Part shown: positions 1 to 64,000 of the stretch, one piece after another | Layout: every line of letters begins with the position of its first letter | Numbering within the stretch: the stretch's first letter is position 1 | DNA from: Synechococcus sp. UW140 | GTDB taxonomy: Bacteria; Cyanobacteriota; Cyanobacteriia; PCC-6307; Cyanobiaceae | Assembly: GCA_945875915.1 (NCBI GenBank) | Contig: CAMCMT010000010.1 | Span: 1-64,000 of the forward strand | Length of the DNA stretch: 64,000 nucleotides | Reading direction: 5' to 3' | Made by a program: the position numbers and the translations under genes | Notes under the pieces: generated by a model | What the model saw: the letters and a program-made list of their open reading frames with translations, nothing else | Databases searched by the model: none | What the model was told of the DNA's origin: nothing

Positions 1-2
1 GC

Positions 3-335
3 ATTTACTGCGGCAAACAATCCGAATCCATCGACCATGTTTTGCCGCGCAGCCGTGGTGGCCTAAGTGTCACTGAAAACTGTGTCCCGGCCTGCCTTTC
101 TTGCAATGGCCTCAAAAGCGACACCGACGTGTTCGAGTGGTATCGGCGCCAACGCTTCTACGACCCCCGCCGGGCCATGGCGATTCGGGCCTGGCTTGAC
201 GGAGATCTAAAGCTAGCCCTGCGCCTGCTGCAATGGGCCAATCCAGCAGTTACAGCAGAAACCAAGACCGCTGCGACCAAGCACAACCAACCAAAACCAA
301 GCACCGGTCCAGGCTGGACCTTACAGGCCGCCTAA
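3..335 (+). CDS. HNH endonuclease, 5' truncated by window edge
   Basis: The reading frame is open to the left edge, so the true start is outside the window. The visible part has the HNH zinc/ββα core: a CG pair (IYCGK), [11 protein letters not shown], then [16 protein letters not shown], which supplies the D-H, N and paired cysteines expected of a zinc-stabilised HNH nuclease. The C-terminal 40 residues are a Lys/Thr/Pro tail. Small stand-alone HNH proteins of this type are common in picocyanobacteria at this place in the efp-accB-pdxA neighbourhood. Its substrate cannot be told from the sequence. Confidence 0.85.
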
Positions 336-561
336 GGCCAAAACCCTGCTTTAAGCCCTATCCAACTCCTCCCTAGGGCGAGGCCGCTCGATGAGCATGA
401 GTCCGACGTGATCGGCAGGCGAACATCGATTTAATGACGTTTATTACTAGGCGAACCCTCGCTCCATCAGCTAGGTCGAAGGAGTCGAAACCCTGGGGAG
501 ACACCGCCAAAGCAGGGCGGAGCTTTGCTAGATTACGGCAATCAATCAATCATCACTGCCA

Positions 562-1842
562 ATGGAACACACGACATATATTTACATGCTTCTGTTCGGA
601 GGCTTATTGCTACTCTCTCGCCTCCTAGAAAGTATCTCAGAAAAAATCAAACTACCGGGCATGCTACTCATTCTCATCATGGGAATGCTTTTGCCTGATT
701 TCCTCGGCAACCATCAATCCTACCTTTCTGATGAGCAGGCAGAGTCAATCGCCAGCCTCGGACTTGCCATTATTCTTTTTTATGGAGGCCTAACAACACG
801 ATGGACCTCGATGCGTCGTGTGATTTGGTCTGGCTTACGGATGGCCACCCTGGGCTGCCTGATCACGGCTGGATCAGCAACTGCCTTAATTTATGGCCTA
901 TCCCAATTGAATCTTGAATACCAATTTATCCCTGTCCTAGCCAATAGCTCTGGCACTCAATTTTCAGCCGACCTGCCCCTAGCCCTGTTTGTAGGAGCCA
1001 TGCTTTGCAGCACGGATGCAACAGCAGTATTGGCACTGCTGCGGCCGATCGCTAGCAAAATTCCAGGCCCATTGCTCAACTTAATCGAGTGTGAATCTGG
1101 TTTTAACGATCCGGTGGCGGTGATCCTGGCGGGCGTAGCCCTTGCCCTCGCCAAAGGCCAGCTGGAAGATCCGCTTCTACTGCTCCGTGATGTCGGCCTT
1201 GAGTTTGCCGTTGGGGCTGCCGTCGGCTGGGCTGGCGCCTATCTCGGGAGTTACATTCTAAGCAGAGACCATTACTTGAAGCCGAATGCTGGCAGCGAAG
1301 TGATCTGCCTGTCCCTGCTGATGTTGAGCTGTTCAACAGCTTTCCTTTTTGGTGGCAGTCCGCTGCTGTGCGCCTATGTAATGGGTTGCGTGATCGGTAA
1401 CTCCAGCAAAATCGATTGCATCATCGTCTCCGAATTTACAATTATCAATCGGGCGTCCGAACTGATTTTACTCATCTGCCTTGGTCTTGTTGTCTTTCCC
1501 CAAGACATCTGGCCCCTCAAGTTGTACGCCTTTGTTGTGTTTCTGATCACGATGGTGAGCCGGCTGTTGATGACTTTTATCACCCTGTACCGCTCCCCTT
1601 TCCAGGCACCAGAGAAAACATTCTCAGCCTTTGCGGGCTTGCGAGGAGCGGTTCCCATCGCCATTGCCCTCCAGGCTGCCGCAAGTGGGGTTGCCTGGGG
1701 CCCCCTGATGCCGGCCTTCGCCCTCGCCGTCGTTCTGTACGGCCTGATTTTGCAAGGCTATTTTCTGCCTGCCGCCACAGATTTACTAGCCAACGCCCTG
1801 AAACCCCAGGCCGATCTCAGTTTGAACGAACCATCCAGCTGA
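562..1842 (+). CDS. CPA1-family cation:proton antiporter (NhaP type)
   Basis: This 426-residue inner-membrane protein has about a dozen hydrophobic segments. It carries CPA1/NhaP hallmarks: ESGFNDPVAV in the ion-translocating core near residue 180, with the functional Asp, and GLRGAVPIAIAL near residue 360. It probably exchanges Na+ or K+ for H+ for salt and pH homeostasis. The ATG at 562 begins a hydrophobic first segment, and no earlier in-frame start gives a better N-terminus. Which cation it carries cannot be decided from sequence. It stands alone between the HNH gene and an SDR gene. Confidence 0.9.
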   Translation: MEHTTYIYMLLFGGLLLLSRLLESISEKIKLPGMLLILIMGMLLPDFLGNHQSYLSDEQAESIASLGLAIILFYGGLTTRWTSMRRVIWSGLRMATLGCLITAGSATALIYGLSQLNLEYQFIPVLANSSGTQFSADLPLALFVGAMLCSTDATAVLALLRPIASKIPGPLLNLIECESGFNDPVAVILAGVALALAKGQLEDPLLLLRDVGLEFAVGAAVGWAGAYLGSYILSRDHYLKPNAGSEVICLSLLMLSCSTAFLFGGSPLLCAYVMGCVIGNSSKIDCIIVSEFTIINRASELILLICLGLVVFPQDIWPLKLYAFVVFLITMVSRLLMTFITLYRSPFQAPEKTFSAFAGLRGAVPIAIALQAAASGVAWGPLMPAFALAVVLYGLILQGYFLPAATDLLANALKPQADLSLNEPSS

Positions 1843-1898
1843 GCCAGAGGTTCTTTCCTTTCCAGATCGCCCCCTTGGGACTGGGATGCCTGCCAGGC

Positions 1899-2123
1899 TC
1901 ACCACACCCGGCAGGCCTCAGCGCCATTGTGGCGCTGGCAGATACTGCCCAGGCTCCCGGGCTGTTCTGGGGCCACCAAGGTGGCCACTAGGAGGAGCAC
2001 CAAGGCCAGGAGCAGGGCAGCAGGGCCAGCGCCAAGGCCGAAAGGACTGGAATCAACACTGGTGGCATGCCGGCGCGAACGCAGGCTGCTGGAACGGGAA
2101 GGGGAGAAACTGGAGGACGCCAT
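1899..2123 (-). CDS. Small single-pass membrane protein, hypothetical
   Basis: A 74-residue protein starting MASSSFSPS. It has a Ser/Arg-rich N-terminus, one strong transmembrane helix (PAALLLALVLLLVATLVAP) and a short Cys-containing tail, ICQRHNGAEACRVW. The helix and the paired cysteines look like selected protein sequence, not antisense noise, and I recall similar small proteins in other Synechococcus. It diverges from the SDR gene with 34 bp between starts. The function is unknown. A longer form starting at 2177 is possible but would overlap the SDR gene start. Confidence 0.5.
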   Translation of the reverse strand: MASSSFSPSRSSSLRSRRHATSVDSSPFGLGAGPAALLLALVLLLVATLVAPEQPGSLGSICQRHNGAEACRVW

Positions 2124-2157
2124 CGGCCACAGCCAAAGCAGTAATACATTTGTACTG

Positions 2158-3075
2158 ATGACCAGCGCACCTGTCAAGCCCCGGGGCGAGTTGCTAGTGC
2201 TTGGGGGCGGTTATGGCGGCCTCCGCTTCGCAGCCGCCATGGCCGAGGCCGGCTTTGGCGTAACCGTGACCCACCGGGGCCAGCGGGATTCGGCCGCCGC
2301 CGATCCCTGGCGCTGGCTGGCCTTTGATCCCGATGCCGGGCTCGTGCCCAGCGCAGGCGACCTGGCCAGCACCACCCACCTGCTCAGCACGATCCCGCCC
2401 GACCGCCAAGGCCAGGACCCAGCCCTAGAGGCCCTGGCACCCTTGCTTCGCCAGCTCCCCCTCGACTGGGTGGGCTACCTCTCCACCACCGGCGTCTACG
2501 GGGACCGCCAGGGCGGCTGGGTCGACGAAACCAGCGAAGCCGCTCCAAGCCTGGAGCGCAGCCGGGCCCGCCTGGCCTGTGAGCAGGCCTGGCTCAGCAG
2601 TGGCCTGCCGGTGCAGAGCTTCCGGCTACCGGCTATCTACGGTCCGGGCCGCAGCCCCTTTGCAGGCCTCCAGCAGGGGACCAGCCGGCTGGTCCACAAG
2701 CCGGGCCAAGTGTTCTGCCGCACCCATGTCGATGACATCGTTGGAGCCTTGAGCCACTGCCTGGCCCTACCCGCGCAGGCCCGGCCCCAGCTGGTCAATG
2801 TCAGCGACGATTGCCCCTGCCCGTCAAGCGAAACCCTCGGTTTCGCCGCCCACCTGCTGGGCTGCAAATTGCCCCCCGTGCAAGCGTTCGCCAGCGTGGC
2901 CGCCAGCATGGGGCCCATGGCCCTGAGCTTTTGGGCCGAAAACCGCCGCGTCCGCAATCGGCGCCTGTGCCAAGACCTGGGCTACTCCCTGCGTTATCCC
3001 AGCTACCGGGAGGGGTTTGGGGCCTGCCTGGCTGAGGAACGGGCCGGCGCCCCAACTCCAGGGCCGGCCGGTTGA
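2158..3075 (+). CDS. SDR-family NAD(P)-binding epimerase/dehydratase-like protein
   Basis: A 305-residue extended SDR-like protein. It has a Rossmann nucleotide-binding start (ELLVLGGGYGGLRFAAAMA, residues about 10-29), an active-site-like region LSTTGVYGDRQGGWVDE, and FRLPAIYGPGRSP, which matches the C-terminal substrate half of NAD-dependent epimerases. The canonical YxxxK is not obvious, so catalysis is uncertain. I chose the ATG at 2158; the frame is open upstream, but that part is low-complexity Arg/Ala sequence. It is conserved beside pdxA in picocyanobacteria. The substrate is unknown. Confidence 0.8.
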   Translation: MTSAPVKPRGELLVLGGGYGGLRFAAAMAEAGFGVTVTHRGQRDSAAADPWRWLAFDPDAGLVPSAGDLASTTHLLSTIPPDRQGQDPALEALAPLLRQLPLDWVGYLSTTGVYGDRQGGWVDETSEAAPSLERSRARLACEQAWLSSGLPVQSFRLPAIYGPGRSPFAGLQQGTSRLVHKPGQVFCRTHVDDIVGALSHCLALPAQARPQLVNVSDDCPCPSSETLGFAAHLLGCKLPPVQAFASVAASMGPMALSFWAENRRVRNRRLCQDLGYSLRYPSYREGFGACLAEERAGAPTPGPAG

Positions 3076-3212
3076 GCCGGCGCCGGACCATCCTGAAAGA
3101 GGGGCACGCCGGCGTCGCGGAAGAAGCGATCCCAGCGCAGCTCAATCCAGCCATGGCTTAGTCCGGTGACCAGGCCGAACAGCAGCAGTCCCAACAGCAG
3201 CAGACGCAGCAT
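3003..3212 (-). CDS. Small N-terminally anchored membrane protein, hypothetical
   Basis: A 69-residue protein with a leading hydrophobic helix (MLRLLLLGLLLFGLVTGL), then an aromatic, charged segment (HGWIELRWDRFF) and a Pro/Ala-rich tail. The helix plus the WIELRWDRFF-type segment is protein-like, and I recall similar small proteins next to pdxA in Synechococcus. Its ATG overlaps the pdxA ATG on the other strand (CATG). Its 3' end overlaps the end of the SDR gene by 73 bp in convergent orientation. The function is unknown. Confidence 0.5.
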   Translation of the reverse strand: MLRLLLLGLLLFGLVTGLSHGWIELRWDRFFRDAGVPLFQDGPAPAQPAGPGVGAPARSSARQAPNPSR

Positions 3213-4257
3213 GGCAATCCCGGCCAGCAACCCAGAGGTTAAAGAGCGCCGGATCGCCATCGCCCTGGGCGATCCCGCCGGCATTGGCGCCGAGGTGACC
3301 CTTAAGGCCCTTGCGGCCCTGCGCCGCAGCCCCAGCGAAGCCGCCGTCGCCGCCTCAAACCCCTTACTGGTGGGCTGCCGCCACTGGCTGGAACAGAGCT
3401 ATCAGGCCCTGCGAGGGGTCACTGACCTGCCCCTAGCCGATCCAGCCAGCCTCGACATCCTCGATCTGCCCCTGGGCGAACCCGTCCCTGCGGGCCAGTC
3501 CAGTGCCGCCAGCGGGGCCGCCAGCTTTGCCTGGCTCACCGGGGCCGCCGAACTGGTGTTGCAGGGCCGCTGCCAGGCCCTCACTACCGCGCCGATCGCC
3601 AAACAGGCCTGGCATGCCGCTGGCCACGCCTACCCGGGTCAGACCGAGCGGCTGGCCGAACTGGCCGGGGTCAGCGAAGCCTCGATGCTGTTCACCGCCC
3701 GGGCGCCCCATGGCTCCTGGCGCCTCAACACCCTGCTGGCCACCACCCACATCCCCCTCTCCGCCGTGGCCACCAGCTTGGATGGGCCCCGGATCGAAGC
3801 CAAGCTGAATACGCTGCTGGGCTTCTGCCAGCGCTTTGCCGAGCGGCCCAGGCTGGTGGTGGCTGGCCTTAACCCCCATGCCGGCGAAGCGGGCCAGCTA
3901 GGGCAAGAGGAGCAGACTTGGCTGGAGCCGTTGCTGGCGACCTGGCGCTTGCACCATCCAAACGTGGAGCTGGTGGGGCCGCTGCCACCGGACACCTGCT
4001 GGCTCGGGGCCGGGGCCGCCTGGGCCGATGCAACAAATGCCAATCAGGCCGCCGATGGCTACCTGGCCCTATATCACGACCAGGGCCTGATCCCGGTCAA
4101 ATTGCTGGCATTCGATGCCGCCGTAAACACGACCCTGGGCCTGCCCTTTCTACGCACCTCCCCCGACCACGGCACGGCATTCGCCATCGCAGGCAAGGGC
4201 ATCGCCCGGCGCCAAAGTATGGAAGCCGCCTTGGAAACAGCCTGGGAGCTGGGCTGA
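3211..4257 (+). CDS. pdxA: 4-hydroxythreonine-4-phosphate dehydrogenase PdxA
   Basis: A 348-residue enzyme of the DXP-dependent pyridoxal phosphate pathway. It oxidises 4-phosphohydroxy-L-threonine to the amino-ketone that PdxJ condenses. Family signatures are IALGDPAGIGAEV at the N-terminus, YPGQTERLAELAG, NPHAGEAGQLGQEE (metal and substrate site), YHDQGLIPVKLLAFD, and LRTSPDHGTAFAIAGKGIA at the C-terminus. The length is normal. The ATG at 3211 is preferred to a weak upstream start because the family begins shortly before the GDPAGIG motif. It converges on accB with a 61 bp gap. Confidence 0.95.
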   Translation: MAIPASNPEVKERRIAIALGDPAGIGAEVTLKALAALRRSPSEAAVAASNPLLVGCRHWLEQSYQALRGVTDLPLADPASLDILDLPLGEPVPAGQSSAASGAASFAWLTGAAELVLQGRCQALTTAPIAKQAWHAAGHAYPGQTERLAELAGVSEASMLFTARAPHGSWRLNTLLATTHIPLSAVATSLDGPRIEAKLNTLLGFCQRFAERPRLVVAGLNPHAGEAGQLGQEEQTWLEPLLATWRLHHPNVELVGPLPPDTCWLGAGAAWADATNANQAADGYLALYHDQGLIPVKLLAFDAAVNTTLGLPFLRTSPDHGTAFAIAGKGIARRQSMEAALETAWELG

Positions 4258-4318
4258 CTAGTCCTTGTGATCGCTTGGGTGGCCGTTGACTGTCTGGCCA
4301 TGCTGGCGTTACGCAGGA

Positions 4319-4798
4319 TCAGGCTGGCCTGACCCGCATCAGCACCTGGCCGAATTCGACCGGGGTGCCGTTTTCTACCAGGATCTCCACGACCTCACCG
4401 CTGACCTCGGCCTCCAATTCATTCATCAGCTTCATCGCCTCGAGGATGCAAATCGGCTGACCGACGGAAATGCGACTACCCAGCTCGACAAAGACGGGTT
4501 CGCCAGGGGCTGAAGCCCGATAAAATGTGCCCACCATCGGCGCCGTGATCTCCAGCAGGTCGCCGCGAACGGCTGCCGCTGCCGGAGGCGCAGCGGAAGG
4601 GGAAGCGGACGGGGCCGCCAGGGGAGCGGCCAGCAGGGAAGGGGCAGGGGAGGCCTGCATCACCACCTGGGGCTGGCTAGCGGGCAGGTTGCGGCGCAGT
4701 TCGAGGCGGAAGTCATCACCCTCGAGCTTGAGTTCCTGGATGTCGCTCTCGGCCAGCAAGGTGATGAGCTGGCGGAGCTGGTCGTGGTCGAGCTGCAT
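4319..4798 (-). CDS. accB: Biotin carboxyl carrier protein of acetyl-CoA carboxylase
   Basis: A 159-residue AccB. It has an N-terminal helical region, an Ala/Pro/Ser-rich flexible linker (about residues 45-75) and a C-terminal biotinyl domain with the biotinylation site in CILEAMKLMNELEAE. The Lys is modified and carries CO2 between biotin carboxylase and carboxyltransferase in the first step of fatty acid synthesis. It starts 5 bp after the efp stop, so the two are almost certainly co-transcribed, as is usual in cyanobacteria. The ATG is fixed by the family N-terminus MQLDHDQLRQL. Confidence 0.96.
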   Translation of the reverse strand: MQLDHDQLRQLITLLAESDIQELKLEGDDFRLELRRNLPASQPQVVMQASPAPSLLAAPLAAPSASPSAAPPAAAAVRGDLLEITAPMVGTFYRASAPGEPVFVELGSRISVGQPICILEAMKLMNELEAEVSGEVVEILVENGTPVEFGQVLMRVRPA

Positions 4799-4803
4799 GG
4801 CGA

Positions 4804-5364
4804 TTAGTTCTCCCGGCCCAGGTAGCTGTCGGTGCGGGTATCGATCTTGATCTTCTCGCCGATTGAGAGGAACAGGGGAACCATCACCTGGGCCCCGGTT
4901 TCGACGATGGCGGGCTTGGTGCCACCGGTGGCCGTGTCGCCCTTCACGCCGGGATCGGTCTGGGTGATCTCCAGCACCACGGAATTGGGGAGCTCCACTT
5001 CCAGGGGCTTGCCGTTCCAAGCCACCACGCTCACTTCCATGCCCTCTTTGAGGTATTTGCGGCTATCTCCGATCTGCTTGGCGGTGAGACGGGTTTCCTC
5101 AAAAGTGCCCATATCCATGAAGACGTAGTCCTCGGCCTCCATGTAGGTGTGCTGCAGGGTGGATTTCTCCAAGATCGCTTGAGCCAGGGTCTCGCCAGCC
5201 CGGAAGGTCTTTTCGACCACGTTGCCGCTCTGGACGGCCTTGAGCTTGGTGCGCACGAAGGCGGAGCCCTTGCCGGGCTTCACATGCAGGAACTCGACCA
5301 CACGCCAGACCTGGCCATCGAGCTCGATCGAGGTGCCGGTACGAAAGTCGTTGCTCGAGATCAT
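4804..5364 (-). CDS. efp: Translation elongation factor P
   Basis: A 186-residue EF-P, which binds stalled ribosomes and relieves pausing at polyproline. The sequence covers the KOW-like domain I, with the modification loop VKPGKGSAF (Lys near residue 32), and the two OB domains ending [12 protein letters not shown]. The length is standard. It is the first gene of a two-gene operon with accB. It is divergent from the cyclophilin gene with 67 bp between starts. Confidence 0.97.
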
Positions 5365-5431
5365 TCCGGCAGATCATTTGAGGCGGATTGTACGGCTGTG
5401 CCAAAGTCCGTTCAGAGGCAGGCATTAAGCA

Positions 5432-6574
5432 ATGGATCCCAGTCACAGGCGGGTTCAACTGGCGGCCAGGCCCTGGACCTCCTGGCTCTCTGGGTGGTTC
5501 CAAGCCCTAGGCGCCGCTGGCCTCCGACCTCTCCTGGCCGCCCTGCTGCTGGGGCTGCTCGCCCCTGGGCCCGCCTGGGCCTTCCTGCCGCCCGGCAATG
5601 CCGTGACTGACCCGGCGGCGATCCTGCGGGATGCCCTGCCGATCGAGTCAGCCGATCTTCAGAAGCTGCAACACCTATTGGAGGGCACCAGCGATGACCT
5701 GCGCGCCAAACGCTGGGGTGCCCTAGCGGGCAGCGTGCGGCGCAGCCAGGGGCAACTGGGCACCCGGGGCACGGCAATCACTGCCAGCCTGCCTCCGGCC
5801 GATCGGGACGAGAGCGTGGCTGCCTTAAGCGCCGTGGCCGAGCAGCTCCAGGCCATGGCGAGCGCCGCCGAGCAACAGGACCGCGATGGCTTTCTAAACG
5901 CCCGACGCACCGCCCTGGCCACGATCGGTGACCTGGAAGCCCTTCTGGTGGGCCCGTTCCCGTTTGAAATCCCAGTGGAATTCGCCGACCTGCCCAGGCT
6001 GCTGGGCCGCGCCACCGTGGAACTGACCACCACCAAAGGCGTGCTCACTGCCGTGGTGGACGGTTACAACGCGCCCCTGACCGGCGGTGCCTTCGTCGAT
6101 CTCGTGCAGCGGGGCTTCTACGACAACCTGCCCTTCAACCGCGCCGAAGACTTCTACGTGCTGCAAACCGGTGATCCCGTTGGAGCCGCCAAGGGCTTCG
6201 TCGATCCCAACACCAAGGCCGAGCGCCAGGTTCCCTTAGAGATCCGGGTACCGGGCCAGGCCGATCCCTTCTACAACCAAACGTTCGAAGATCTAGGGCT
6301 GTTCAAGGGCACGCCGGTGCTGCCCTTTGCCACCAAGGGCACCCTGGGCTGGGCCCATTCCGACGAGGCCCTCAATGACGGCTCCTCCCAATTCTTCCTG
6401 TTTCTGTTTGAAGCCGAACTCACCCCCGCGGGCTTGAACCTGATCGATGGGCGCTATGCGGCCTTCGGCTACGTCGTGGATGGCTTTGATGTGCTGCAGG
6501 AGCTCAGCGCCGATGACGGCATCGTCAAGGCGCGGGTGATCGACGGGTCCGAAAACCTGCAGGCCCATGGCTGA
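5432..6574 (+). CDS. Lumenal cyclophilin-type peptidyl-prolyl isomerase (TLP40-like)
   Basis: A 380-residue exported protein. A long N-region and hydrophobic core (LLAALLLGLLAPGPAWAF) form a signal peptide. A helical region follows (about residues 60-190), similar to the N-terminal part of plant TLP40. Then comes a divergent cyclophilin domain from about residue 200: GGAFVDLVQRGFYDNLPFNR, GDPVGAAKGF, LGWAHSDEALNDGSSQFFLFL, LDGRYAAFGYVVDGFDVL-type motifs. It probably assists folding in the thylakoid lumen or periplasm. Its stop overlaps the thiL start by 8 bp, so the two are probably translationally coupled. Confidence 0.88.
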   Translation: MDPSHRRVQLAARPWTSWLSGWFQALGAAGLRPLLAALLLGLLAPGPAWAFLPPGNAVTDPAAILRDALPIESADLQKLQHLLEGTSDDLRAKRWGALAGSVRRSQGQLGTRGTAITASLPPADRDESVAALSAVAEQLQAMASAAEQQDRDGFLNARRTALATIGDLEALLVGPFPFEIPVEFADLPRLLGRATVELTTTKGVLTAVVDGYNAPLTGGAFVDLVQRGFYDNLPFNRAEDFYVLQTGDPVGAAKGFVDPNTKAERQVPLEIRVPGQADPFYNQTFEDLGLFKGTPVLPFATKGTLGWAHSDEALNDGSSQFFLFLFEAELTPAGLNLIDGRYAAFGYVVDGFDVLQELSADDGIVKARVIDGSENLQAHG

Positions 6575-7583
6575 GCCGCTGCGGCTCGCGGACCTGGGGG
6601 AATGGGGCCTGATCGAGCGCCTCGGGGCCTTTGCCCCCCCAGGCCAGTTCGACGACGACGGCGCCCTGGTCAGCCCAGATGGAGACCACGGCCTGGTAGT
6701 GACCACGGACCTGCTGGTGGAAGGGATCCACTTCAGCGATACCACCATGGGCCCCGAGGACCTGGGCTGGCGGGCCGCTGCGGCCAACCTCTCCGACCTG
6801 GCCGCCATGGGCTGCCACCAGGTTGTGGGTCTCACCGTGGGCCTGGCCGCCCCAGCCGAGACGCCCTGGGCCTGGGTTGAGGGAGTTTATGGCGGCCTCA
6901 GCGAAGCCCTGGCCCGCTACGGGGGCACCCTGCTCGGCGGCGACTGCAGCGGCAGCCCGCAACGGCTCCTAGCGATCACGGCCCTAGGGCGGCTGGACCC
7001 GGCCCGGCCAATTCGGCGCCGCGATGGCCGTCCCGGTGACCTCCTCGTGAGCAGCGGCGCCCATGGCCTCAGCCGCCTGGGCCTGGCCCTGCTGCAGGGG
7101 GAGCTGGAGCCCCTGGCCGACCCGGAGCTGCAGGAGCGGGCCATCACCGCCCATCGCCGGCCGCGACCGCGCCTAGATGGGCTCGCGGCCCTAGTGGCCA
7201 GCCAGCCTCCGGGCGAGCCCTGGCGGGTGGCCGGCATGGACAGCAGTGATGGCCTCGCCCAGGCCGTGGCCGCGATCGCCAAGCGCAGCCAGTGCCAGGC
7301 GGTGCTGGAGCGATGCCGCCTGCCCCTGGCCGTCGCCATGGCGGACCTGCCCCAGGGCGAACCCTGGTGCCTGGGCGGCGGCGAGGACTTCGAATTGGTA
7401 CTGGCCCTGGCCCCCGCCTGGGCCGAGGCCCTAGTGGAGCGGCTGACGGGGGCCCAGTTGATCGGTCGCCTAGAGCAAGCCCAACCCTCTGACGTCAGCG
7501 ACTGGGTCTCTAGACCCCTGCGCTGGGCCGACGGAACCGCCCTGGCGCTGGCCGACGCCGCAGGTTTTAGCCATTTCCACTGA
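6567..7583 (+). CDS. thiL: Thiamine-monophosphate kinase ThiL
   Basis: A 338-residue member of the PurM/SelD fold. It phosphorylates thiamine monophosphate to the cofactor thiamine diphosphate. Motifs are DDDGALVSPDGD, TTDLLVEGIHFSD (metal/ATP site), LSDLAAMG, LLGGDCSGS, MDSSDGLAQAVAAIA and GGGEDFELVLALAP, in the order expected for ThiL. The start overlaps the end of the cyclophilin gene (shared ATGGCTGA). The length is normal. Confidence 0.95.
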   Translation: MAEPLRLADLGEWGLIERLGAFAPPGQFDDDGALVSPDGDHGLVVTTDLLVEGIHFSDTTMGPEDLGWRAAAANLSDLAAMGCHQVVGLTVGLAAPAETPWAWVEGVYGGLSEALARYGGTLLGGDCSGSPQRLLAITALGRLDPARPIRRRDGRPGDLLVSSGAHGLSRLGLALLQGELEPLADPELQERAITAHRRPRPRLDGLAALVASQPPGEPWRVAGMDSSDGLAQAVAAIAKRSQCQAVLERCRLPLAVAMADLPQGEPWCLGGGEDFELVLALAPAWAEALVERLTGAQLIGRLEQAQPSDVSDWVSRPLRWADGTALALADAAGFSHFH

Positions 7584-7716
7584 TTGCTAGCAACGAACGC
7601 CGGAGAGCCCTTACGCCCTGGCAAAGGCGCCAGGTCCACCAGCCCCCCAACCCCGGGCCTCTCAGCAAAAAGCCTGACCCCGGCAGAACCGTAAAAGGAA
7701 CTGCTGGCCCAGGCTC

Positions 7717-7750
7717 AATAAAACGGTGATTTAAAATGAAACCGTATTTT
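7717..7750 (-). terminator. Possible intrinsic terminator of gap
   Basis: On the minus strand an ACGGT/ACCGT stem is extended by A-T pairs around one mismatch. It has a 13-nt loop and is followed by a short T-run. It sits about 40 bp after the gap stop. The stem is short and AT-rich, so the call is tentative. Confidence 0.35.
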
Positions 7751-7789
7751 AAGAAAAGGATTGACTCAGGAACAAAAGCCGCTAATCCC

Positions 7790-8812
7790 TTACTTCCACT
7801 TGCTGGCGACCAGTTCGGCGAGGTCGACAACCCGCTGGCTGTAGCCCCACTCATTGTCATACCAGGCGATGACTTTCAGCATGTTGCCGCCCATCACCAG
7901 GGTGAGGTCAGAGTCGATGATCGCGGATTCGTCAGTACCCGCGTGGTCGCTCGAAACCAGGGGCAGGTCGGTGTACTTAATAATGCCCTTCATGGCATTT
8001 TCGGAAGAGGCCTTGAGCACCTCGTTCACCTCCTGCTTGGTGGTGTCGCGGCTGATTTCGAGCACCATGTCCACCACCGACACGTTGGGGGTAGGAACCC
8101 GCATGGCAATCCCGCTCAACTTGCCCTTCATCGGCGGGTAAACCAAGGCCACTGCCTGGGCGGCGCCTGTGGAGGTGGGAACAATGTTGACAGCTGCGGC
8201 CCGGGCCCGACGCAGATCGCGGTGGGCGGCGTCGAGAATCCGCTGGTCACCGGTATAGCTGTGGGTGGTGGTCATCGTGCCCTTGACAATGCCGAACTCC
8301 TGATCCAACACCTTCACGACAGGCGCCATGCAGTTGGTGGTGCAACTGGCATTGCTGAGAATGTCCCAATCTTCGTGGCGGTATTGATCGGCGTTGACGC
8401 CAACCACAAAAGTACCCACTTTTGCTCCCTTACCAGGAGCAGTAAGAATCACCTTCTTAGCGCCGGCTTCAAAGTGCTTGCTGGCTCCCACATCATCATT
8501 GAATACCCCGGTGGACTCGATCACCAGATCCACGCCCCAATCCTTCCAGGGAAGGTTGGCTGGATTACGGTCGTAGAAAACCTTAATCTCCTTTCCGTTG
8601 ACGTAAATGGCGTTATCGGTTGTGGTGACATCGACGCCCCGAAGGGGGCCGAGCATCGAGTCGTATTTAAGAAGGTGGGCGTTAGTGGTGGTATCACCGG
8701 AGCCGTTGAGACCCACCACCTCGATGCCGGTATTGGTGCCGCGGCTCAGCCAGCAGCGCATGAAGTTCCGACCAATTCGGCCGAATCCATTGATCGCAAC
8801 GCGCAAGGTCAT
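7790..8812 (-). CDS. gap2: Glyceraldehyde-3-phosphate dehydrogenase (Gap2, photosynthetic)
   Basis: A 340-residue GAPDH. The Rossmann start is [15 protein letters not shown], the catalytic cysteine lies in [13 protein letters not shown] near residue 155, the phosphate-binding segment is [13 protein letters not shown], and the C-terminal [15 protein letters not shown] is intact. The sequence type ([31 protein letters not shown]) matches cyanobacterial Gap2, the dual NAD(P)H enzyme of the Calvin cycle, and not glycolytic Gap1. It is divergent from murC, with about 200 bp for two promoters. Confidence 0.95.
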
Positions 8813-9020
8813 GGCAGAAAGGGGAGAAACCCGCTAATAAAATCGGATTTGGCTGCTGATCATACAGAAATGGTTGCCAGCTCCTTGGGATTGGGTTAAG
8901 CGGCCCGGCCGTGCCGAATCGTGGTCGCAGCGGTTTGGAAGCCAAGCTTTTCGGGACGCTGCAAGCAAGCGAAAAGGAGAGCTTCCCGGATTAGCGTCGA
9001 CCAGACCTGGAGAGCCGCCC

Positions 9021-10508
9021 TTGGCCCTGACCCTCGATCGTCAGCAGCCCCTCCATTTCATTGGGGTTGGCGGCATCGGGATGTCAGCGATCGCCGGGAT
9101 CCTGGCCGATCGGGGCTTTCGGGTCAGCGGATCTGATCCCAAGGACAACACCGTCTTGGCGGACCTGCGTAGCCGGGGCGTGCGCGTTTTTCTGCACCAA
9201 AGCCCCGCCACGATCACGGCGATCCTGGCGAACCCATCCCCCGCTGGGCCCCACTCTGCTGAGCCTGGGCAAGCCCAGCCAGCCCCCAGGCCCCTGGTGG
9301 TGGTGAGTTCCGCCGTGCCCAGCTCCAATCCCGAACTGATGGAGGCCCGGCGACTCGGCCTTGAGGTATGCCATCGCTCCGACGTGCTTGGCGCCCTGAT
9401 CCGCTCCCAGAGCGCCATTGCCATTGCCGGCAGCCACGGCAAAACCACCACAAGCACCATGGTGGCCACCCTGCTGGCGGGCACCAACCAGGACCCCACG
9501 GCCGTGATCGGCGGCATCGTGCCCGCCTTTGGGAGCAATGGCCGCAGTGGCGCCGGCGCCCTGCTGGTGGCTGAAGCCGACGAATCCGATGGCTCCCTGG
9601 TGAAATTTCCCGCCAGCCTGGGGGTGATCACAAACCTCGAGCTGGACCACACGGACCACTACCCGGATCTGGACTCCCTGATCAGCACTCTGCAGCAATT
9701 CGCCCAGGGCTGCCAGAGCCTGCTGGCCAACTGGGATTGCCCGGTCCTGCGGCAGCACTTCAAGGCCCAGGCCTGGTGGTCTGTCGTGCAAGCAGAAGCG
9801 GTGGACTTCGCTGCGATCCCGGTGCAGCTCAACGGTGACAGCTGCGTGGCCGATTTCCACGAAGCGGGCCAACTGGTGGGCCGCTTCACCTTGCCCCTGC
9901 CGGGCCTGCACAACCTCAGCAACGCCACCGGCGCCCTGGCGGCCTGTCGCCTCCAGGGGGTGCCCTTCGCCGAGCTGTGCCAGGCCCTGGCCAGCCTGCA
10001 GGCCCCCGGTCGCCGCTTCGATTACCGCGGCACCTGGCAAGGCCGCCAGATCGTTGATGACTACGCCCACCATCCCAGCGAGGTGGCGGCCACCCTGGCC
10101 ATGGCCCGGCTGATGGTGAGTAGCGGCCGCAGCCCCCTGCCCAGCCCGCCCCAGCGGCTTGTGGCCGTGTTCCAGCCCCATCGCTACACGCGCACGGCCC
10201 AGTTCCTGCAGGGCTTTGCCCAGGCCCTCAGCCAGGCCGATGCCCTGGTGCTCGCTCCCCTGTACACCGCCGGCGAGGCCGCGATCGCCGGCATCTCCAG
10301 TGAGGCCCTGGCCGCCGAGGTCCGGCGCATCCGCCCGGAGCTGGCCGTGAGCGTGGCCCAAGACCTGGACGACCTAGCCGATCAAGTCGTGCTCAGCACC
10401 GTGGGCGGCGATCTGGTGCTGGCCATGGGGGCTGGCGATGTCAACGGGCTCTGGAACCGCTTACAACAGCTCGAAGAACGGCCCAGCCCCCTGGCCCTGG
10501 CGGCCTAA
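9021..10508 (+). CDS. murC: UDP-N-acetylmuramate--L-alanine ligase
   Basis: A 495-residue Mur ligase that adds L-Ala to UDP-MurNAc in peptidoglycan synthesis. The N-terminal UDP-binding motif is [17 protein letters not shown], the ATP P-loop is [14 protein letters not shown], then [35 protein letters not shown] and FQPHRYTRT. The frame is open further upstream, but the extra residues are not family-like. I chose TTG at 9021, which has GGAGAG 8 bp upstream and places the [11 protein letters not shown] motif close to the N-terminus as usual. murB follows after 3 bp. Confidence 0.93.
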
Positions 10509-10511
10509 GCC

Positions 10512-11456
10512 ATGGAAACCGCTGCCCCGCCTGCGGAGCTGCTAGCTGGGCTCCCGGCCGGGCTGTTGGCAGGGGTAACCCTGGCCGAGTTCACCACCTG
10601 GAGAGTGGGGGGACCGGCCCAGTGGTTCTGGGAACCCGAGGCCAACGACCAGGTGATCGCCCTGGCCCGCTGGGCCCGGCGCCAGGGCCTGCCCCTGCAG
10701 GTGATTGGCGCCGGCTCCAACCTGCTGATCAGCGACCAGGGCCTGGCCGGCCTGACCCTCTGCCAACGACGGCTCCAGGGCAGCCAGCTCGATGGCGCCA
10801 CGGGCCTGATCGAAGCCCAGGCCGGTGAACCAATCCCCACCCTGGCCCGCCGGGCCGCCCGCGCCGGCCTGGGCGGCCTGGAATGGGCCGTGGGCATCCC
10901 CGGCACCGTGGGAGGCGCCGTGGTGATGAATGCAGGCGCCCAGGGGGGCTGTACCAGCGAGTGGCTCGAGGAGGTCACCGTGTTTGATCCCAATGGCGAC
11001 GGCGAACCCTTTGTGCTGGCTAGCCGTGACCTGGCCTTTAGCTACCGCCACAGCCGGCTGCAGCAGGAGTCCCTGGTGGTGCTTTCGGCCCGCTTCCGGC
11101 TACGGGCCGGCCTCGATCCCGCCGCGGTTAGCCAGCGCACGAGCGCCAACCTGCGCAGCCGCACCAGCAGCCAGCCCTACCAACAACCCAGCTGCGGCAG
11201 CGTCTTCCGCAACCCGGAACCGCGCAAGGCCGGACAACTGATCGAAGCCCTGGGCCTCAAGGGCCTCAGTGTCGGCGGCGCCGAGGTGTCGACCCTCCAT
11301 GCCAATTTCATCGTCAACACCGGCTCAGCCCGGGCCAGCGACATGGACCAGCTGATTGCCCTGGTGCAGCAGCGGGTGCGCCATGCCCACGCCATCGACC
11401 TGCACCCGGAGGTCCAGCGGCTCGGCAGCTTTAGCCAACCCGCCCAGGCAGCCTGA
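10512..11456 (+). CDS. murB: UDP-N-acetylenolpyruvoylglucosamine reductase
   Basis: A 314-residue FAD enzyme that reduces the enolpyruvyl product of MurA to UDP-MurNAc. Motifs are [13 protein letters not shown] near residue 27, [15 protein letters not shown] (FAD), [31 protein letters not shown], and the catalytic-region CGSVFRNP, with [15 protein letters not shown] toward the end. It lies directly behind murC in one transcription unit, so two consecutive wall-precursor steps are made together. Confidence 0.96.
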
Positions 11457-11509
11457 AAGGACACCAGGGCCGCAGGGTTTAGCCTGTGCTCACTTTGCGT
11501 TTTGCCCGA

Positions 11510-11851
11510 ATGGCCGGCTTCGGACTTCCTAATTTCGGCCAGCTCACCGAAGCGTTCCGCAAGGCCCAGCAAATCCAACAGGACGCCCAAAAACTCCAGG
11601 ACGAACTGGATGCGATGGAACTGGAGGGCAGCAGCAGCGATGGCCGCGCCAGCGTCTGGGTGTCGGGCAACCAGCAACCTCTGCGGGTGCGCGTGGCGCC
11701 AGAGCTCGTGGCCGACGGGGCCGAGGCCACCGAAGCGGCCGTGCTGGAAGCCCTCAAGGCCGCCTATGAGCGCTCCACCGCCACGATGAAGGAACGCATG
11801 GAGGAGCTCACCGGCGGCCTCAACCTCAACCTGCCCGGCATGGGGGGCTGA
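11510..11851 (+). CDS. YbaB/EbfC-family nucleoid-associated protein
   Basis: A 113-residue small protein. It has the N-terminal [20 protein letters not shown] helix, a middle β-strand region ([20 protein letters not shown]) and a C-terminal helix that together form the tweezer-like YbaB dimer fold. It binds DNA non-specifically in the nucleoid. The ATG at 11510 gives the usual MxxFGLPN start. It is the third gene of the murC-murB run and converges on rsgA with 12 bp between stops. Confidence 0.9.
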
Positions 11852-11863
11852 GGCGGGCCGGCC

Positions 11864-13027
11864 CTAGGGCCCTGGAGCCGGGTTCAGGGAGCCGCCGGCA
11901 CCCGAACCAAGGGCCCCCGGATCCAGGTGCCGATCCTCCGCCGCCTCTGCCACCAGATCGGCGGAGGAGCCCTCACCCTGGGGCCCATCCGCCTGGCGCT
12001 GGCGCTTGCGGGACAGCTGGCGCAGGCGCGGATCGAGGCGGGGCTCCGAGCGGCCACCGCGCTGCTTAAGGCCCGGTTCGGCAGGCCGGGATTGGGCGGC
12101 CGCCTCCTGGGCCAGCACCTGCTGTAAGCACTGCAAATAATGGGGATAGCGGGGCCAGTCGCTGCCAACGACGCAGCCGGGATCGCCCTGGTGCAAGCAA
12201 TTGGTGAAGCGGCAACCGCCCGCGCCCAGGCGCCCCCGCACCTCGGGGAATAACCCCACCAGCGCCCCTGGATCCGGCGGTAGGTCAGGCCGGTTGAAGC
12301 CGGGGGTGTCGGCGAGGAGGCCGCCGGCGCCAATGGCAAACAACTCGACGTGGCGGGTGGTGTGGCGACCCCGCTGCAGGCGCCCCGACACCGCCCCCAC
12401 CCGCAGGGCCAGATCGGGCACCAGGGCGTTGAGCAGGCTGCTCTTACCCACCCCGGAGGGGCCACAGAGCACGGCAATCCCCGGCGCCGCCAAGTGCTGG
12501 CGTAGGGGCTCGATGCCGGCGCCCGTTTGGGCAGACACCAGCCAGGGCTCGTAGCCCCAAGCATCCAGGCGCTGGCGCCACTCCTGCAGGGCCTGGGGCG
12601 CCAGTAGATCGGCCTTGGTGAGCACCAGATCCACCTGGACCCCGGTGGCTTCAGCCGTGAGCAGGAAACGGGTGAGCTGGATCGGGTCGAGGTCGGGTTG
12701 CACCAGGGCCATCACCACCACCACCCGGTTGCAGTTGGCCACCGCCGGCCGGGCCAACAGGCTGGAGCGCGGCGCCACCGCCGCCACGGCGCCCCGGCGG
12801 GAGATCCAGTCCACCCCCTCCACCTGGACCCGGTCGCCCACGCAAATCTGCTGGCCGGTCTTGCCTAGGCGGGTGCGGCGCACGCATAGCAGCTGCTTCA
12901 CGCCCCCCGGGCCAGGGGACTCCAATGCCACCCGGCAGAAATTGGCCTCCAGGGCCACCACCAACCCGGAGGCCGCCGCGCTGGCGGTCGGGGAGCCGTC
13001 GATCCGATCCGGAGCCTCAGCCCCCAT
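11864..13027 (-). CDS. rsgA: Ribosome small-subunit-dependent GTPase RsgA
   Basis: A 387-residue circularly permuted GTPase for 30S maturation. The order of motifs is diagnostic: OB fold first, then G4 (LTKADLL), G1 (GPSGVGKSSLLNAL) and G3 (DTPGFN). A zinc region with CRFTNCLHQGDPGC follows. The C-terminus has a longer basic and acidic tail (PRLRQLSRKRQRQAD) than in E. coli. Its start overlaps the end of the tusA-like gene by 11 bp, which suggests coupled translation. Confidence 0.95.
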   Translation of the reverse strand: MGAEAPDRIDGSPTASAAASGLVVALEANFCRVALESPGPGGVKQLLCVRRTRLGKTGQQICVGDRVQVEGVDWISRRGAVAAVAPRSSLLARPAVANCNRVVVVMALVQPDLDPIQLTRFLLTAEATGVQVDLVLTKADLLAPQALQEWRQRLDAWGYEPWLVSAQTGAGIEPLRQHLAAPGIAVLCGPSGVGKSSLLNALVPDLALRVGAVSGRLQRGRHTTRHVELFAIGAGGLLADTPGFNRPDLPPDPGALVGLFPEVRGRLGAGGCRFTNCLHQGDPGCVVGSDWPRYPHYLQCLQQVLAQEAAAQSRPAEPGLKQRGGRSEPRLDPRLRQLSRKRQRQADGPQGEGSSADLVAEAAEDRHLDPGALGSGAGGSLNPAPGP

Positions 13028-13289
13028 GACGGCAGATCAGCAGGCGCACGGCACCGTCTTCAAGGGACCTGATCTCCACCTGGTGGCCGGCCTGGCGCAG
13101 GCCATCGCCCACCAGGCGCTCGGGCTCACCAGCGTCCAGGTCCACCTGCAACCAGGCCCCAGGGTCGATTGCTTCCAGGGCCAGCCGGGTGCGGATGAAG
13201 TTGACCGGACAGGCCGTGCCGCGCAGATCCAGGCTTTGGCGAGGCGTCAGTTGGGCCACGTCTAGGGGAGCTTGGGCACCCGTCCCCAT
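13017..13289 (-). CDS. TusA-family sulfur-carrier-like protein
   Basis: A 90-residue protein of the TusA/SirA fold. The key motif is LDLRGTACPVNFIRTRLAL: the sulfur-carrying Cys is present, but the usual CPxP is CPVN, a change I recall as typical of this cyanobacterial branch. It may relay sulfur or bind RNA; the partner is unknown. ATG 13289 is preferred to a TTG start at 13325 that would overlap dnaJ. It lies between dnaJ and rsgA in a leftward operon. Confidence 0.85.
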   Translation of the reverse strand: MGTGAQAPLDVAQLTPRQSLDLRGTACPVNFIRTRLALEAIDPGAWLQVDLDAGEPERLVGDGLRQAGHQVEIRSLEDGAVRLLICRHGG

Positions 13290-13314
13290 GGTCCTGTCAT
13301 CGGCCTGGGACGGA

Positions 13315-14448
13315 TTAACCACCAAACAGGCCGCCGAACAGGCCGCTCTTGTGGGGATGCTTATGGCCCTTGGCGCTGTGGTGGCCGGCTAGTTCCTCGA
13401 GCAAGTTGCGCTCCAGGTCGTTGAGCTTGGTGGGCACCTGCACCTTGATGTTGATCAGGTGGTTGCCCCGGGCCACGGGGTTACCGAGCTTGGGCACGCC
13501 CTTGCCGGTGAGGTTGAGCACGGCCCCGGGCTGGGTTCCGGCGGGCAGGTCCAGGGCCTGGGGGCCGTCCACGGTCTCCACCTCGATCTTGTCTCCCAGG
13601 ATCGCCTGCAGGTAATTGACCGCGACCTCGGAGTGGATCGTGATCCCGTCGCGCCGCAGCTGGGGATGGGACTGAACCGTGAGAAACACATAGAGATCCC
13701 CGGCCGGGCCGCCCCGCTGGCCGGCGTTGCCCTCGTTGGACACCCGCAGCCGGGTACCGCTATCAACCCCGGCGGGAATGTTGATCCGGAGCTTCTTGCG
13801 CACCTGTTGCAGACCCTGGCCGCCACAGGCATTGCAGGGGTCGGCAATCACCTCACCGGTGCCCTCACAGGTGGGACAGGCGGCCACCTGGGTGAAACTG
13901 CCGAAGGGGGTGCGGGTGGCGCGTCGCACCTGGCCAGCTCCAGAGCAGGTGCCGCAGGTGGTGGGGCCGCTGCCGGCTTTAGCGCCAGAGCCCTTGCAGG
14001 TGGTGCAGGTTTCCAGGTGTCGGACCTGAACCTCCTTTTCCTGGCCGGCGATCGCCTCACTGAAGCTGATTGTCAAATCGAAGCGCAGGTCGTCGCCCTG
14101 ACGGGGCCCGCGGCGCCGGGGACCGCCGCCGCCGCCCTGGCTGGCGCCGCCACCGCCGAAGCCACTGAAGAAGGTCTCAAACAGGTCGGCAAATCCACCC
14201 ATATCGCCCATGTCGGGCATGCCACCGCCTCCGCCCAGGCCGGCCTCACCGAACTGGTCGTAGCGGCTACGGGTCTGGGGATCGCTGAGCACCCCATAGG
14301 CGCGGCCGATCTCCTTGAACTTGTCCTCAGCCCCTGGATCCTTATTGACATCGGGGTGGTACTGCCGGGCCATGCGGCGATAGGCCCGCTTGAGGGTCTC
14401 GGAGTCCGCATCCCGGCTGACCCCCAAGAGGTCGTAGTAATCCGCCAT
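13315..14448 (-). CDS. dnaJ: Chaperone DnaJ (type I, with zinc fingers)
   Basis: A 377-residue co-chaperone of DnaK. The J domain is [19 protein letters not shown] with the HPD motif at YHPDVNKD. A Gly-rich [12 protein letters not shown] segment is followed by four CxxCxGxG zinc repeats ([32 protein letters not shown]). A C-terminal substrate-binding domain follows. The length is normal. It lies between grpE and the tusA-like gene. Confidence 0.97.
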
Positions 14449-14491
14449 CGCTCAGCTCTATTAGTGGAACCGTAAAAACCCGTGAACTAGC

Positions 14492-15181
14492 TCAATCGCC
14501 TTCGCTGGAGGCGGCCGCTGCCGAGGGGCCTGGTCCCATCGACACCTTGACCAGGGCGTGGCGCAGCACCCGGCCATCGAGGTGATAACCCCGTTGGAGT
14601 TCGGCTATCACCACATCCTCGGGATACTCGTCGCTGGGCTCTCGCATCACGGCCTCATGCAGGCTGGGATCGAAGGGTTCGCCCTCCACCCGCATGGGCG
14701 ATACCCCCAGCTGCTTGAACACGTCAACCAGCTGCTTGTAGAGCCCCTGGTAGCTGCGATGCAGGCCCTGTGCCTCCTCGTGCTGGGGTTCAAGCTGCTG
14801 GCGGGCCCGCTCGAAGTTGTCCACCACCGGGAGGATCTCGGTGAGGGTTGAGCAGGTGATCTGCAGGCGTTGGTCCTGCTGTTCACGGGACTGGCGCTTG
14901 CGGAAGTTGTCGAAATCGGCGGCAATTCGCATGGACTGGGAGCGCAGGCTCTCGTACTCGCTGCGCAGGGCCGTTAGTTCCGCCTCCAACTGCCCTTCCC
15001 TGGAGCCGGAAACGGCCCCTCCCTCGCTGGCCCCATCGACCTCGCTTCCCGGATCGGGAATGGCCTCCAAGATCGGGCCTTCAGCCCCAACCTCAGAAGA
15101 CTGGTCAGAGGACTGGTCGACCGCCGCGGCGCTAACGGCCTCGGCAGCGGAGTCGTGGGGGTGGTTGGCGTCGCCACTCAT
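14492..15181 (-). CDS. grpE: Nucleotide exchange factor GrpE
   Basis: A 229-residue GrpE, the nucleotide exchange factor for DnaK. An acidic, disordered N-terminal 60 residues is followed by a long coiled coil ([19 protein letters not shown]) and the β-domain signature [20 protein letters not shown]...[13 protein letters not shown] at 15181 ([10 protein letters not shown]) is chosen; the frame continues upstream without family similarity. It is the first gene of the grpE-dnaJ-tusA-rsgA operon and is divergent from pilB with about 105 bp between starts. Confidence 0.95.
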
Positions 15182-15286
15182 GCTGACTGAAGCGAGGATC
15201 TGACCTAGACATGTTGGATTCTCACGGGCTCTACCCACAAGCGGGGGAAGCCCGCACCTCCCAGGTCTGCCTGGCCCCCCCAAGCC

Positions 15287-17095
15287 ATGACCCTGACCCC
15301 TTCTCGACCCGTACCCGTAGCCACCGATCCCCTGCAGCAGAGGCTCGAAGTGGAGCTACTACTGGGGGAACGGTTGCTGACGACAGCCGAACTGGGCGAG
15401 GCCGGGCCGATCCGTTGGAGCTGGAGCCCCTCGCTCAGTCAGGAGCAATGCGAGGAGTTCACCTGCCTGCCAGTCCGTCAGCACGACGACGTTCTGGTGG
15501 TCGCGATCCCCACCACCCTTGAAAAGGAGGACCGTGGCCGGCTCCAGGACATCGCCCTGAGCCAAGGCCTGAGGCTGGAACTGCGTCTGGCGATGAACAC
15601 GGATATCGAAGCGGTACTGGAAGAAACTCGCTTAAGCAGAGCCGAAGAGGATGCCGTTCAGGTTGATTCCGGCGATAGCAGCACCAGCAATGAGACCTTT
15701 TCATTGTTGGACAACCTCAACCAGGTAGCCAGTCTTGAGGCTGCACCAGAGGAGGAAAATTTCGCCAATATGGACCTGGAAACAACCAATTCCTCGCCCA
15801 TCATCAACCTGGTTGACAAGATATTGATTCAAGCCCTTAGTAGTGGCACCAGCGATATCCACGTTGAACCCCAAGAGGATGGTCTAGTCATTCGATTGCG
15901 CCACGATGGCGTGCTCGGGCAGCTCGCCGTATTGCCCAAAAATATCATCCCAGCGATCACGTCCAGATTAAAAATCATGGCGGATCTAGATATCGCCGAA
16001 CGACGACTGCCCCAGGATGGTCGCATTCGCCGCATGTACCGCGGCCGCGTCTTCGATCTGCGGGTCAGCACCCTGCCGACCCGTTATGGCGAAAAAGTCT
16101 GCCTGCGACTGCTCGATAGCGGTTCGACCAAACTAGGACTCGACAAACTGATCAGCAATCAAGACTGCCTCGCCATAGTGAGGGATATGGGATCGAAACC
16201 TTACGGCATGATCCTGGTGACCGGCCCGACGGGATCGGGTAAATCCACAACTCTCTATTCACTCCTGTCGGAACGTAATAGTCCGACTATCAACATATCA
16301 ACTGTTGAGGATCCAATTGAATATAGCCTCAAGGGGATTTCCCAAACCCAGGTTAATCGCGACAAAGGCTACGACTTTCCCCGGGCCCTACGGGCGTTCA
16401 TGCGCCAGGATCCCGATGTGCTGCTGGTCGGTGAGACCAGGGATCTAGAAACGGCCAAAACCGCTGTGGAAGCGGCCCTTACCGGTCACCTGGTATTAAC
16501 AACCCTGCATGCCAATGACGCTCCTAGTGCCATTGCTCGACTTGTGGAAATGGGCGTAGAACCGTTCCTGGTCAGCGCCTCCCTCATTGGCATCGTTTCG
16601 CAACGACTAGTCAGGCGGGTTTGTCCCACCTGTCGTCTTGCTTACCGTCCGAGCGAACAGGAGCTAGGTCGCTTTGGCTTGCTTGCCAATAGCGAAGCAA
16701 CGATCACCTTCTTCAAATCAAAGCGCGAAACTGGGCCCCATGAGAAAGCTTGCGCTACCTGCAAAGGTCTCGGGTACAAGGGTCGGATTGGTGTCTACGA
16801 AGTCCTGCGTATCAATGATGCTTTAACCGCTGCCATCTCCCTGGAAGCAAGCACGGAGCAGATTCGCCGTCTGGCCATAGAAAATGGCATGATAACCTTA
16901 CTCGGCTACGGACTTGATCTTGTTCGCAATGGCTACACCACCCTAGAGGAGGTTGGCCGGATGATTCTCACCGATACCGGTCTTGAATCAGAACGCAAAG
17001 CCAAGGCCCTGCACACGATCAGCTGCAAGGGCTGTGGCGCCGGCATGCAGGATGACTGGCTGGAATGCCCCTACTGCTTAACCCCAAGGAATTAA
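15287..17095 (+). CDS. pilB: Type IV pilus extension ATPase PilB (GspE family)
   Basis: A 602-residue hexameric ATPase that drives pilus assembly. It has a divergent N-terminal region (1-160), then the GspE core: [41 protein letters not shown], Walker [16 protein letters not shown], Asp box, Walker [16 protein letters not shown] and the His box [18 protein letters not shown]...CATC zinc site follows. The last 25 residues add [18 protein letters not shown], an apparent extra zinc ribbon not usual in PilB. pilT and pilC follow on the same strand. Confidence 0.94.
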
Positions 17096-17105
17096 CCCCA
17101 AGGAA
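17078..17105 (+). repeat. 14-bp perfect tandem duplication at the pilB stop
   Basis: TTAACCCCAAGGAA occurs twice head to tail, spanning the pilB stop codon (TAA in the second copy). Removing one copy would leave the same last residues followed by TAG, so the duplication is neutral for the protein. It is probably a recent slippage event. Confidence 0.9.
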
Positions 17106-17263
17106 CTAGATTAAAAATGGCTAACCATCCGACGCCTGGACGTCAGTCGCATTAATCCCGAAACTAGACCATCAGGCAAACAACCAATAAATCGGCCTAA
17201 AAGGGTTGCTTATTGAATTAATTTCATTGATAATCACCACCATCTTGACCGGGAGTCACTGCC

Positions 17264-18340
17264 TTGGAGTTACTGATCGAAGACCTCATGACCCAACTGG
17301 TGGAGGGGGGGGGCAGTGACTTGCATCTCTCGGTCGGCCAGCCCCCCTATGGCCGTTTCAATGGAAGGCTGACGCCCATGCGCGAAGAGAGGCTCTCAGA
17401 ACAGGACTGTAATCAATTAATTTTTTCGCTGGTCAACAACTCCCAACGCAAACAACTCGAGCAGACCTGGGAACTGGACTGTGCCTATGGACTGAAGGGA
17501 ATCGCCCGTTTCCGCGTTAATGCCTACCGGCAACGAGGCACCTATGCCGCTTGCCTACGCGCCCTCAGCAACCATATTCCGACCACGGAAGAGTTGGCCC
17601 TGCCGGCCGTGGTGGTGGACTCCTGCAGCAAACCGAGGGGCCTGATTCTTGTAACCGGCCCCACTGGCTCGGGGAAAACCACCACCCTGGCCTCCTTGAT
17701 GGACCACATCAACCACAGCAGGGCCGAACATATTCTTACCATTGAGGATCCGATCGAATTCACCTATGTCAATGACCTCAGCCTGATTCATCAGCGGCAA
17801 ATCAACGAAGACACCAGGAGTTTCAGTGCTGCCCTACGGGCGGCTTTGCGGGAAGACCCCGATGTGATCCTAATTGGAGAAATGCGTGACCTAGAAACCA
17901 TCCAACTAGCGATCACTGCTGCCGAAACCGGCCACCTTGTCTTTGGTACCCTGCACACCAGCTCAGCACCCCAGACCATCGACCGCATTCTCGATGTGTT
18001 CCCTGCTGAACAAATGAATCAGGTTCGCACCCAACTCAGTAGCAGCCTGGTGGGAATCTTTTCCCAGACCCTTTGCCAGGCCCTTAATCCCTTACCAGGT
18101 CAATACGCCCGGGTGCTGGCCCAAGAAATCATGGTCAATACACCAGCCATCGCCAATTTAATTCGTGAGGGCAAAACAGCCCAGCTCTATTCGCAGATGC
18201 AAACAGGCGGGCAACTTGGCATGCAGACCCTTGAAAAAGCCCTATCCATCTTGGTCAATAAAAACATTATCAGCGCCAAAGAAGGTCTGGCGAAAGCCAG
18301 CAAACCGGAGGAGTTAAACAGGATGCTACAAGCCACTTAG
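17264..18340 (+). CDS. pilT: Type IV pilus retraction ATPase PilT
   Basis: A 358-residue PilT. The N-terminal PAS-like domain has GGSDLHLSVGQPPYGRFNG, followed by Walker A GPTGSGKTTTLASLMDHIN, LTIEDPIEF, Walker B DPDVILIGEMRDLETI with the AITAAETGHLVFGTLHT His box, and the PilT retraction signature region around SSSLVGIFSQTLCQ. It powers pilus depolymerisation, twitching and DNA uptake. The likely start is TTG at 17264 just after the intergenic region; there is no good upstream alternative. It is part of pilB-pilT-pilC. Confidence 0.93.
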   Translation: MELLIEDLMTQLVEGGGSDLHLSVGQPPYGRFNGRLTPMREERLSEQDCNQLIFSLVNNSQRKQLEQTWELDCAYGLKGIARFRVNAYRQRGTYAACLRALSNHIPTTEELALPAVVVDSCSKPRGLILVTGPTGSGKTTTLASLMDHINHSRAEHILTIEDPIEFTYVNDLSLIHQRQINEDTRSFSAALRAALREDPDVILIGEMRDLETIQLAITAAETGHLVFGTLHTSSAPQTIDRILDVFPAEQMNQVRTQLSSSLVGIFSQTLCQALNPLPGQYARVLAQEIMVNTPAIANLIREGKTAQLYSQMQTGGQLGMQTLEKALSILVNKNIISAKEGLAKASKPEELNRMLQAT

Positions 18341-18426
18341 GTTGCCATCAACTCCGCGGCCTACGCCCTAAGAGCCCCCTACCGCCATTAACGCTTTTCA
18401 ACGTCTTACCTGACTGCCAGAGCGCC

Positions 18427-19680
18427 ATGCCCGTTTTCATCGCCAACTACACCAGCCGCCAAGGCGAAACAAAGGAAGTGCACGTCACGGCAGCGAGCAT
18501 GGCCCTCGCCAAGCGAGACCTGCGGCGCTCCGGCAAAATTGCAACCTCAATTGTTCCCCAACCCACCAGCAACAAACCCACCAAAGCGAAGGGGGCCCGT
18601 CCAGACCTGGGCCAAAGCCTCTCAAAGATGCTGGAAAAACGTCCTGGGGTGCGGGATAAGGCCCTGTTCTCCAACAAAATGGCAGCCCTGATTGATGCCG
18701 GGGTACCGATCGTTAGGAGCCTGGAAATGTTGGCCAGCCAGCAGACCCAACCCCTGTTCAAGCGGGCTCTGTCAGCGATCTGCGTCGAAGTCAACCAGGG
18801 GACAACCCTCGGCAGCGCCATGCGGCGCTGGCCCACGGTTTTCGACCGTCTGATGGTCTCAATGGTGGAAGCTGGCGAAGCCGGTGGCGTACTCGATGAA
18901 ACCTTGCGGCGGCTCGCCAAATTGCAGGAAGATGTTGCCAAACTTCAGAACCAGATCAAGGGTGCCCTGGGCTATCCGGTCGCAGTTTTATTCATCGCCA
19001 TTGCTGTTTTTCTGGGAATGACGATATTCATTATTCCCCAATTCGCCGATATTTTTAAAAGCCTTGGCGCCGAGCTGCCCGCCTTTACCCAGATGCTTGT
19101 TGATCTCAGCGGCTTTCTGCGTTCGCCTGAATACATGCTCCCTATCATGGCACTGATTGCACTGGCAATCTTTATCTTTTCCCGCTATTATGCTACACCT
19201 GTTGGTCGCATGGGTGTGGATAAAGTCCTCTTGAAGATTCCCCTCTTCGGCGACCTAATCCTCAAAAGCGCCACCGCCCAGTTCTGCCGAACCTATAGCG
19301 CCCTAAGCCGGGCCGGTGTACCGATTCTTCAGGCCCTAGAAATTCTCAAACAAACGTCTGGCAATGCGGCCGTTCAGGAAGCCCTGGACCGGGCAAGAAA
19401 TGATGTACAGGAGGGCATCAGCCTCAGCAAAAGTTTGCTTAGCAAACAAATCTTCCCTGACATGGCCTTGAGTATGTTGGCCATTGGCGAAGAGACTGGT
19501 GAAATGGACGCCATGCTCTCCAAGGTGGCCGATTTTTACGAAGAAGAAGTTGGTCTGATTGTCAAAAATCTCACGGCCATGCTGGAACCGGCCATGATCG
19601 TTTTGGTCGGTGGAATTGTGGGGGCGATCCTGGTGGCAATGTATCTTCCAATGTTCAGTGTTTTTCAAAACATTAACTAG
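18427..19680 (+). CDS. pilC: Type IV pilus inner-membrane platform protein PilC (GspF family)
   Basis: A 417-residue polytopic platform protein that couples the PilB/PilT motors to the pilin. It has two T2SF cytoplasmic repeats (KALFSNKMAALIDAGVPIVRSLEML near residue 80 and AQFCRTYSALSRAGVPILQALEIL near residue 285). Hydrophobic helices lie around 180-200, 235-255 and at the C-terminus (GGIVGAILVAMYLPMFSVF). The short N-terminal domain is basic. Its stop overlaps the convergent flavoprotein stop by 8 bp. Confidence 0.94.
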   Translation: MPVFIANYTSRQGETKEVHVTAASMALAKRDLRRSGKIATSIVPQPTSNKPTKAKGARPDLGQSLSKMLEKRPGVRDKALFSNKMAALIDAGVPIVRSLEMLASQQTQPLFKRALSAICVEVNQGTTLGSAMRRWPTVFDRLMVSMVEAGEAGGVLDETLRRLAKLQEDVAKLQNQIKGALGYPVAVLFIAIAVFLGMTIFIIPQFADIFKSLGAELPAFTQMLVDLSGFLRSPEYMLPIMALIALAIFIFSRYYATPVGRMGVDKVLLKIPLFGDLILKSATAQFCRTYSALSRAGVPILQALEILKQTSGNAAVQEALDRARNDVQEGISLSKSLLSKQIFPDMALSMLAIGEETGEMDAMLSKVADFYEEEVGLIVKNLTAMLEPAMIVLVGGIVGAILVAMYLPMFSVFQNIN

Positions 19681-21010
19681 CCTGCCTGGGATCGGCTGTT
19701 GCTGCAATCGCCCGTCCAGCCAGCCAGCCGGAGGTCCAGCAATGTTGGAAGTTGAAGCCGCCCGTCACCCCATCCACATCCAGCAGTTCTCCGACCAGAT
19801 ACAAACCGGCTTGCTTGCGACTGGCCATCGTGGCCAGGTTCAACTCCTTCAGGGGTACCCCACCGGCGGTGACAAATTCCTCGCCGAAGGGGCCGCGGCC
19901 GCTGACCTGATAACGGCTGGCGCGTAGGGCCTCGATCAGGCGCTGTTGTTGCGTCCGACTCAGATCAGCCCAGCGCTGCTGGGGATCGACGGCCTGCTGC
20001 TCCAGCAGCACCGTCCAAAGACGCCGGGCCAACTCCGGCCAGGGTCGCCAGGCCCCGAGCTGTTTGCGGGCCTGGTCGCTGCGCAGGCTGGCAAACAGGG
20101 CTTCGAGATCCGCCAGAGAGCGGCCGCCGCTCCAATCCACGCCCAGCTCGCAGCGGTAGGCCACCGCCTTGAGACTGCGGGCCGCAAAGGCCGTAAGCCG
20201 TAACACCGCCGGGCCACTCAGGCCCCGGTGGGTGAACAGCACCGGACCTGACTGGCGAAACCGGCCCTCCGCCAACTCCAGGCTCAACCCCACCGGATCC
20301 ATCACCAGGCCCGCAAGGTCGCCCATCCCAGCCCCGGCCAGGGCCAGGGTGAACAGGGAGGGCACCGGCGGCACCAGCCCATGGCCCAGGTCCGCCGCCA
20401 AGCGCCGGCCACTGGGGTGGCTGCCGGTTGCCAGCACCAACTGGCGGGTCTCCAGCCGTTCCAACAGCCCTCCGCCAGCCCGCAGGGCCAGCCGAAAGCC
20501 CCCCGCCGGCAGGGGCTCGGCAGCCTGGAGAGCCACCGCCGTGCGCAGGGTTACCCCCGCGGCCAGGGCGGCGTTGCGCAAGCTGGCCGCCACCGAACTG
20601 GCCCGGTTGCTGGTGGGAAACAGGCGGCCATCGTCCTCTTGCACCAGGGAGAGGCCCCGCTCGGCAAACCAGGCCACCGTGTCGCCGGTAGCAAAGCGGC
20701 TGAAGGGCCCAAGCAGGGCCTTTCCCCCCCGGGGGTAATGGCCCACCAGGCTGCGGGGGTCCCAGTCGGCATGGGTGACATTGCAGCGGCCACCGCCACT
20801 GATCAACACCTTGCCCAAGGGCGTGGGGGTGGATTCGAGCAGCACCACCTGCCGCACACCTGCCTCCGCAGCCGTGATCGCCGCCATGAAACCGGCCGGT
20901 CCGCCGCCGGCCACCACCAGGTCCCAGGTCCGTAGGCCGGAAGACTCCGCTCCAGGCTCGGACGCGACGTCGGACTGGGTGTCGAACTGGGGCAAGGCAG
21001 GGGGCAGCAT
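19673..21010 (-). CDS. HI0933-like FAD-dependent oxidoreductase (BaiN/RdsA family)
   Basis: A 445-residue flavoprotein. The FAD motif is VVAGGGPAGFMAAITAAEAG near residue 30, then GKVLISGGGRCNVTH, typical of the HI0933/YhiN family, TGSHPSGRR, and a C-terminal VTAGGVPLKELNLATMASR...GGFNFQHCWTSGWLAG. The last two are the family's dinucleotide-binding end. The biological substrate in cyanobacteria is not known. ATG at 21010 (MLPPALPQ) is chosen. The dus gene starts only 6 bp away on the other strand. Confidence 0.9.
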   Translation of the reverse strand: MLPPALPQFDTQSDVASEPGAESSGLRTWDLVVAGGGPAGFMAAITAAEAGVRQVVLLESTPTPLGKVLISGGGRCNVTHADWDPRSLVGHYPRGGKALLGPFSRFATGDTVAWFAERGLSLVQEDDGRLFPTSNRASSVAASLRNAALAAGVTLRTAVALQAAEPLPAGGFRLALRAGGGLLERLETRQLVLATGSHPSGRRLAADLGHGLVPPVPSLFTLALAGAGMGDLAGLVMDPVGLSLELAEGRFRQSGPVLFTHRGLSGPAVLRLTAFAARSLKAVAYRCELGVDWSGGRSLADLEALFASLRSDQARKQLGAWRPWPELARRLWTVLLEQQAVDPQQRWADLSRTQQQRLIEALRASRYQVSGRGPFGEEFVTAGGVPLKELNLATMASRKQAGLYLVGELLDVDGVTGGFNFQHCWTSGWLAGRAIAATADPRQAS

Positions 21011-21016
21011 GGGGAG

Positions 21017-22066
21017 ATGGCAAATGGGCCCAACCAGCACGACCCCACGGAAGTTCCGTCCACCGCGGTGCCGTCCTACCGCTTCAGTGTGGCGCCGATG
21101 CTGGACTACACCGATCGGCACTTCCGAGTGCTGATGCGTCAGGTCACGCGCCGCAGCCTGCTCTACAGCGAAATGGTGGTGGCCCAGGCCATCCACCACT
21201 GCGACAAGCCAGGCCAGCAGGACCGCCTCGAACGCCTGCTCGGCTTCGATCCCATCGAAAAACCCCTGGCCCTGCAGTTGGGTGGCGACGATCCGGGGCT
21301 ACTGGCAGCCGCGGCCCGCCTAGCGGCGGCCTGGGGCTACGACGAGGTCAACTTCAACGTGGGTTGTCCCAGCGAAAAGGTGCAAAAGGGCCGCTTTGGG
21401 GCCTGCCTGATGGCGGAACCGGCCCGGGTGGCCGACTGCATTGCCGCCATGGCCGCCGCCTCAGGCCTGCCGGTGAGCGTGAAACATCGGATCGGCATCG
21501 ATGACCGCGATTCCTACGCCGAACTCCTCCACTTCGTAGACACCGTGGCTGCCGCCGGGGCCTGCCGCTTCAGCGTGCACGCCCGCAAGGCCTGGCTCGA
21601 GGGTCTCGACCCCAAACAAAACCGCAGCGTGCCACCCCTGCGGTACGAGCTGGTGCACCAGCTCAAACAGGAGCGGCCCCAGCTGCAGGTCGAACTCAAC
21701 GGCGGCCTGGGGGATTTGGCCGCCTGCCAGCTCCAGCTGGAGCTGGTGGATGCGGTGATGGTGGGCCGGGCCGCCTACAGCCATCCGCTGCGCTGGGCCC
21801 CAGTCGACCGGGACCTCTTTGGCGACGGGGCTTCACCCCTAGCCCATGCTTCGAGCGTGGTGCGGGGCCTGGTGCCCTATGCCCAGCGCTGGTGCGAGGC
21901 AGGCGGGCGCCTCTGGCCGATCGCCCGGCACCTGGTGCAGGTGGTGGAAGGGGTGAGCGGGGCCCGCCACTGGCGGCGGCGCCTTGGCGAGGCCGCTGGC
22001 GCCCGCGGCGCCGGAGCAATCGTGCTGGAAAGAGCAGCCCAGGAGCTAGAGGCCCAGGGCCTATAA
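21017..22066 (+). CDS. tRNA-dihydrouridine synthase (DusA-like)
   Basis: A 349-residue FMN enzyme that reduces uridines in the tRNA D-loop. Signatures are RFSVAPMLDYTDRHFRVLMR, LYSEMVVAQA, ALQLGGDDP, NFNVGCPSEKVQKGRFGACLM (with the catalytic Cys in the loop), VKHRIGID and VELNGGL...VDAVMVGRAAYSHP. These fit the DusA branch. The start at 21017 gives an 18-residue leader before the first conserved motif; a GTG at 21068 is an alternative. Confidence 0.93.
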   Translation: MANGPNQHDPTEVPSTAVPSYRFSVAPMLDYTDRHFRVLMRQVTRRSLLYSEMVVAQAIHHCDKPGQQDRLERLLGFDPIEKPLALQLGGDDPGLLAAAARLAAAWGYDEVNFNVGCPSEKVQKGRFGACLMAEPARVADCIAAMAAASGLPVSVKHRIGIDDRDSYAELLHFVDTVAAAGACRFSVHARKAWLEGLDPKQNRSVPPLRYELVHQLKQERPQLQVELNGGLGDLAACQLQLELVDAVMVGRAAYSHPLRWAPVDRDLFGDGASPLAHASSVVRGLVPYAQRWCEAGGRLWPIARHLVQVVEGVSGARHWRRRLGEAAGARGAGAIVLERAAQELEAQGL

Positions 22067-22086
22067 GCCAGGGCCAAGCCAGGACA

Positions 22087-22626
22087 TCAGACCTCGGCGC
22101 CGCCGTAGTCGTCGTTGCCGCCATGGGGGTCTGCCTGGGAGCTGCGCCGGCGCCGGCTGCGACCCTCACCAAAACTGTCACCGCCGCCGTAGCTGCGATC
22201 TTCCCAACCGTTGGCACCGGAGGACCGTTCGGACTCGGCACCACCGCCGCCGTAGCCACCAGCCGGGGCGCCACCGCCGTAGCCGCCACCACCTGCGGAA
22301 GCACCGCCGCCATAACCGCCAGCTCCGTAACCGCCACCGCCATAACCACCGCCCCCGCCTGGGGCGCGGCGCGGCGTGGCAGCTCCCTTGGGTTCGGCCT
22401 TGTTGATCCGCAGGGGGCGACCCATCAGCTCGGTGCCCTGGAGGGCCTCGATCGCCCGGCCTTCACTCTCGACATCGGCCATCTCGACAAAGGCAAAACC
22501 GCGCTTACGGCCCGTTTCCCGTTCGAGGGGCAGGGAACAGTTCGACACCTCTCCAAAAGGGGCAAACAATTCAGCGATGTCTTCCTGTTCCGCGCGGAAG
22601 GGAAGGTTGCCAACAAAAATACTCAC
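22087..22626 (-). CDS. Glycine-rich RRM RNA-binding protein
   Basis: A 179-residue protein with one RRM. RNP2 is IFVGNLPF at the N-terminus and RNP1 is KRGFAFVEM near residue 40. A tail of repeated GGYGGG units (about 85-135) and a basic RSRRRRSS end follow. This is the cyanobacterial Rbp type, which binds RNA through the RRM and is often cold-regulated. GTG at 22626 gives the family start VSIFVGNLPF; residues upstream are not family-like. It is the last gene of the leftward argH block. Confidence 0.9.
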   Translation of the reverse strand: MSIFVGNLPFRAEQEDIAELFAPFGEVSNCSLPLERETGRKRGFAFVEMADVESEGRAIEALQGTELMGRPLRINKAEPKGAATPRRAPGGGGGYGGGGYGAGGYGGGASAGGGGYGGGAPAGGYGGGGAESERSSGANGWEDRSYGGGDSFGEGRSRRRRSSQADPHGGNDDYGGAEV

Positions 22627-22688
22627 AGGCCTAGGGGGCCAAAAGGCAGAGATCCAACCGGCCAAATCTAAACCCGGCGATGCAATCC

Positions 22689-22710
22689 GATTGGGCCCTA
22701 GGGCCCAATC
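22689..22710. repeat. 22-bp perfect palindrome between argH and the RRM gene
   Basis: The half-site GATTGGGCCCT is followed directly by its exact reverse complement. It lies 66 bp beyond the argH stop and 62 bp before the RRM gene start. It could form a strong RNA hairpin in the leftward transcript, but no T-run follows, so a plain intrinsic terminator is not supported. Confidence 0.9.
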
Positions 22711-22775
22711 TGCCCAGCCGGCCTCCAGGACTGGCCTCCGCTCCTGGCCCGAAGCGAACCAGGGTCCAGCCCTGC

Positions 22776-24233
22776 TCAGCCGTAGAGGCGGCTGCGGGTG
22801 CGGGCCAGCTGGAGCTTCACCTGATCAAAGCCGGTGCCGCCCTCACTGCGGCGGGCCGCCACCACCTGGCGGGGGGCGATGGCCGCATAGATAGCCTGGT
22901 CAAAAGCGGGATGGAGCTGCTGCCAGCGCTCCAGGGGCAAGTCCCGCAACAGGAGGCCCTCCTTGAGGCAGGTTTTCACCAGACCGCCCACCAGCTGATA
23001 GGCCTCGCGGAAGGGCACCCCCTTCGTCACCAGATAGTCGGCCACATCGGTGGCATTGGAGAAATCGGATCCCACCGCAGCCTCCAGCCGCTCAGGCCGG
23101 AAGCTGATGCCCTCCTCCAGCAGGATGGCCATGGCCTCGAGACAATCCAGGCTGGTGCGCACCGTGTCGAACAGGGCTTCCTTGTCTTCCTGGAAATCCT
23201 TGTTGTAGGCCAGGGGCAGGCCCTTAATCATCACCAGCAGCCCCTGCAGGTGGCCGAAAACCCGGCCACACTTGCCGCGCACCAGCTCGGGCACATCGGG
23301 GTTCTTTTTCTGGGGCATCAGGCTGCTGCCGGTGGCGCAGCGATCAGTGAGGCGGATAAAGCCAAACTCCTCACTCGCCCAGAGGATTACCTCCTCGGCC
23401 AGGCGGCTGAGGTGCACCATGATCAAGCTGGCGGCGGCGCAAAATTCCACCGCGAAATCCCGATCACTAACGGCATCCAGGCTGTTGGCGTAAACCGTCT
23501 CAAAGCCCAGGGCCGCCGCGGTCTGGCGACGATCGATCGGCACCGGTGTACCGGCCAGGGCCGCCGCGCCCAAGGGGCAGGTATTGAGCCGATGGCGCAG
23601 GTCCCGCAGGCGACCCCGGTCCCGTTCAGCCATCTCCACATAGGCGAGCAGGTGGTGGGCCAGGCAGACCGGCTGGGCCCGTTGCAAGTGGGTGTAGCCG
23701 GGGATCAGGGTGTCGGCCTGGGCCTCGGCCTGGGCCAGCAGGGCCCGCTCAAAGCGCAGCAGGGAGCCATCGATCAGGTCGACCTTTTGGCGTAACCAGA
23801 GGCGCAGGTCCGTGCCCACCTGGTCGTTGCGGCTGCGGCCCGTGTGCAAGGTCTTGCCGACGGGTCCAAGCAGCTCAATCAGGCGCCGTTCCACCGCAAA
23901 GTGCACGTCCTCGGCCTCCAGGCCGGGGCGAAAGTCGCCGGCCGCAGCCTCCTGGCGCACCTGCTCCAACCCAGCCACCAGCTGATGGGCTTCGGCAACA
24001 GTGATCACTCCACAGCTGCCCAGCATGGTGGCGTGGGCGATCGAGCCGTCGAGATCCTGCTGCAGCAGCTCGATGTCGAAGCCGATCGAGGCATTGAAGC
24101 GCTCGATCGCCGGGTGGAGCCCCTCCTCAAAGCGGTCGCTCCAGCCCGCCGCCCCACCGCCGGTGACCCCACCAGGGAGACCCAGGCCACCGGATTCGGA
24201 GCCAGGAACGATCTCGGGATTAGGGGCTGCCAT
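22776..24233 (-). CDS. argH: Argininosuccinate lyase
   Basis: A 485-residue enzyme that cleaves argininosuccinate to arginine and fumarate. The family signature [20 protein letters not shown] (flexible catalytic loop with Ser) is intact near residue 285. Also present are [39 protein letters not shown] and the catalytic His region. The N-terminus has about 35 extra Gly/Pro residues before [11 protein letters not shown] at 24233 is chosen. It starts 22 bp after the phosphatase gene stop. Confidence 0.96.
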
Positions 24234-24255
24234 CGGGCCTGGGTGCCGCAACTGC

Positions 24256-25692
24256 TCAGCTTGGCAGGCTGGCCAGCGCAGCCTGCTCCTTCACCTTGAG
24301 CACCACCAGCGACGCGTCATCCTCCAGGGAGCGATCACTGCCAACGAAGCGATCGAGGCGGGCAAAGAGCTGGTCCAAGATCGCCTGGGCCCCCAAGCCG
24401 GCGCGACAGGCCTCCTGTAGGCAGGTCAGCAGCCGCTGCTCTTCGAAGCGTTCGCCGCTGATGCCGGCAGCTTCGGTGACCCCATCGGTGTAGCAGAGCA
24501 GCACATCGCCAGGCTCCAGCACGGTTTGCTCACAGCCGTAATCGGCCTCCTTCTCTAAGCCAATCAACAGACCGGGGGCATCGAGCCGCTCCACCTGCTG
24601 GCCCTGGCGCCGCCAGACCAGGGGAGGATTATGGGCCGCATTGGCGTACCGCAGCAGGCGGCTGGCCGGATCAAAGTCGGAATAGAAGAGGGTGACGAAG
24701 CGGTGGGAGTGGGCCAGATCCTCCTGGGCCAGTTGGTTGAGGTCGTGGAGGATGCGATCGGGGGGCAGCCCCGTGAGCACCTCTGCCCGCAACATGCCCC
24801 GCAGCAGGCTCATCAGCAGGCTGGCGGGCACCCCCTTGCCCATCACATCGCCCATCACCAGGGCCCAGCGCCCCTGCTCACGGCTGCGGCCCTGGAGCTG
24901 GGGCCGGGTGGAGATGAAGTCGTAGTAGTCGCCCCCCACCAGGTAGGCGGGCCGGCAGCGGGCCGCCAATTCCACCCCCTCGATCACCGGGCAGTGGTCC
25001 GGCAGCAGCTGGGCCTGGATCTCGGCGCCGGTGCTGAGCTGGCGATCGAGGCGTTCATGGCGGCGCCGTTCCTGCAACAAGGCGTCGTTTTCCAGCGCCA
25101 CTCCGGTGAGGTCGGCCACCAGCTGGCCATGGCGGCGGTGCCCATCGCTCCACCCCGAGCCCCCGGCTGGGCCGAACACGTAGAGGCGTCCCCGTTGGCG
25201 ACTGCGGGCCACCACCGAGGTGCCGACCACAGCCCCCTCCCCCCAATGCTGGGCCACCACCTGATCCAGGTGGGCCACCAGGCCGGCCTCCCCCGCCGAT
25301 GCCAACAGGCTGGCGTCGTTTAAGCCGGCCAGCTGGCGGAGCACGTCCCGACTGCGCCCGGGTGGGGTGCCCTGGAAGTGGTCACGCCACAGCTGACCAT
25401 TGGCATGGAAAGGCAGCAGCAGAGCCCCCTCGGCCTCCATCAAGCGAGCGGCCACCAGGGGCACTAGCTCCAGGAAGCGGTTGAGGTTGGTGAAACTGCG
25501 CAGGGCAAAGGCCAAGGAGGCCAGCAGCTCCTGGTTGCGGCGTTGCTCCCGGCTGAGGCTGTCGAATAGCTGGCGCAGGGAGGCCGTTGCCGAAGCTGTT
25601 GGGGGCAGGGACTGGGGCGGGGGTTGAATCCGCGGCGGCTTGCTGCCCAAGGGGGGGCCGCAATAGGACCCGCAAGGTAGCAGTGGTGCCAA
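24256..25692 (-). CDS. GAF-like sensor with PP2C/SpoIIE-type phosphatase domain (RsbU-like)
   Basis: A 478-residue signalling phosphatase. A short coiled segment ([16 protein letters not shown]) leads into a GAF-like sensory region (about 50-210). The catalytic domain has [37 protein letters not shown] and the C-terminal [10 protein letters not shown], which supply the metal-binding acidic residues of SpoIIE/RsbU Ser/Thr phosphatases. Its target, possibly an anti-sigma-antagonist-like protein, is not in the window. The start is a TTG at 25692 and could lie further in. Confidence 0.9.
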
Positions 25693-25803
25693 ATTTGTCC
25701 CGGCCGTGGGAGTGTTTCGGCCCGATCAGCCCCCCGCCAACCAGGCCAATCAGCAACGAGGCTGATCACCAACATGGCGGGCAAGCCAGCGGGCGATCAA
25801 CGA

Positions 25804-27480
25804 CTAGCCGTCCAGCAGGGCCTCGATGAATTCGAAGCTGTTGAACGGGCGCAGATCACGGATGCCCTCACCCGCGCCGATGAACCGGATCGGCAGCCCC
25901 GCTTCCGACGCCACCGCGAGAGCCACCCCGCCGCGGGCGCTGCCATCGAGCTTGGTGAGCACCACACCGGTAAGGCCGGCCGCCTTGGCAAAGGCCATGG
26001 CCTGGCGCAGGCCGTTCTGACCCTGGCTGGCATCGAGCACCAACAGCGATTCCACGGCCGCCTCGGGGGCCAGGCGATCGACAATGCGACGCACCTTGGC
26101 CAGTTCTTCCATCAAGTTGTGCTTGGTTTGCAGGCGGCCGGCCGTGTCCACCAGCACGAGGTCGAGACCCTTGGATTGGGCGGCGCCGATCGCATCGAAC
26201 ACCACCGCCGCCGGATCGGCATTGGCCGAGGGATTGGACACGACCGTGACCCCACTGCGGTCGCCCCAGACCCGCACCTGCTCAACGGCCGCGGCCCGGA
26301 AGGTGTCGGCAGCGGCGATCAGGCAGCTGTAGCCACTGCGGGTGGCCAGGTTGGCCAGCTTGCCCAAGGTGGTGGTTTTGCCGACCCCATTCACCCCCAC
26401 CAGCAACCAGACGTTGAGCCGGTCGCGCTGGGGGGCGAGCAGGGCACTGCCACTGGCGCGAATTGGCACCTCTAGCAACTCCTTGAGCTGGTCCTTGAGG
26501 AAGCGAATGCCTTCGCTGGGATCCACCACCTCCACATTGAGGCGCTCGCGCAGGGCCCCCAGGGCTTGGTCCGTGGCCTTGACGCCAACATCGGCGCGCA
26601 GCAACAAGGTTTCCAGCTCGTCCAGCGCCTCCGGCGTGAGCGGATCGTCGCCCAGGTTGGTGAGCAGCTGGGTGACGAAATTGCGGCGGGTTTTCTCGAG
26701 GCCGCGGCGCAAGCGGCCGAGCCAATCGATTTCCTCGAGGGACACCTGGTCGAGGCGGCGGCCCTGGGCCGCCAGCACCTCAGCTGACCAGGTGAAATCG
26801 GCATCAAAAGCACCCAGCTGGGGTTCGGCATCACCCCCGGTGGCCAGGGTCTGGGGGGCCGGAGCGGGGGCCCCAACGGGCCCCGAGCCGGCGATGGTGG
26901 CGCCCCAAGCGCCAGGGTCAGAAGAATCGGATGACCCGCCTGGGGGCACCTGGGGGGCCGGTTCCTCGATGGCAAGGGCGAGCAGCTGCCGCTGGCGTTC
27001 GGCCCGCTGGGCCGCGGCCTGCTCCAGCAAAGACAACCCCTGCCCCGGACTGGCGGCAGGCTGCCCTATCGAGACCTCTGCTGCCTGGGCGGGCTCGGAA
27101 GGCTGGAAGTCCTGGGCCGGCTCCTCCTGGGGGGCCGGTTCAGGCGAACGGTCCTGGGCCGGCTGGCGGTTGGCTTCCTGCTGGGCCTTGAGGCGGGCGT
27201 AGGCCTGGCGGGCCCATTCCAGTGCTTCGCTATCAATTCCGGCCATCGGCGCCGGACTGGCTGGAACCGCTGGCGAGGCCTGGATCGCACCAGCATCAGC
27301 ACCAGAGGGGGGCTCCGGGGCTGAGGGGGGAACGGGTTGGGAGGGCCCAGGGGTTTCGCTGGGTTCAGGGGATAGGCCGCCAGCCCCTTGGGATGCCGGC
27401 GGCGACCCAGGCTCCTGTTCGGGCTGGTCCCCTGACTGACCCTCGGGGACGGAACTGCGCTGGAACCAGTCGAACACCAT
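25804..27480 (-). CDS. ftsY: Signal recognition particle receptor FtsY
   Basis: A 558-residue SRP receptor GTPase that docks SRP-ribosome complexes at the membrane. A long Pro/Gln/Ala-rich acidic A domain (residues 1-240) precedes the N domain and G domain: GVNGVGKTTTLGKLANLA, DTFRAAAVEQ, VLVDTAGRLQTKHNLM, LTKLDGSARGGVAL and the closing FIGAGEGIRDLRPF. The A domain is longer than in E. coli. nusB ends 6 bp upstream, so the genes are co-transcribed. Confidence 0.96.
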   Translation of the reverse strand: MVFDWFQRSSVPEGQSGDQPEQEPGSPPASQGAGGLSPEPSETPGPSQPVPPSAPEPPSGADAGAIQASPAVPASPAPMAGIDSEALEWARQAYARLKAQQEANRQPAQDRSPEPAPQEEPAQDFQPSEPAQAAEVSIGQPAASPGQGLSLLEQAAAQRAERQRQLLALAIEEPAPQVPPGGSSDSSDPGAWGATIAGSGPVGAPAPAPQTLATGGDAEPQLGAFDADFTWSAEVLAAQGRRLDQVSLEEIDWLGRLRRGLEKTRRNFVTQLLTNLGDDPLTPEALDELETLLLRADVGVKATDQALGALRERLNVEVVDPSEGIRFLKDQLKELLEVPIRASGSALLAPQRDRLNVWLLVGVNGVGKTTTLGKLANLATRSGYSCLIAAADTFRAAAVEQVRVWGDRSGVTVVSNPSANADPAAVVFDAIGAAQSKGLDLVLVDTAGRLQTKHNLMEELAKVRRIVDRLAPEAAVESLLVLDASQGQNGLRQAMAFAKAAGLTGVVLTKLDGSARGGVALAVASEAGLPIRFIGAGEGIRDLRPFNSFEFIEALLDG

Positions 27481-27486
27481 CAGCGA

Positions 27487-28116
27487 TCAGCCGGAAAGAT
27501 TCGTGAGACGCCGCAGCACCCCGTTGATCATGCGACGGCCCTGCTCATCGCTGTAGCGATTGGCGAGTTCCACCGCCTCGTTACAGGCCACCGCCGGCGG
27601 TGTGCCGAAATCCTCCATGTCCGTGGCGGCCAGGCGCAGGATGTCGCGGTCGATGCGGGGAAGCCGGGTGAGCCGCCAGCCCTCCATCACGCCATCAAGG
27701 CGCTGATCGAGCTCCTGGCGGCGACTCACCACGGCGCGGGTGCGTTCCAGGGCGCCCTTGCGCACCTCCTCCTGGTTGGCGAGCAACAGCAACCGCGGCA
27801 ATTCCAGGCTGGCCGAGAGGCGATTGAGGGCCTGTTCAGCATGGGAGAGACCCTGTTGCAGGTGACTGCGCACCTGGGGCAGGCTGTCGCCGCCGGCATC
27901 GACCAGCTCACTGTCGAGCAGCTGTTGCTGGGCCTGCTCCAGGTCGGTGGCGGATTGGTCGAGGGCTTCGCGTACGTGCTGGCTGAGGCTGGCCAAGGCC
28001 TGGAGCAACAGGGCATCCAGGGGCGTTGTGCGGGACAGGTCGCTGGCGGGCTGGCGATCGCTGATCTGGCCAAGCATCAGCAGGGCCAATTCTCTGGCAA
28101 CGGATCGACTCTGCAT
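27487..28116 (-). CDS. nusB: Transcription antitermination protein NusB
   Basis: A 209-residue helical RNA-binding protein of the rRNA antitermination complex. It starts SRSVARELALLMLGQI and ends with the NusB core (LPRIDRDILRLAATDME, PPAVACNEAVELANRYSDEQGRRMINGVLRRL). The middle is longer than in E. coli NusB (about 140 aa), as is usual in cyanobacteria. It sits between the DUF502 gene and ftsY with short gaps on both sides. Confidence 0.94.
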   Translation of the reverse strand: MQSRSVARELALLMLGQISDRQPASDLSRTTPLDALLLQALASLSQHVREALDQSATDLEQAQQQLLDSELVDAGGDSLPQVRSHLQQGLSHAEQALNRLSASLELPRLLLLANQEEVRKGALERTRAVVSRRQELDQRLDGVMEGWRLTRLPRIDRDILRLAATDMEDFGTPPAVACNEAVELANRYSDEQGRRMINGVLRRLTNLSG

Positions 28117-28137
28117 GGGACTGGCACTCAGGACCGA

Positions 28138-28884
28138 TCAGGCCTTATTGGGAGGAACGGGGGAATAGGCGGGAGCCCGTAGCTGGGCCAGCAGGCTGGA
28201 AAAACTGCGGCTGGCAGGGGTTTCCCGTTCGTCGGGGCTGACGATGCCAGCCGAGATGATCGTGCGGAAGGCATCCTCTACCGAGAGATCCAGGTCGCGC
28301 ACCGAGGTTTCCGGCACCACCGCGTACCAGCCCGTGGTGGGGTTGGGGGCGGTGGGGATGAAGACGCTGAGCATGGGCTGGTCAAAACCAGCCTGCACCG
28401 CGGACCCCAGCACCCCTGTCACGAATCCCAGGGCATAAAGACCCTGGCGGGGATACTCAACCAACACCACCCGACGAAAGCGGGAGGAGTTATCACGCAA
28501 AAAGGTTTCCAGCAGTTGCTTGAGGGTCTTGTAAACCGATCCCGCCAGGGGGATGCGCTGCAGGGTGCCTTCACCAAATTCGAGCAACCAGCGGCCAACG
28601 ATGTTGCGGGCCATCAGGCCAATGAGCAGGATCGCCAGCAGGGGCACCAACAACCCCACCCCCAGGTTGATCAGCTCCTGGAGGAGCGGATTGAGGGTGT
28701 TGAACGGATTGACCTGCTTGGGAATGGAGGTGAGGAAAGCCAGCACAAACCGGCTGACCGTGGCGGCAAGCCAGATGGTGGTGGCCAGGGGGATCACCAC
28801 CAGCAAGCCGGCGATCAGGTCGTTCTTGACGTCCTGCTGAAGGCGGTCGCCAAGCGGCTGATCAGATCTGGGACTGGATTGCAC
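28138..28884 (-). CDS. DUF502 family membrane protein
   Basis: A 248-residue protein with two hydrophobic segments, DLIAGLLVVIPLATTIWLAA near residue 20 and LGVGLLVPLLAILLIGLMA near residue 70. A conserved soluble part follows (FRRVVLVEYPRQGLYALGFVTG, VFIPTAPNPTTGWYAVVPE), matching DUF502. The biochemical role is unknown; plant relatives (LCV/COV1) are membrane proteins. TTG-GTG codons occur together at 28887/28884; I use the GTG. It is upstream of nusB in the same operon. Confidence 0.9.
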   Translation of the reverse strand: MQSSPRSDQPLGDRLQQDVKNDLIAGLLVVIPLATTIWLAATVSRFVLAFLTSIPKQVNPFNTLNPLLQELINLGVGLLVPLLAILLIGLMARNIVGRWLLEFGEGTLQRIPLAGSVYKTLKQLLETFLRDNSSRFRRVVLVEYPRQGLYALGFVTGVLGSAVQAGFDQPMLSVFIPTAPNPTTGWYAVVPETSVRDLDLSVEDAFRTIISAGIVSPDERETPASRSFSSLLAQLRAPAYSPVPPNKA

Positions 28885-28969
28885 CAACTAACCCCCCGGT
28901 GATCCGGTCTGCACATCGCTTTATGCAACTTAGCCAGCCGGCTGGCCAGGCCCGCCCGAGAGACCCGGT

Positions 28970-29620
28970 TCAGAGAACCGAAGCCAGGGCCAAGAGGGTG
29001 AAAGCAATCGCCATCACCAGGGCCGTGCCCGTGCCGGCAATCGAACGCTGGTTGGCGGCCAGATCACGGACCTTCTGGGCCTCCTTGATTTGGCCTTCGG
29101 CTTGCTGCAGCTGGCCATTGATAAAGCGGGTCGCCGCTTCCTGCTTCTGGGCTTCTGGAGCATCAGGCGGAATCTGGCCAGCGCGTTCGCCCTGGAGCAC
29201 CACCTGCTCGAGCACCTGGGGGTTCTGCATTTGGGTGCGGGCCATGGCGACCTGACCCTTCTTGGCGGTGAGGGCCTGGTCGGCCTGCTCGGTGAGGGTG
29301 CGATCACCACTGATCGACACCGGAATCGCCACGATCATCGAGATCGCCAGCAGGCCGCTGATCCCACAAACCACCCAGCGCAGGGGCGTGAACCGATCCT
29401 TGGGCGAATCGAGGCGGGAGCCAAAGAGCGCCAACAGCAGGCCGACCAGCGCCATGGGCGACTGGTTGACCAGGCGCTCCACCAGCATTTGTTTGAAGCT
29501 CTCCTCGCCCCAACCATTCACGGCCAGAAGGGCTAGGAGCTGGAGGCCCAGTAACAGCACCAGGGTCAGGCCCAGCCAGCGCAGTAGGACGCTGAAACGA
29601 CCTAGGGAAGCAAAACTCAC
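28970..29620 (-). CDS. HpsJ-family membrane protein
   Basis: A 216-residue protein with four hydrophobic helices. The first is WLGLTLVLLLGLQLLALLA near the N-terminus. A coiled, Gln/Ala-rich helical region (about 120-185) lies before the last helix (ALVMAIAFTLLAL). The pattern GEESFKQMLVERLVNQSPMALVGLLL matches the HpsJ family associated with polysaccharide secretion in filamentous cyanobacteria; its role in unicells is unclear. GTG 29620 (VSFASLGRF) is chosen. It is divergent from queG with about 31 bp between starts. Confidence 0.8.
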   Translation of the reverse strand: MSFASLGRFSVLLRWLGLTLVLLLGLQLLALLAVNGWGEESFKQMLVERLVNQSPMALVGLLLALFGSRLDSPKDRFTPLRWVVCGISGLLAISMIVAIPVSISGDRTLTEQADQALTAKKGQVAMARTQMQNPQVLEQVVLQGERAGQIPPDAPEAQKQEAATRFINGQLQQAEGQIKEAQKVRDLAANQRSIAGTGTALVMAIAFTLLALASVL

Positions 29621-29651
29621 AGCAAGATGGCGGAATCGGGTGACTTTAGGG

Positions 29652-30686
29652 GTGAAAACGCAGGCCTCCCAGTTAGCAGCGCGGTTGAAGCAACAGGCCA
29701 GAAACCTGGGGTTCGGTCCGGTGGGCATCGCTGCCTTACCCGGCAGTCCCCGGATTGGCCTGCGCACCGCGGCCCTAGAGCGCTGGCTGGCGGCCGGTCA
29801 CCAGGCCGAGATGGCCTGGATGGCCGACCCCCGGCGCCGGGCCGCAGAAAGCCTGCTTCCCGGCGCCCGCAGCCTGCTGGCCGTGGGGCTCAACTACTAC
29901 GTGGCGGCCGAACGCCAACCCGGCAGCCTGAAGGTGGCGCGCTATGGCTGGGGCCGGGACTATCACCGGGTAATCGATGGCCGACTGCGCCAGCTGGGCC
30001 GCTGGCTGGAGCAGGAAGTGCCTGGCCTGGGGTGGCGCGCCTGCGTCGATAGCGCGCCCTTGCTCGATAAGGCCTGGGCGGAAGAAGCGGGCCTGGGCTG
30101 GATCGGCAAGAACGGCAACCTGATCCATCCCCGCCAGGGCTCCTGGTTGCTACTTGGGCACCTGCTCACCACCGTGGAGCTACCGCCGGACCAGCCGGGC
30201 GAACCCCTCTGTGGCCGCTGCAACCGCTGCATCGAGGCCTGCCCCACCGGCGCCATCACCGAGCCCTTTGTGGTCGATGCCCGCCGCTGCATCGCCTTTC
30301 ACACGATCGAAAACCGGGACCCCGACCTACCCGACGCCATCAAGGCGGGCCTGGGCTCCTGGGTGGCCGGCTGCGACATCTGTCAGGACGTTTGCCCCTG
30401 GAATCATCAGGGCCTCACAAGCAGTTCTGAGCCGGATTTGCAGCCCCGCGACTGGCTCTTGAACCTGCAGGTTGAGCAGGTTCAGGGCTGGAGTGAGGCG
30501 GAGTGGGACGAACGGCTGCGGGCCTCGGCCCTGCGGCGCATCAAGCCCTGGATGTGGCGCCGCAACGCCGCCGCTGCAGCACCAGTCCAAGCAAAAACGC
30601 CGCCAGCACCAAGCCATCAGCAGACTGCTGTCATCAGCCCCAAACCTGGGCCCAGCGCAGGCGGCTGGTCGGGAATCGACTCCTAG
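29652..30686 (+). CDS. queG: Epoxyqueuosine reductase QueG
   Basis: A 344-residue cobalamin and Fe-S enzyme, the last step of queuosine synthesis in tRNA. The N-terminal domain has GFGPVGIAAL and ARSLLAVGLNYYV. The catalytic Asp region is ACVDSAPLLDKAWAEEAGLGWIGKN. Two 4Fe-4S motifs are CGRCNRCIEACPTGAI and CDICQDVCPWN. The C-terminal 40 residues are a Pro/Ala tail. GTG at 29652 is the likely start; a TTG at 29685 is an alternative. Confidence 0.93.
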   Translation: MKTQASQLAARLKQQARNLGFGPVGIAALPGSPRIGLRTAALERWLAAGHQAEMAWMADPRRRAAESLLPGARSLLAVGLNYYVAAERQPGSLKVARYGWGRDYHRVIDGRLRQLGRWLEQEVPGLGWRACVDSAPLLDKAWAEEAGLGWIGKNGNLIHPRQGSWLLLGHLLTTVELPPDQPGEPLCGRCNRCIEACPTGAITEPFVVDARRCIAFHTIENRDPDLPDAIKAGLGSWVAGCDICQDVCPWNHQGLTSSSEPDLQPRDWLLNLQVEQVQGWSEAEWDERLRASALRRIKPWMWRRNAAAAAPVQAKTPPAPSHQQTAVISPKPGPSAGGWSGIDS

Positions 30687-30699
30687 GCTGGGCTCTGGA

Positions 30700-31608
30700 A
30701 TGAACGGCACCATGGCACCGCGCTGGTTGAGGTCCCTGGTTGCTCTACCCCTGGTTTTTGGGGTTGGACTTGGCCCAGCCCCAGCGGCCCAGGCCCTGGT
30801 TCCCTTCGTGGTGCTGCCCCCCCCCCAGGACCTAGAAGCTGCTGGCCTGGGGATTGCCCAGGCCGCCGCCCGCCTGCTGCGCCTCGGCCAGGCCGAGGAA
30901 GCGGCCCGGCTTGCGGCCCTGACCGTGCAACTCATCCCTAGTGACCCCCGCGGCTGGATCCTGCTGGCCGAAGCCCAGCTGCGCAGCAAACAGCCGAAAT
31001 TGGCCGCCATAGCCCTAGTGCAGGCCAAACGGCTTGATCCCAAAAACCCCGGCATCTGGTTTGCCGAAGGCTCCCTGGCCCTCCATGACAACCACCCCCA
31101 ACTGGCGATCCAGTTGTTGGAGCAGGGCCTGAAACTGGATCGCAAAAACGCAGGCGCCTACTTCGATCTCGGCAATGCCCAGATCCTGCTCGGCAAATCC
31201 AGGCCGGCCCTGGTCGCCTTCGAAAAAGCGGCCTCCCTACGGCCGAAATTCTGGGAAGCGATCAACAACCAGGCCCTGGTGCTGTTTGAACTGGGCAAAC
31301 CACTCGAGGCGATCAGCCGTTGGCACCAGGTCCTACGCATCAAGGCGAATGCGGCCGAACCCAGCCTGGCCCTGGCCGCAGCCCTCAATGGCCTTAAGCC
31401 GGGCAGCCAGGAAGCCATCGAGCTGGCCAATCGGGCCCTGGCCGCCGAACCCAACTACGCGCTCGAGACTTACCAAAAAGAGCAGCTCTGGGGTCCGCGC
31501 CTGCGGGCCGCAACCCGCCAGCTGGTTCAACGCAACGAACTCAAAGCCAGTCTGGAACGGGCCCTGGCCAATGCGAGCGGCAACAGCGACGACCAGGACG
31601 AGCAATAG
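30700..31608 (+). CDS. Exported TPR-repeat protein
   Basis: A 302-residue protein. An N-terminal signal peptide (WLRSLVALPLVFGVGLGPAPAAQA) is followed by four to five tetratricopeptide repeats (for example GWILLAEAQLRSKQPKLAAI, AYFDLGNAQILLGKSRPALV, FWEAINNQALVLFELGKPLE). It is probably a lumenal or periplasmic scaffold for protein-protein contacts. Partners are not evident. It starts 13 bp after queG and lies upstream of the topoisomerase gene in conserved picocyanobacterial order. Confidence 0.88.
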   Translation: MNGTMAPRWLRSLVALPLVFGVGLGPAPAAQALVPFVVLPPPQDLEAAGLGIAQAAARLLRLGQAEEAARLAALTVQLIPSDPRGWILLAEAQLRSKQPKLAAIALVQAKRLDPKNPGIWFAEGSLALHDNHPQLAIQLLEQGLKLDRKNAGAYFDLGNAQILLGKSRPALVAFEKAASLRPKFWEAINNQALVLFELGKPLEAISRWHQVLRIKANAAEPSLALAAALNGLKPGSQEAIELANRALAAEPNYALETYQKEQLWGPRLRAATRQLVQRNELKASLERALANASGNSDDQDEQ

Positions 31609-31687
31609 GGTCCCGAGGCTCGGGCCGCGGCCCTCCTCGACGGGATCTGTAGGCTGAAAGCCAATAGCCCTCAGACACCAACAGCGG

Positions 31688-34165
31688 ATGGCCGAGGAGC
31701 AGAACGGGCAGCGAATCCAACCGATCGCCCTGCATCAGGAGATGCAGCGTTCCTACCTCGAATACGCCATGAGCGTGATCGTGGGACGGGCCCTCCCCGA
31801 TGTGCGCGACGGCCTCAAGCCAGTGCAGCGCCGCATCCTGTTTGCAATGCAGGAGCTAGGGCTCACTCCCGATCGTCCTTACCGCAAATGTGCCCGCGTC
31901 GTTGGCGACGTCCTCGGCAAGTACCACCCCCATGGCGACCAGGCCGTCTACGACGCCCTGGTGCGGCTGGTGCAGACCTTCGCCAGCCGCCACCCCCTGC
32001 TCGATGGCCACGGCAATTTCGGCTCGGTGGACGACGACCCCCCGGCCGCCATGCGGTACACGGAAACGCGGCTAGCCCCGATCGCCTACGAAGGTTTACT
32101 GGATGAAATCGGCAGCGACACAGTTGATTTCGCGCCCAATTTCGATTCCTCCCAGCAGGAACCCACGGTCCTACCGGCCCAATTGCCCTTCCTGATCCTT
32201 AACGGCTGCACCGGCATCGCCGTGGGCATGGCCACCAGCATTCCGCCCCATAACCTGGGCGAAGTGGTCGATGCCCTAATCGCCCTGATCCGCAAACCGG
32301 AACTCAGCGACGAGAAACTACTGGAGCTGGTTCCCGGGCCAGATTTTCCCACCGGCGGTGAAGTACTGATCAGCAGCGGCCTGCGGGATACCTACCTGCT
32401 TGGTCGCGGCAGTATCGCCATGCGCGGTGTGGCCCACATCGAGGATGTGCAACCCGGCAAGGGCCGCCATCGCCGCAGCGCCGTAATTATCACGGAACTG
32501 CCCTACCAATTGAGCAAGGCGGGCTGGATTGAAAAACTGGCCGACCAGGTCAACGATGGCAAGATTACCGGCATCGCCGATATTCGCGATGAAAGTGATC
32601 GCGATGGCATGCGCGTAGTAATCGAATTACGCCGCGATGCAGACCCTGAGAAAGTATTAACCGAACTGCAACGGCGCACCGCCTTACAAAGCAATTTTGG
32701 TGCCATTATGCTGGCCCTAGTGAATGGCAAACCGCTGCAACTGTCCCTGCGGCAGATTTTGCACCATTTCCTCGATTATCGCGAACTCACGATCATCCGC
32801 CGCACCCGTTATGCCCTGAAACGGGCTGAGGATCGTCTCGAGGTCGTAGAAGGCTTGATAATTGCCCTCGATGCCCTGCCCCAGGTGATCGCCATGATCA
32901 GCGCCGCCGCCGATGCTGGCAGTGCCAAGGCCAGCCTGCAGGTCCATCTCAACTTGAATGAACGTCAGGCCGATGCCGTACTGGCGATGCCCCTAAGGCG
33001 CCTGACCGGCCTAGAGCAAGCCAGCCTGCGCAACGAGGCCGAGGATCTGCGCCAGGAACGCAATCGCCTGCGCAACCTGCTCGATGACCGCAGCACCCTG
33101 CTCGACACAATGGTGAGCGAATTCAAGGGGCTAAAAAAGCGTTACTCCACACCTAGGCGCACCCGCCTGATCGAAGGGGGCGATGACCTGGTGGCCCAAC
33201 GGGCTGCCGCGAGCCGTCCAACGGCGGAACTGCAACGGCAGAAAGCCCTAGAAGGGCTCTCCAGTGATGGCAAATTATTGATCCAGGCCGATGGCCAGGT
33301 GAAGATCGTAGCGCCCCAATTACTGGGCCGCCTGCACCTCGATGAGGCCATCGAAGCGGGCGATCACCCGTCACCGGCCCGGCTGATCCTGCCGGTGAAT
33401 GAAAAACCGTCGCTGTTGGCCTTCACCAGTAGGGGCCGAGTCGCCCTGTTGCGCTGGGAATTTGCCGGCCAGAACCCCGGAGCCCTGGAGCAGTTCCTGC
33501 CCGATGGGCTCCTAGGTGAGCGGGTGGTTCAATTGTTGCCCCTGCCCAGCGATAGGGCTGCCGGCCTGGGGCTGCTAACCAGCGATGGACGCCTCAAGCG
33601 TCTAGCCCTTCAGGAGTTCCTGGAGCTCTCGGGCCGGGCCGCCACCGTGCTCAAACTCAAGGATGGTGTGGAACTGCGGCGGGTGGTGACCTGCCGCGAT
33701 GGCGACACCCTGGTGGTGGGCACCAGCACTGGTCGCCTATTGCGCCTGCTGGTCGATGACCAGTCGATCCCCACCATGGGCCGCACCGCCCAAGGACCCG
33801 TGGTCATGCGGCTTTTGCCCAGGGAAACGGTGGTGGGGGCGGCCTGCGGAGCCGTCAATGGAACTCTGTTGCTGGCCAGCCGCCGGGGCCAACTCAAACG
33901 ACTGCCCATCGCCAGCCTGCGGCTCCGCCAGCGGGGGGATCTGGGGCAAATAGGCCTGGGCTTTGCCCAAGGGGATGACCAGCTCAGTGACCTGCAGGAC
34001 GGAGCCTCCAAACTGGTAGCGATCGTGCTGAAGGACGGCCGCAGCCTCAGGCTCGCCAGCGAATCCCTGGAAGCCCAGGATTGCAGCGGCACCGGCATCA
34101 CCCTGGACCTAAAAGCGGATGAAGCGATCAACGAACTGATCCCCCTACTCCAAACAAACTCCTGA
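31688..34165 (+). CDS. Type II topoisomerase A subunit (GyrA/ParC paralogue)
   Basis: An 825-residue DNA breakage-reunion subunit. The N-terminus has [30 protein letters not shown], then [28 protein letters not shown], and the catalytic Tyr lies in [12 protein letters not shown]. The C-terminal β-pinwheel starts near residue 500. The canonical GyrA box (QRRGGKG) is not seen; the closest segment is [11 protein letters not shown]. That fits a ParC-like or second GyrA copy, which I recall next to purF in picocyanobacteria. It converges with purF. Confidence 0.93.
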
Positions 34166-34241
34166 TCGCTTTTGCTAGAAAACTAAAGATCTATTAATAT
34201 ATATCGTTTCGAAATAATCTCTTAACTCACTTGTAAATTTT

Positions 34242-35750
34242 TCAAGAATTGACCAGAAGAGCCGGCTCTAAGGTAAGTTTACTAGCTCGCACTTCCTCAT
34301 CCATTGGAATGGGATAGGCCCCGTCAAAACAGGCTGTACAGAAATTATTGGAATTTTCATGGGCCGCTTCCACCATGCCTTGCTTGCTCAAGTAGGCGAG
34401 AGAATCAACGCCGAGGTGACGTTCGATCTCCGCCAGCGTCAGGCGGGCCGCGATCAACTGATCCTGGGTGTCGGTATCAATTCCATAGAAACAGGGATGG
34501 GTCACCGGCGGAGAACTAATGCGCATGTGCACCTCCGTAGCACCGGCATCCCGCAAGGCAGCCACTAACTTGCGACTGGTCGTGCCGCGCACAATCGAAT
34601 CATCGATCACCACGACCCGCTTGCCAGAAAGCACATCAGGCAAAGGATTGAGCTTGACGCGAATACCGGCCTCGCGCATGGCCTGGGTGGGTTGGATGAA
34701 GGTGCGACCGACATAGCGATTCTTGATCAGGCCATCGGCAAAAGGAATGCCACTTGCCTGGGAGTAACCAATCGCAGCCGGGATACCTGAATCGGGCACC
34801 CCGATAACAATATCGGCATCAAGAGGCGTTTCCAGCGCCAGGATCTCACCGATTCTGACTCGATAGCTATAAAGAGATTCGCCAAAAAAGCGACTATCGG
34901 GCCTGGCGAAATAGATCATCTCAAAGATGCAGAGCTTGGTAGGCTCTTGACACCAAATTTGACGCGTTGGTATTGGATCACCAGCACGAAAATATATCAA
35001 CTCACCGGGCTTTACATCATCTAAATACCTGGCTCCAACAATATCGAGTCCACAGCTTTCACTACTAGCTACCCAGTGGCCCTGATCCGGTTCCCCCAGG
35101 CTCCCAAATACAAGGGGGCGAATGCCATGACCATCGCGCAGGGCAAATAGGCCATGGGGAGTTCCAATCACCAGGCTAAAAGCCCCTTTACAGAGGCCCG
35201 CAGCCGTCACAATCGCCGCCTGCCAATCGAGGCCGCTATCTACGGCCTGCTGCAAGGCAAAGGCGATCAGCTCCGAATCGGTGGTGGAGGTGAATTCCAC
35301 GGCGGTGGCGGTGGCCAGGGCCGTGGCCGCAATCGATCGGTTCAGGTCGGCCGCATTGACCAAGTTGCCGTTATGGGCCAGGGCAAAGGGCCCGAGCCGG
35401 GTCATCAACACCACCGGCTGGGCATTGCAAACCTTGCTGCTGCCGGTGGTCGAATAGCGGTTATGGCCGATGGCTAAATCACCAGGCAGGCGCTCCAGGA
35501 CCTCCTGATCGAACACCTGACTAACCAGGCCCATGTCCTTGTGCAGGCAAACCTTGGCGCCCTGGAAGGCGGCAATTCCCGCCGATTCCTGGCCCCGGTG
35601 CTGCAGGGCATAAAGACCGAAATAGGTGAGGTTGGCCACCGCCTGCCCCGGGGCGAGCACGGCAAACACGCCACAGGCTTCTTCGGGCTTATCAGGCCGT
35701 TCCGGCTGCTCGAACGGCACTGACAAATCGTTCCTCTCCAGGATGGTCAT
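34242..35750 (-). CDS. purF: Amidophosphoribosyltransferase
   Basis: A 502-residue enzyme for the first committed purine step (PRPP plus glutamine to phosphoribosylamine). The catalytic N-terminal Cys, exposed after removal of a 25-residue propeptide, is in EEACGVFAVLAPG. The glutaminase domain has LQHRGQESAGIAAF and GHNRYSTTG. The PRPP loop is VVVIDDSIVRGTTSRKLV. Fe-S ligand cysteines typical of the Bacillus/cyanobacterial type are present, including NNFCTACFDG. It follows purL by 6 bp. Confidence 0.97.
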   Translation of the reverse strand: MTILERNDLSVPFEQPERPDKPEEACGVFAVLAPGQAVANLTYFGLYALQHRGQESAGIAAFQGAKVCLHKDMGLVSQVFDQEVLERLPGDLAIGHNRYSTTGSSKVCNAQPVVLMTRLGPFALAHNGNLVNAADLNRSIAATALATATAVEFTSTTDSELIAFALQQAVDSGLDWQAAIVTAAGLCKGAFSLVIGTPHGLFALRDGHGIRPLVFGSLGEPDQGHWVASSESCGLDIVGARYLDDVKPGELIYFRAGDPIPTRQIWCQEPTKLCIFEMIYFARPDSRFFGESLYSYRVRIGEILALETPLDADIVIGVPDSGIPAAIGYSQASGIPFADGLIKNRYVGRTFIQPTQAMREAGIRVKLNPLPDVLSGKRVVVIDDSIVRGTTSRKLVAALRDAGATEVHMRISSPPVTHPCFYGIDTDTQDQLIAARLTLAEIERHLGVDSLAYLSKQGMVEAAHENSNNFCTACFDGAYPIPMDEEVRASKLTLEPALLVNS

Positions 35751-35756
35751 TCTGCC

Positions 35757-38120
35757 TCAGACCCCGGTTGCCATCCGCCGCGGGATGGCCTGCTCATAGC
35801 TCTTCTGAAGCTCGCTGATGGGCAGCTGCACCAGGACCTGATCCGCCTGGCTGATCACCAGCTCAGCGCTCGCCTGCACCTGGCCCAACCGCTGGGCGGG
35901 AATGGCAGGGCCTGCGCCCCCGGCCTGGTCGAGGGCCTGCTGCCAAGCTTCCGCCTGCTCCGGGGCCACCCCCACCAGGATGCGGGCACCGCCTTCGGCA
36001 AACAGAAGGCGATCCAAACGGGTGGCTCCGGCCGGAACCTCGACGCTCGCCCCCAGGCCCGAGGCCATGCAGGCTTCAGCCAGGGCTACGGCCAGGCCGC
36101 CATCGGCCAGGTCGTGGGCACAGGCCACCAGACCAGCGCTGATCGCCTGGCGCAGGAACGCTTGAACCGCCTTTTCCAAGGCCAGATCCACCTGGGGCGG
36201 CCGGCCCGTGAGCAGGCCGTGGATGCACTCCAGATAGCTGCTGCCCGCCAAGGTGAGCCGATCATCCAAAGCCATGGACCCAGGGCCAGAGCAGGCCTCC
36301 AACGGCACACCTAAGAGCCAGATGGCGGCGCCAGGCTGCTTCCAAGCCAGGCCGGTGACCTGGGCTAGGTCATGGACTAAACCAACCATGCCGACCACGG
36401 GGGTGGGGTGGATCGGCTGCATGCGCCCATCGGGCAGGCGGGTCTCGTTGTAGAGGGAGACGTTGCCGCCGGTGACGGGCGTGTCCAGGGCACTGCAGGC
36501 CTCTGAAATGCCCCGACACGCCATGGCCAATTGCCAATACCCCGTGTCGGAGTCCGGCGAGGGGAAATTGAGGTTGTCGGTGACGGCAAGGGGTTCAGCG
36601 CCGACGCAGCTGAGGTTGCGGGCGGCCTCGGCCACCGCCGCCATGGCGCCACGCTCGGGGTCCAGGGCCACCCAACGATTAGGACAATCCACCACCGCCG
36701 CCACGCCGCGCGTAGCCGCCGCCATCGCTTCGGAACCCTGCTGGGGCCGCAGGCGCACCACAGCCGCATCGGCGCCGCCGGGGGGCACCACGGTGTTGGC
36801 CTGCACCTGCTGGTCGTACTGGCGGTAGACCCAGCGCTTACTAGCGATGGTGGGGTCATCGAGCAGGGCGAGCAGCACCTGGTTCCAGCTGCGGGAGCCA
36901 ATGCCTTCCCGGCTGGCGGGGGGCAGCTGGTCCTCTGACCAGCGCCAATGGGCCTGGATCTCGGCGGGCGGTTCGCTGATCAGGCTGTGCTGGTTGATCG
37001 GCGTGTCATTGGCCAGGGCATTGGCGGGCACTTCAGCTGCCACTTCACCGTGCTGAAGCACCCGCACCACGTTCTCGGCCAGAACCCGGCCGACCACCGC
37101 CGCCTGCAGGCCCCAACGGCGGAAGCGGGCCATCAGGGCCTCCTCCCGGCCCTTGGCCACCACGAACAACATGCGCTCCTGGGATTCCGAAAGCAGGAAC
37201 TCGTAGGCCGTCATGCCCTGCTCCCGGGCCGGCACCAGATCGAGATCGAGCTCCACCCCCACACCGCCCTTAGCGGCCATCTCCGAGCAGCTGCAGGTGA
37301 GGCCTGCGGCGCCCATGTCCTGGGCCGCCACCACATCGCCGCTCTGGAAGGCCTCCAGGCAGGCCTCGATCAACCCCTTCTCGAGGAAGGGATCGCCCAC
37401 CTGCACGGCGGGCCGGTCATCCAGGGAGGCTTCGGTGAGTTCGGCGCTGGCGAAACTGGCACCGCCCATGCCATCGCGGCCCGTGGTGCTGCCCACGTAC
37501 ACCACCGGATTGCCGACGCCACTGGCGCCCGAGCGCACGATGTCCTCGGTTTCCATCAACCCCAAGGCCATGGCATTGACCAAGGGGTTGCCGCTGTAGC
37601 TGGGATCAAAGGCCACCTCACCGCCCACGGTCGGTACGCCAACGCAGTTGCCGTAATGGGCGATGCCAGCCACCACCCCTTCCATCAAGCCCGCATTGCG
37701 GCCCTCCTCCAGGGGACCAAAGCGCAGGGCGTTGAGCAGGGCGATCGGACGGGCCCCCATGGTGAAGATGTCCCGCAGGATGCCGCCCACCCCGGTGGCC
37801 GCCCCCTGGAACGGTTCCACAGCCGAGGGGTGATTGTGGCTTTCGATCTTGAAGGCGAGCCGCTGGCCCTCGCCCAGGTCCACCACACCGGCGTTCTCGC
37901 CAGGCCCCACCAGGATGCGGGGGCCGGTGGTGGGGAACTGGCCCAGCAGGGGCCTGGAGTTGCGATAGCAGCAATGCTCCGACCACATCACCCCGAACAT
38001 GCCGAGCTCGGCCCGGTTCGGTTCCCGCCCGAGCCGGCGCACGATTTCGTCGTAGTCAGCCCGACTAAGGCCCTCCTTGCGCAGTGCCTCGGCAAGCGAA
38101 AAGGGCGGTGTGGCGACCAC
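35757..38120 (-). CDS. purL: Phosphoribosylformylglycinamidine synthase subunit PurL
   Basis: A 787-residue small-type PurL that works with PurS and PurQ to make FGAM from FGAR. Motifs are [19 protein letters not shown], the ATP/metal segment [25 protein letters not shown] (positions 37800-37880), [16 protein letters not shown] and the second half [16 protein letters not shown]. The start is GTG at 38120. It forms a leftward operon with purF and lies after the PRC-like gene. Confidence 0.97.
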
Positions 38121-38173
38121 AGCAGCGAAGCAGATGGCCCCACTCTGGCTGAGGGCCCTACCCGCTGGTGGAG

Positions 38174-39010
38174 CTAGATCCAGGGATCCTCCTCGGAGTT
38201 CAGGTCCCGAACAGGGTCAGGGCGTTGTCGCGGATCTGGACGGGACGGGGAACGACGATCGCCAGGCGGGCCGTAACGGCTGGAATAGGGGTCTGGCTCA
38301 AGCTCCTCCCCCCAAGCTTCCCAGGCCTCAGCTCTGTCCCCATAGGCGGTGCGGCGGGGCCCATCTGGATCCTCAGGCTCCTCTAGCCAGCCCTCAAGTC
38401 GCTCCTCAACGCGGCCGCCCACCTCTTGAAACTGGTCGCGCAGGCGGGAGGTTTCCTCACCGATTTGCTCCCGCCAGCGGCGGGAGCGGCGCAGGAATTC
38501 CTGGCGCACGCTGGCCCGGGCCAGGGGCAGTTCATCCAATTGGGTTAAGGCGGTCACCACCTGGCCCGGTTGCTGATCCAGCAGACGATCGGGACTGAGG
38601 CGCCAGCGACTGCTGCCAGGAAGCCTCGGATCACTGCGGGCCACCAGGTAATGGAGGATGCGGCCGCTGCTGAGCTCTATGGCCGCATCGGCGACGCTGC
38701 CCAGCACCTGGCCCTGCTGGCCAATTAAGGCAGCATCGATCAAGGTCGGCAGCCGTTCGACCGTGAGCAGGTCGGTGTCGGCCCCCTCGCCCTGGACAAA
38801 CAGCTCCAGCTCGCCAAGGCCGCGCAACTGGTTCAGCCGCCAGGCCTGGCGCTTGGAACCAAAATTGCTCGGCTTACTGATCCAGCCCAACAGGCGATGT
38901 ACCGGAGGATGCATCCAAGCCAACACGCCAATGCCATGCTCATGACCTTCGTCGCAGCGCACCTGGCGCCGCAACAGGTCACTGAGTAGGAGTTGGTCGG
39001 GCAGGGCCAT
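38174..39010 (-). CDS. PRC-barrel-like conserved cyanobacterial protein
   Basis: A 278-residue protein with two β-rich modules: [20 protein letters not shown] and [26 protein letters not shown], both like PRC-barrel domains. An α-helical stretch and an acidic, Pro/Arg-rich disordered C-terminus (about 200-278) follow. This gene sits between dnaN and purL in picocyanobacteria, but I know of no assigned function. It may bind ribosomes or membranes, as other PRC-barrel proteins do; this is only inference. Confidence 0.75.
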
Positions 39011-39040
39011 GAAATCAGCGTTGGCGTCTGGTTAAGCGGC

Positions 39041-40195
39041 TCAGCTACGGATCTGAACCGGCATCACCAGGTAGGTGAAGCCTGGCTCGCCCACGGGCAC
39101 CAGGATCACCGGCGTGGTGGGGGCGTTGCAATGGAGTTCAACCTGGTCAGCGGAGATCGCTTTTAGACCATCGATCAGGTAGCGCACGTTGAAGGCGATT
39201 TGGATCGCCTCACCACTCACCACTGCCGCCAAACTCTCGGAACCACTGCCCACGTCCTGGGCGTCGGCACTGATCAACAACTGGCCGGCTAGGGGATCAC
39301 TGACGATCTTGACGACGTTGTTGTGTTGATCGGCCAGCACCGCCACCCGCTCGAGGGCAGCGATCAGGGCCCGGCGATCCACCTGCAGCTGGCGGCTGAA
39401 GCTGTCTGGAATCAGCTGGCGGTAGTTGGGGTAGGTGCCATCAAGGCTGCGGCTGGTGAGCACCTGATCCGACCAGAGGAACACCACCTGGCCCCGATCG
39501 CAGAACAGGCTGACTGGTTCGCTGGACTGGCGGGCCGAGAGCAGGCGCTCCAGTTCCCGTAAGGAACGGGCCGGCACCGTGACATCCACCGTGCTGCCAG
39601 CCGCCGCCTCAGGCAGACCTTGCTCGGGCAGGGCGTGATTGAGCTTGAGCACGGCGAGGCGATGGCCATCGGTGGCGGCACATTCCAGCCCCTGGCCGTC
39701 GAGGCCCAGGTGCACCCCGGTGAGGATCTGCTTGGCCTCATCGCTGCTGCTGGCAAACAGGGTGGCCCGTAAGCCCTTCACCAGCACCTCGGGATCCAGG
39801 CGAATCGGTTCACCGCTTTGCACTAGGGGCAGCTCGGGGAAGTCTTCCGCCGGCATCCCCCGCATCTGGTAGGTGCCCGAGCTGCTGGTCAGATCCACCT
39901 GCTCGCTGCCTTCGTCGCTGCTGAGGGTGATCGGGCTATCCGCCGAAAGGCGCGACACGATTTCGCCAAACATCTTGGCGGGCAGGGTGATGGCGCCACT
40001 GGCCTCAACGGCGGCGGCCAGGCTGGTCTGGATGCCGAGGCTGAGATCAAAGCCGGTGAGGCTGAGCCGGCCCGTGCCGGCGTCGGCCGTGAGCAAGACA
40101 TTGGCCAGGACTGGATGGGTCGGGCGACTGGCCACGGCGCGGCTGACCAGTTGCAGGCTGGCGCTGAGTTCAGCCTGGGAGCAAACCAGCTTCAT
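39041..40195 (-). CDS. dnaN: DNA polymerase III sliding clamp (beta subunit)
   Basis: A 384-residue clamp with three similar domains: N-terminal MKLVCSQAELSASLQLVSRAV, a middle VLVKGLRATLFASSSDEAKQILTGVHL, and a C-terminal part ending VILVPVGEPGFTYLVMPVQI. It encircles DNA and tethers the polymerase. In many cyanobacteria dnaN flanks the replication origin; the 540 bp beside its start carry candidate DnaA-box-like repeats. Confidence 0.97.
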   Translation of the reverse strand: MKLVCSQAELSASLQLVSRAVASRPTHPVLANVLLTADAGTGRLSLTGFDLSLGIQTSLAAAVEASGAITLPAKMFGEIVSRLSADSPITLSSDEGSEQVDLTSSSGTYQMRGMPAEDFPELPLVQSGEPIRLDPEVLVKGLRATLFASSSDEAKQILTGVHLGLDGQGLECAATDGHRLAVLKLNHALPEQGLPEAAAGSTVDVTVPARSLRELERLLSARQSSEPVSLFCDRGQVVFLWSDQVLTSRSLDGTYPNYRQLIPDSFSRQLQVDRRALIAALERVAVLADQHNNVVKIVSDPLAGQLLISADAQDVGSGSESLAAVVSGEAIQIAFNVRYLIDGLKAISADQVELHCNAPTTPVILVPVGEPGFTYLVMPVQIRS

Positions 40196-40735
40196 GGGTC
40201 AGCGCATGGGGCCCCCCACGCTTCCACAGGCCAGGCCCAAGCGCAACGGTCTGGCTTGCCGGCTTCCCGTCCCTTCTTCTGACTAATGGATTGATCTTTA
40301 AAACAAAGAAGCAATCCAGTAGTCGTAGGGGCTGGGGAAAGCAGGGAAAACCTAAATAACCATGTGAAGCACTACGGTTTTGCCAATCCAGGCCCGGGAA
40401 AAGCAATTCTAATAATCGCAAAATCAACTGTTTTCCCCTGTTTCCCAAGTCTGGGGAAAACGGAGGGCTAGCGGGGAAGAAAAGCTTCCCCCTTCTTTCC
40501 CCGGTTTGGACCAGCCCAATCCCCAGCCTTTCCAGCGGCCGGTTCTCCAGCTGGTTTGGCTAAAAAGCATGAAAAAAGGGCCACCGAAGGGTGACCCCAA
40601 TAACCAAGCTTCCCTTGTCCTGAACCTGGGGTTGGGCTGCGTTCCCTGTTGATGGGAAGCCGATAAACCATTGGCCCGCCAGGTCGCTATCCGACTAGGA
40701 CAACAGGGGGTTGCTTGGTTTTGACTAGCCCCAAC
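40196..40735. other. dnaN-thrC intergenic region with a DnaA-box-like cluster
   Basis: No convincing gene is visible. The stretch carries 9-mers close to the cyanobacterial DnaA box TTTTCCACA, mostly as TTTTCCCCA-like forms: TGGGGAAAG at 40333, CAGGGAAAA at 40342, CCGGGAAAA at 40394, TTTTCCCCT at 40431, GTTTCCCAA at 40440, TGGGGAAAA at 40452, CTTTCCCCG at 40495, and GCTTCCACA at 40220. GTTTTCCCC (40430-40438) and GGGGAAAAC (40453-40461) form a perfect inverted repeat with a 14-bp spacer. I infer a diverged origin. None matches the consensus exactly. Confidence 0.45.
40572..40597 (-). terminator. Intrinsic terminator of thrC
   Basis: Read on the minus strand, GGGTCACC and GGTGGCCC pair over 8 bp (one G-T) around a CTTC tetraloop, followed directly by TTTTTT. 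It lies about 140 bp after the thrC stop and separates thrC from dnaN. Confidence 0.75.
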
Positions 40736-41794
40736 TCAGAAGCCGAGCACCTGGGCCACCGTGGCGGTGTCGGGCTCAATGCCGGTGTGGAATTTCGAGT
40801 CGTTGTTTTCGATCGCCGTATCGGGGTCCTTGAGGCCGTTGCCGGTGAGAACGCAGACGACCGTGGCGCCGAACGGAACCTCCTCGCGGCGCTTGATCAG
40901 CCCGGCCACGGAAGCAGCGCTAGCCGGTTCACAGAAGATCCCTTCGCCACTGCCCAGCAGCTTGTAGGCCTCGATGATCTCGGCATCGGTGACGGCCATG
41001 AAAGCGCCCTGGCTTTCTCCCTGGGCTTTAAGGGCTTTCTCCTTGTTCACCGGGTTGCCGATGCGGATCGCCGTAGCGATCGTGTCGGGCTGCTCCACGG
41101 TGTGGCCAATCACCATCGGTGCCGCCCCGGCAGCCTGGAAGCCCATCATTCGGGGCAGGCTGCGGCAGCGGCCGGCGGCTTTGTATTCCCCGAAGCCCAT
41201 CCAGTAGGCGCTGATGTTGCCGGCATTGCCCACGGGGATGCAGAGCCAATTGGGCGCATCGCCGAGGGCATCGACCACCTCAAAGGCGGCCGTTTTCTGG
41301 CCCTGGAGCCGAAAGGGGTTGAGTGAGTTCACCAGGGTGATCGGGTACTTGTCCGCCACCTCGCGCACGATTGCCAGGGCCCGGTCGAAGTTGCCCTTAA
41401 CAGCCAACACCTCGGCGCCATAGAGCAGGGCCTGGGCCAGCTTGCCCTGGGCCACGTAGCCATCGGGAATCAGCACAAAGGCCCGCATGCCGGCCCGGCG
41501 GGCGTAGGCCGCCGCTGAGGCCGAGGTGTTGCCAGTGCTGGCGCAGATCACGGCCTCAGAGCCCGCTTCACGGGCCTTGCTGATCGCCATGGTCATGCCC
41601 CGGTCCTTGAAGGAGCCGGTGGGGTTGAGACCGTCGTATTTCAGAAACACCCTCACGCCCCTGCCAATCCGCTCCGAGATCACGGGCGCTGGGATCAGGG
41701 GGGTCGCCCCCTCGTGCAGGGTGATGACCGGCGTGGCTGCTGAAACGGGCAGCCAGGACCGGTAGGCCTCAATCAGGCCTGGCCAGTCCTGCAT
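40736..41794 (-). CDS. thrC: Threonine synthase
   Basis: A 352-residue PLP enzyme that converts phosphohomoserine to threonine. The PLP Lys lies in NPTGSFKDRGMTMAI near residue 60. The phosphate-binding ASTGNTSASAAAYARRAG and the C-terminal CVLTGNGLKDPDTAI are as expected. ATG 41794 (MQDWPGLIEAYRSW) matches the family start; the frame is open 15 codons further upstream. It is transcribed toward dnaN and ends at an intrinsic terminator. Confidence 0.95.
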   Translation of the reverse strand: MQDWPGLIEAYRSWLPVSAATPVITLHEGATPLIPAPVISERIGRGVRVFLKYDGLNPTGSFKDRGMTMAISKAREAGSEAVICASTGNTSASAAAYARRAGMRAFVLIPDGYVAQGKLAQALLYGAEVLAVKGNFDRALAIVREVADKYPITLVNSLNPFRLQGQKTAAFEVVDALGDAPNWLCIPVGNAGNISAYWMGFGEYKAAGRCRSLPRMMGFQAAGAAPMVIGHTVEQPDTIATAIRIGNPVNKEKALKAQGESQGAFMAVTDAEIIEAYKLLGSGEGIFCEPASAASVAGLIKRREEVPFGATVVCVLTGNGLKDPDTAIENNDSKFHTGIEPDTATVAQVLGF

Positions 41795-41974
41795 CACCGG
41801 CTTGGAACCCAGGCGCCGGAGGGCGGACAGCAGAGGCACGGGCAGCGAAGGGAGGGTGGGGATGAATCTACGGCTCAGGCCAAAACCCTTGGAGCCATGC
41901 CTGTTTCAGTGGCTTTCAGCCGAGTGTCCTGCCTGGGGACTCCCCTAGTGAGTTGGGGAAGTCCCTTACCAATT

Positions 41975-42616
41975 TCATTTAGTGCTGGTTGGTTCGCCCT
42001 TGAGACCATCCAGGGGTGCATTCGAGAAGAAATTGACCAGATCGGCGATGGAGCTGGCCTTGCTGGCGATGGCCATCAGGGCCGGGATGCTCACCTCCAT
42101 TTCGCTGGTGGGATAGGCCTTGAGGAAGCTGATCGCCGAAAGGCTGCCCTTGCTGTTGTCCAGGCCCAGGATCACGCCGGCCTTCAGGGCTGGCACGCCG
42201 TAGGCCTTGGCCTTAAGCGGGAAAACGATCTGGGCCACCCTTGTGAGGATCGCTTCACCGATCCGGGTATTGAGCAGCCGGCTGGTGAGCACGACCGGCA
42301 GGGTCAGTTGCTGGTTGAGCAGCTTGGCCACATCGGCCGGTTTCTGTTTGCTGAGGGTGAGCACATCGGCTAGCAAGCCCCTGGCCTGGCCTGTTTGGGC
42401 CAGGCTTTCTAAATCCACCACCGGGATCGAGCGCATGAAGGCGCCGCTGACGAACACCACGTTGGTGGCCGCCTGGGCGGCGGGCATCGAGGTGGTTAGG
42501 CCCAGACCCAGCAGGGAAGCGGCAACCCGAAGCCGTTGACGGCCCCGTGGATGGGGCTTACGGGCGCCCTGAAGACTGCTGATTCGGTTCGTCAGCCTCT
42601 GCAAAACCTGGGTCAA
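41975..42616 (-). CDS. Exported DUF1400 protein
   Basis: A 213-residue protein with a basic N-terminus and a signal-like core (LRVAASLLGLGLTTSMPAAQA). The rest resembles DUF1400 (SIPVVDLESLAQTGQA, NQQLTLPVVLTSRLLNTRIGEAIL, GVPALKAGVILGLDN). In larger cyanobacterial proteins this domain precedes an α/β-hydrolase, but here it stands alone with no catalytic Ser-His-Asp region visible. The function is unknown. The start is a TTG, with weak support. Confidence 0.72.
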   Translation of the reverse strand: MTQVLQRLTNRISSLQGARKPHPRGRQRLRVAASLLGLGLTTSMPAAQAATNVVFVSGAFMRSIPVVDLESLAQTGQARGLLADVLTLSKQKPADVAKLLNQQLTLPVVLTSRLLNTRIGEAILTRVAQIVFPLKAKAYGVPALKAGVILGLDNSKGSLSAISFLKAYPTSEMEVSIPALMAIASKASSIADLVNFFSNAPLDGLKGEPTSTK

Positions 42617-42646
42617 AACCGGAACGCCTGAGTGTTACGGAAGATT

Positions 42647-44755
42647 TTAGGCGCCACCCGCGGGAGCCAAGCCCATGGCCCGCCGGTTGGACGGGGAGAC
42701 CAGCACATCCCGCAGCAACCGCACCACTCCCCGCTCGGCTAGGCCCCGGGCGAGGCTGATCCCCATCTGGCGTAGGTCCGGTTCCTGCAGCAGGCGAGGT
42801 AAGCGCTTAAGCAGCAGCTGGGGCTCGAAGCCCGGCAGTTGCTGCAGGATCACCACCAGCCGTTGGATGGGTTCGAGCGAGAGGAGTTCCATCTCCCTGC
42901 TGCTGATCGGATCGCGGTCCCGCAGGCCGGGGGGTTGGAGGCGTTTTGGTAGCCGTTGGCTGAGCTGTAGGGCCGCCTGCCAGCCCAGGGCATCCATTTG
43001 GTTGACCACACCCTCAACAAGCTGTTGGCGCAACAGGCCGGCATGGGCTGAAAAGAGGAAATCGAGCACTTGATCGAGCAGGCCATCGAGATCCAGCTCG
43101 GCACCTGAAGCGGCACTGGTGATCAGGTTGTCCAGTCGTTGCCAACGGAAGATCTCACCATCGAAAAGCATTTCCCGCAGGCTGTCCCGCAGCTGGGGAT
43201 CGGGATCTTCCATCAGGCGTCTGGCAAAATAGGGATAGGCGGCTCCGAGGATCTTGAAGTTGGAATCTACGCTTAAGGCAATTCCTTCGAGGGTTACTAG
43301 GGAGCGAATGATCAGGGCGTAATAGGGCGGAACCTGGAAAGGGAAGCGATACATCACGCCAGAGAGGTCGTCGGTGACGGCCTTGAAATCCATGCGGCTC
43401 ACCCCCATCTCAATGGCCTGGCTGAACACACTTTCAAAGGCGGGAACAATCGGCTCCAGATTGACGTCGTTAGCGAGGAATCCCAGGCTGACAAAGTCTT
43501 TGGAAAGGGCTGAAAAATTTCGATTAACCAGGTGCACAACAGCTTGGATTAGGCCGGTGCGGGACTCCCGACTCACCTCACTCATCATGCCGAAATCCAG
43601 GTAGGCCAACCGACCATCGGCCAGGGCTAGCAGGTTGCCGGGATGGGGATCGGCATGGAAAAAACCGTGTTCAAGCAGTTGTTGCAGGCTGCAATTGACG
43701 CCCACCTGCACCATGTCATCGGGATCCATGCCAATGGCGCGAACCGCTTCTAGATTGGTGAGTTTCACCCCATCGATCCATTCCATGGTCAGCACGCGGC
43801 GGCTGGTGGCCTGGTGGTAGATCACCGGTACGGCAATGCGCTTGTTATGACGATGTAACGCCGCGAATTTTTCGGCATTGGCAGCTTCGTTGAGATAATC
43901 CATCTCTTCGAAGACCCGCTTGCCAAGCTCGTCGATCAGGGCAACAAGATCACTGCGAATGAGGCCGATATTCTGGTTGATCCAGGCGGCAATGTTGCGA
44001 ACGATATAAAGATCTAAGGTAATTTGTTCCCGTAGGCCCGGCCGTTGCACTTTGACGGCCACCTTTTCGCCGCTGAGGAGCACGCCGCGATGGACCTGGC
44101 CCAGGGAGGCCGCTGAAATCGGGTCCCGTTCCAGTTGGGCATAGATCTGGTTCACCGGTGCGCCCAGGTCCTCCTCGATGCAGGCCATGGCCAGGCCGCT
44201 GTCGAAGCCGGGAAGTTGGTCCTGTAGTTGGGCCAGTTCCTCCAGCAGCAGGGGCGGAATGATGTCGGGCCGGGTCGAGAGGGCCTGGCCCGCCTTGATG
44301 AAGGCCGGGCCCAGATCGGCCAGTAGTTCGGCGCATTCCCGCGCCCGCTGGCGGGCGCGGTCCCTGTCCTTCAAAAGACCTGTGAACCAGTCAAAGCCCA
44401 CCCCTAGGAGATAGAGGCCGATCGGCACGAGGGTTTGCCAAAGGCGCCGGATTAGCCGCTGGGGGTGGCCGGCGTAGATGCGGGTGATCGCCGCCGGGTC
44501 GTAGCTGAGCAGGCCAGAGGCTTCGATGAAATCACCCAGGTCCAGGCTTTGGGCAGCAGGGATGGCTTGGTTGGCGACGATGTTCAGGACTTGATCGTTG
44601 TCAGGGGGATCTCCGTCCGGTTGGGCTGCAGATTGGAGGTTGGCCATTGGACAGTCCTCAGCCAGATGGGTTCCACTTGGGTCCTGTCCAACCGGTTCGC
44701 CCGTCACAGCCCTCTGCATTGCGGCAACGGCGGCTTCAGCGGCGGTAAGGACCAT
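42647..44755 (-). CDS. ABC1/UbiB-family atypical kinase
   Basis: A 702-residue membrane-associated protein of the ABC1 (ADCK/UbiB) family. The family-specific KxGQ motif is FIKAGQALSTRPDIIP near residue 150. The ATP Lys is in EKVAVKVQRPG, the catalytic loop is HADPHPGNLLA and the metal site is LDFGMMSE. Relatives act in prenylquinone synthesis; the exact substrate is not known here. An alternative start is 44647 (MANLQSAAQ). It is divergent from recN. Confidence 0.92.
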   Translation of the reverse strand: MVLTAAEAAVAAMQRAVTGEPVGQDPSGTHLAEDCPMANLQSAAQPDGDPPDNDQVLNIVANQAIPAAQSLDLGDFIEASGLLSYDPAAITRIYAGHPQRLIRRLWQTLVPIGLYLLGVGFDWFTGLLKDRDRARQRARECAELLADLGPAFIKAGQALSTRPDIIPPLLLEELAQLQDQLPGFDSGLAMACIEEDLGAPVNQIYAQLERDPISAASLGQVHRGVLLSGEKVAVKVQRPGLREQITLDLYIVRNIAAWINQNIGLIRSDLVALIDELGKRVFEEMDYLNEAANAEKFAALHRHNKRIAVPVIYHQATSRRVLTMEWIDGVKLTNLEAVRAIGMDPDDMVQVGVNCSLQQLLEHGFFHADPHPGNLLALADGRLAYLDFGMMSEVSRESRTGLIQAVVHLVNRNFSALSKDFVSLGFLANDVNLEPIVPAFESVFSQAIEMGVSRMDFKAVTDDLSGVMYRFPFQVPPYYALIIRSLVTLEGIALSVDSNFKILGAAYPYFARRLMEDPDPQLRDSLREMLFDGEIFRWQRLDNLITSAASGAELDLDGLLDQVLDFLFSAHAGLLRQQLVEGVVNQMDALGWQAALQLSQRLPKRLQPPGLRDRDPISSREMELLSLEPIQRLVVILQQLPGFEPQLLLKRLPRLLQEPDLRQMGISLARGLAERGVVRLLRDVLVSPSNRRAMGLAPAGGA

Positions 44756-44853
44756 GGCAGCAAGGGGCGGCGATCCAGCGGGATGCAGATGGCCAGCCCC
44801 CTTCTAAACGAATCCCACAGCCGCTACGGTCGACCTGATTGCCTGGGACCGGC

Positions 44854-46542
44854 GTGCTGACGGGTCTGCGCCTTGAAAACATTGCCCTGATTGAGAGCTT
44901 GGAGCTCACTTTCAGTGGGGGCTTCACGGTGCTTACCGGGGAAACTGGTGCTGGTAAATCGATTTTGCTTGATGCCCTCGATGCCCTGCTGGGGGGCGCC
45001 CAGGGGGCGGCGGGCGCCAGGTTGCTGCGCCAGGGTCAGCAGCGGGGCCGGATTGAAGCCAGTTTCAGTCTGACGCCGCCCCTGCACAGCTGGCTGGCCC
45101 AGCAGCACTTTGAGCTGGAGGACGACGACCTGCTGCTCAGCCGCGAATGGCGGCTGCAGGAGGAGCGGCTCACTAGTCGGCACCGGCTGAATGGCGTGGT
45201 CGTGAGTCGCGCCCAGGTGCAGGAGCTGCGGCCCCTGCTGCTCGATCTCACCGTTCAGGGCCAGACCCAGCAATTGGGCCGGCCTGGCCAACAGCGCCGC
45301 TGGCTCGATCGCTTTGGCGGCCCCGAGCTAGCCCTGGCCCTAGGGCCCGTGGCGGTGGCCTATCGCCACTGGAAACAGGCCGCCGCTGCCCTGGAGACGG
45401 CCCGGCGCGATTGGCAACAGCTCCAACAGGAACGCCAGCAACAGGAGCAACTGCTGCTCGACCTTGAAGCGGCCCAACTGGAGGATCCCCAGGAGCGCCT
45501 GCAGCTCGAAACGGCCCAGGACCGGCTGGTTCACGGGGTGCGCCTGCAGGAAGGGGTGATGACCCTGGTGGGTCGGCTGATCGAGGGGGCCGATCAGGCC
45601 CCCTCTGCCCTGGACCATCTCGCCGCCTGCGAACAGGAGCTGCAGTTGCTTGAGGCCATTGATCCCAGCCTTCAGATTTTGCGCCAGGCCTGCACCGATG
45701 GCCTGGCCCAACTCCAGGACCTGGCCCGCGATCTCGATCGCTATGGCGCCAGCTTGGAGAGTGATCCCGAAACCCTGGCCTCCCTGCAGGAGCGGATCGC
45801 CCAGCTGAAGACCCTGGAGCGGCGCCATGGCCAAGGCCTAGGCGAGTTGATCGTGCGGCGCGATGAGCTGCGCCAGCTCCTGGCCCCCGGTGGTGGTGAG
45901 GCAGCGCTCAGCGAGCTCGAAGCCCAGGAGCTACAGAGCCGTGGTCAGCGGGATCGTTGCAATGGCCAGCTCAGGGAAGCCCGGCGATTAGCAGCCATGG
46001 CCCTGGAGGGGCAGCTGATGGGGGCCCTCCGGCCCATGGGCCTGGCCAATGTGCGCTTTGCCGTAGCCATCACTGCGGCGGTGGCCAGCGAGGAGGGTGC
46101 CGATGGGGTTCAGTTCCTGTTTTCGGCCAACCCGGGCCAGCCCCTAGCGCCCCTGGCAGAGGTGGCGTCCGGTGGGGAGATGAGCCGCTTCCTGCTGGCC
46201 CTGAAAACCTGCCTGGCGGCGGCCGATCCCCACGTCACCCTGCTGTTTGATGAGATCGATAGTGGCGTCAGCGGTCGGGTGAGCGGCGCCATGGCGGCCC
46301 TGCTGCAGAAGCTGGCCGAACGGCGCCAGGTGTTCTGCGTCACCCACCAGCCCCTGGTGGCCGCCGCCGCTGAGCACCATTTCCTTGTGTCCAAATGGGT
46401 GGAAGCGGGCCAAACCCAGACGCGGGTGTCCCAACTGCGGGACATCCAGGCCCGCCAAAAGGAACTGGCGGAACTGGCCGGTGGCGATTCCGGCGGGACC
46501 CGCAGCTATGCGGCCAGTTTGCTCGCTAGCCCGCCGAGCTGA
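44854..46542 (+). CDS. recN: DNA repair protein RecN
   Basis: A 562-residue SMC-like ATPase for double-strand-break repair. Walker A is TGETGAGKSILLDALDALLG near the N-terminus, with a long coiled-coil middle (about 160-360). The C-terminal ATPase half has ASGGEMSRFLLALK and LLFDEIDSGVSGRV (Walker B and D-loop). GTG at 44854 (VLTGLRLENIALIE) matches the family start. uvrA follows on the same strand, so two repair genes are adjacent. Confidence 0.95.
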   Translation: MLTGLRLENIALIESLELTFSGGFTVLTGETGAGKSILLDALDALLGGAQGAAGARLLRQGQQRGRIEASFSLTPPLHSWLAQQHFELEDDDLLLSREWRLQEERLTSRHRLNGVVVSRAQVQELRPLLLDLTVQGQTQQLGRPGQQRRWLDRFGGPELALALGPVAVAYRHWKQAAAALETARRDWQQLQQERQQQEQLLLDLEAAQLEDPQERLQLETAQDRLVHGVRLQEGVMTLVGRLIEGADQAPSALDHLAACEQELQLLEAIDPSLQILRQACTDGLAQLQDLARDLDRYGASLESDPETLASLQERIAQLKTLERRHGQGLGELIVRRDELRQLLAPGGGEAALSELEAQELQSRGQRDRCNGQLREARRLAAMALEGQLMGALRPMGLANVRFAVAITAAVASEEGADGVQFLFSANPGQPLAPLAEVASGGEMSRFLLALKTCLAAADPHVTLLFDEIDSGVSGRVSGAMAALLQKLAERRQVFCVTHQPLVAAAAEHHFLVSKWVEAGQTQTRVSQLRDIQARQKELAELAGGDSGGTRSYAASLLASPPS

Positions 46543-46659
46543 ACGTCGGCGGAGCAGGGATTCCGCTCGGGCCAGGCGATAGCCAGCGGCTCCCTGGCCA
46601 GATTGGATCCAACCGGGCCCCCCGTCCCGCCTAGAATCGACCCTTATCGGATCCCATGG

Positions 46660-49600
46660 ATGGCTCGCGCGAGCGCCAGTTCTGATCGGCCTGCCACCAG
46701 CTCCGCCGCGCCAGCCCGCACCATCAACGAGAAGGCGGCCCAGCTGAGCGCTAACCGCCTGCTCAATGGCGGCAACCTGGAGGATGTGATCCGGGTGCGG
46801 GGCGCCCGCCAGCACAACCTCAAAAATGTTGACCTGACGATTCCGCGCAATCGCCTGGTGGTGTTCACCGGCGTTAGCGGTAGCGGCAAAAGTTCCCTGG
46901 CCTTCGACACGATCTTTGCCGAGGGCCAGCGCCGCTATGTCGAGAGCCTCTCGGCCTACGCGCGCCAGTTTCTGGGCCAGATAGATAAGCCCGATGTGGA
47001 TGCGATTGAGGGGCTCTCACCAGCCATTTCGATCGATCAGAAATCCACAAGCCATAACCCCCGCTCCACCGTTGGCACGGTGACGGAGATTCAGGACTAC
47101 CTGCGGCTTCTTTATGGCCGAGCCGGTGAACCCCATTGTCCCCAATGTGACCGCTCGATCCGCCCCCAAACCATCGATGAGATGGTGGACCAGATCAACG
47201 CCTTGCCCGAGGGCACCCGCTACCAATTGCTGGCGCCGGTGGTGCGCGGCAAGAAGGGCACCCATGTGAAATTACTGGGCGGTCTGGTGGCTGAAGGTTT
47301 TGCTCGAGTGCGCATCAATGGTGAGGTGCGCGAACTTGCCGATAACATCGAACTTGATAAGAACCACGCCCACCACATTGAGGTGGTGGTGGACAGGCTG
47401 GTGGCCCGTGAAGGCATTCTCGAACGGCTCACCGATTCCCTACGCACGGCCCTAAAACGGGGCGATGGCTTGGCTTTGGTGGAGGTAGTGCCCAAGGCGG
47501 ACCAACCCTTGCCCGAGGGTGTGGAGCGGGAAAGGCTCTATTCGGAAAACTTTGCCTGTCCGGCCCATGGCGCCGTGATGGAGGAGCTCTCGCCCAGGCT
47601 GTTCTCCTTCAATAGCCCCTATGGGGCCTGCCCCGATTGCCATGGCATCGGCCACCTGCGCAAGTTCACCCCGCAGCGGGTGGTGCCCGATCCATCTTTG
47701 CCCGTGTATGCGGCAATCGCACCTTGGAGTGATAAGGATAATTCCTATTACTTCTCAATGATTTATAGCGTAGGTGAAGCATTTGGTTTTGAAATTAAAC
47801 TGCCTTGGAATCAATTAACTGCTGTTCAGCGGGATGTGCTGCTGAATGGCAGTACTGAAGAAATTGCGATTCAGGCCGATAGTCGCTACCGCAAGAGCCA
47901 GGCCTACATGCGTCCCTTTGAGGGCATCTTGCCGATCCTGGAGCGGCAGCTGCGCGATGCCAGTGGTGAGGCAGTGCGCCAGAAATTAGAGAAGTTTCTG
48001 GAGATGGTGCCCTGCGCCACCTGTAAGGGTTTGCGGCTGCGCCCTGAGGCCTTGGCGGTGAAGGTGGGCCCCTATGGGATTCATCAACTCACGGCCGTTA
48101 GTGTGGGCGAAAGCTTGATGCGGATCGAGGCTTTGATGGGCGTGGGAGCCAGTGAGGGGGCCGATCCCCTGATCACGCCCCGCCAGATCCAGATCGGTGA
48201 TTTGGTGTTGCGCGAAGTGCGCATGCGGCTGAAGTTTCTGCTTGATGTGGGCCTGGATTATCTAAGTCTGGATCGCCCCGCCATGACCCTATCTGGTGGG
48301 GAAGCCCAACGGATTCGCCTAGCCACCCAGATCGGTGCTGGCCTTACGGGCGTGTTGTATGTGCTCGATGAACCCAGCATCGGCTTGCACCAACGCGATA
48401 ACGATCGGTTGCTTGCCACCCTGTTCAAGCTGCGGGATCTCGGCAACACCTTGATCGTGGTCGAGCACGATGAAGACACGATCCGGGCCGCGGATTATGT
48501 GGTGGACATCGGTCCCGGCGCCGGCGTCCATGGTGGCCACATCGTGGCCCAGGGATCCCTGGAGAATTTGCTCACTTCTGAGGAGTCGTTAACGGGGGCC
48601 TATCTCAGTGGCCGTTTGTCGATCCCGACCCCGGCCGAGCGCCGCAGCACGGGCAGTCGCCGCATCAGCCTGGTGAATTGCAAGCGCAACAATCTCAATG
48701 GCTTCGATATTGAGATTCCGCTGGGACGGTTGGTTTGCGTGACCGGCGTGAGCGGTAGCGGCAAGAGCACGCTGGTGAACGAGCTGCTGCATCCGGCCCT
48801 AGAGCATAAATTAGGCATGAAGGTGCCGTTCCCGGCGGGCCTGGATGAACTCAAGGGCATCAAGGCGATTGACAAGGTGATCGTGATTGACCAATCCCCG
48901 ATCGGCCGCACCCCCCGCTCCAACCCGGCCACCTACACGGGCGCCTTCGATCCAATTCGCCAGGTGTTTGCGGCCACGGTGGAGGCCAAGGCCCGCGGCT
49001 ACCAGGTGGGCCAGTTCAGTTTCAATGTGAAAGGCGGCCGCTGTGAGGCCTGCAGCGGCCAAGGCGTGAACGTGATTGAGATGAATTTCCTGCCCGATGT
49101 TTATGTGCAATGCGACGTGTGTAAGGGAGCTCGCTACAACCGTGAAACCCTGCAGGTGACCTATCGCGGTCACAATATTGCTGAAGTGCTGGAGATGACG
49201 GTGGAGCAGGCCGCCGAGGTGTTCTCCGCCATTCCCCAGGCGGCAGATCGCCTGCGCACCCTGGTGGATGTGGGCCTGGGCTACGTCAAACTCGGCCAAC
49301 CCGCCCCCACCCTCTCCGGCGGTGAAGCCCAACGGGTGAAGCTGGCCACCGAACTCTCAAAGCGGGCCACCGGCAAGACCCTCTATCTCATCGATGAACC
49401 CACCACCGGCCTCAGTTTCTTCGACGTCCATAAATTGATGGATGTGATGCAGCGCCTGGTCGATAAGGGAAATTCCATCCTGGTGATCGAGCACAACCTC
49501 GATGTGATCCGCTGCGGCGACTGGGTGATCGACCTAGGACCCGAAGGCGGCGATAAGGGCGGCGAGATCGTGGTGGCGGGCACGCCTGAGGAGGTGGCGG

Positions 49601-49677
49601 AGCATTCCACCAGCCATACGGGCAGGTATCTCAAGCAGGTGTTGGCGCAGCATCCGCCAGAGCTGGTGGCAGTTTAA
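46660..49677 (+). CDS. uvrA: Excinuclease ABC subunit A
   Basis: A 1005-residue damage sensor of nucleotide excision repair with two ABC ATPase units. The first Walker A is [16 protein letters not shown], the first zinc region is CPDCHGIG, and the signature is [17 protein letters not shown]. The second Walker A is [15 protein letters not shown], the second zinc module is CEACSGQG...CDVCKG, and a second [16 protein letters not shown] follows. ATG 46660 (MARASASSD) gives a disordered 25-residue leader. A decayed copy of its last 70 codons lies at 52.7 kb. Confidence 0.96.
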
Positions 49678-50076
49678 TGGTGGTTATGGCGGGGTAGGGG
49701 CTCTCATTTTGCAGGCAACCACAGCACTGGCCACCTAAGTTGGATACCGCAGTAAGCCTTCTTCATTGCGCATGTAAATAAGCGCAAGAAAAGGCAGTTA
49801 GATTGTTGCTAAATAGTCAAACAAGTATTCAGAGAAGCTAACCGCGTTGGCAGATTAGAACCAATTTTCAAATCTGGAGTAGCCAATTTTTAGGGCTGCA
49901 ATCAGAGCTTTCTGCCGGTTGTTGACGCCCCTGCAAAGCTAGCCGAAAGAGCTGGTTTGTCATGATCGCGGCTCTCCGGGACTTGCGGTGCCCAGATCCA
50001 AGTTAGAGCCAGCGATCACGGCATAAAAAAAGGCGAGCTCAGCAGCCCGCCTCTTGGATCAGAGAACGAAAATGGT
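49678..50076. other. uvrA downstream intergenic region
   Basis: There is no gene here. The first part is AT-richer than the neighbours. An imperfect inverted repeat (TGATCGCGGCTCT at 49963 and AGAGCCAGCGATCA at 50005) could form a stem with a 29-nt loop. A separate hairpin with an A-run on the plus strand (50025-50052) is the likely terminator of the leftward gene that ends at 50077. Confidence 0.6.
50025..50052 (-). terminator. Intrinsic terminator of the FGE-like/CHRD/DUF4114 gene
   Basis: On the minus strand AGGCGGGCT pairs with AGCTCGCCT (9 bp, one wobble) around GCTG, followed by TTTTTTT. It lies 25 bp after the stop codon. Confidence 0.8.
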
Positions 50077-52449
50077 TTAGGCCGCAAATGTGAGATCAAT
50101 AATCAGGTCGTTGTGATCGCGATCGCCACCGCCAAAGACGTCCTCGAAACCAACTTTGTTGGCCGAGAGGTACTTGAAGTGATTGTAACCATCGGCATTC
50201 GCAGCAGTGAAGCTATAGAACGTGTTACCGGTATTTGCGACCGTAGCCACAAGCCCCAGCATGTAGCCGTCAGACTGAAGCGTAAATGATTCAGAAGCTG
50301 ATACGTTGTCTTGGCGGCTCAATGTTATGTTCGAAACCTTGCTGGCTTGGACAGCAGCCGCATAACCAGACTCACCAGGTTTGATCCAAGTACCCGTCAG
50401 GGCATCGACAACGGAACCCTGGGCATCAGCTATCCTATAGAAGAAGGCATCCGTATTGTATGAAGCCGATCGTGAGGCCTGAACCGTTGTAGAGATTAAA
50501 CTAACACTCGAGAGATCAATCATATAGTCTGTGCCATTCCCCTGGTACAGAGATGACGACTGATAGATTTCATCGGGATCAACGTGGTGGCAGTAGCTAT
50601 CTGCGATAGAAGAATCCTCATGAGAGTGAGCCGAACCATCCTCATGAGAGTGAGCCGAACCAGAAAGCATCGCGTTAGAAGTGGTTGAGCCCGATCGAGT
50701 AAACTGCGCGCGAATCTCACCAAGCGCTACTCTTTCGGTGTGTATATTCGTATAAAGTTCTCCAGCGTAGATGTCTTCTAGGCTGTTAGTAAGGCTCACA
50801 ATGCTTTGATCAGAATCTGTCCATTTTCCCGTTAGGGTCCACATGGTTTTAGTTTGATCATAAGTAATATTTAGATCGTTATCCTGATTTGGATTAATTA
50901 GACCAATGTGCGCATCCCCAACGGTATAGTTAGGTGCAACATGGAAATGCATCCCGGCTACATCATCGCCTGGGTCAGTAGTTCTAGGTGTGCCATCGAA
51001 CCACTTGCCGAAATCTAATCCAATAATATTTAATAAATAAATCGCTTCGGTTTTAGCTCTGTTCAGGGTGAGTTGAATTGTTCCATAAGCTGTACTTACT
51101 GTAGGCCATATTTCATTGCGAGAAGTCAGCACTCCTGAGTAAATTTGGTCTTCGTCAGTATCAAACTCACAACAGTTGCATGATGCCCCCACGCTTGACA
51201 AGGTAGAGCTGGCAGTAGCATTTGTTGTCGTAACTGGGGTCGGATTGCTATTAGGTGTAAGAGCACTTGCAGAGGCAAGTCGAAAGCCTGCGGCATATCC
51301 TGCATCATTGGGCATCAGCCCATCGTCACGCAACGACGACCCAGAGGCAGGATTGTAAAAACTGGCTCCACGTTTTGATCTTGTACCATTAACAGATCCA
51401 TTGTAGTCTCCAAATGCAGCTGTAGGATCATATATGCTTTCATTCCACTCAGTGACGTTGCCGTCTTGATCGAAGGTTCCATAATGACTTGCACTGCCGC
51501 TAAATACGCCAACTTCTGTCAGCATATTCGGCCCAACTAAGGGATCTGGCAATTGGCCAAGGAAAATTGTAGACAAAGGTGATTTAGTGAACCCAGTGTT
51601 TGTTCGGGTATTGGCTAGATTTGGTGCAGAGGGGTTGATTAAGGTATTGCCAGGCGTGGTGTCGCTTTTGGTAGCCCAATCGTAATAACCAGCACTCCCT
51701 ATCCCATTTTTATTGGGATTGTAATAAGCTGCTTTGTACCATTCGTTTTCGGTTGGGATCCAATACCTTGCGCCTGAGGCATGGGTTGCCGGTATTACGG
51801 TTACGGTTCCAGATCCAGTCGCTATTCCATTGGAATTTCTATTTTGAACTGTGAAGTAGGTAAACCCATCTTTTTTGGTGACAGATCTGATTGTGCTACG
51901 AGTCTCAAATCCGCTGCCAGTAAGGCCACTCGCTTGTGCCTGGTCTCCCACTGAGATACTTAAATCTCCTGTTGCTTTGTAAGTGATTTTATTATCCCAT
52001 CGCGTAGCGCCCACAAGCGCAGCGGTTGTAATTAAATAGGCGCCACTTTCAGTGCTTCCAGATCCCTTGCCATTGTGCATCCAATTCGCAAAACGAATGG
52101 CATCCAAGTAATTGACATAATTAACTGGCTTATTTTCGCTTCCTTCTGGATTTTGGGTTGATGATGGACTTGTTGATGGAGCGAAGCTGTAACTGTAGTT
52201 TCCAGAACTGCCTGTCCGAGTAATGCCATTGAGTAATTTGTCATCCTGCATCCCTGGATTGAATAGTCCTTTTGGATCAGACTTTGCGACAGCATTTAGA
52301 AACTCAACGTATTGCCCATACGTTGTCTCGTATTTGGAGATATTATAATGATAGTTTACACTACCAAACGCCAAGCCATTTGAGTCGAGCGCATCATTGG
52401 CGTTGTTCAAATCTCCAACAGGAACGAATACCATTGCAGTTGTAGGCAT
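50077..52449 (-). CDS. FGE-like fold / CHRD / DUF4114 fusion protein
   Basis: A 790-residue mosaic. Residues 1-400 resemble the formylglycine-generating-enzyme/SUMF1 fold (YNISKYETTYGQYVEFLN, YWIPTENEWYKAAYY, DQDGNVTEWNE, SKRGASFYNP, GFRLAS). The region that carries catalytic cysteines in true FGE has none, so it is probably a structural or binding domain. Residues 430-590 look like CHRD (IYSGVLTSRNEIWPT, MHFHVAP, GEIRAQF). A His/Asp-rich repeat and a C-terminal DUF4114 (VGFEDVFGGGDRDHNDLIIDL) follow. There is no signal peptide; export by another route is inferred. ATG 52449 is preferred to TTG 52476. Confidence 0.8.
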   Translation of the reverse strand: MPTTAMVFVPVGDLNNANDALDSNGLAFGSVNYHYNISKYETTYGQYVEFLNAVAKSDPKGLFNPGMQDDKLLNGITRTGSSGNYSYSFAPSTSPSSTQNPEGSENKPVNYVNYLDAIRFANWMHNGKGSGSTESGAYLITTAALVGATRWDNKITYKATGDLSISVGDQAQASGLTGSGFETRSTIRSVTKKDGFTYFTVQNRNSNGIATGSGTVTVIPATHASGARYWIPTENEWYKAAYYNPNKNGIGSAGYYDWATKSDTTPGNTLINPSAPNLANTRTNTGFTKSPLSTIFLGQLPDPLVGPNMLTEVGVFSGSASHYGTFDQDGNVTEWNESIYDPTAAFGDYNGSVNGTRSKRGASFYNPASGSSLRDDGLMPNDAGYAAGFRLASASALTPNSNPTPVTTTNATASSTLSSVGASCNCCEFDTDEDQIYSGVLTSRNEIWPTVSTAYGTIQLTLNRAKTEAIYLLNIIGLDFGKWFDGTPRTTDPGDDVAGMHFHVAPNYTVGDAHIGLINPNQDNDLNITYDQTKTMWTLTGKWTDSDQSIVSLTNSLEDIYAGELYTNIHTERVALGEIRAQFTRSGSTTSNAMLSGSAHSHEDGSAHSHEDSSIADSYCHHVDPDEIYQSSSLYQGNGTDYMIDLSSVSLISTTVQASRSASYNTDAFFYRIADAQGSVVDALTGTWIKPGESGYAAAVQASKVSNITLSRQDNVSASESFTLQSDGYMLGLVATVANTGNTFYSFTAANADGYNHFKYLSANKVGFEDVFGGGDRDHNDLIIDLTFAA
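50615..50662 (-). repeat. Two 24-bp tandem repeats encoding AHSHEDGS-type units
   Basis: Two perfect 24-bp units, in frame, encode repeated Ala-His-Ser-His-Glu-Asp stretches in the linker after the CHRD part. The His and acidic residues could bind metal; that is inference. Confidence 0.85.
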
Positions 52450-52501
52450 TTTTAGTAAATTAAAATCAATTTCCAAAATACAGCCAGCCGCTGGCAGTGT
52501 C

Positions 52502-52519
52502 TATCGACCAAGGTCGATA
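52502..52519. promoter_or_regulatory. Perfect 8-bp-arm palindrome upstream of the fusion gene
   Basis: TATCGACC and GGTCGATA are separated by AA, 53 bp upstream of the ATG at 52449. The symmetry and position suit an operator or a 5'-UTR hairpin. No regulator is known. Confidence 0.4.
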
Positions 52520-52686
52520 AAGTGATTCGGGTCTTGCTGGGGAAGGCTGGGGCTAGCCTGGAAAACACGGCCAGACCGACAGATAGAGGTCTTTTAATCG
52601 AAAGTTGGCACTGAATTCATGGGCAGGAGGCAGTTAGGCTTCTTTTGCTGATGTTGGTGCCTTTTTCTTATGAGCCTCTTCCCTTG

Positions 52687-52828
52687 AATTCGATCCTCCT
52701 GGTGATTGAGCTCAACCTTGATATGGTCTGATGCGGCGACTGGGTAATCGACCTAGGTCCAGAAGTGGCCGATAAGGGGGGCGAGATTGTGCTGGCGCAG
52801 CATCCGCCAGAGCTGATGGCGGTTTGAG
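52687..52828 (+). pseudogene. Decayed duplicate of the uvrA 3' end
   Basis: It aligns with uvrA 49471-49677. Shared blocks include GCGGCGACTGGGT, ATCGACCTAGG, GATAAGGG-GGCGAGAT and GGCGCAGCATCCGCCAGAG, ending at a stop (TGA here, TAA in uvrA). It differs by many substitutions, an in-frame TGA at 52728 and a 69-bp in-frame deletion relative to 49573-49641. Similarity fades just past the stop. It is a remnant with no expected function and marks a rearrangement. Confidence 0.85.
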
Positions 52829-52956
52829 AGTGGTTTTGGATGGGTGGGGAAGGACCGGAAGTGCAGGGTGGTGGCTTGAATTACTGTTAAAGTTTGGAGC
52901 TTCTGATTGAATCTGGTGATTATTCCTAAGCCGAGTATGATCTGAACAAAATATAT

Positions 52957-53640
52957 TCATAAAAACTTCCCTAGTAGTTCTCCTGGCATTCCCATCGCAA
53001 TTGGTAATAGACTATTTGACGAAAACATATAGCACCACATTCGCTCAAGGTAGTGACCTTCCACAGGGTTGGAGTGGTGTGACACGGTGGCTAGTAATTG
53101 CTTATAAAAATTGATCGGGTGAGCGTGTACGGCCCTTCTGCTAACGGCAAAACATCCACACATACTGGTGACCGTCAAAAGGGGAAGTGGGCCTAGAAAT
53201 TTAGTCGAATAGTCAATTAGGCTGAGGCTACTTCGTGCCAAAGAGCCATTGTTCCAAGCCTCAACATATTTTGGATCAGCTTCAAAATTGATGGCTTGCC
53301 ACTGGAGTGGGCTGAATATGCCATAGGCAGAGGCTGAAAATCCATATTGGATGGCATGTGGAAAGTAATTCTCAATATTTGTGTATACATTATGACCAAG
53401 ATCATCAATTCTTCCTTGGAGAAAGATTGTGATATCTGGCAGGGATGCATATCTTGTGGTGATGTGATGGAGCCAGGTGTGGGACTCCCTGCCAACGTTG
53501 GGAAGACTAATAATAGCTCCGTGGTTAGTGTTATCAAGGATAGCTCCTTTGTTGTAGATGTGAATAGGGATCTTTCCAAAAATATTATTTAACCACGAAA
53601 TATTTTCGTCGTATCGAGCAATTACCAACTCGGCTTTCAT
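52957..53640 (-). CDS. DUF3431 family protein
   Basis: A 227-residue protein that matches the DUF3431 pattern: ELVIARYDENISWLNNI at the N-terminus, IHIYNKG, SLPNVGRESHTWLHHITTRY, DITIFLQGRIDDLGHN, and ERMWCYMF near the end. This family is glycosyltransferase-like in predicted fold, but the reaction is unknown. ATG at 53640 is chosen over a GTG at 53652. It is AT-richer than the backbone genes and divergent from a UDP-galactopyranose mutase, which suggests a role in surface glycans. Confidence 0.8.
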   Translation of the reverse strand: MKAELVIARYDENISWLNNIFGKIPIHIYNKGAILDNTNHGAIISLPNVGRESHTWLHHITTRYASLPDITIFLQGRIDDLGHNVYTNIENYFPHAIQYGFSASAYGIFSPLQWQAINFEADPKYVEAWNNGSLARSSLSLIDYSTKFLGPLPLLTVTSMCGCFAVSRRAVHAHPINFYKQLLATVSHHSNPVEGHYLERMWCYMFSSNSLLPIAMGMPGELLGKFL

Positions 53641-54013
53641 GTGTTGTGACACGCATAATGATTACTAGGACTTTATCGCTTTGCTCCTACGCTTGTCTAG
53701 TGAGGCCTTGGCTTTATTCCGCACTCGGTTGTGTTTGTTTGTAATGGCAATGCCAGCCGATTTTTTTGATGATATTCTTCAAGTGTTCGTTTTGCGGCTA
53801 AAGTTGACAGACACGCGGTGCTCTATTGTGAAGTCACTTTTAGGATGCATCATCCTGCAATCTGATTTGGTTTTAACTGATTATTCTTGCTGCGACCTGG
53901 TTTGTCTGCGGCCTATGCAATCATTCCGCGATGTTGCTTTGGAGATTTACCGAGGCCGGCCGATATTCAGGGCTGCCGCACTGATTGGTTTGGGATAAGG
54001 ATCACTAGAATGC
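53641..54013. other. Divergent region between the DUF3431 gene and glf
   Basis: 373 bp, AT-rich. A 105-codon open frame (53681-53998, +) contains several cysteines and no recognisable motif; I do not call it a gene. The region must hold the promoters for both flanking genes. Confidence 0.5.
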
Positions 54014-55168
54014 ATGAGCGCAGTCGTTGGTGATCCTGGGATGGTGTTCTTAGTCGTGGGTGCTGGCTTTGCAGGTGCAACCATTGCCAGGACGCTTGCT
54101 GAGGCTGGTCTTCAAGTTGACATCATTGATAAACGTAGTCATGTCGGCGGCAATGCTCACGATTTTGTTAACTGTGTAGGTGAGCGAATTCATCGTTATG
54201 GTCCCCATCTTTTGCATGGCAATCGGCTTAGCCCAGCTGTAGTCTTTCTGAGTCGCTTTACGTCTTGGACCCCCTACGAGCATAGGGTGCGTGCGCTTTT
54301 ACCCGACGGCACCACCACGCCCTTACCTGTTAATCGAACAACGCTTGAAGATATTTTCAACATTCACCTAGATGAAGATGAGTCCGCGAGCCGCTTTCTC
54401 GATTCGATTCGAAGAAGAATACCAAAGCCGGCCAATGCTGATGATCTGTTTTTAAACGGCGTCGGTGAAACATTGGCTGATTTGTTGTTTCGACCCTATA
54501 CCCGCAAGATGTGGGGGATTGAGGCGAGCGAGCTGGATGTTGCAATTGGTGCACGGTTGCCGGTGCGTTGTAACAGAGATGAGCGTTATTTTGCTGATTC
54601 TTTTCAGGCTTTGCCTAAATATGGTTACAATAGGTTGTTTGAATCTATGTTGGATCATCCTAATATTAAGCTGCGCTTGAATCATTCCTTTGAAAAGTCG
54701 ATGCAGCATCATTACAAGCACTGTTTTCTTTGTATTCCGATAGATCGCTATTTCGACTATGTTTATGGAGTCTTGCCTTATCGGTCGATTCGCTTTCACC
54801 ATGGCCAGACCATACATAACCAGGCCGCTACAGTTATTAATTTCACAGATACCGCTCCATATACTCGTGTAACCCAGTGGAGTCTGCTGCCCAATTCGGC
54901 GATATCTGGAAACGGACTACATACAATCACCAAGGAAGAACCCTGTAGCATGGAGGATAATCCAGGTGAGTATTATTATCCAGTTCAAACGTCTGAATCA
55001 CAGCGTTTGTATGGTCTATATCGCCAACTTGCAGCGAACCTACTGGACGTCAGTTTCTGTGGACGAACTGGTTTATTTCGCTATATTGATATGATTCCTG
55101 CTGTTACCATGCACTTAGAGATCGCCGAGCGATTTTTGCAGCAGAATGGTCTTCGCTCAGCGACCTAG
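54014..55168 (+). CDS. glf: UDP-galactopyranose mutase
   Basis: A 384-residue flavoprotein that interconverts UDP-galactopyranose and UDP-galactofuranose, the donor of Galf in surface glycans. The FAD motif is FLVVGAGFAGATIARTLAEAG, followed by IDKRSHVGGNAHDF, IHRYGPHLLHGN, PVNRTTLEDIF, FRPYTRKMWGIEASEL and RYFADSFQALPKYGYNRLFE. The C-terminus has the flavin-binding GLFRYIDMIPAV. ATG 54014 is used; ATG 54041 is also possible. It is AT-richer than its neighbours. Confidence 0.92.
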   Translation: MSAVVGDPGMVFLVVGAGFAGATIARTLAEAGLQVDIIDKRSHVGGNAHDFVNCVGERIHRYGPHLLHGNRLSPAVVFLSRFTSWTPYEHRVRALLPDGTTTPLPVNRTTLEDIFNIHLDEDESASRFLDSIRRRIPKPANADDLFLNGVGETLADLLFRPYTRKMWGIEASELDVAIGARLPVRCNRDERYFADSFQALPKYGYNRLFESMLDHPNIKLRLNHSFEKSMQHHYKHCFLCIPIDRYFDYVYGVLPYRSIRFHHGQTIHNQAATVINFTDTAPYTRVTQWSLLPNSAISGNGLHTITKEEPCSMEDNPGEYYYPVQTSESQRLYGLYRQLAANLLDVSFCGRTGLFRYIDMIPAVTMHLEIAERFLQQNGLRSAT

Positions 55169-55720
55169 CATAAGCTGGCTTGGCTAGACAGGTGTTACAC
55201 CCTGTCCTCATCAAATCAAAGGCCTCTCCCGTCGATGCAGCCCACTTCAGGGCTTCAAACTCCGTGGTGATTGGCTGGTCGGCAAAAAGCACAGTTCATC
55301 TGCAGAATCTGGTTGGAAGCCCCGCTTTATTCGATGCTATCGATCGCTTGGCCATCCAATAGTGTCGAAATGGGGTTGAAGGTGTTTTTTTGCATTGACA
55401 TGGATTGATCATGGGCCCGGTTCGCAATAAAATAGACTTCTGATATCAACGGAAGGGGACAAAGTGAGAAAACTAGTTTGAACCTGGCTTCTGTCATCTC
55501 CCAATTGCTGATGCACCAGATTTGGACGGGCGGTCATTGTGTTGGGGTTGCAGGCCAGCACCACGTAGAGACTGGGAATAGCTGCTATTGGTCTGGTGGG
55601 GCAAGGTATGTCGTTTCTTGTTGTCAATAAATAAATGTTTCACATTATGAATTTAGCTTGGTCATTGGTTAATCTTTTATGCACTATCTGAACGCACTAA
55701 TAATCCTTTGATAGCGTAGC
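55169..55720. other. glf downstream intergenic region
   Basis: 552 bp with only short open frames (such as 55180-55362 + and 55409-55627 -) and no motif I recognise. GACAGGTG and CACCCTGTC near 55189-55208 could pair with a bulge just past glf but lack a T-run. It may be decayed sequence. Confidence 0.45.
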
Positions 55721-56065
55721 TCAGCGCTGCGGTTGCTGTGCTCCCCTGCCACCAGGTCGATAGCGATCCATCACCGTATCCAGGCTCTGATTGTTGATCT
55801 TGGGATTGCTGTGCTGTATACAGCCAAGTAGAACGGCTTTATTGGCGTGCACGCGCTCGCTTGTGGGATGATCGCCTTGTGCGGTAGGGTGAACCTTGGA
55901 AAAACATGCCCTAAAAACGCTAGCTGATATGCCAAGATCACGGCTGATTTGATCTACAGGGCGCCTTGGATCATCGGATAGTGTTGCGGGAGCAGCGGCG
56001 ACGAGCTTCGGTGTGGTTGCTATTCCAATTAGGAGCAATATCTGAATTAAGGCAGTACGTTGCAA
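55721..56065 (-). CDS. Small exported protein, hypothetical
   Basis: A 114-residue protein. It has a signal peptide (TALIQILLLIGIATTPKLVAAAP) and a conserved-looking mature part: ISRDLGISASVFRACFSKVHPT, ANKAVLLGCIQHSNPKINNQSLDTVMDRYRP. The two cysteines could form a disulfide after export. I recall similar small periplasmic proteins in Synechococcus but no function. The start is TTG (56065). Confidence 0.6.
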   Translation of the reverse strand: MQRTALIQILLLIGIATTPKLVAAAPATLSDDPRRPVDQISRDLGISASVFRACFSKVHPTAQGDHPTSERVHANKAVLLGCIQHSNPKINNQSLDTVMDRYRPGGRGAQQPQR

Positions 56066-56192
56066 TGGTTTTGTATTTTAAGATTTTCATTGATTCTGGC
56101 ACAGATTGGCCCGGGGGTTTGTTGAGAGCCGAGTTTCGACCCTATGGCTTAATCTGACAAGTGTGAATAGGTCCAACCGTGCTAGGTGACCC

Positions 56193-56570
56193 TTGAGCAT
56201 TTTCCGTCCTTTTGTCGTCGTCTGCTTAGCTCTTGTCTCCATGCCGGCCGTCCTCGCTGAGACCTGGTCCACAACAGGGCGGTGTTCTTTTAACGGCGTA
56301 TCCCAGCCCTGCGCGGTGAGCGCCAGCGCCGATCTGAGCTATCCAGCCTGGAGCGCCCGTTATGTGCTGCTATGGGCCGATGGTATTCGTCAGACGATAA
56401 CAGTTGGTAGTGATGTGCGGGCTACGGTGATTGTTGACGGTAAGAGTATCGCCGCCGAGCAATTACCCCCCGATCAGGCGGGCCATTGTCTGATTCAAAC
56501 TGTCACTGGCAATGGGACCAAATTTGATTCCGGTCGGCTCAGGGTGGTAAAGGATCAGCCTGGCTGTTGA
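56193..56570 (+). CDS. Small exported Cys-containing protein, hypothetical
   Basis: A 125-residue protein with a clear signal peptide (FVVVCLALVSMPAVLAETW). The mature region is β-rich with four cysteines (GRCSFNGVSQPCAVS, GHCLIQ, DQPGC), consistent with two disulfides in the periplasm. TTG at 56193 has AGGTGA just upstream. No family is recognised. It is divergent from the other small exported protein at 55721-56065. Confidence 0.6.
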   Translation: MSIFRPFVVVCLALVSMPAVLAETWSTTGRCSFNGVSQPCAVSASADLSYPAWSARYVLLWADGIRQTITVGSDVRATVIVDGKSIAAEQLPPDQAGHCLIQTVTGNGTKFDSGRLRVVKDQPGC

Positions 56571-56678
56571 GTTGGTAGGGCTGCGCCAGTAAAGGTGTGG
56601 AAGTTGAATCGTGGCTGAATGGGTTACTAACGCGAAATTCTGCTAAAGTTGATTGCTAATCTATTGGCATTGATTCCC

Positions 56679-57422
56679 ATGGTTTCCAAGGTTGTTCCAG
56701 CCACTGCCTTGCTGCTGAGCTTGGCCCTGCCGGCAGCAGGTCTGGCCAAGCCCAAGTATGGCTATACCGGTGCCGTTGCTCCGGAGAAGTGGGGTCAGCT
56801 TAGCCCCGAGTACGCAGCCTGCTCCAAGGGCACCAGCCAGGCTCCCCTAAATATCGTCACGGCGAAAACTGTCAAGGATTCTAAGAGCCTGCCCCTAAAG
56901 CCTAATTACATCCCTGGCCCCGCCGAAGTAGTCAATACGGGCACTGGCATTCAAGCCAATCTTAAGGGGGACCTAAAGATCGGTGCAGCCGATTATAAAT
57001 TGTTGCAGTTTCACTTCCATGCCCATGGTGAGGAGGCGATTAACGGCGTTCATTATCCCTTAAATGCCCACCTGGTCCATGCCAACAGCGCGGGAAATCT
57101 TAAGGTGATTGGTGTGAATCTCAAGGTTGGCGCCCCGAATGCCTATCTGGAATCGTTCTGGAGCAAGCTGCCTGCCAAGAAGGATGGAACTGTGAAAGTT
57201 GATCTGCCTTCCCTGGCTGGTTTGTTGCCCAAGTCCCTCGCTTACTTCACCTATACCGGCTCCCTGACCACCCCTCCTTGCACCGAGGGTGTTCAGTTCT
57301 TCATTCTTAAGGAGCCCGTGACGATTTCGGCCAAGCAACTCAACACCTTTGTCAAGTTGTATCCGAACAACGCCCGTCCTGTGCAGCCCTTGAATGGTCG
57401 TGTGATCAAAACAAGCAACTAA
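56679..57422 (+). CDS. Exported alpha-class carbonic anhydrase
   Basis: A 247-residue alpha carbonic anhydrase with a signal peptide (ALLLSLALPAAGLAKP). Zinc ligands are His112 and His114 (LLQFHFHAHGEE) and His131 (AHLVHAN). The SLTTPPCTEGVQFFIL substrate segment with the active-site Thr is intact. The residue two before the third His, normally Glu in the family, is Asn129, and the usual SEH is GEE. It probably interconverts CO2 and bicarbonate outside the cytoplasm, like EcaA. ATG 56679 is chosen over TTG 56649. Confidence 0.92.
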   Translation: MVSKVVPATALLLSLALPAAGLAKPKYGYTGAVAPEKWGQLSPEYAACSKGTSQAPLNIVTAKTVKDSKSLPLKPNYIPGPAEVVNTGTGIQANLKGDLKIGAADYKLLQFHFHAHGEEAINGVHYPLNAHLVHANSAGNLKVIGVNLKVGAPNAYLESFWSKLPAKKDGTVKVDLPSLAGLLPKSLAYFTYTGSLTTPPCTEGVQFFILKEPVTISAKQLNTFVKLYPNNARPVQPLNGRVIKTSN

Positions 57423-57451
57423 ACCGTACGATTTCCCTGGGGCTGGTCTTT

Positions 57452-57484
57452 GGGGGATGTTTTGGAAAAAGCGTCCCCCTTTTC
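57452..57484 (+). terminator. Intrinsic terminator of the alpha carbonic anhydrase gene
   Basis: GGGGGATG pairs with CGTCCCCC (8 bp, one wobble) across a 12-nt loop and is followed by TTTT. It lies 29 bp after the stop codon. Confidence 0.75.
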
Positions 57485-57501
57485 TGTGCCTTTTTTGGGA
57501 C

Positions 57502-57963
57502 CTAATCCTCAGGGGATCCTGCTCCTCTCTGCCGTTTCCCCTTGACGGTGCTGCGCTGCTTTTTGGCTGCTAGCCGCCGCTCTACCGATCCCCGGGTCGG
57601 TTTTGTGCGGCGCCGCGGCGGAGCAGGAGGGGCGATGGCTTCTTGCAGCAGGTTCACCAAGCGCCGTTGGGCGGTGACCCGGTTCTGCCATTGGGAGCGG
57701 TGTTCCGAAGCCGCGATCACGATGCAGCCTTCCAGCAAACGCCCGGCCAGACGCCCCACAGCCCGGGCCTTGAGGGTCAGGGGCAAGGCAGTGGAAGCGA
57801 CGAGGTCAAAGATCAATTCCACCCGCGTATCGGTGCTGTTGACGTTTTGACCGCCGGGTCCCGAGGAGCGAGAAAAACGCCACCCCAATTCGGCCACGGG
57901 AATCGAAACTCCTGGGGTCAAGTGAAGGTGGTCGTTGCGCTGATCGATGGCTAGTAACGTCAA
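57502..57963 (-). CDS. arfB: Peptidyl-tRNA hydrolase ArfB (YaeJ)
   Basis: A 153-residue ribosome-rescue hydrolase. The catalytic GGQ lies in FSRSSGPGGQNVNSTDTRVEL near residue 38. The basic C-terminal tail (RRRTKPTRGSVERRLAAKKQ), which enters the mRNA channel, is present. The length fits ArfB, not RF1/RF2. Its TTG start shares TTGA with the stop of the upstream beta carbonic anhydrase gene, so it is probably translated by coupling. Confidence 0.93.
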   Translation of the reverse strand: MTLLAIDQRNDHLHLTPGVSIPVAELGWRFSRSSGPGGQNVNSTDTRVELIFDLVASTALPLTLKARAVGRLAGRLLEGCIVIAASEHRSQWQNRVTAQRRLVNLLQEAIAPPAPPRRRTKPTRGSVERRLAAKKQRSTVKGKRQRGAGSPED

Positions 57964-58706
57964 ATAATGGTTACTTTGCCAGTGCCAATGTCGAAATAGG
58001 CAGATCTGATCGCTAGTTTGCCGCTGGCCTGGGCCTGCTTGAGCACGTCGCTGCGTTGGCTGAGTGCAGCGGTGGTATAGCGGGCATTGCCTTGAATGGC
58101 CTTGGTGAGATCGTCGCCTGGCTTGAGCGAAGCCCGAATCGGCTTCACCAACCCCTCCAGGAGGGGGGTTAGGGGCTCGGACGCTATGGCGGCCTTGACG
58201 GCACCGCAGGCGCTATGGCCCATCACCAGGATCAAGGGCACGCCCAGCACGGCCACGGCGTATTCCATCGAGGCAATCGCATCGTCAAAGGCCGTATTGC
58301 CGGCGGCCCGTACCTGGAAAAGTTCGCCGGAACCGGCAGCAAAGATCCATTCCGGCGCGACCCGGGCGTCGGCGCAGCTCAGCAGGGCGGCCCAGGGCTT
58401 CTGGCCTTCGGCTAGGGCGGCCGGATTGATCTGACAGCCAGCTGCAAAGATCGACTTGGTCAACTCCATGCGCTGGCTTGCCGTTGGTGCACTCACTGCT
58501 TGCTGCCAGGCCTTGCTGAATGTGCTATTACGACGCAACAGTTCAGCGAGGGGATCCGTAGGGGGTGAACAGACGGTGAGATCCTTGGCCAGTTTTGGAT
58601 CCATGGTGCCAGCCGCCTGGGCAGCGCCGCCACTTAGCTTTGGCAGTACAAACCCACCTGCAACCAGGCCCGCTGCTTGTAATAGGTGTCGTCTAGAAAA
58701 AGCCAT
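57960..58706 (-). CDS. Tat-exported beta-class carbonic anhydrase
   Basis: A 248-residue beta carbonic anhydrase. The N-terminus has a twin-arginine signal (FSRRHLLQAAGLVAGGFVLP). Zinc ligands are Cys111, His164 and Cys167, in CADARV and GHSACGAVKA, and the Asp113/Arg115 dyad is intact. It should act in the periplasm or lumen, like the external beta enzyme EcaB. It ends in a 4-bp overlap with arfB. An alpha-class enzyme lies 1 kb away. Confidence 0.92.
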   Translation of the reverse strand: MAFSRRHLLQAAGLVAGGFVLPKLSGGAAQAAGTMDPKLAKDLTVCSPPTDPLAELLRRNSTFSKAWQQAVSAPTASQRMELTKSIFAAGCQINPAALAEGQKPWAALLSCADARVAPEWIFAAGSGELFQVRAAGNTAFDDAIASMEYAVAVLGVPLILVMGHSACGAVKAAIASEPLTPLLEGLVKPIRASLKPGDDLTKAIQGNARYTTAALSQRSDVLKQAQASGKLAIRSAYFDIGTGKVTII

Positions 58707-58829
58707 TTCAATTTTTTTAAATGGTTTGGCCGGGTAGGCCCTGGCCTTCGGGCAAATCTAGGTGCAAACCGTTGAAATTGGCTTCATTCGGGGACTACAA
58801 TAGAATCACAGTATGGCGTCTGGGGGTAA

Positions 58830-59771
<942 letters not shown>

Positions 59772-59825
59772 AGGGGCCAAAGCCCAGCCCATACCGACTA
59801 GCCCCTTTCCACCCACCCGCTCGCC

Positions 59826-60722
59826 TTGACCAGCCCCGAATCCCCCAGCCGCCCCGCCGCCGAGCTCCTGGCCGACTTGTTTGACACCGAAGGCGCTATC
59901 TACATGGCCAGTCGCCGTGATCCGGCCGGCTGCCGGGTGGGCCTGTTCGGCGTGCCCTACGACGGCACCACCTCCTTTCGGCCCGGCACCCGCTTTGGTC
60001 CGGCGGCGATCCGGGAGGTGAGCTCGGGCCTGGAGAGCTACGACCCCCAGCTCGACCGCGACCTCGAAGACCTGGCCTTCGCCGACTTGGGCGCCGTGGC
60101 CATTCCCTTCGGCGCGCCGGAGCCGGTGGTGGCGGCGGTGAAGGCGGCAACCGAGGCGGTGTTGGGCCTGGGGCTGAAGCCGTTGATGCTGGGCGGCGAA
60201 CATTCGATCAGCAGTGGCGCCGTGGCGGCCATGGCCGAGCGCTATCCGGAGCTGGCCCTGGTGCAGCTCGATGCCCATGCCGATCTGCGCCACGAGTGGC
60301 TGGGCAACCAGCACAGCCATGCCTGTGCGATGCGCCGCTGCCTGGAGGTGCTTCCCAGTGGCGACCTCCTACAGATCGCCATCCGCAGCGGCACCCGCGC
60401 GGAGTTCAGCGAGCTGCGCCAGAGCAGCCGGCTGGTGGCGATTGAGCGGATGGCCAAATCCCTGGCGGGCCTGCGGGGCCGGCCCCTCTATCTCACCGTT
60501 GATCTCGACTGGTTCGATCCTGCCGTGATGGCCGGAACCGGCACTCCGGAACCGGGGGGGTATCTCTGGAAGGATTTCGCGGTGTTGGTTGATGAGCTGC
60601 GCCATCACCAGCTGGTGGGTGCCGACGTGGTGGAACTGGCGCCCCAGCTGGATCCCAGTGGGGTGAGCAGTGTGCTGGCGGCCAAGGTGGTGCGCAGTTT
60701 GCTGCTGTTGCTGGGGCAGTGA
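59826..60722 (+). CDS. speB: Agmatinase-type ureohydrolase
   Basis: A 298-residue Mn enzyme that splits agmatine to putrescine and urea. The metal ligands are in GGEHSISSGAV, QLDAHADLRHEW and TVDLDWFDPAVMAGTGTPEPGG. FGVPYDGTTSFRPGTRFGPAAIRE is the family N-terminal region. The start is a TTG at 59826, 54 bp after speE. The substrate (agmatine) is inferred from context. Confidence 0.92.
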   Translation: MTSPESPSRPAAELLADLFDTEGAIYMASRRDPAGCRVGLFGVPYDGTTSFRPGTRFGPAAIREVSSGLESYDPQLDRDLEDLAFADLGAVAIPFGAPEPVVAAVKAATEAVLGLGLKPLMLGGEHSISSGAVAAMAERYPELALVQLDAHADLRHEWLGNQHSHACAMRRCLEVLPSGDLLQIAIRSGTRAEFSELRQSSRLVAIERMAKSLAGLRGRPLYLTVDLDWFDPAVMAGTGTPEPGGYLWKDFAVLVDELRHHQLVGADVVELAPQLDPSGVSSVLAAKVVRSLLLLLGQ

Positions 60723-61060
60723 GCTTGTATGGCCACGCCCCTGGTGCCAGAGCGAGGCTGTTGTGAGGACCTCCCTGCAGGAATAAACATCACCACCCGC
60801 GACCGTCACTGCAAGCGGAAACTTGAGCCCAGACCCTCACGGCGGCGCAGGTGCAGAGCCGATCTGAGATCACTAGCCAGGGCAGAGAGCTCAAGGACCT
60901 TCAAAAATCCGGATTAACAAAAACGAGGGCCATCCTGAAGCACGTTGCAATTACAATGTAGCCCCCGTCACCTCCAAGCGTATTGCCAAGAACGTCGGCG
61001 GGTTCATTAACGTCTTCTTAACCCCATTGATAAATTGACTCCTTAAAATAAATAAATAAA
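60723..61060. other. speB downstream intergenic region
   Basis: No gene is called. A small frame near 60729-60917 is Arg/Pro-rich and unsupported. The 3' third is AT-rich, contains a Pho-box-like pair and leads to the phosphatase-like gene. From memory gcvT often follows speB in picocyanobacteria; it is not here. Confidence 0.5.
61006..61025 (+). promoter_or_regulatory. Candidate Pho box
   Basis: ATTAACGT and CTTAACCC share TTAAC with an 11-bp centre spacing, as in cyanobacterial PhoB boxes (PyTTAAPyPy repeats). They lie about 55-75 bp before the phosphatase-like start. The third repeat is poor. Confidence 0.35.
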
Positions 61061-61078
61061 TTGTTTCAGGCAAATCCT

Positions 61079-64000
61079 GTGGCGTTGGTCTTCAATCTTC
61101 TGACTCCTGCAGTTGCCGCCGATAGCGGGAAAATAAACGCGAAAGCGCAGGATGCCAACGCCGAGATCTCTGCCTACAACCCCGCCAGTGGCTACCTCTA
61201 CACGGTTGGCGGCGGATCTGGAGCTCTTGTTGTTAGTGATCTGCGCAACCCGGCTAGTTCGCTGGTAGTAGCACGCGGCACCTCCGACGTCGTCGGTGAA
61301 ACCTTCCAGAGCGTGGCGGTCTTTGGCAATCTGCTCGCAGTTGCGGTGCAGAACGCTGTTAAGACCGATTCAGGCTTTGTTCAGTTCTATGGCCTGACCA
61401 ATCCCTCTCTTCCGACCCTGCTCAGCACCGTCACCGTGGGCGCCCTGCCCGACATGGTGAAGTTCAGCAGCGATGGCAAGAAGCTGCTGCTCACCAATGA
61501 AGGCGAGCCCAACACCGCCTACACAATTGACCCTGTGGGTTCGATCTCGTTGATCGACACCAGTGGCTATCTCGCCGCGACACCTGTGGTGCCAGCCCAG
61601 ACGAATGTGCAAACTGTTGATTTCAGTGCCTGGAACAACCGCAAGGCCGAGCTGAGCAACCGCGGCATCCGCATCACGGGCAAAGCCGGGGTTACCACCA
61701 CCCTGGCCCAAGACATCGAGCCCGAAGCGATCGCGATCACCGCCGACGGTAAGACGGCCTACATCTCCTTGCAGGAAAACAACGCGATCGCTGTGCTCGA
61801 TATCAGCACAACAACCCCTGCGATCACGGCGATCTTCTCGGCAGGGATTCAGGATTGGGATCGTGGCACTGCCAGCGCCAAGAATTACTCCTATACCCTT
61901 TCTTACGCAGCTGGCAATCAGAATCTCCCCGCAGGAGCTCAGGCTGGGGGCCTTTCGGGTCTGTTCTTTGCTGGCATCGAAACGATCGGCAGTGCGACGC
62001 TGGACGTTTACTATTCCGTCACCGACCGTGGTCCGAACGGTTCGTTGGTTGCTGGTAAGCGTCAGTTTCTCGATCCTGACTTTCAGCCCACCATCTTCAA
62101 GCTGGGCATGGATCGCGCCACTGGCGCAGTCACCGAGCTGGGAAAGATTGGCCTCAAGCGTGCCGATGGCACATCACTGACCGGCCTGCCGGAGCTGCAA
62201 GGAAAGGATGACATCCCCGTCGATGTTGCTAACCAGAGCCTTGCCTACGACCCCTTCGGCATTGACTCTGAAACCATCTCCATCTTCACCGCCACGTTCG
62301 GTGGAGTATCCCGCAAAGTGTTCGCCGTCGGCGATGAATATCGCGGCCAGATTGCGATCTTTGATTTCACTACAGGCAATCTGATTCAGCGCTATATCCC
62401 CTCTGGCCAGAAGGCCCTGCTGAGCGCCCAACACAACGTGGGTGGCGCAACCCCGATCGGCGCCGAAACGATCGATAGCCTGCCCGCCATCTACGGCAAC
62501 CGCTGGAGCAACCGCGGCATCGAAGGCATGGCCTTCAACAGCAAGGACAACCTGCTTTACGCGTTCATGCAGAGCCCGTTGGATGTTGACAGTAATAACG
62601 ATGGTGTTGTAGCCGAGCGCAGTCCTTCCCAACTCACCCGTATCCTGGCGATCGACCCCACCACCGGAACCCCGGTCAAGGAGCATCTCTACTTGCTGAG
62701 CGGCCGTTCTGGCCAGGACAAGATTGGCGATGTCGCCTACGACGCGGCCCGCAATGTGTTCCTGGTGATGGAGCGCGACAGCAGCCGGCTGCTTAACGGC
62801 TTTAAGAGTGTTTACGAGGTAGATCTGCGCGGTGCCAGCGACACCCTGCCTGTCACCCTCGCCGCCGATCAGGCGGCCAGTGGCTGGCTCGCAAAAATCG
62901 GCGTGGCTAGTCCCGAGCTACTCGACAACAGCCTCGCCTTGGCAAATGGTATTTACTCAGCCTCCAGCGCCGATCGCCTGGCAGGCGCCAGTATCAAGCT
63001 GGTGAACAAAGTTGAGCTGTTTAACCTGCCTTCGGTGGGTGGCAGCCTTGCCTACGACAAACCCGAAGGACTCACCCTGCGGGATGACGGCGCGGTTGTC
63101 ATCAACTACGACAACGACTTCGGTACCGAGGGCGCCAACGGTAACGCCTTCACCGTGGTGACCTTCAGCAACCCGGCTCTGGATACCGAGGACAACGCGA
63201 ACGGAGGCTATACCGCTGCCACTAACCATGACGTTTACGGCCTAGTAATGCCGGATGGTCTGGCGACCTTCACCTACAAAGGTGAAAATTTCATTCTTGC
63301 CGCTGGTGAAGGCGACGACCGCAACGACTTCCTCAACCCCGACGAAACCAACCGGGTCTCGGCCCTGTTCACCGCTGCAGCCGCAGCCACGGACGTCCAG
63401 AAGGCAGGTCTTGTGGCAACCAACGCCCAAAGACTGAACATCCTCACCAACACCGGCGATCTCGATGGCGATGGCATCATCGACCAGGCCTATGTGGCCG
63501 GTTCACGTTCCCTACGGATCTTTGATTCCAAGGGGAACGTTGTTTGGGATTCGGGCGTGGCCCTTGAAGAGCTCGCCAATACCCTTACCCTCTATCCGGT
63601 TAACGATCGTGAAGATGTCAAGGGTGTCGAGCCCGAAATGGTGGAAGTGTTCACCATCAATGGCAGCACCTACGCCTTCGTGGCCCTGGAGCGAACTACC
63701 ACCAGCATGGCGGCGATCTTCGATGTCTCTAACCCGTATGCCGCGGTGGCTGTCCCTCCCATTACTTTCCCTAATGCCCAGCGGATTGAGGGGATCACCT
63801 TCCTCACCAGCCCCACCAACGTCGCCCGCAGCGTGATCGCCTCCAGCGAAGGCAACGATGTGGTGTCGGTGCTGGATTTCCCGATCCCCTATCGCCTGCA
63901 GCTTCTGCACCTCTCCGATGGTGAAGCTGGCCTGCTGGCTTCCCAGACGGCGCCTTACCTTGCAGCGCTCGTTGATGGTTTTGATAACACCTATGCCAAC
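61079..64000 (+). CDS. Large phosphatase-like protein (choice-of-anchor I, phytase-like, 5'-nucleotidase start), 3' truncated
   Basis: The frame is open for at least 974 codons to the right edge. A β-propeller-like part (SLIDT, EPEAIAITADGKTAYISLQENN) resembles choice-of-anchor I proteins. From about residue 470 an esterase/phytase-like part (RGIEGMAFNSKDNLLYAFMQ, KIGDVAYDAARNVFLVMERD) is inserted. The propeller resumes with VEPEMVEVFTINGSTYAFVALE. The last 40 residues begin a 5'-nucleotidase/metallophosphatase (LQLLHLSDGEAG). It is probably an atypical alkaline phosphatase for phosphate scavenging. The start is GTG 61079 or TTG 61061; a weak signal (LVFNLLTPAVAA) follows. Confidence 0.8.
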   Translation, partial: MALVFNLLTPAVAADSGKINAKAQDANAEISAYNPASGYLYTVGGGSGALVVSDLRNPASSLVVARGTSDVVGETFQSVAVFGNLLAVAVQNAVKTDSGFVQFYGLTNPSLPTLLSTVTVGALPDMVKFSSDGKKLLLTNEGEPNTAYTIDPVGSISLIDTSGYLAATPVVPAQTNVQTVDFSAWNNRKAELSNRGIRITGKAGVTTTLAQDIEPEAIAITADGKTAYISLQENNAIAVLDISTTTPAITAIFSAGIQDWDRGTASAKNYSYTLSYAAGNQNLPAGAQAGGLSGLFFAGIETIGSATLDVYYSVTDRGPNGSLVAGKRQFLDPDFQPTIFKLGMDRATGAVTELGKIGLKRADGTSLTGLPELQGKDDIPVDVANQSLAYDPFGIDSETISIFTATFGGVSRKVFAVGDEYRGQIAIFDFTTGNLIQRYIPSGQKALLSAQHNVGGATPIGAETIDSLPAIYGNRWSNRGIEGMAFNSKDNLLYAFMQSPLDVDSNNDGVVAERSPSQLTRILAIDPTTGTPVKEHLYLLSGRSGQDKIGDVAYDAARNVFLVMERDSSRLLNGFKSVYEVDLRGASDTLPVTLAADQAASGWLAKIGVASPELLDNSLALANGIYSASSADRLAGASIKLVNKVELFNLPSVGGSLAYDKPEGLTLRDDGAVVINYDNDFGTEGANGNAFTVVTFSNPALDTEDNANGGYTAATNHDVYGLVMPDGLATFTYKGENFILAAGEGDDRNDFLNPDETNRVSALFTAAAAATDVQKAGLVATNAQRLNILTNTGDLDGDGIIDQAYVAGSRSLRIFDSKGNVVWDSGVALEELANTLTLYPVNDREDVKGVEPEMVEVFTINGSTYAFVALERTTTSMAAIFDVSNPYAAVAVPPITFPNAQRIEGITFLTSPTNVARSVIASSEGNDVVSVLDFPIPYRLQLLHLSDGEAGLLASQTAPYLAALVDGFDNTYAN

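Follow-up and report, generated by a model that had tools for sequence, protein, structure and literature searches.

Gene, domain architecture and genomic setting

The window, a stretch of 64,000 nucleotides of Synechococcus sp. UW140, carries on its minus strand the gene for an acidic protein (computed pI 4.7), designated here as P0001. Its open reading frame runs from an ATG at 52449 to a stop codon at 50077-50079. P0001 is a real, well-defined fusion of known families. An FGE-sulfatase domain (PF03781; 55.4 bits against a curated cut-off of 23.3, E 9.2e-15), a CHRD domain (PF07452; 38.8 bits against 24.1, E 2e-9) and a DUF4114 domain (PF13448; 33.9 bits against 27, E 6.5e-8) follow one another in the order that had been proposed from the nucleotide sequence alone, and all three were found above the Pfam curated cut-offs. 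The features of the gene are listed in Table 1.

Table 1. Features of the P0001 gene, with positions in the window
Feature	Residues	Window positions	Strand	Basis
P0001, whole gene; FGE-CHRD-DUF4114 protein, 790 aa		50077..52449	minus	Open frame and Pfam
FGE-sulfatase domain (FGE/C-type-lectin-type), Cys-free	3-392	51274..52443	minus	Pfam, model, VIA
Beta-rich insert in the FGE domain	about 140-219	51793..52032	minus	Alignment, model strands, VIA
RSKRGASFYNPASGS, presumed site of the FGE cysteine pair, no Cys	357-371	51337..51381	minus	Alignment, Cys scan
CHRD domain	438-582	50704..51138	minus	Pfam
His/Cys-bearing linker	about 600-622	50584..50652	minus	Junction alignment
Extended C-terminal DUF4114 module	637-790	50080..50541	minus	Also present in further proteins of this genome and of the family
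Pfam DUF4114 core with acidic GGGDRDHNDLII end	722-788	50086..50286	minus	Pfam

No further domain, and no Peptidase_M10_C or RTX match, was found in P0001 by the Pfam scan, and the NCBIfam scan gave no meaningful match. The architecture had also been described as unusual. This holds for the exact three-domain order, which was seen only in P0001 among 400 genomes of the family and 71 loci (of the loci, the full-length or nearest ones were scanned for domains), but not for the two-domain pairings, which recur elsewhere. FGE is paired with CHRD in six proteins from five other genomes of the family, and with DUF4114 once, in an FGE-FGE-DUF4114 protein (L137 in genome G121).

The gene lies in a stretch of low GC content (window positions 49700-55600; 0.46 vs. 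0.64 before it), which also contains a DUF3431 gene and a UDP-galactopyranose mutase gene. The GC content was 0.459 for the P0001 gene, 0.431 and 0.467 for these two genes, respectively, and 0.616 for the window. Since three orthologous genes are also low in GC (0.47-0.50), this property alone is no proof of recent transfer. Five genes neighbouring P0001 were looked for in the orthologous loci, which are short, and none was matched there. A phage origin of P0001 was rejected, as no tblastn match was obtained in 50,697 phage records; a search of PHROGs gave one weak family (phrog_18508, annotated "kinase"; E 1.2e-5, best stretch at residues 321-392). A gene for a eukaryotic-type carbonic anhydrase (PF00194) is located at 56649-57422 of the window.

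Fold and cysteine content of the FGE-like head

A model of the head (residues 1-605) was built from P0001 and 39 relatives. In the FGE part, pLDDT was mostly above 80, with weak stretches at about residues 91-100, 281-310, and 341-360; the CHRD region was poor (ten-residue means of about 39-75). In Foldseek, CarF (5aoh) and ToxD (7spq) were the only matches of the head model at E <0.001. A second alignment of the Foldseek candidates with VIA yielded Z values of 22.5 for a Treponema variable protein (2y3c), 22.0 for CarF, 20.9 for PvdO, 20.8 for human FGE (1y1e), 20.5 for PorK, 20.4 for EgtB, and 19.8 for the Cys-less FGE paralogue 1y4j. Structures 2y3c, 5aoh, 5hha, and 1y1e were aligned over 218-244 residues (Z 20.8-22.5). 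The top Z values obtained with the model differ little and alone assign no function.

P0001 has cysteines only at residues 424, 426, 427, and 620, so that the first of them lies beyond the FGE domain. None is present in the segment RSKRGASFYNPASGS, which we take, as a whole rather than residue by residue, to be the position of the FGE cysteine pair. Structure prediction, proposed together with the claim that the catalytic cysteines are absent, recovered the FGE fold, and the domain lacks the active-site pair as claimed. According to the model, the head of P0001 is an FGE/C-type-lectin-type fold without the FGE catalyst. A catalytic formylglycine-generating enzyme was ruled out by the absence of cysteines from the FGE domain. 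Of the 71 loci with a relative of the head, 39 showed the RG...GFR segment by a simple pattern; one Cys was present in five of these segments and two Cys in none, so the absence of the FGE cysteine pair looks usual in the head family. The single Cys of L070 presumably lies roughly at the first cysteine position of FGE.

Catalysis of another kind, as in EgtB/OvoA or PvdO, by an extracellular FGE-like domain appears improbable. In its favour, the fold is similar to that of PvdO and of EgtB-type enzymes (Z 14-21) and many positions are strongly conserved across the family, but the FGE cysteines are absent, and EgtB/OvoA use an additional His-bearing domain, while no further Pfam domain is present in P0001. 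Even less credible is the FGE domain as a target of a diversity-generating retroelement (DGR). It is suggested by the top structural match, the Treponema variable protein 2y3c, which we assume to be diversified by a DGR; against it, no reverse transcriptase (PF00078) was matched in the genome of strain UW140 (0 matches in G000, completeness 99.94), and it was rejected. In our reading, the FGE head would be a ligand-binding scaffold and not an enzyme making formylglycine.

The beta-rich insert (~80 residues) was seen in five aligned orthologous sequences. Its best listed structure match was the barrel of an E1 enzyme (7sol_A; Z 9.6, rmsd 2.0 over 75 residues). With phmmer, the insert also gave low-level matches to light chains of antibodies (best E 0.003), which were regarded as chance.

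When the four nearest cyanobacterial loci were excluded, the remaining 67 loci with relatives of the head belonged, judged by record title, mostly to Planctomycetota and Verrucomicrobiota, and 53 of them had, close to a possible start, a 12-mer of strong hydrophobicity. A PEP-like motif was found near the frame end in 26 of all 71 loci. The hydrophobic starts and PEP-like ends of these relatives would fit export by the Sec route combined with a sorting tail. Two double-FGE proteins, L132 (985-3057, 691 aa) and L134 (955-2904, 650 aa), had neither a signal-like start nor a recognised tail.

Orthologues and C-terminal tails

The search for the head in 400 genomes of the family, with a match limit of E 1e-6, gave matches in 20 genomes, including that of strain UW140. 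Near-full matches outside this genome were obtained from G317, G299, G385, G300, and G214 (two copies), six proteins in all; four of them were equated with the named loci L055-L058 by equal lengths and scores. The same-genus genomes G001-G005 had no match at this limit (0/5). Together with the low GC content, this absence suggests acquisition or differential loss of the gene.

The six orthologues were 42-61% identical to P0001 and were aligned with it to the end of CHRD or slightly past. Pfam detected CHRD in each of the six, and five of them had a C-terminal Peptidase_M10_C (E 2.7e-6 to 3.1e-9). These five, L055, L056, L057 (which reaches the contig end), L058, and L131, were 47-61% identical to P0001 across FGE and CHRD. 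The sixth, L144, had no Pfam tail match; its end looked similar by eye. DUF4114 was found by Pfam in none of the six at E 0.1. In the junction alignment, the tails are exchanged at the His/Cys-bearing linker or just past it, and the linker of L055-L057 is comparably rich in His and Cys.

In the tree of FGE and CHRD, P0001 grouped with the M10_C-tailed L055-L057, and the other three orthologues were placed outside. Support for this group was 100/100 in the unrooted seven-row tree and 88/96 when three distant rows were added. The branching order inside the group was unsettled, and the branch of P0001 was longer than those of its sisters. Since P0001 groups with M10_C-tailed proteins, M10_C is the likelier ancestral tail, replaced by DUF4114 in P0001. 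Peptidase_M10_C is the C-terminal module of serralysins known for type I secretion. Judged by sequence comparison, the novelty lies in one head on which DUF4114 has taken over from a recognised type I secretion tail. The genome of strain UW140 holds both tail kinds, since PF08548, searched in 12 genomes, has one match there (a 477-aa frame) beside DUF4114. Downstream of the FGE-CHRD gene, a similar, possibly regulatory frame was observed in L055 (4642-5415), L056 (7322-8104), and L058 (3757-4575); it was not seen next to the gene in the window.

The gene might instead be a fusion that arose by chance or is decaying within an island of low GC, giving no functional exported protein. This would agree with the GC content (0.459 vs. 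0.616 in the window), with the lack of an FGE match in the five same-genus genomes, and with the longer branch of P0001. The frame is, however, full-length, the FGE-CHRD order is kept in six orthologues at 42-61% identity, and three orthologous genes are also low in GC (0.47-0.50), which leaves this explanation very little probability.

The last ~150 residues of P0001 were found again in six large frames of the same genome and in one 42-aa fragment. PF13448 gave ten matches there, two of them marginal, and all ten DUF4114 copies (those of P0001 and the 42-aa fragment included) ended 0-4 residues before the stop codon. Besides P0001, nine frames end in the DUF4114 module; the longest, of 8311 aa, is located on contig C9 (L041/L042) and another, of 6190 aa, on contig C1 (L039/L040). 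The N-terminal parts of the DUF4114-tailed frames vary: FG-GAP repeats, Ig-like and cadherin-like domains, and RTX nonapeptides occur, as does DUF4347 ahead of a break in the frame, and other frames show no recognised domain. The C7 and C72 frames have a longer C-terminal half in common, extending beyond the tail. On contig C15, two adjacent frames of the same strand (L047, 1464-9044; 1279 and 1247 aa) were observed, the first with DUF4347 and FG-GAP and the second with Ig/cadherin domains and the DUF4114 tail; they look like one long gene broken in between.

A wider count was made with a profile of seven modules from this genome over loci fetched with P0001 or PF13448, a biased set in which some loci are truncated; 51 of its 59 module copies lay within 13 residues of the stop codon. 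Of the eight non-terminal copies, five are situated upstream of another, terminal copy in the same protein, and three (L159, L174, and L176) are internal, in frames that extend beyond the fetched stretch. The head family of the C48 frame was represented by 13 frames at 52-100% identity, with the module 0-2 residues before the stop codon, and by seven frames at 37-38% identity which gave no DUF4114-module match and end differently; in one further case of this type the gene is broken and the frame covers its front half. The alternative tail does not look like M10_C, and it may be DUF5648-like in these seven distant frames. In a tree of 41 DUF4114 modules, the tail of P0001 was placed with uncertainty on a long branch; the model of the tail, built from six sequences, was too poor for use (pLDDT 46). 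A second novelty, which the original prediction had not mentioned, is that many proteins of the genome terminate in the same DUF4114 module.

In four loci on viral contigs (L188, L189, L190, and L191), DUF4114 was seen in small proteins whose start, by eye, is Sec-like and whose end is PEP-CTERM-like. On contig C49 of the UW140 genome (L050, 407-16000), ABC and HlyD-type genes lie near a 3490-aa frame ending in FEDVNITFAL. This acidic-hydrophobic end resembles the DUF4114 ends, which may be chance.

Predicted export and binding, and relation to known systems

N-termini were compared by a crude hydrophobicity scan (best 12-residue mean) and not by SignalP. The value for P0001 was 1.33 and those for the orthologues were -0.23 to 0.47, vs. 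2.28-3.43 in a comparison set of six hand-picked relatives with Sec-like starts. The FGE homology of P0001 starts inside the first ten residues, and P0001 and its orthologues leave no room for a signal peptide. The original prediction had P0001 without an N-terminal signal, and the scan agrees with it. At possible starts of other DUF4114-linked frames of the genome, the values were 1.57 (C9), at most 1.41 (C1), 1.31 (C48), and 1.76 (C15), the last being moderately hydrophobic.

The same prediction advised looking for a type I secretion system elsewhere in the genome, and its components were indeed present. Three ABC transporters of ~1000 aa each adjoin an HlyD-family gene; a cyclic-nucleotide-binding domain is present in two of them, in one case together with a C39-type peptidase domain. 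Two contigs carry OEP/TolC-type frames; one has two matches, one of which is interrupted by a stop. Among the matches listed, the ABC proteins scored 710, 678, and 628 bits (a fourth match exists); "HlyB-like" is the right term for them, since the curated HlyB cut-off is 725.55.

At the genome level, the association between DUF4114 and HlyB-type transporters was weak. A loose HlyB match was near-universal (96 of 99 genomes). A strong match, at a limit of E <1e-160 picked after the data had been seen, was found in 23 of the 27 genomes with DUF4114 vs. 46 of the 72 without it (Fisher p 0.05), and within the family in 8/10 vs. 33/51 (p 0.47). The DUF4114 genomes having no strong match were G002, G037 (53% complete), G068, and G096; G068 is 95% complete and contains 12 DUF4114 matches. 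By eye, among the matches listed, DUF4114 and HlyB-type genes lay within ~5 kb of each other in one case (contig C9 of G067), and co-location gives little support to a type I reading.

The acidic C-terminal end was conserved among the aligned DUF4114 modules. In other proteins, the domain has been connected with both sugar and calcium: DUF4114 of Acanthamoeba AcMBP-1 is reported to bind mannose (PMC11934332), an Asp of the predicted calcium site of DUF4114 in Myxococcus xanthus PilY1.1 is needed for colony motility (PMC9109919), and DUF4114 is called frequent in sugar-binding proteins (PMC13190605). By analogy with these proteins, and given the conserved acidic end, DUF4114 of P0001 probably binds sugar in a calcium-dependent manner. 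For the head, DGR proteins provide a precedent for a ligand-binding use of the FGE fold (PMC10907252).

We propose, with a probability of roughly 0.6, that P0001 is a non-catalytic surface or matrix binding protein secreted by a type I system, in which DUF4114 fills the terminal role that M10_C has in the relatives. The polypeptide would leave the cell unfolded through the type I secretion system, with the C-terminus leading and the DUF4114 module carrying the terminal targeting information. Outside, the module would fold on binding calcium and then hold a sugar of the envelope or matrix, while the FGE-like head and CHRD would offer faces for binding on the outside of the cell or within the polysaccharide matrix. 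Several observations speak against this proposal: the scores of the ABC proteins below the HlyB cut-off, the weak genome-level association, the four DUF4114 genomes with no strong HlyB match, the occurrence of DUF4114 with Sec-like starts and at the N-terminus of PilY1, the three internal module copies, the double-FGE relatives L132 and L134, the poor model of the tail, and the moderately hydrophobic N-terminus of the C15 frame. The original prediction had left the export of P0001 to "another route"; as the orthologues carry a serralysin-type tail at the position of DUF4114, this becomes a specific type I proposal. The exit route of large signal-less cyanobacterial surface proteins is described as poorly known in two reports (PMC4894872, PMC11424642), the second of which reads large, acidic, signal-less proteins of Synechocystis with calcium motifs as substrates of type I secretion (PMC11424642). 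A text search, which left most subscription papers outside, found no literature linking type I secretion with DUF4114 or FGE-sulfatase.

DUF4114 could also be merely a terminal calcium-dependent sugar anchor, with export directed otherwise, e.g., by the very last residues, and the swap of tails being an exchange of anchors. The mannose binding of AcMBP-1, the N-terminal DUF4114 of PilY1, the combination of a Sec-like start and a PEP-CTERM-like end in the four viral-contig proteins, the alternation of DUF4114 in the C48 family with a tail unlike M10_C, and the weak genome-level link to HlyB-type transporters all agree with an anchor. The near-invariable position at the stop codon (10/10 in the UW140 genome) and the replacement of a known type I tail relative to the orthologues, however, exceed the needs of an anchor, and we regard this alternative as rather unlikely, though not negligible. 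Since Sec-like/PEP-CTERM-like DUF4114 proteins exist and the domain is N-terminal in PilY1, the DUF4114 family overall is not a type I signal, and the claim of export is restricted to its extended terminal form.

Beyond type I secretion of P0001 itself, we tentatively suggest that the extended DUF4114 module of ~155 residues might be a second class of type I tail in cyanobacteria, interchangeable with serralysin/RTX tails and combining export, calcium-dependent folding, and sugar anchoring; this broader suggestion is somewhat less likely to be right than wrong. The natural exchange of M10_C and DUF4114 on the same head offers a direct and simple test of DUF4114 as an export tail. If the suggestion is true, many proteins with a "domain of unknown function" would become predictable secretion substrates, and the extended DUF4114 module would export a set of proteins of up to 8311 aa that differ in their heads.

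Compared with known systems, the head of P0001 has the fold of SUMF1 and of its Cys-less paralogue SUMF2 (1y4j), with Z values of 20.8 and 19.8, respectively; P0001 differs from them in the beta-rich insert, the additional CHRD and DUF4114 domains, and the absent cysteine pair. The top-listed fold is that of Treponema denticola variable protein 1 (2y3c, which we take to be TvpA), with a Z value within ~2 of that of FGE; unlike that system, the P0001 genome has no reverse transcriptase match. P0001 shares DUF4114 with AcMBP-1 and PilY1.1 of M. xanthus, but there the domain is N-terminal and the architectures are different. In serralysin-type substrates of type I secretion, the module is C-terminal, as in P0001, which itself has no M10_C match. 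Closest to P0001 are the FGE-CHRD-Peptidase_M10_C proteins, which have the same head, the same CHRD, no signal-like start, and an equivalent segment without the cysteine pair (four aligned); they end in a serralysin-type tail, whereas P0001 ends in DUF4114.
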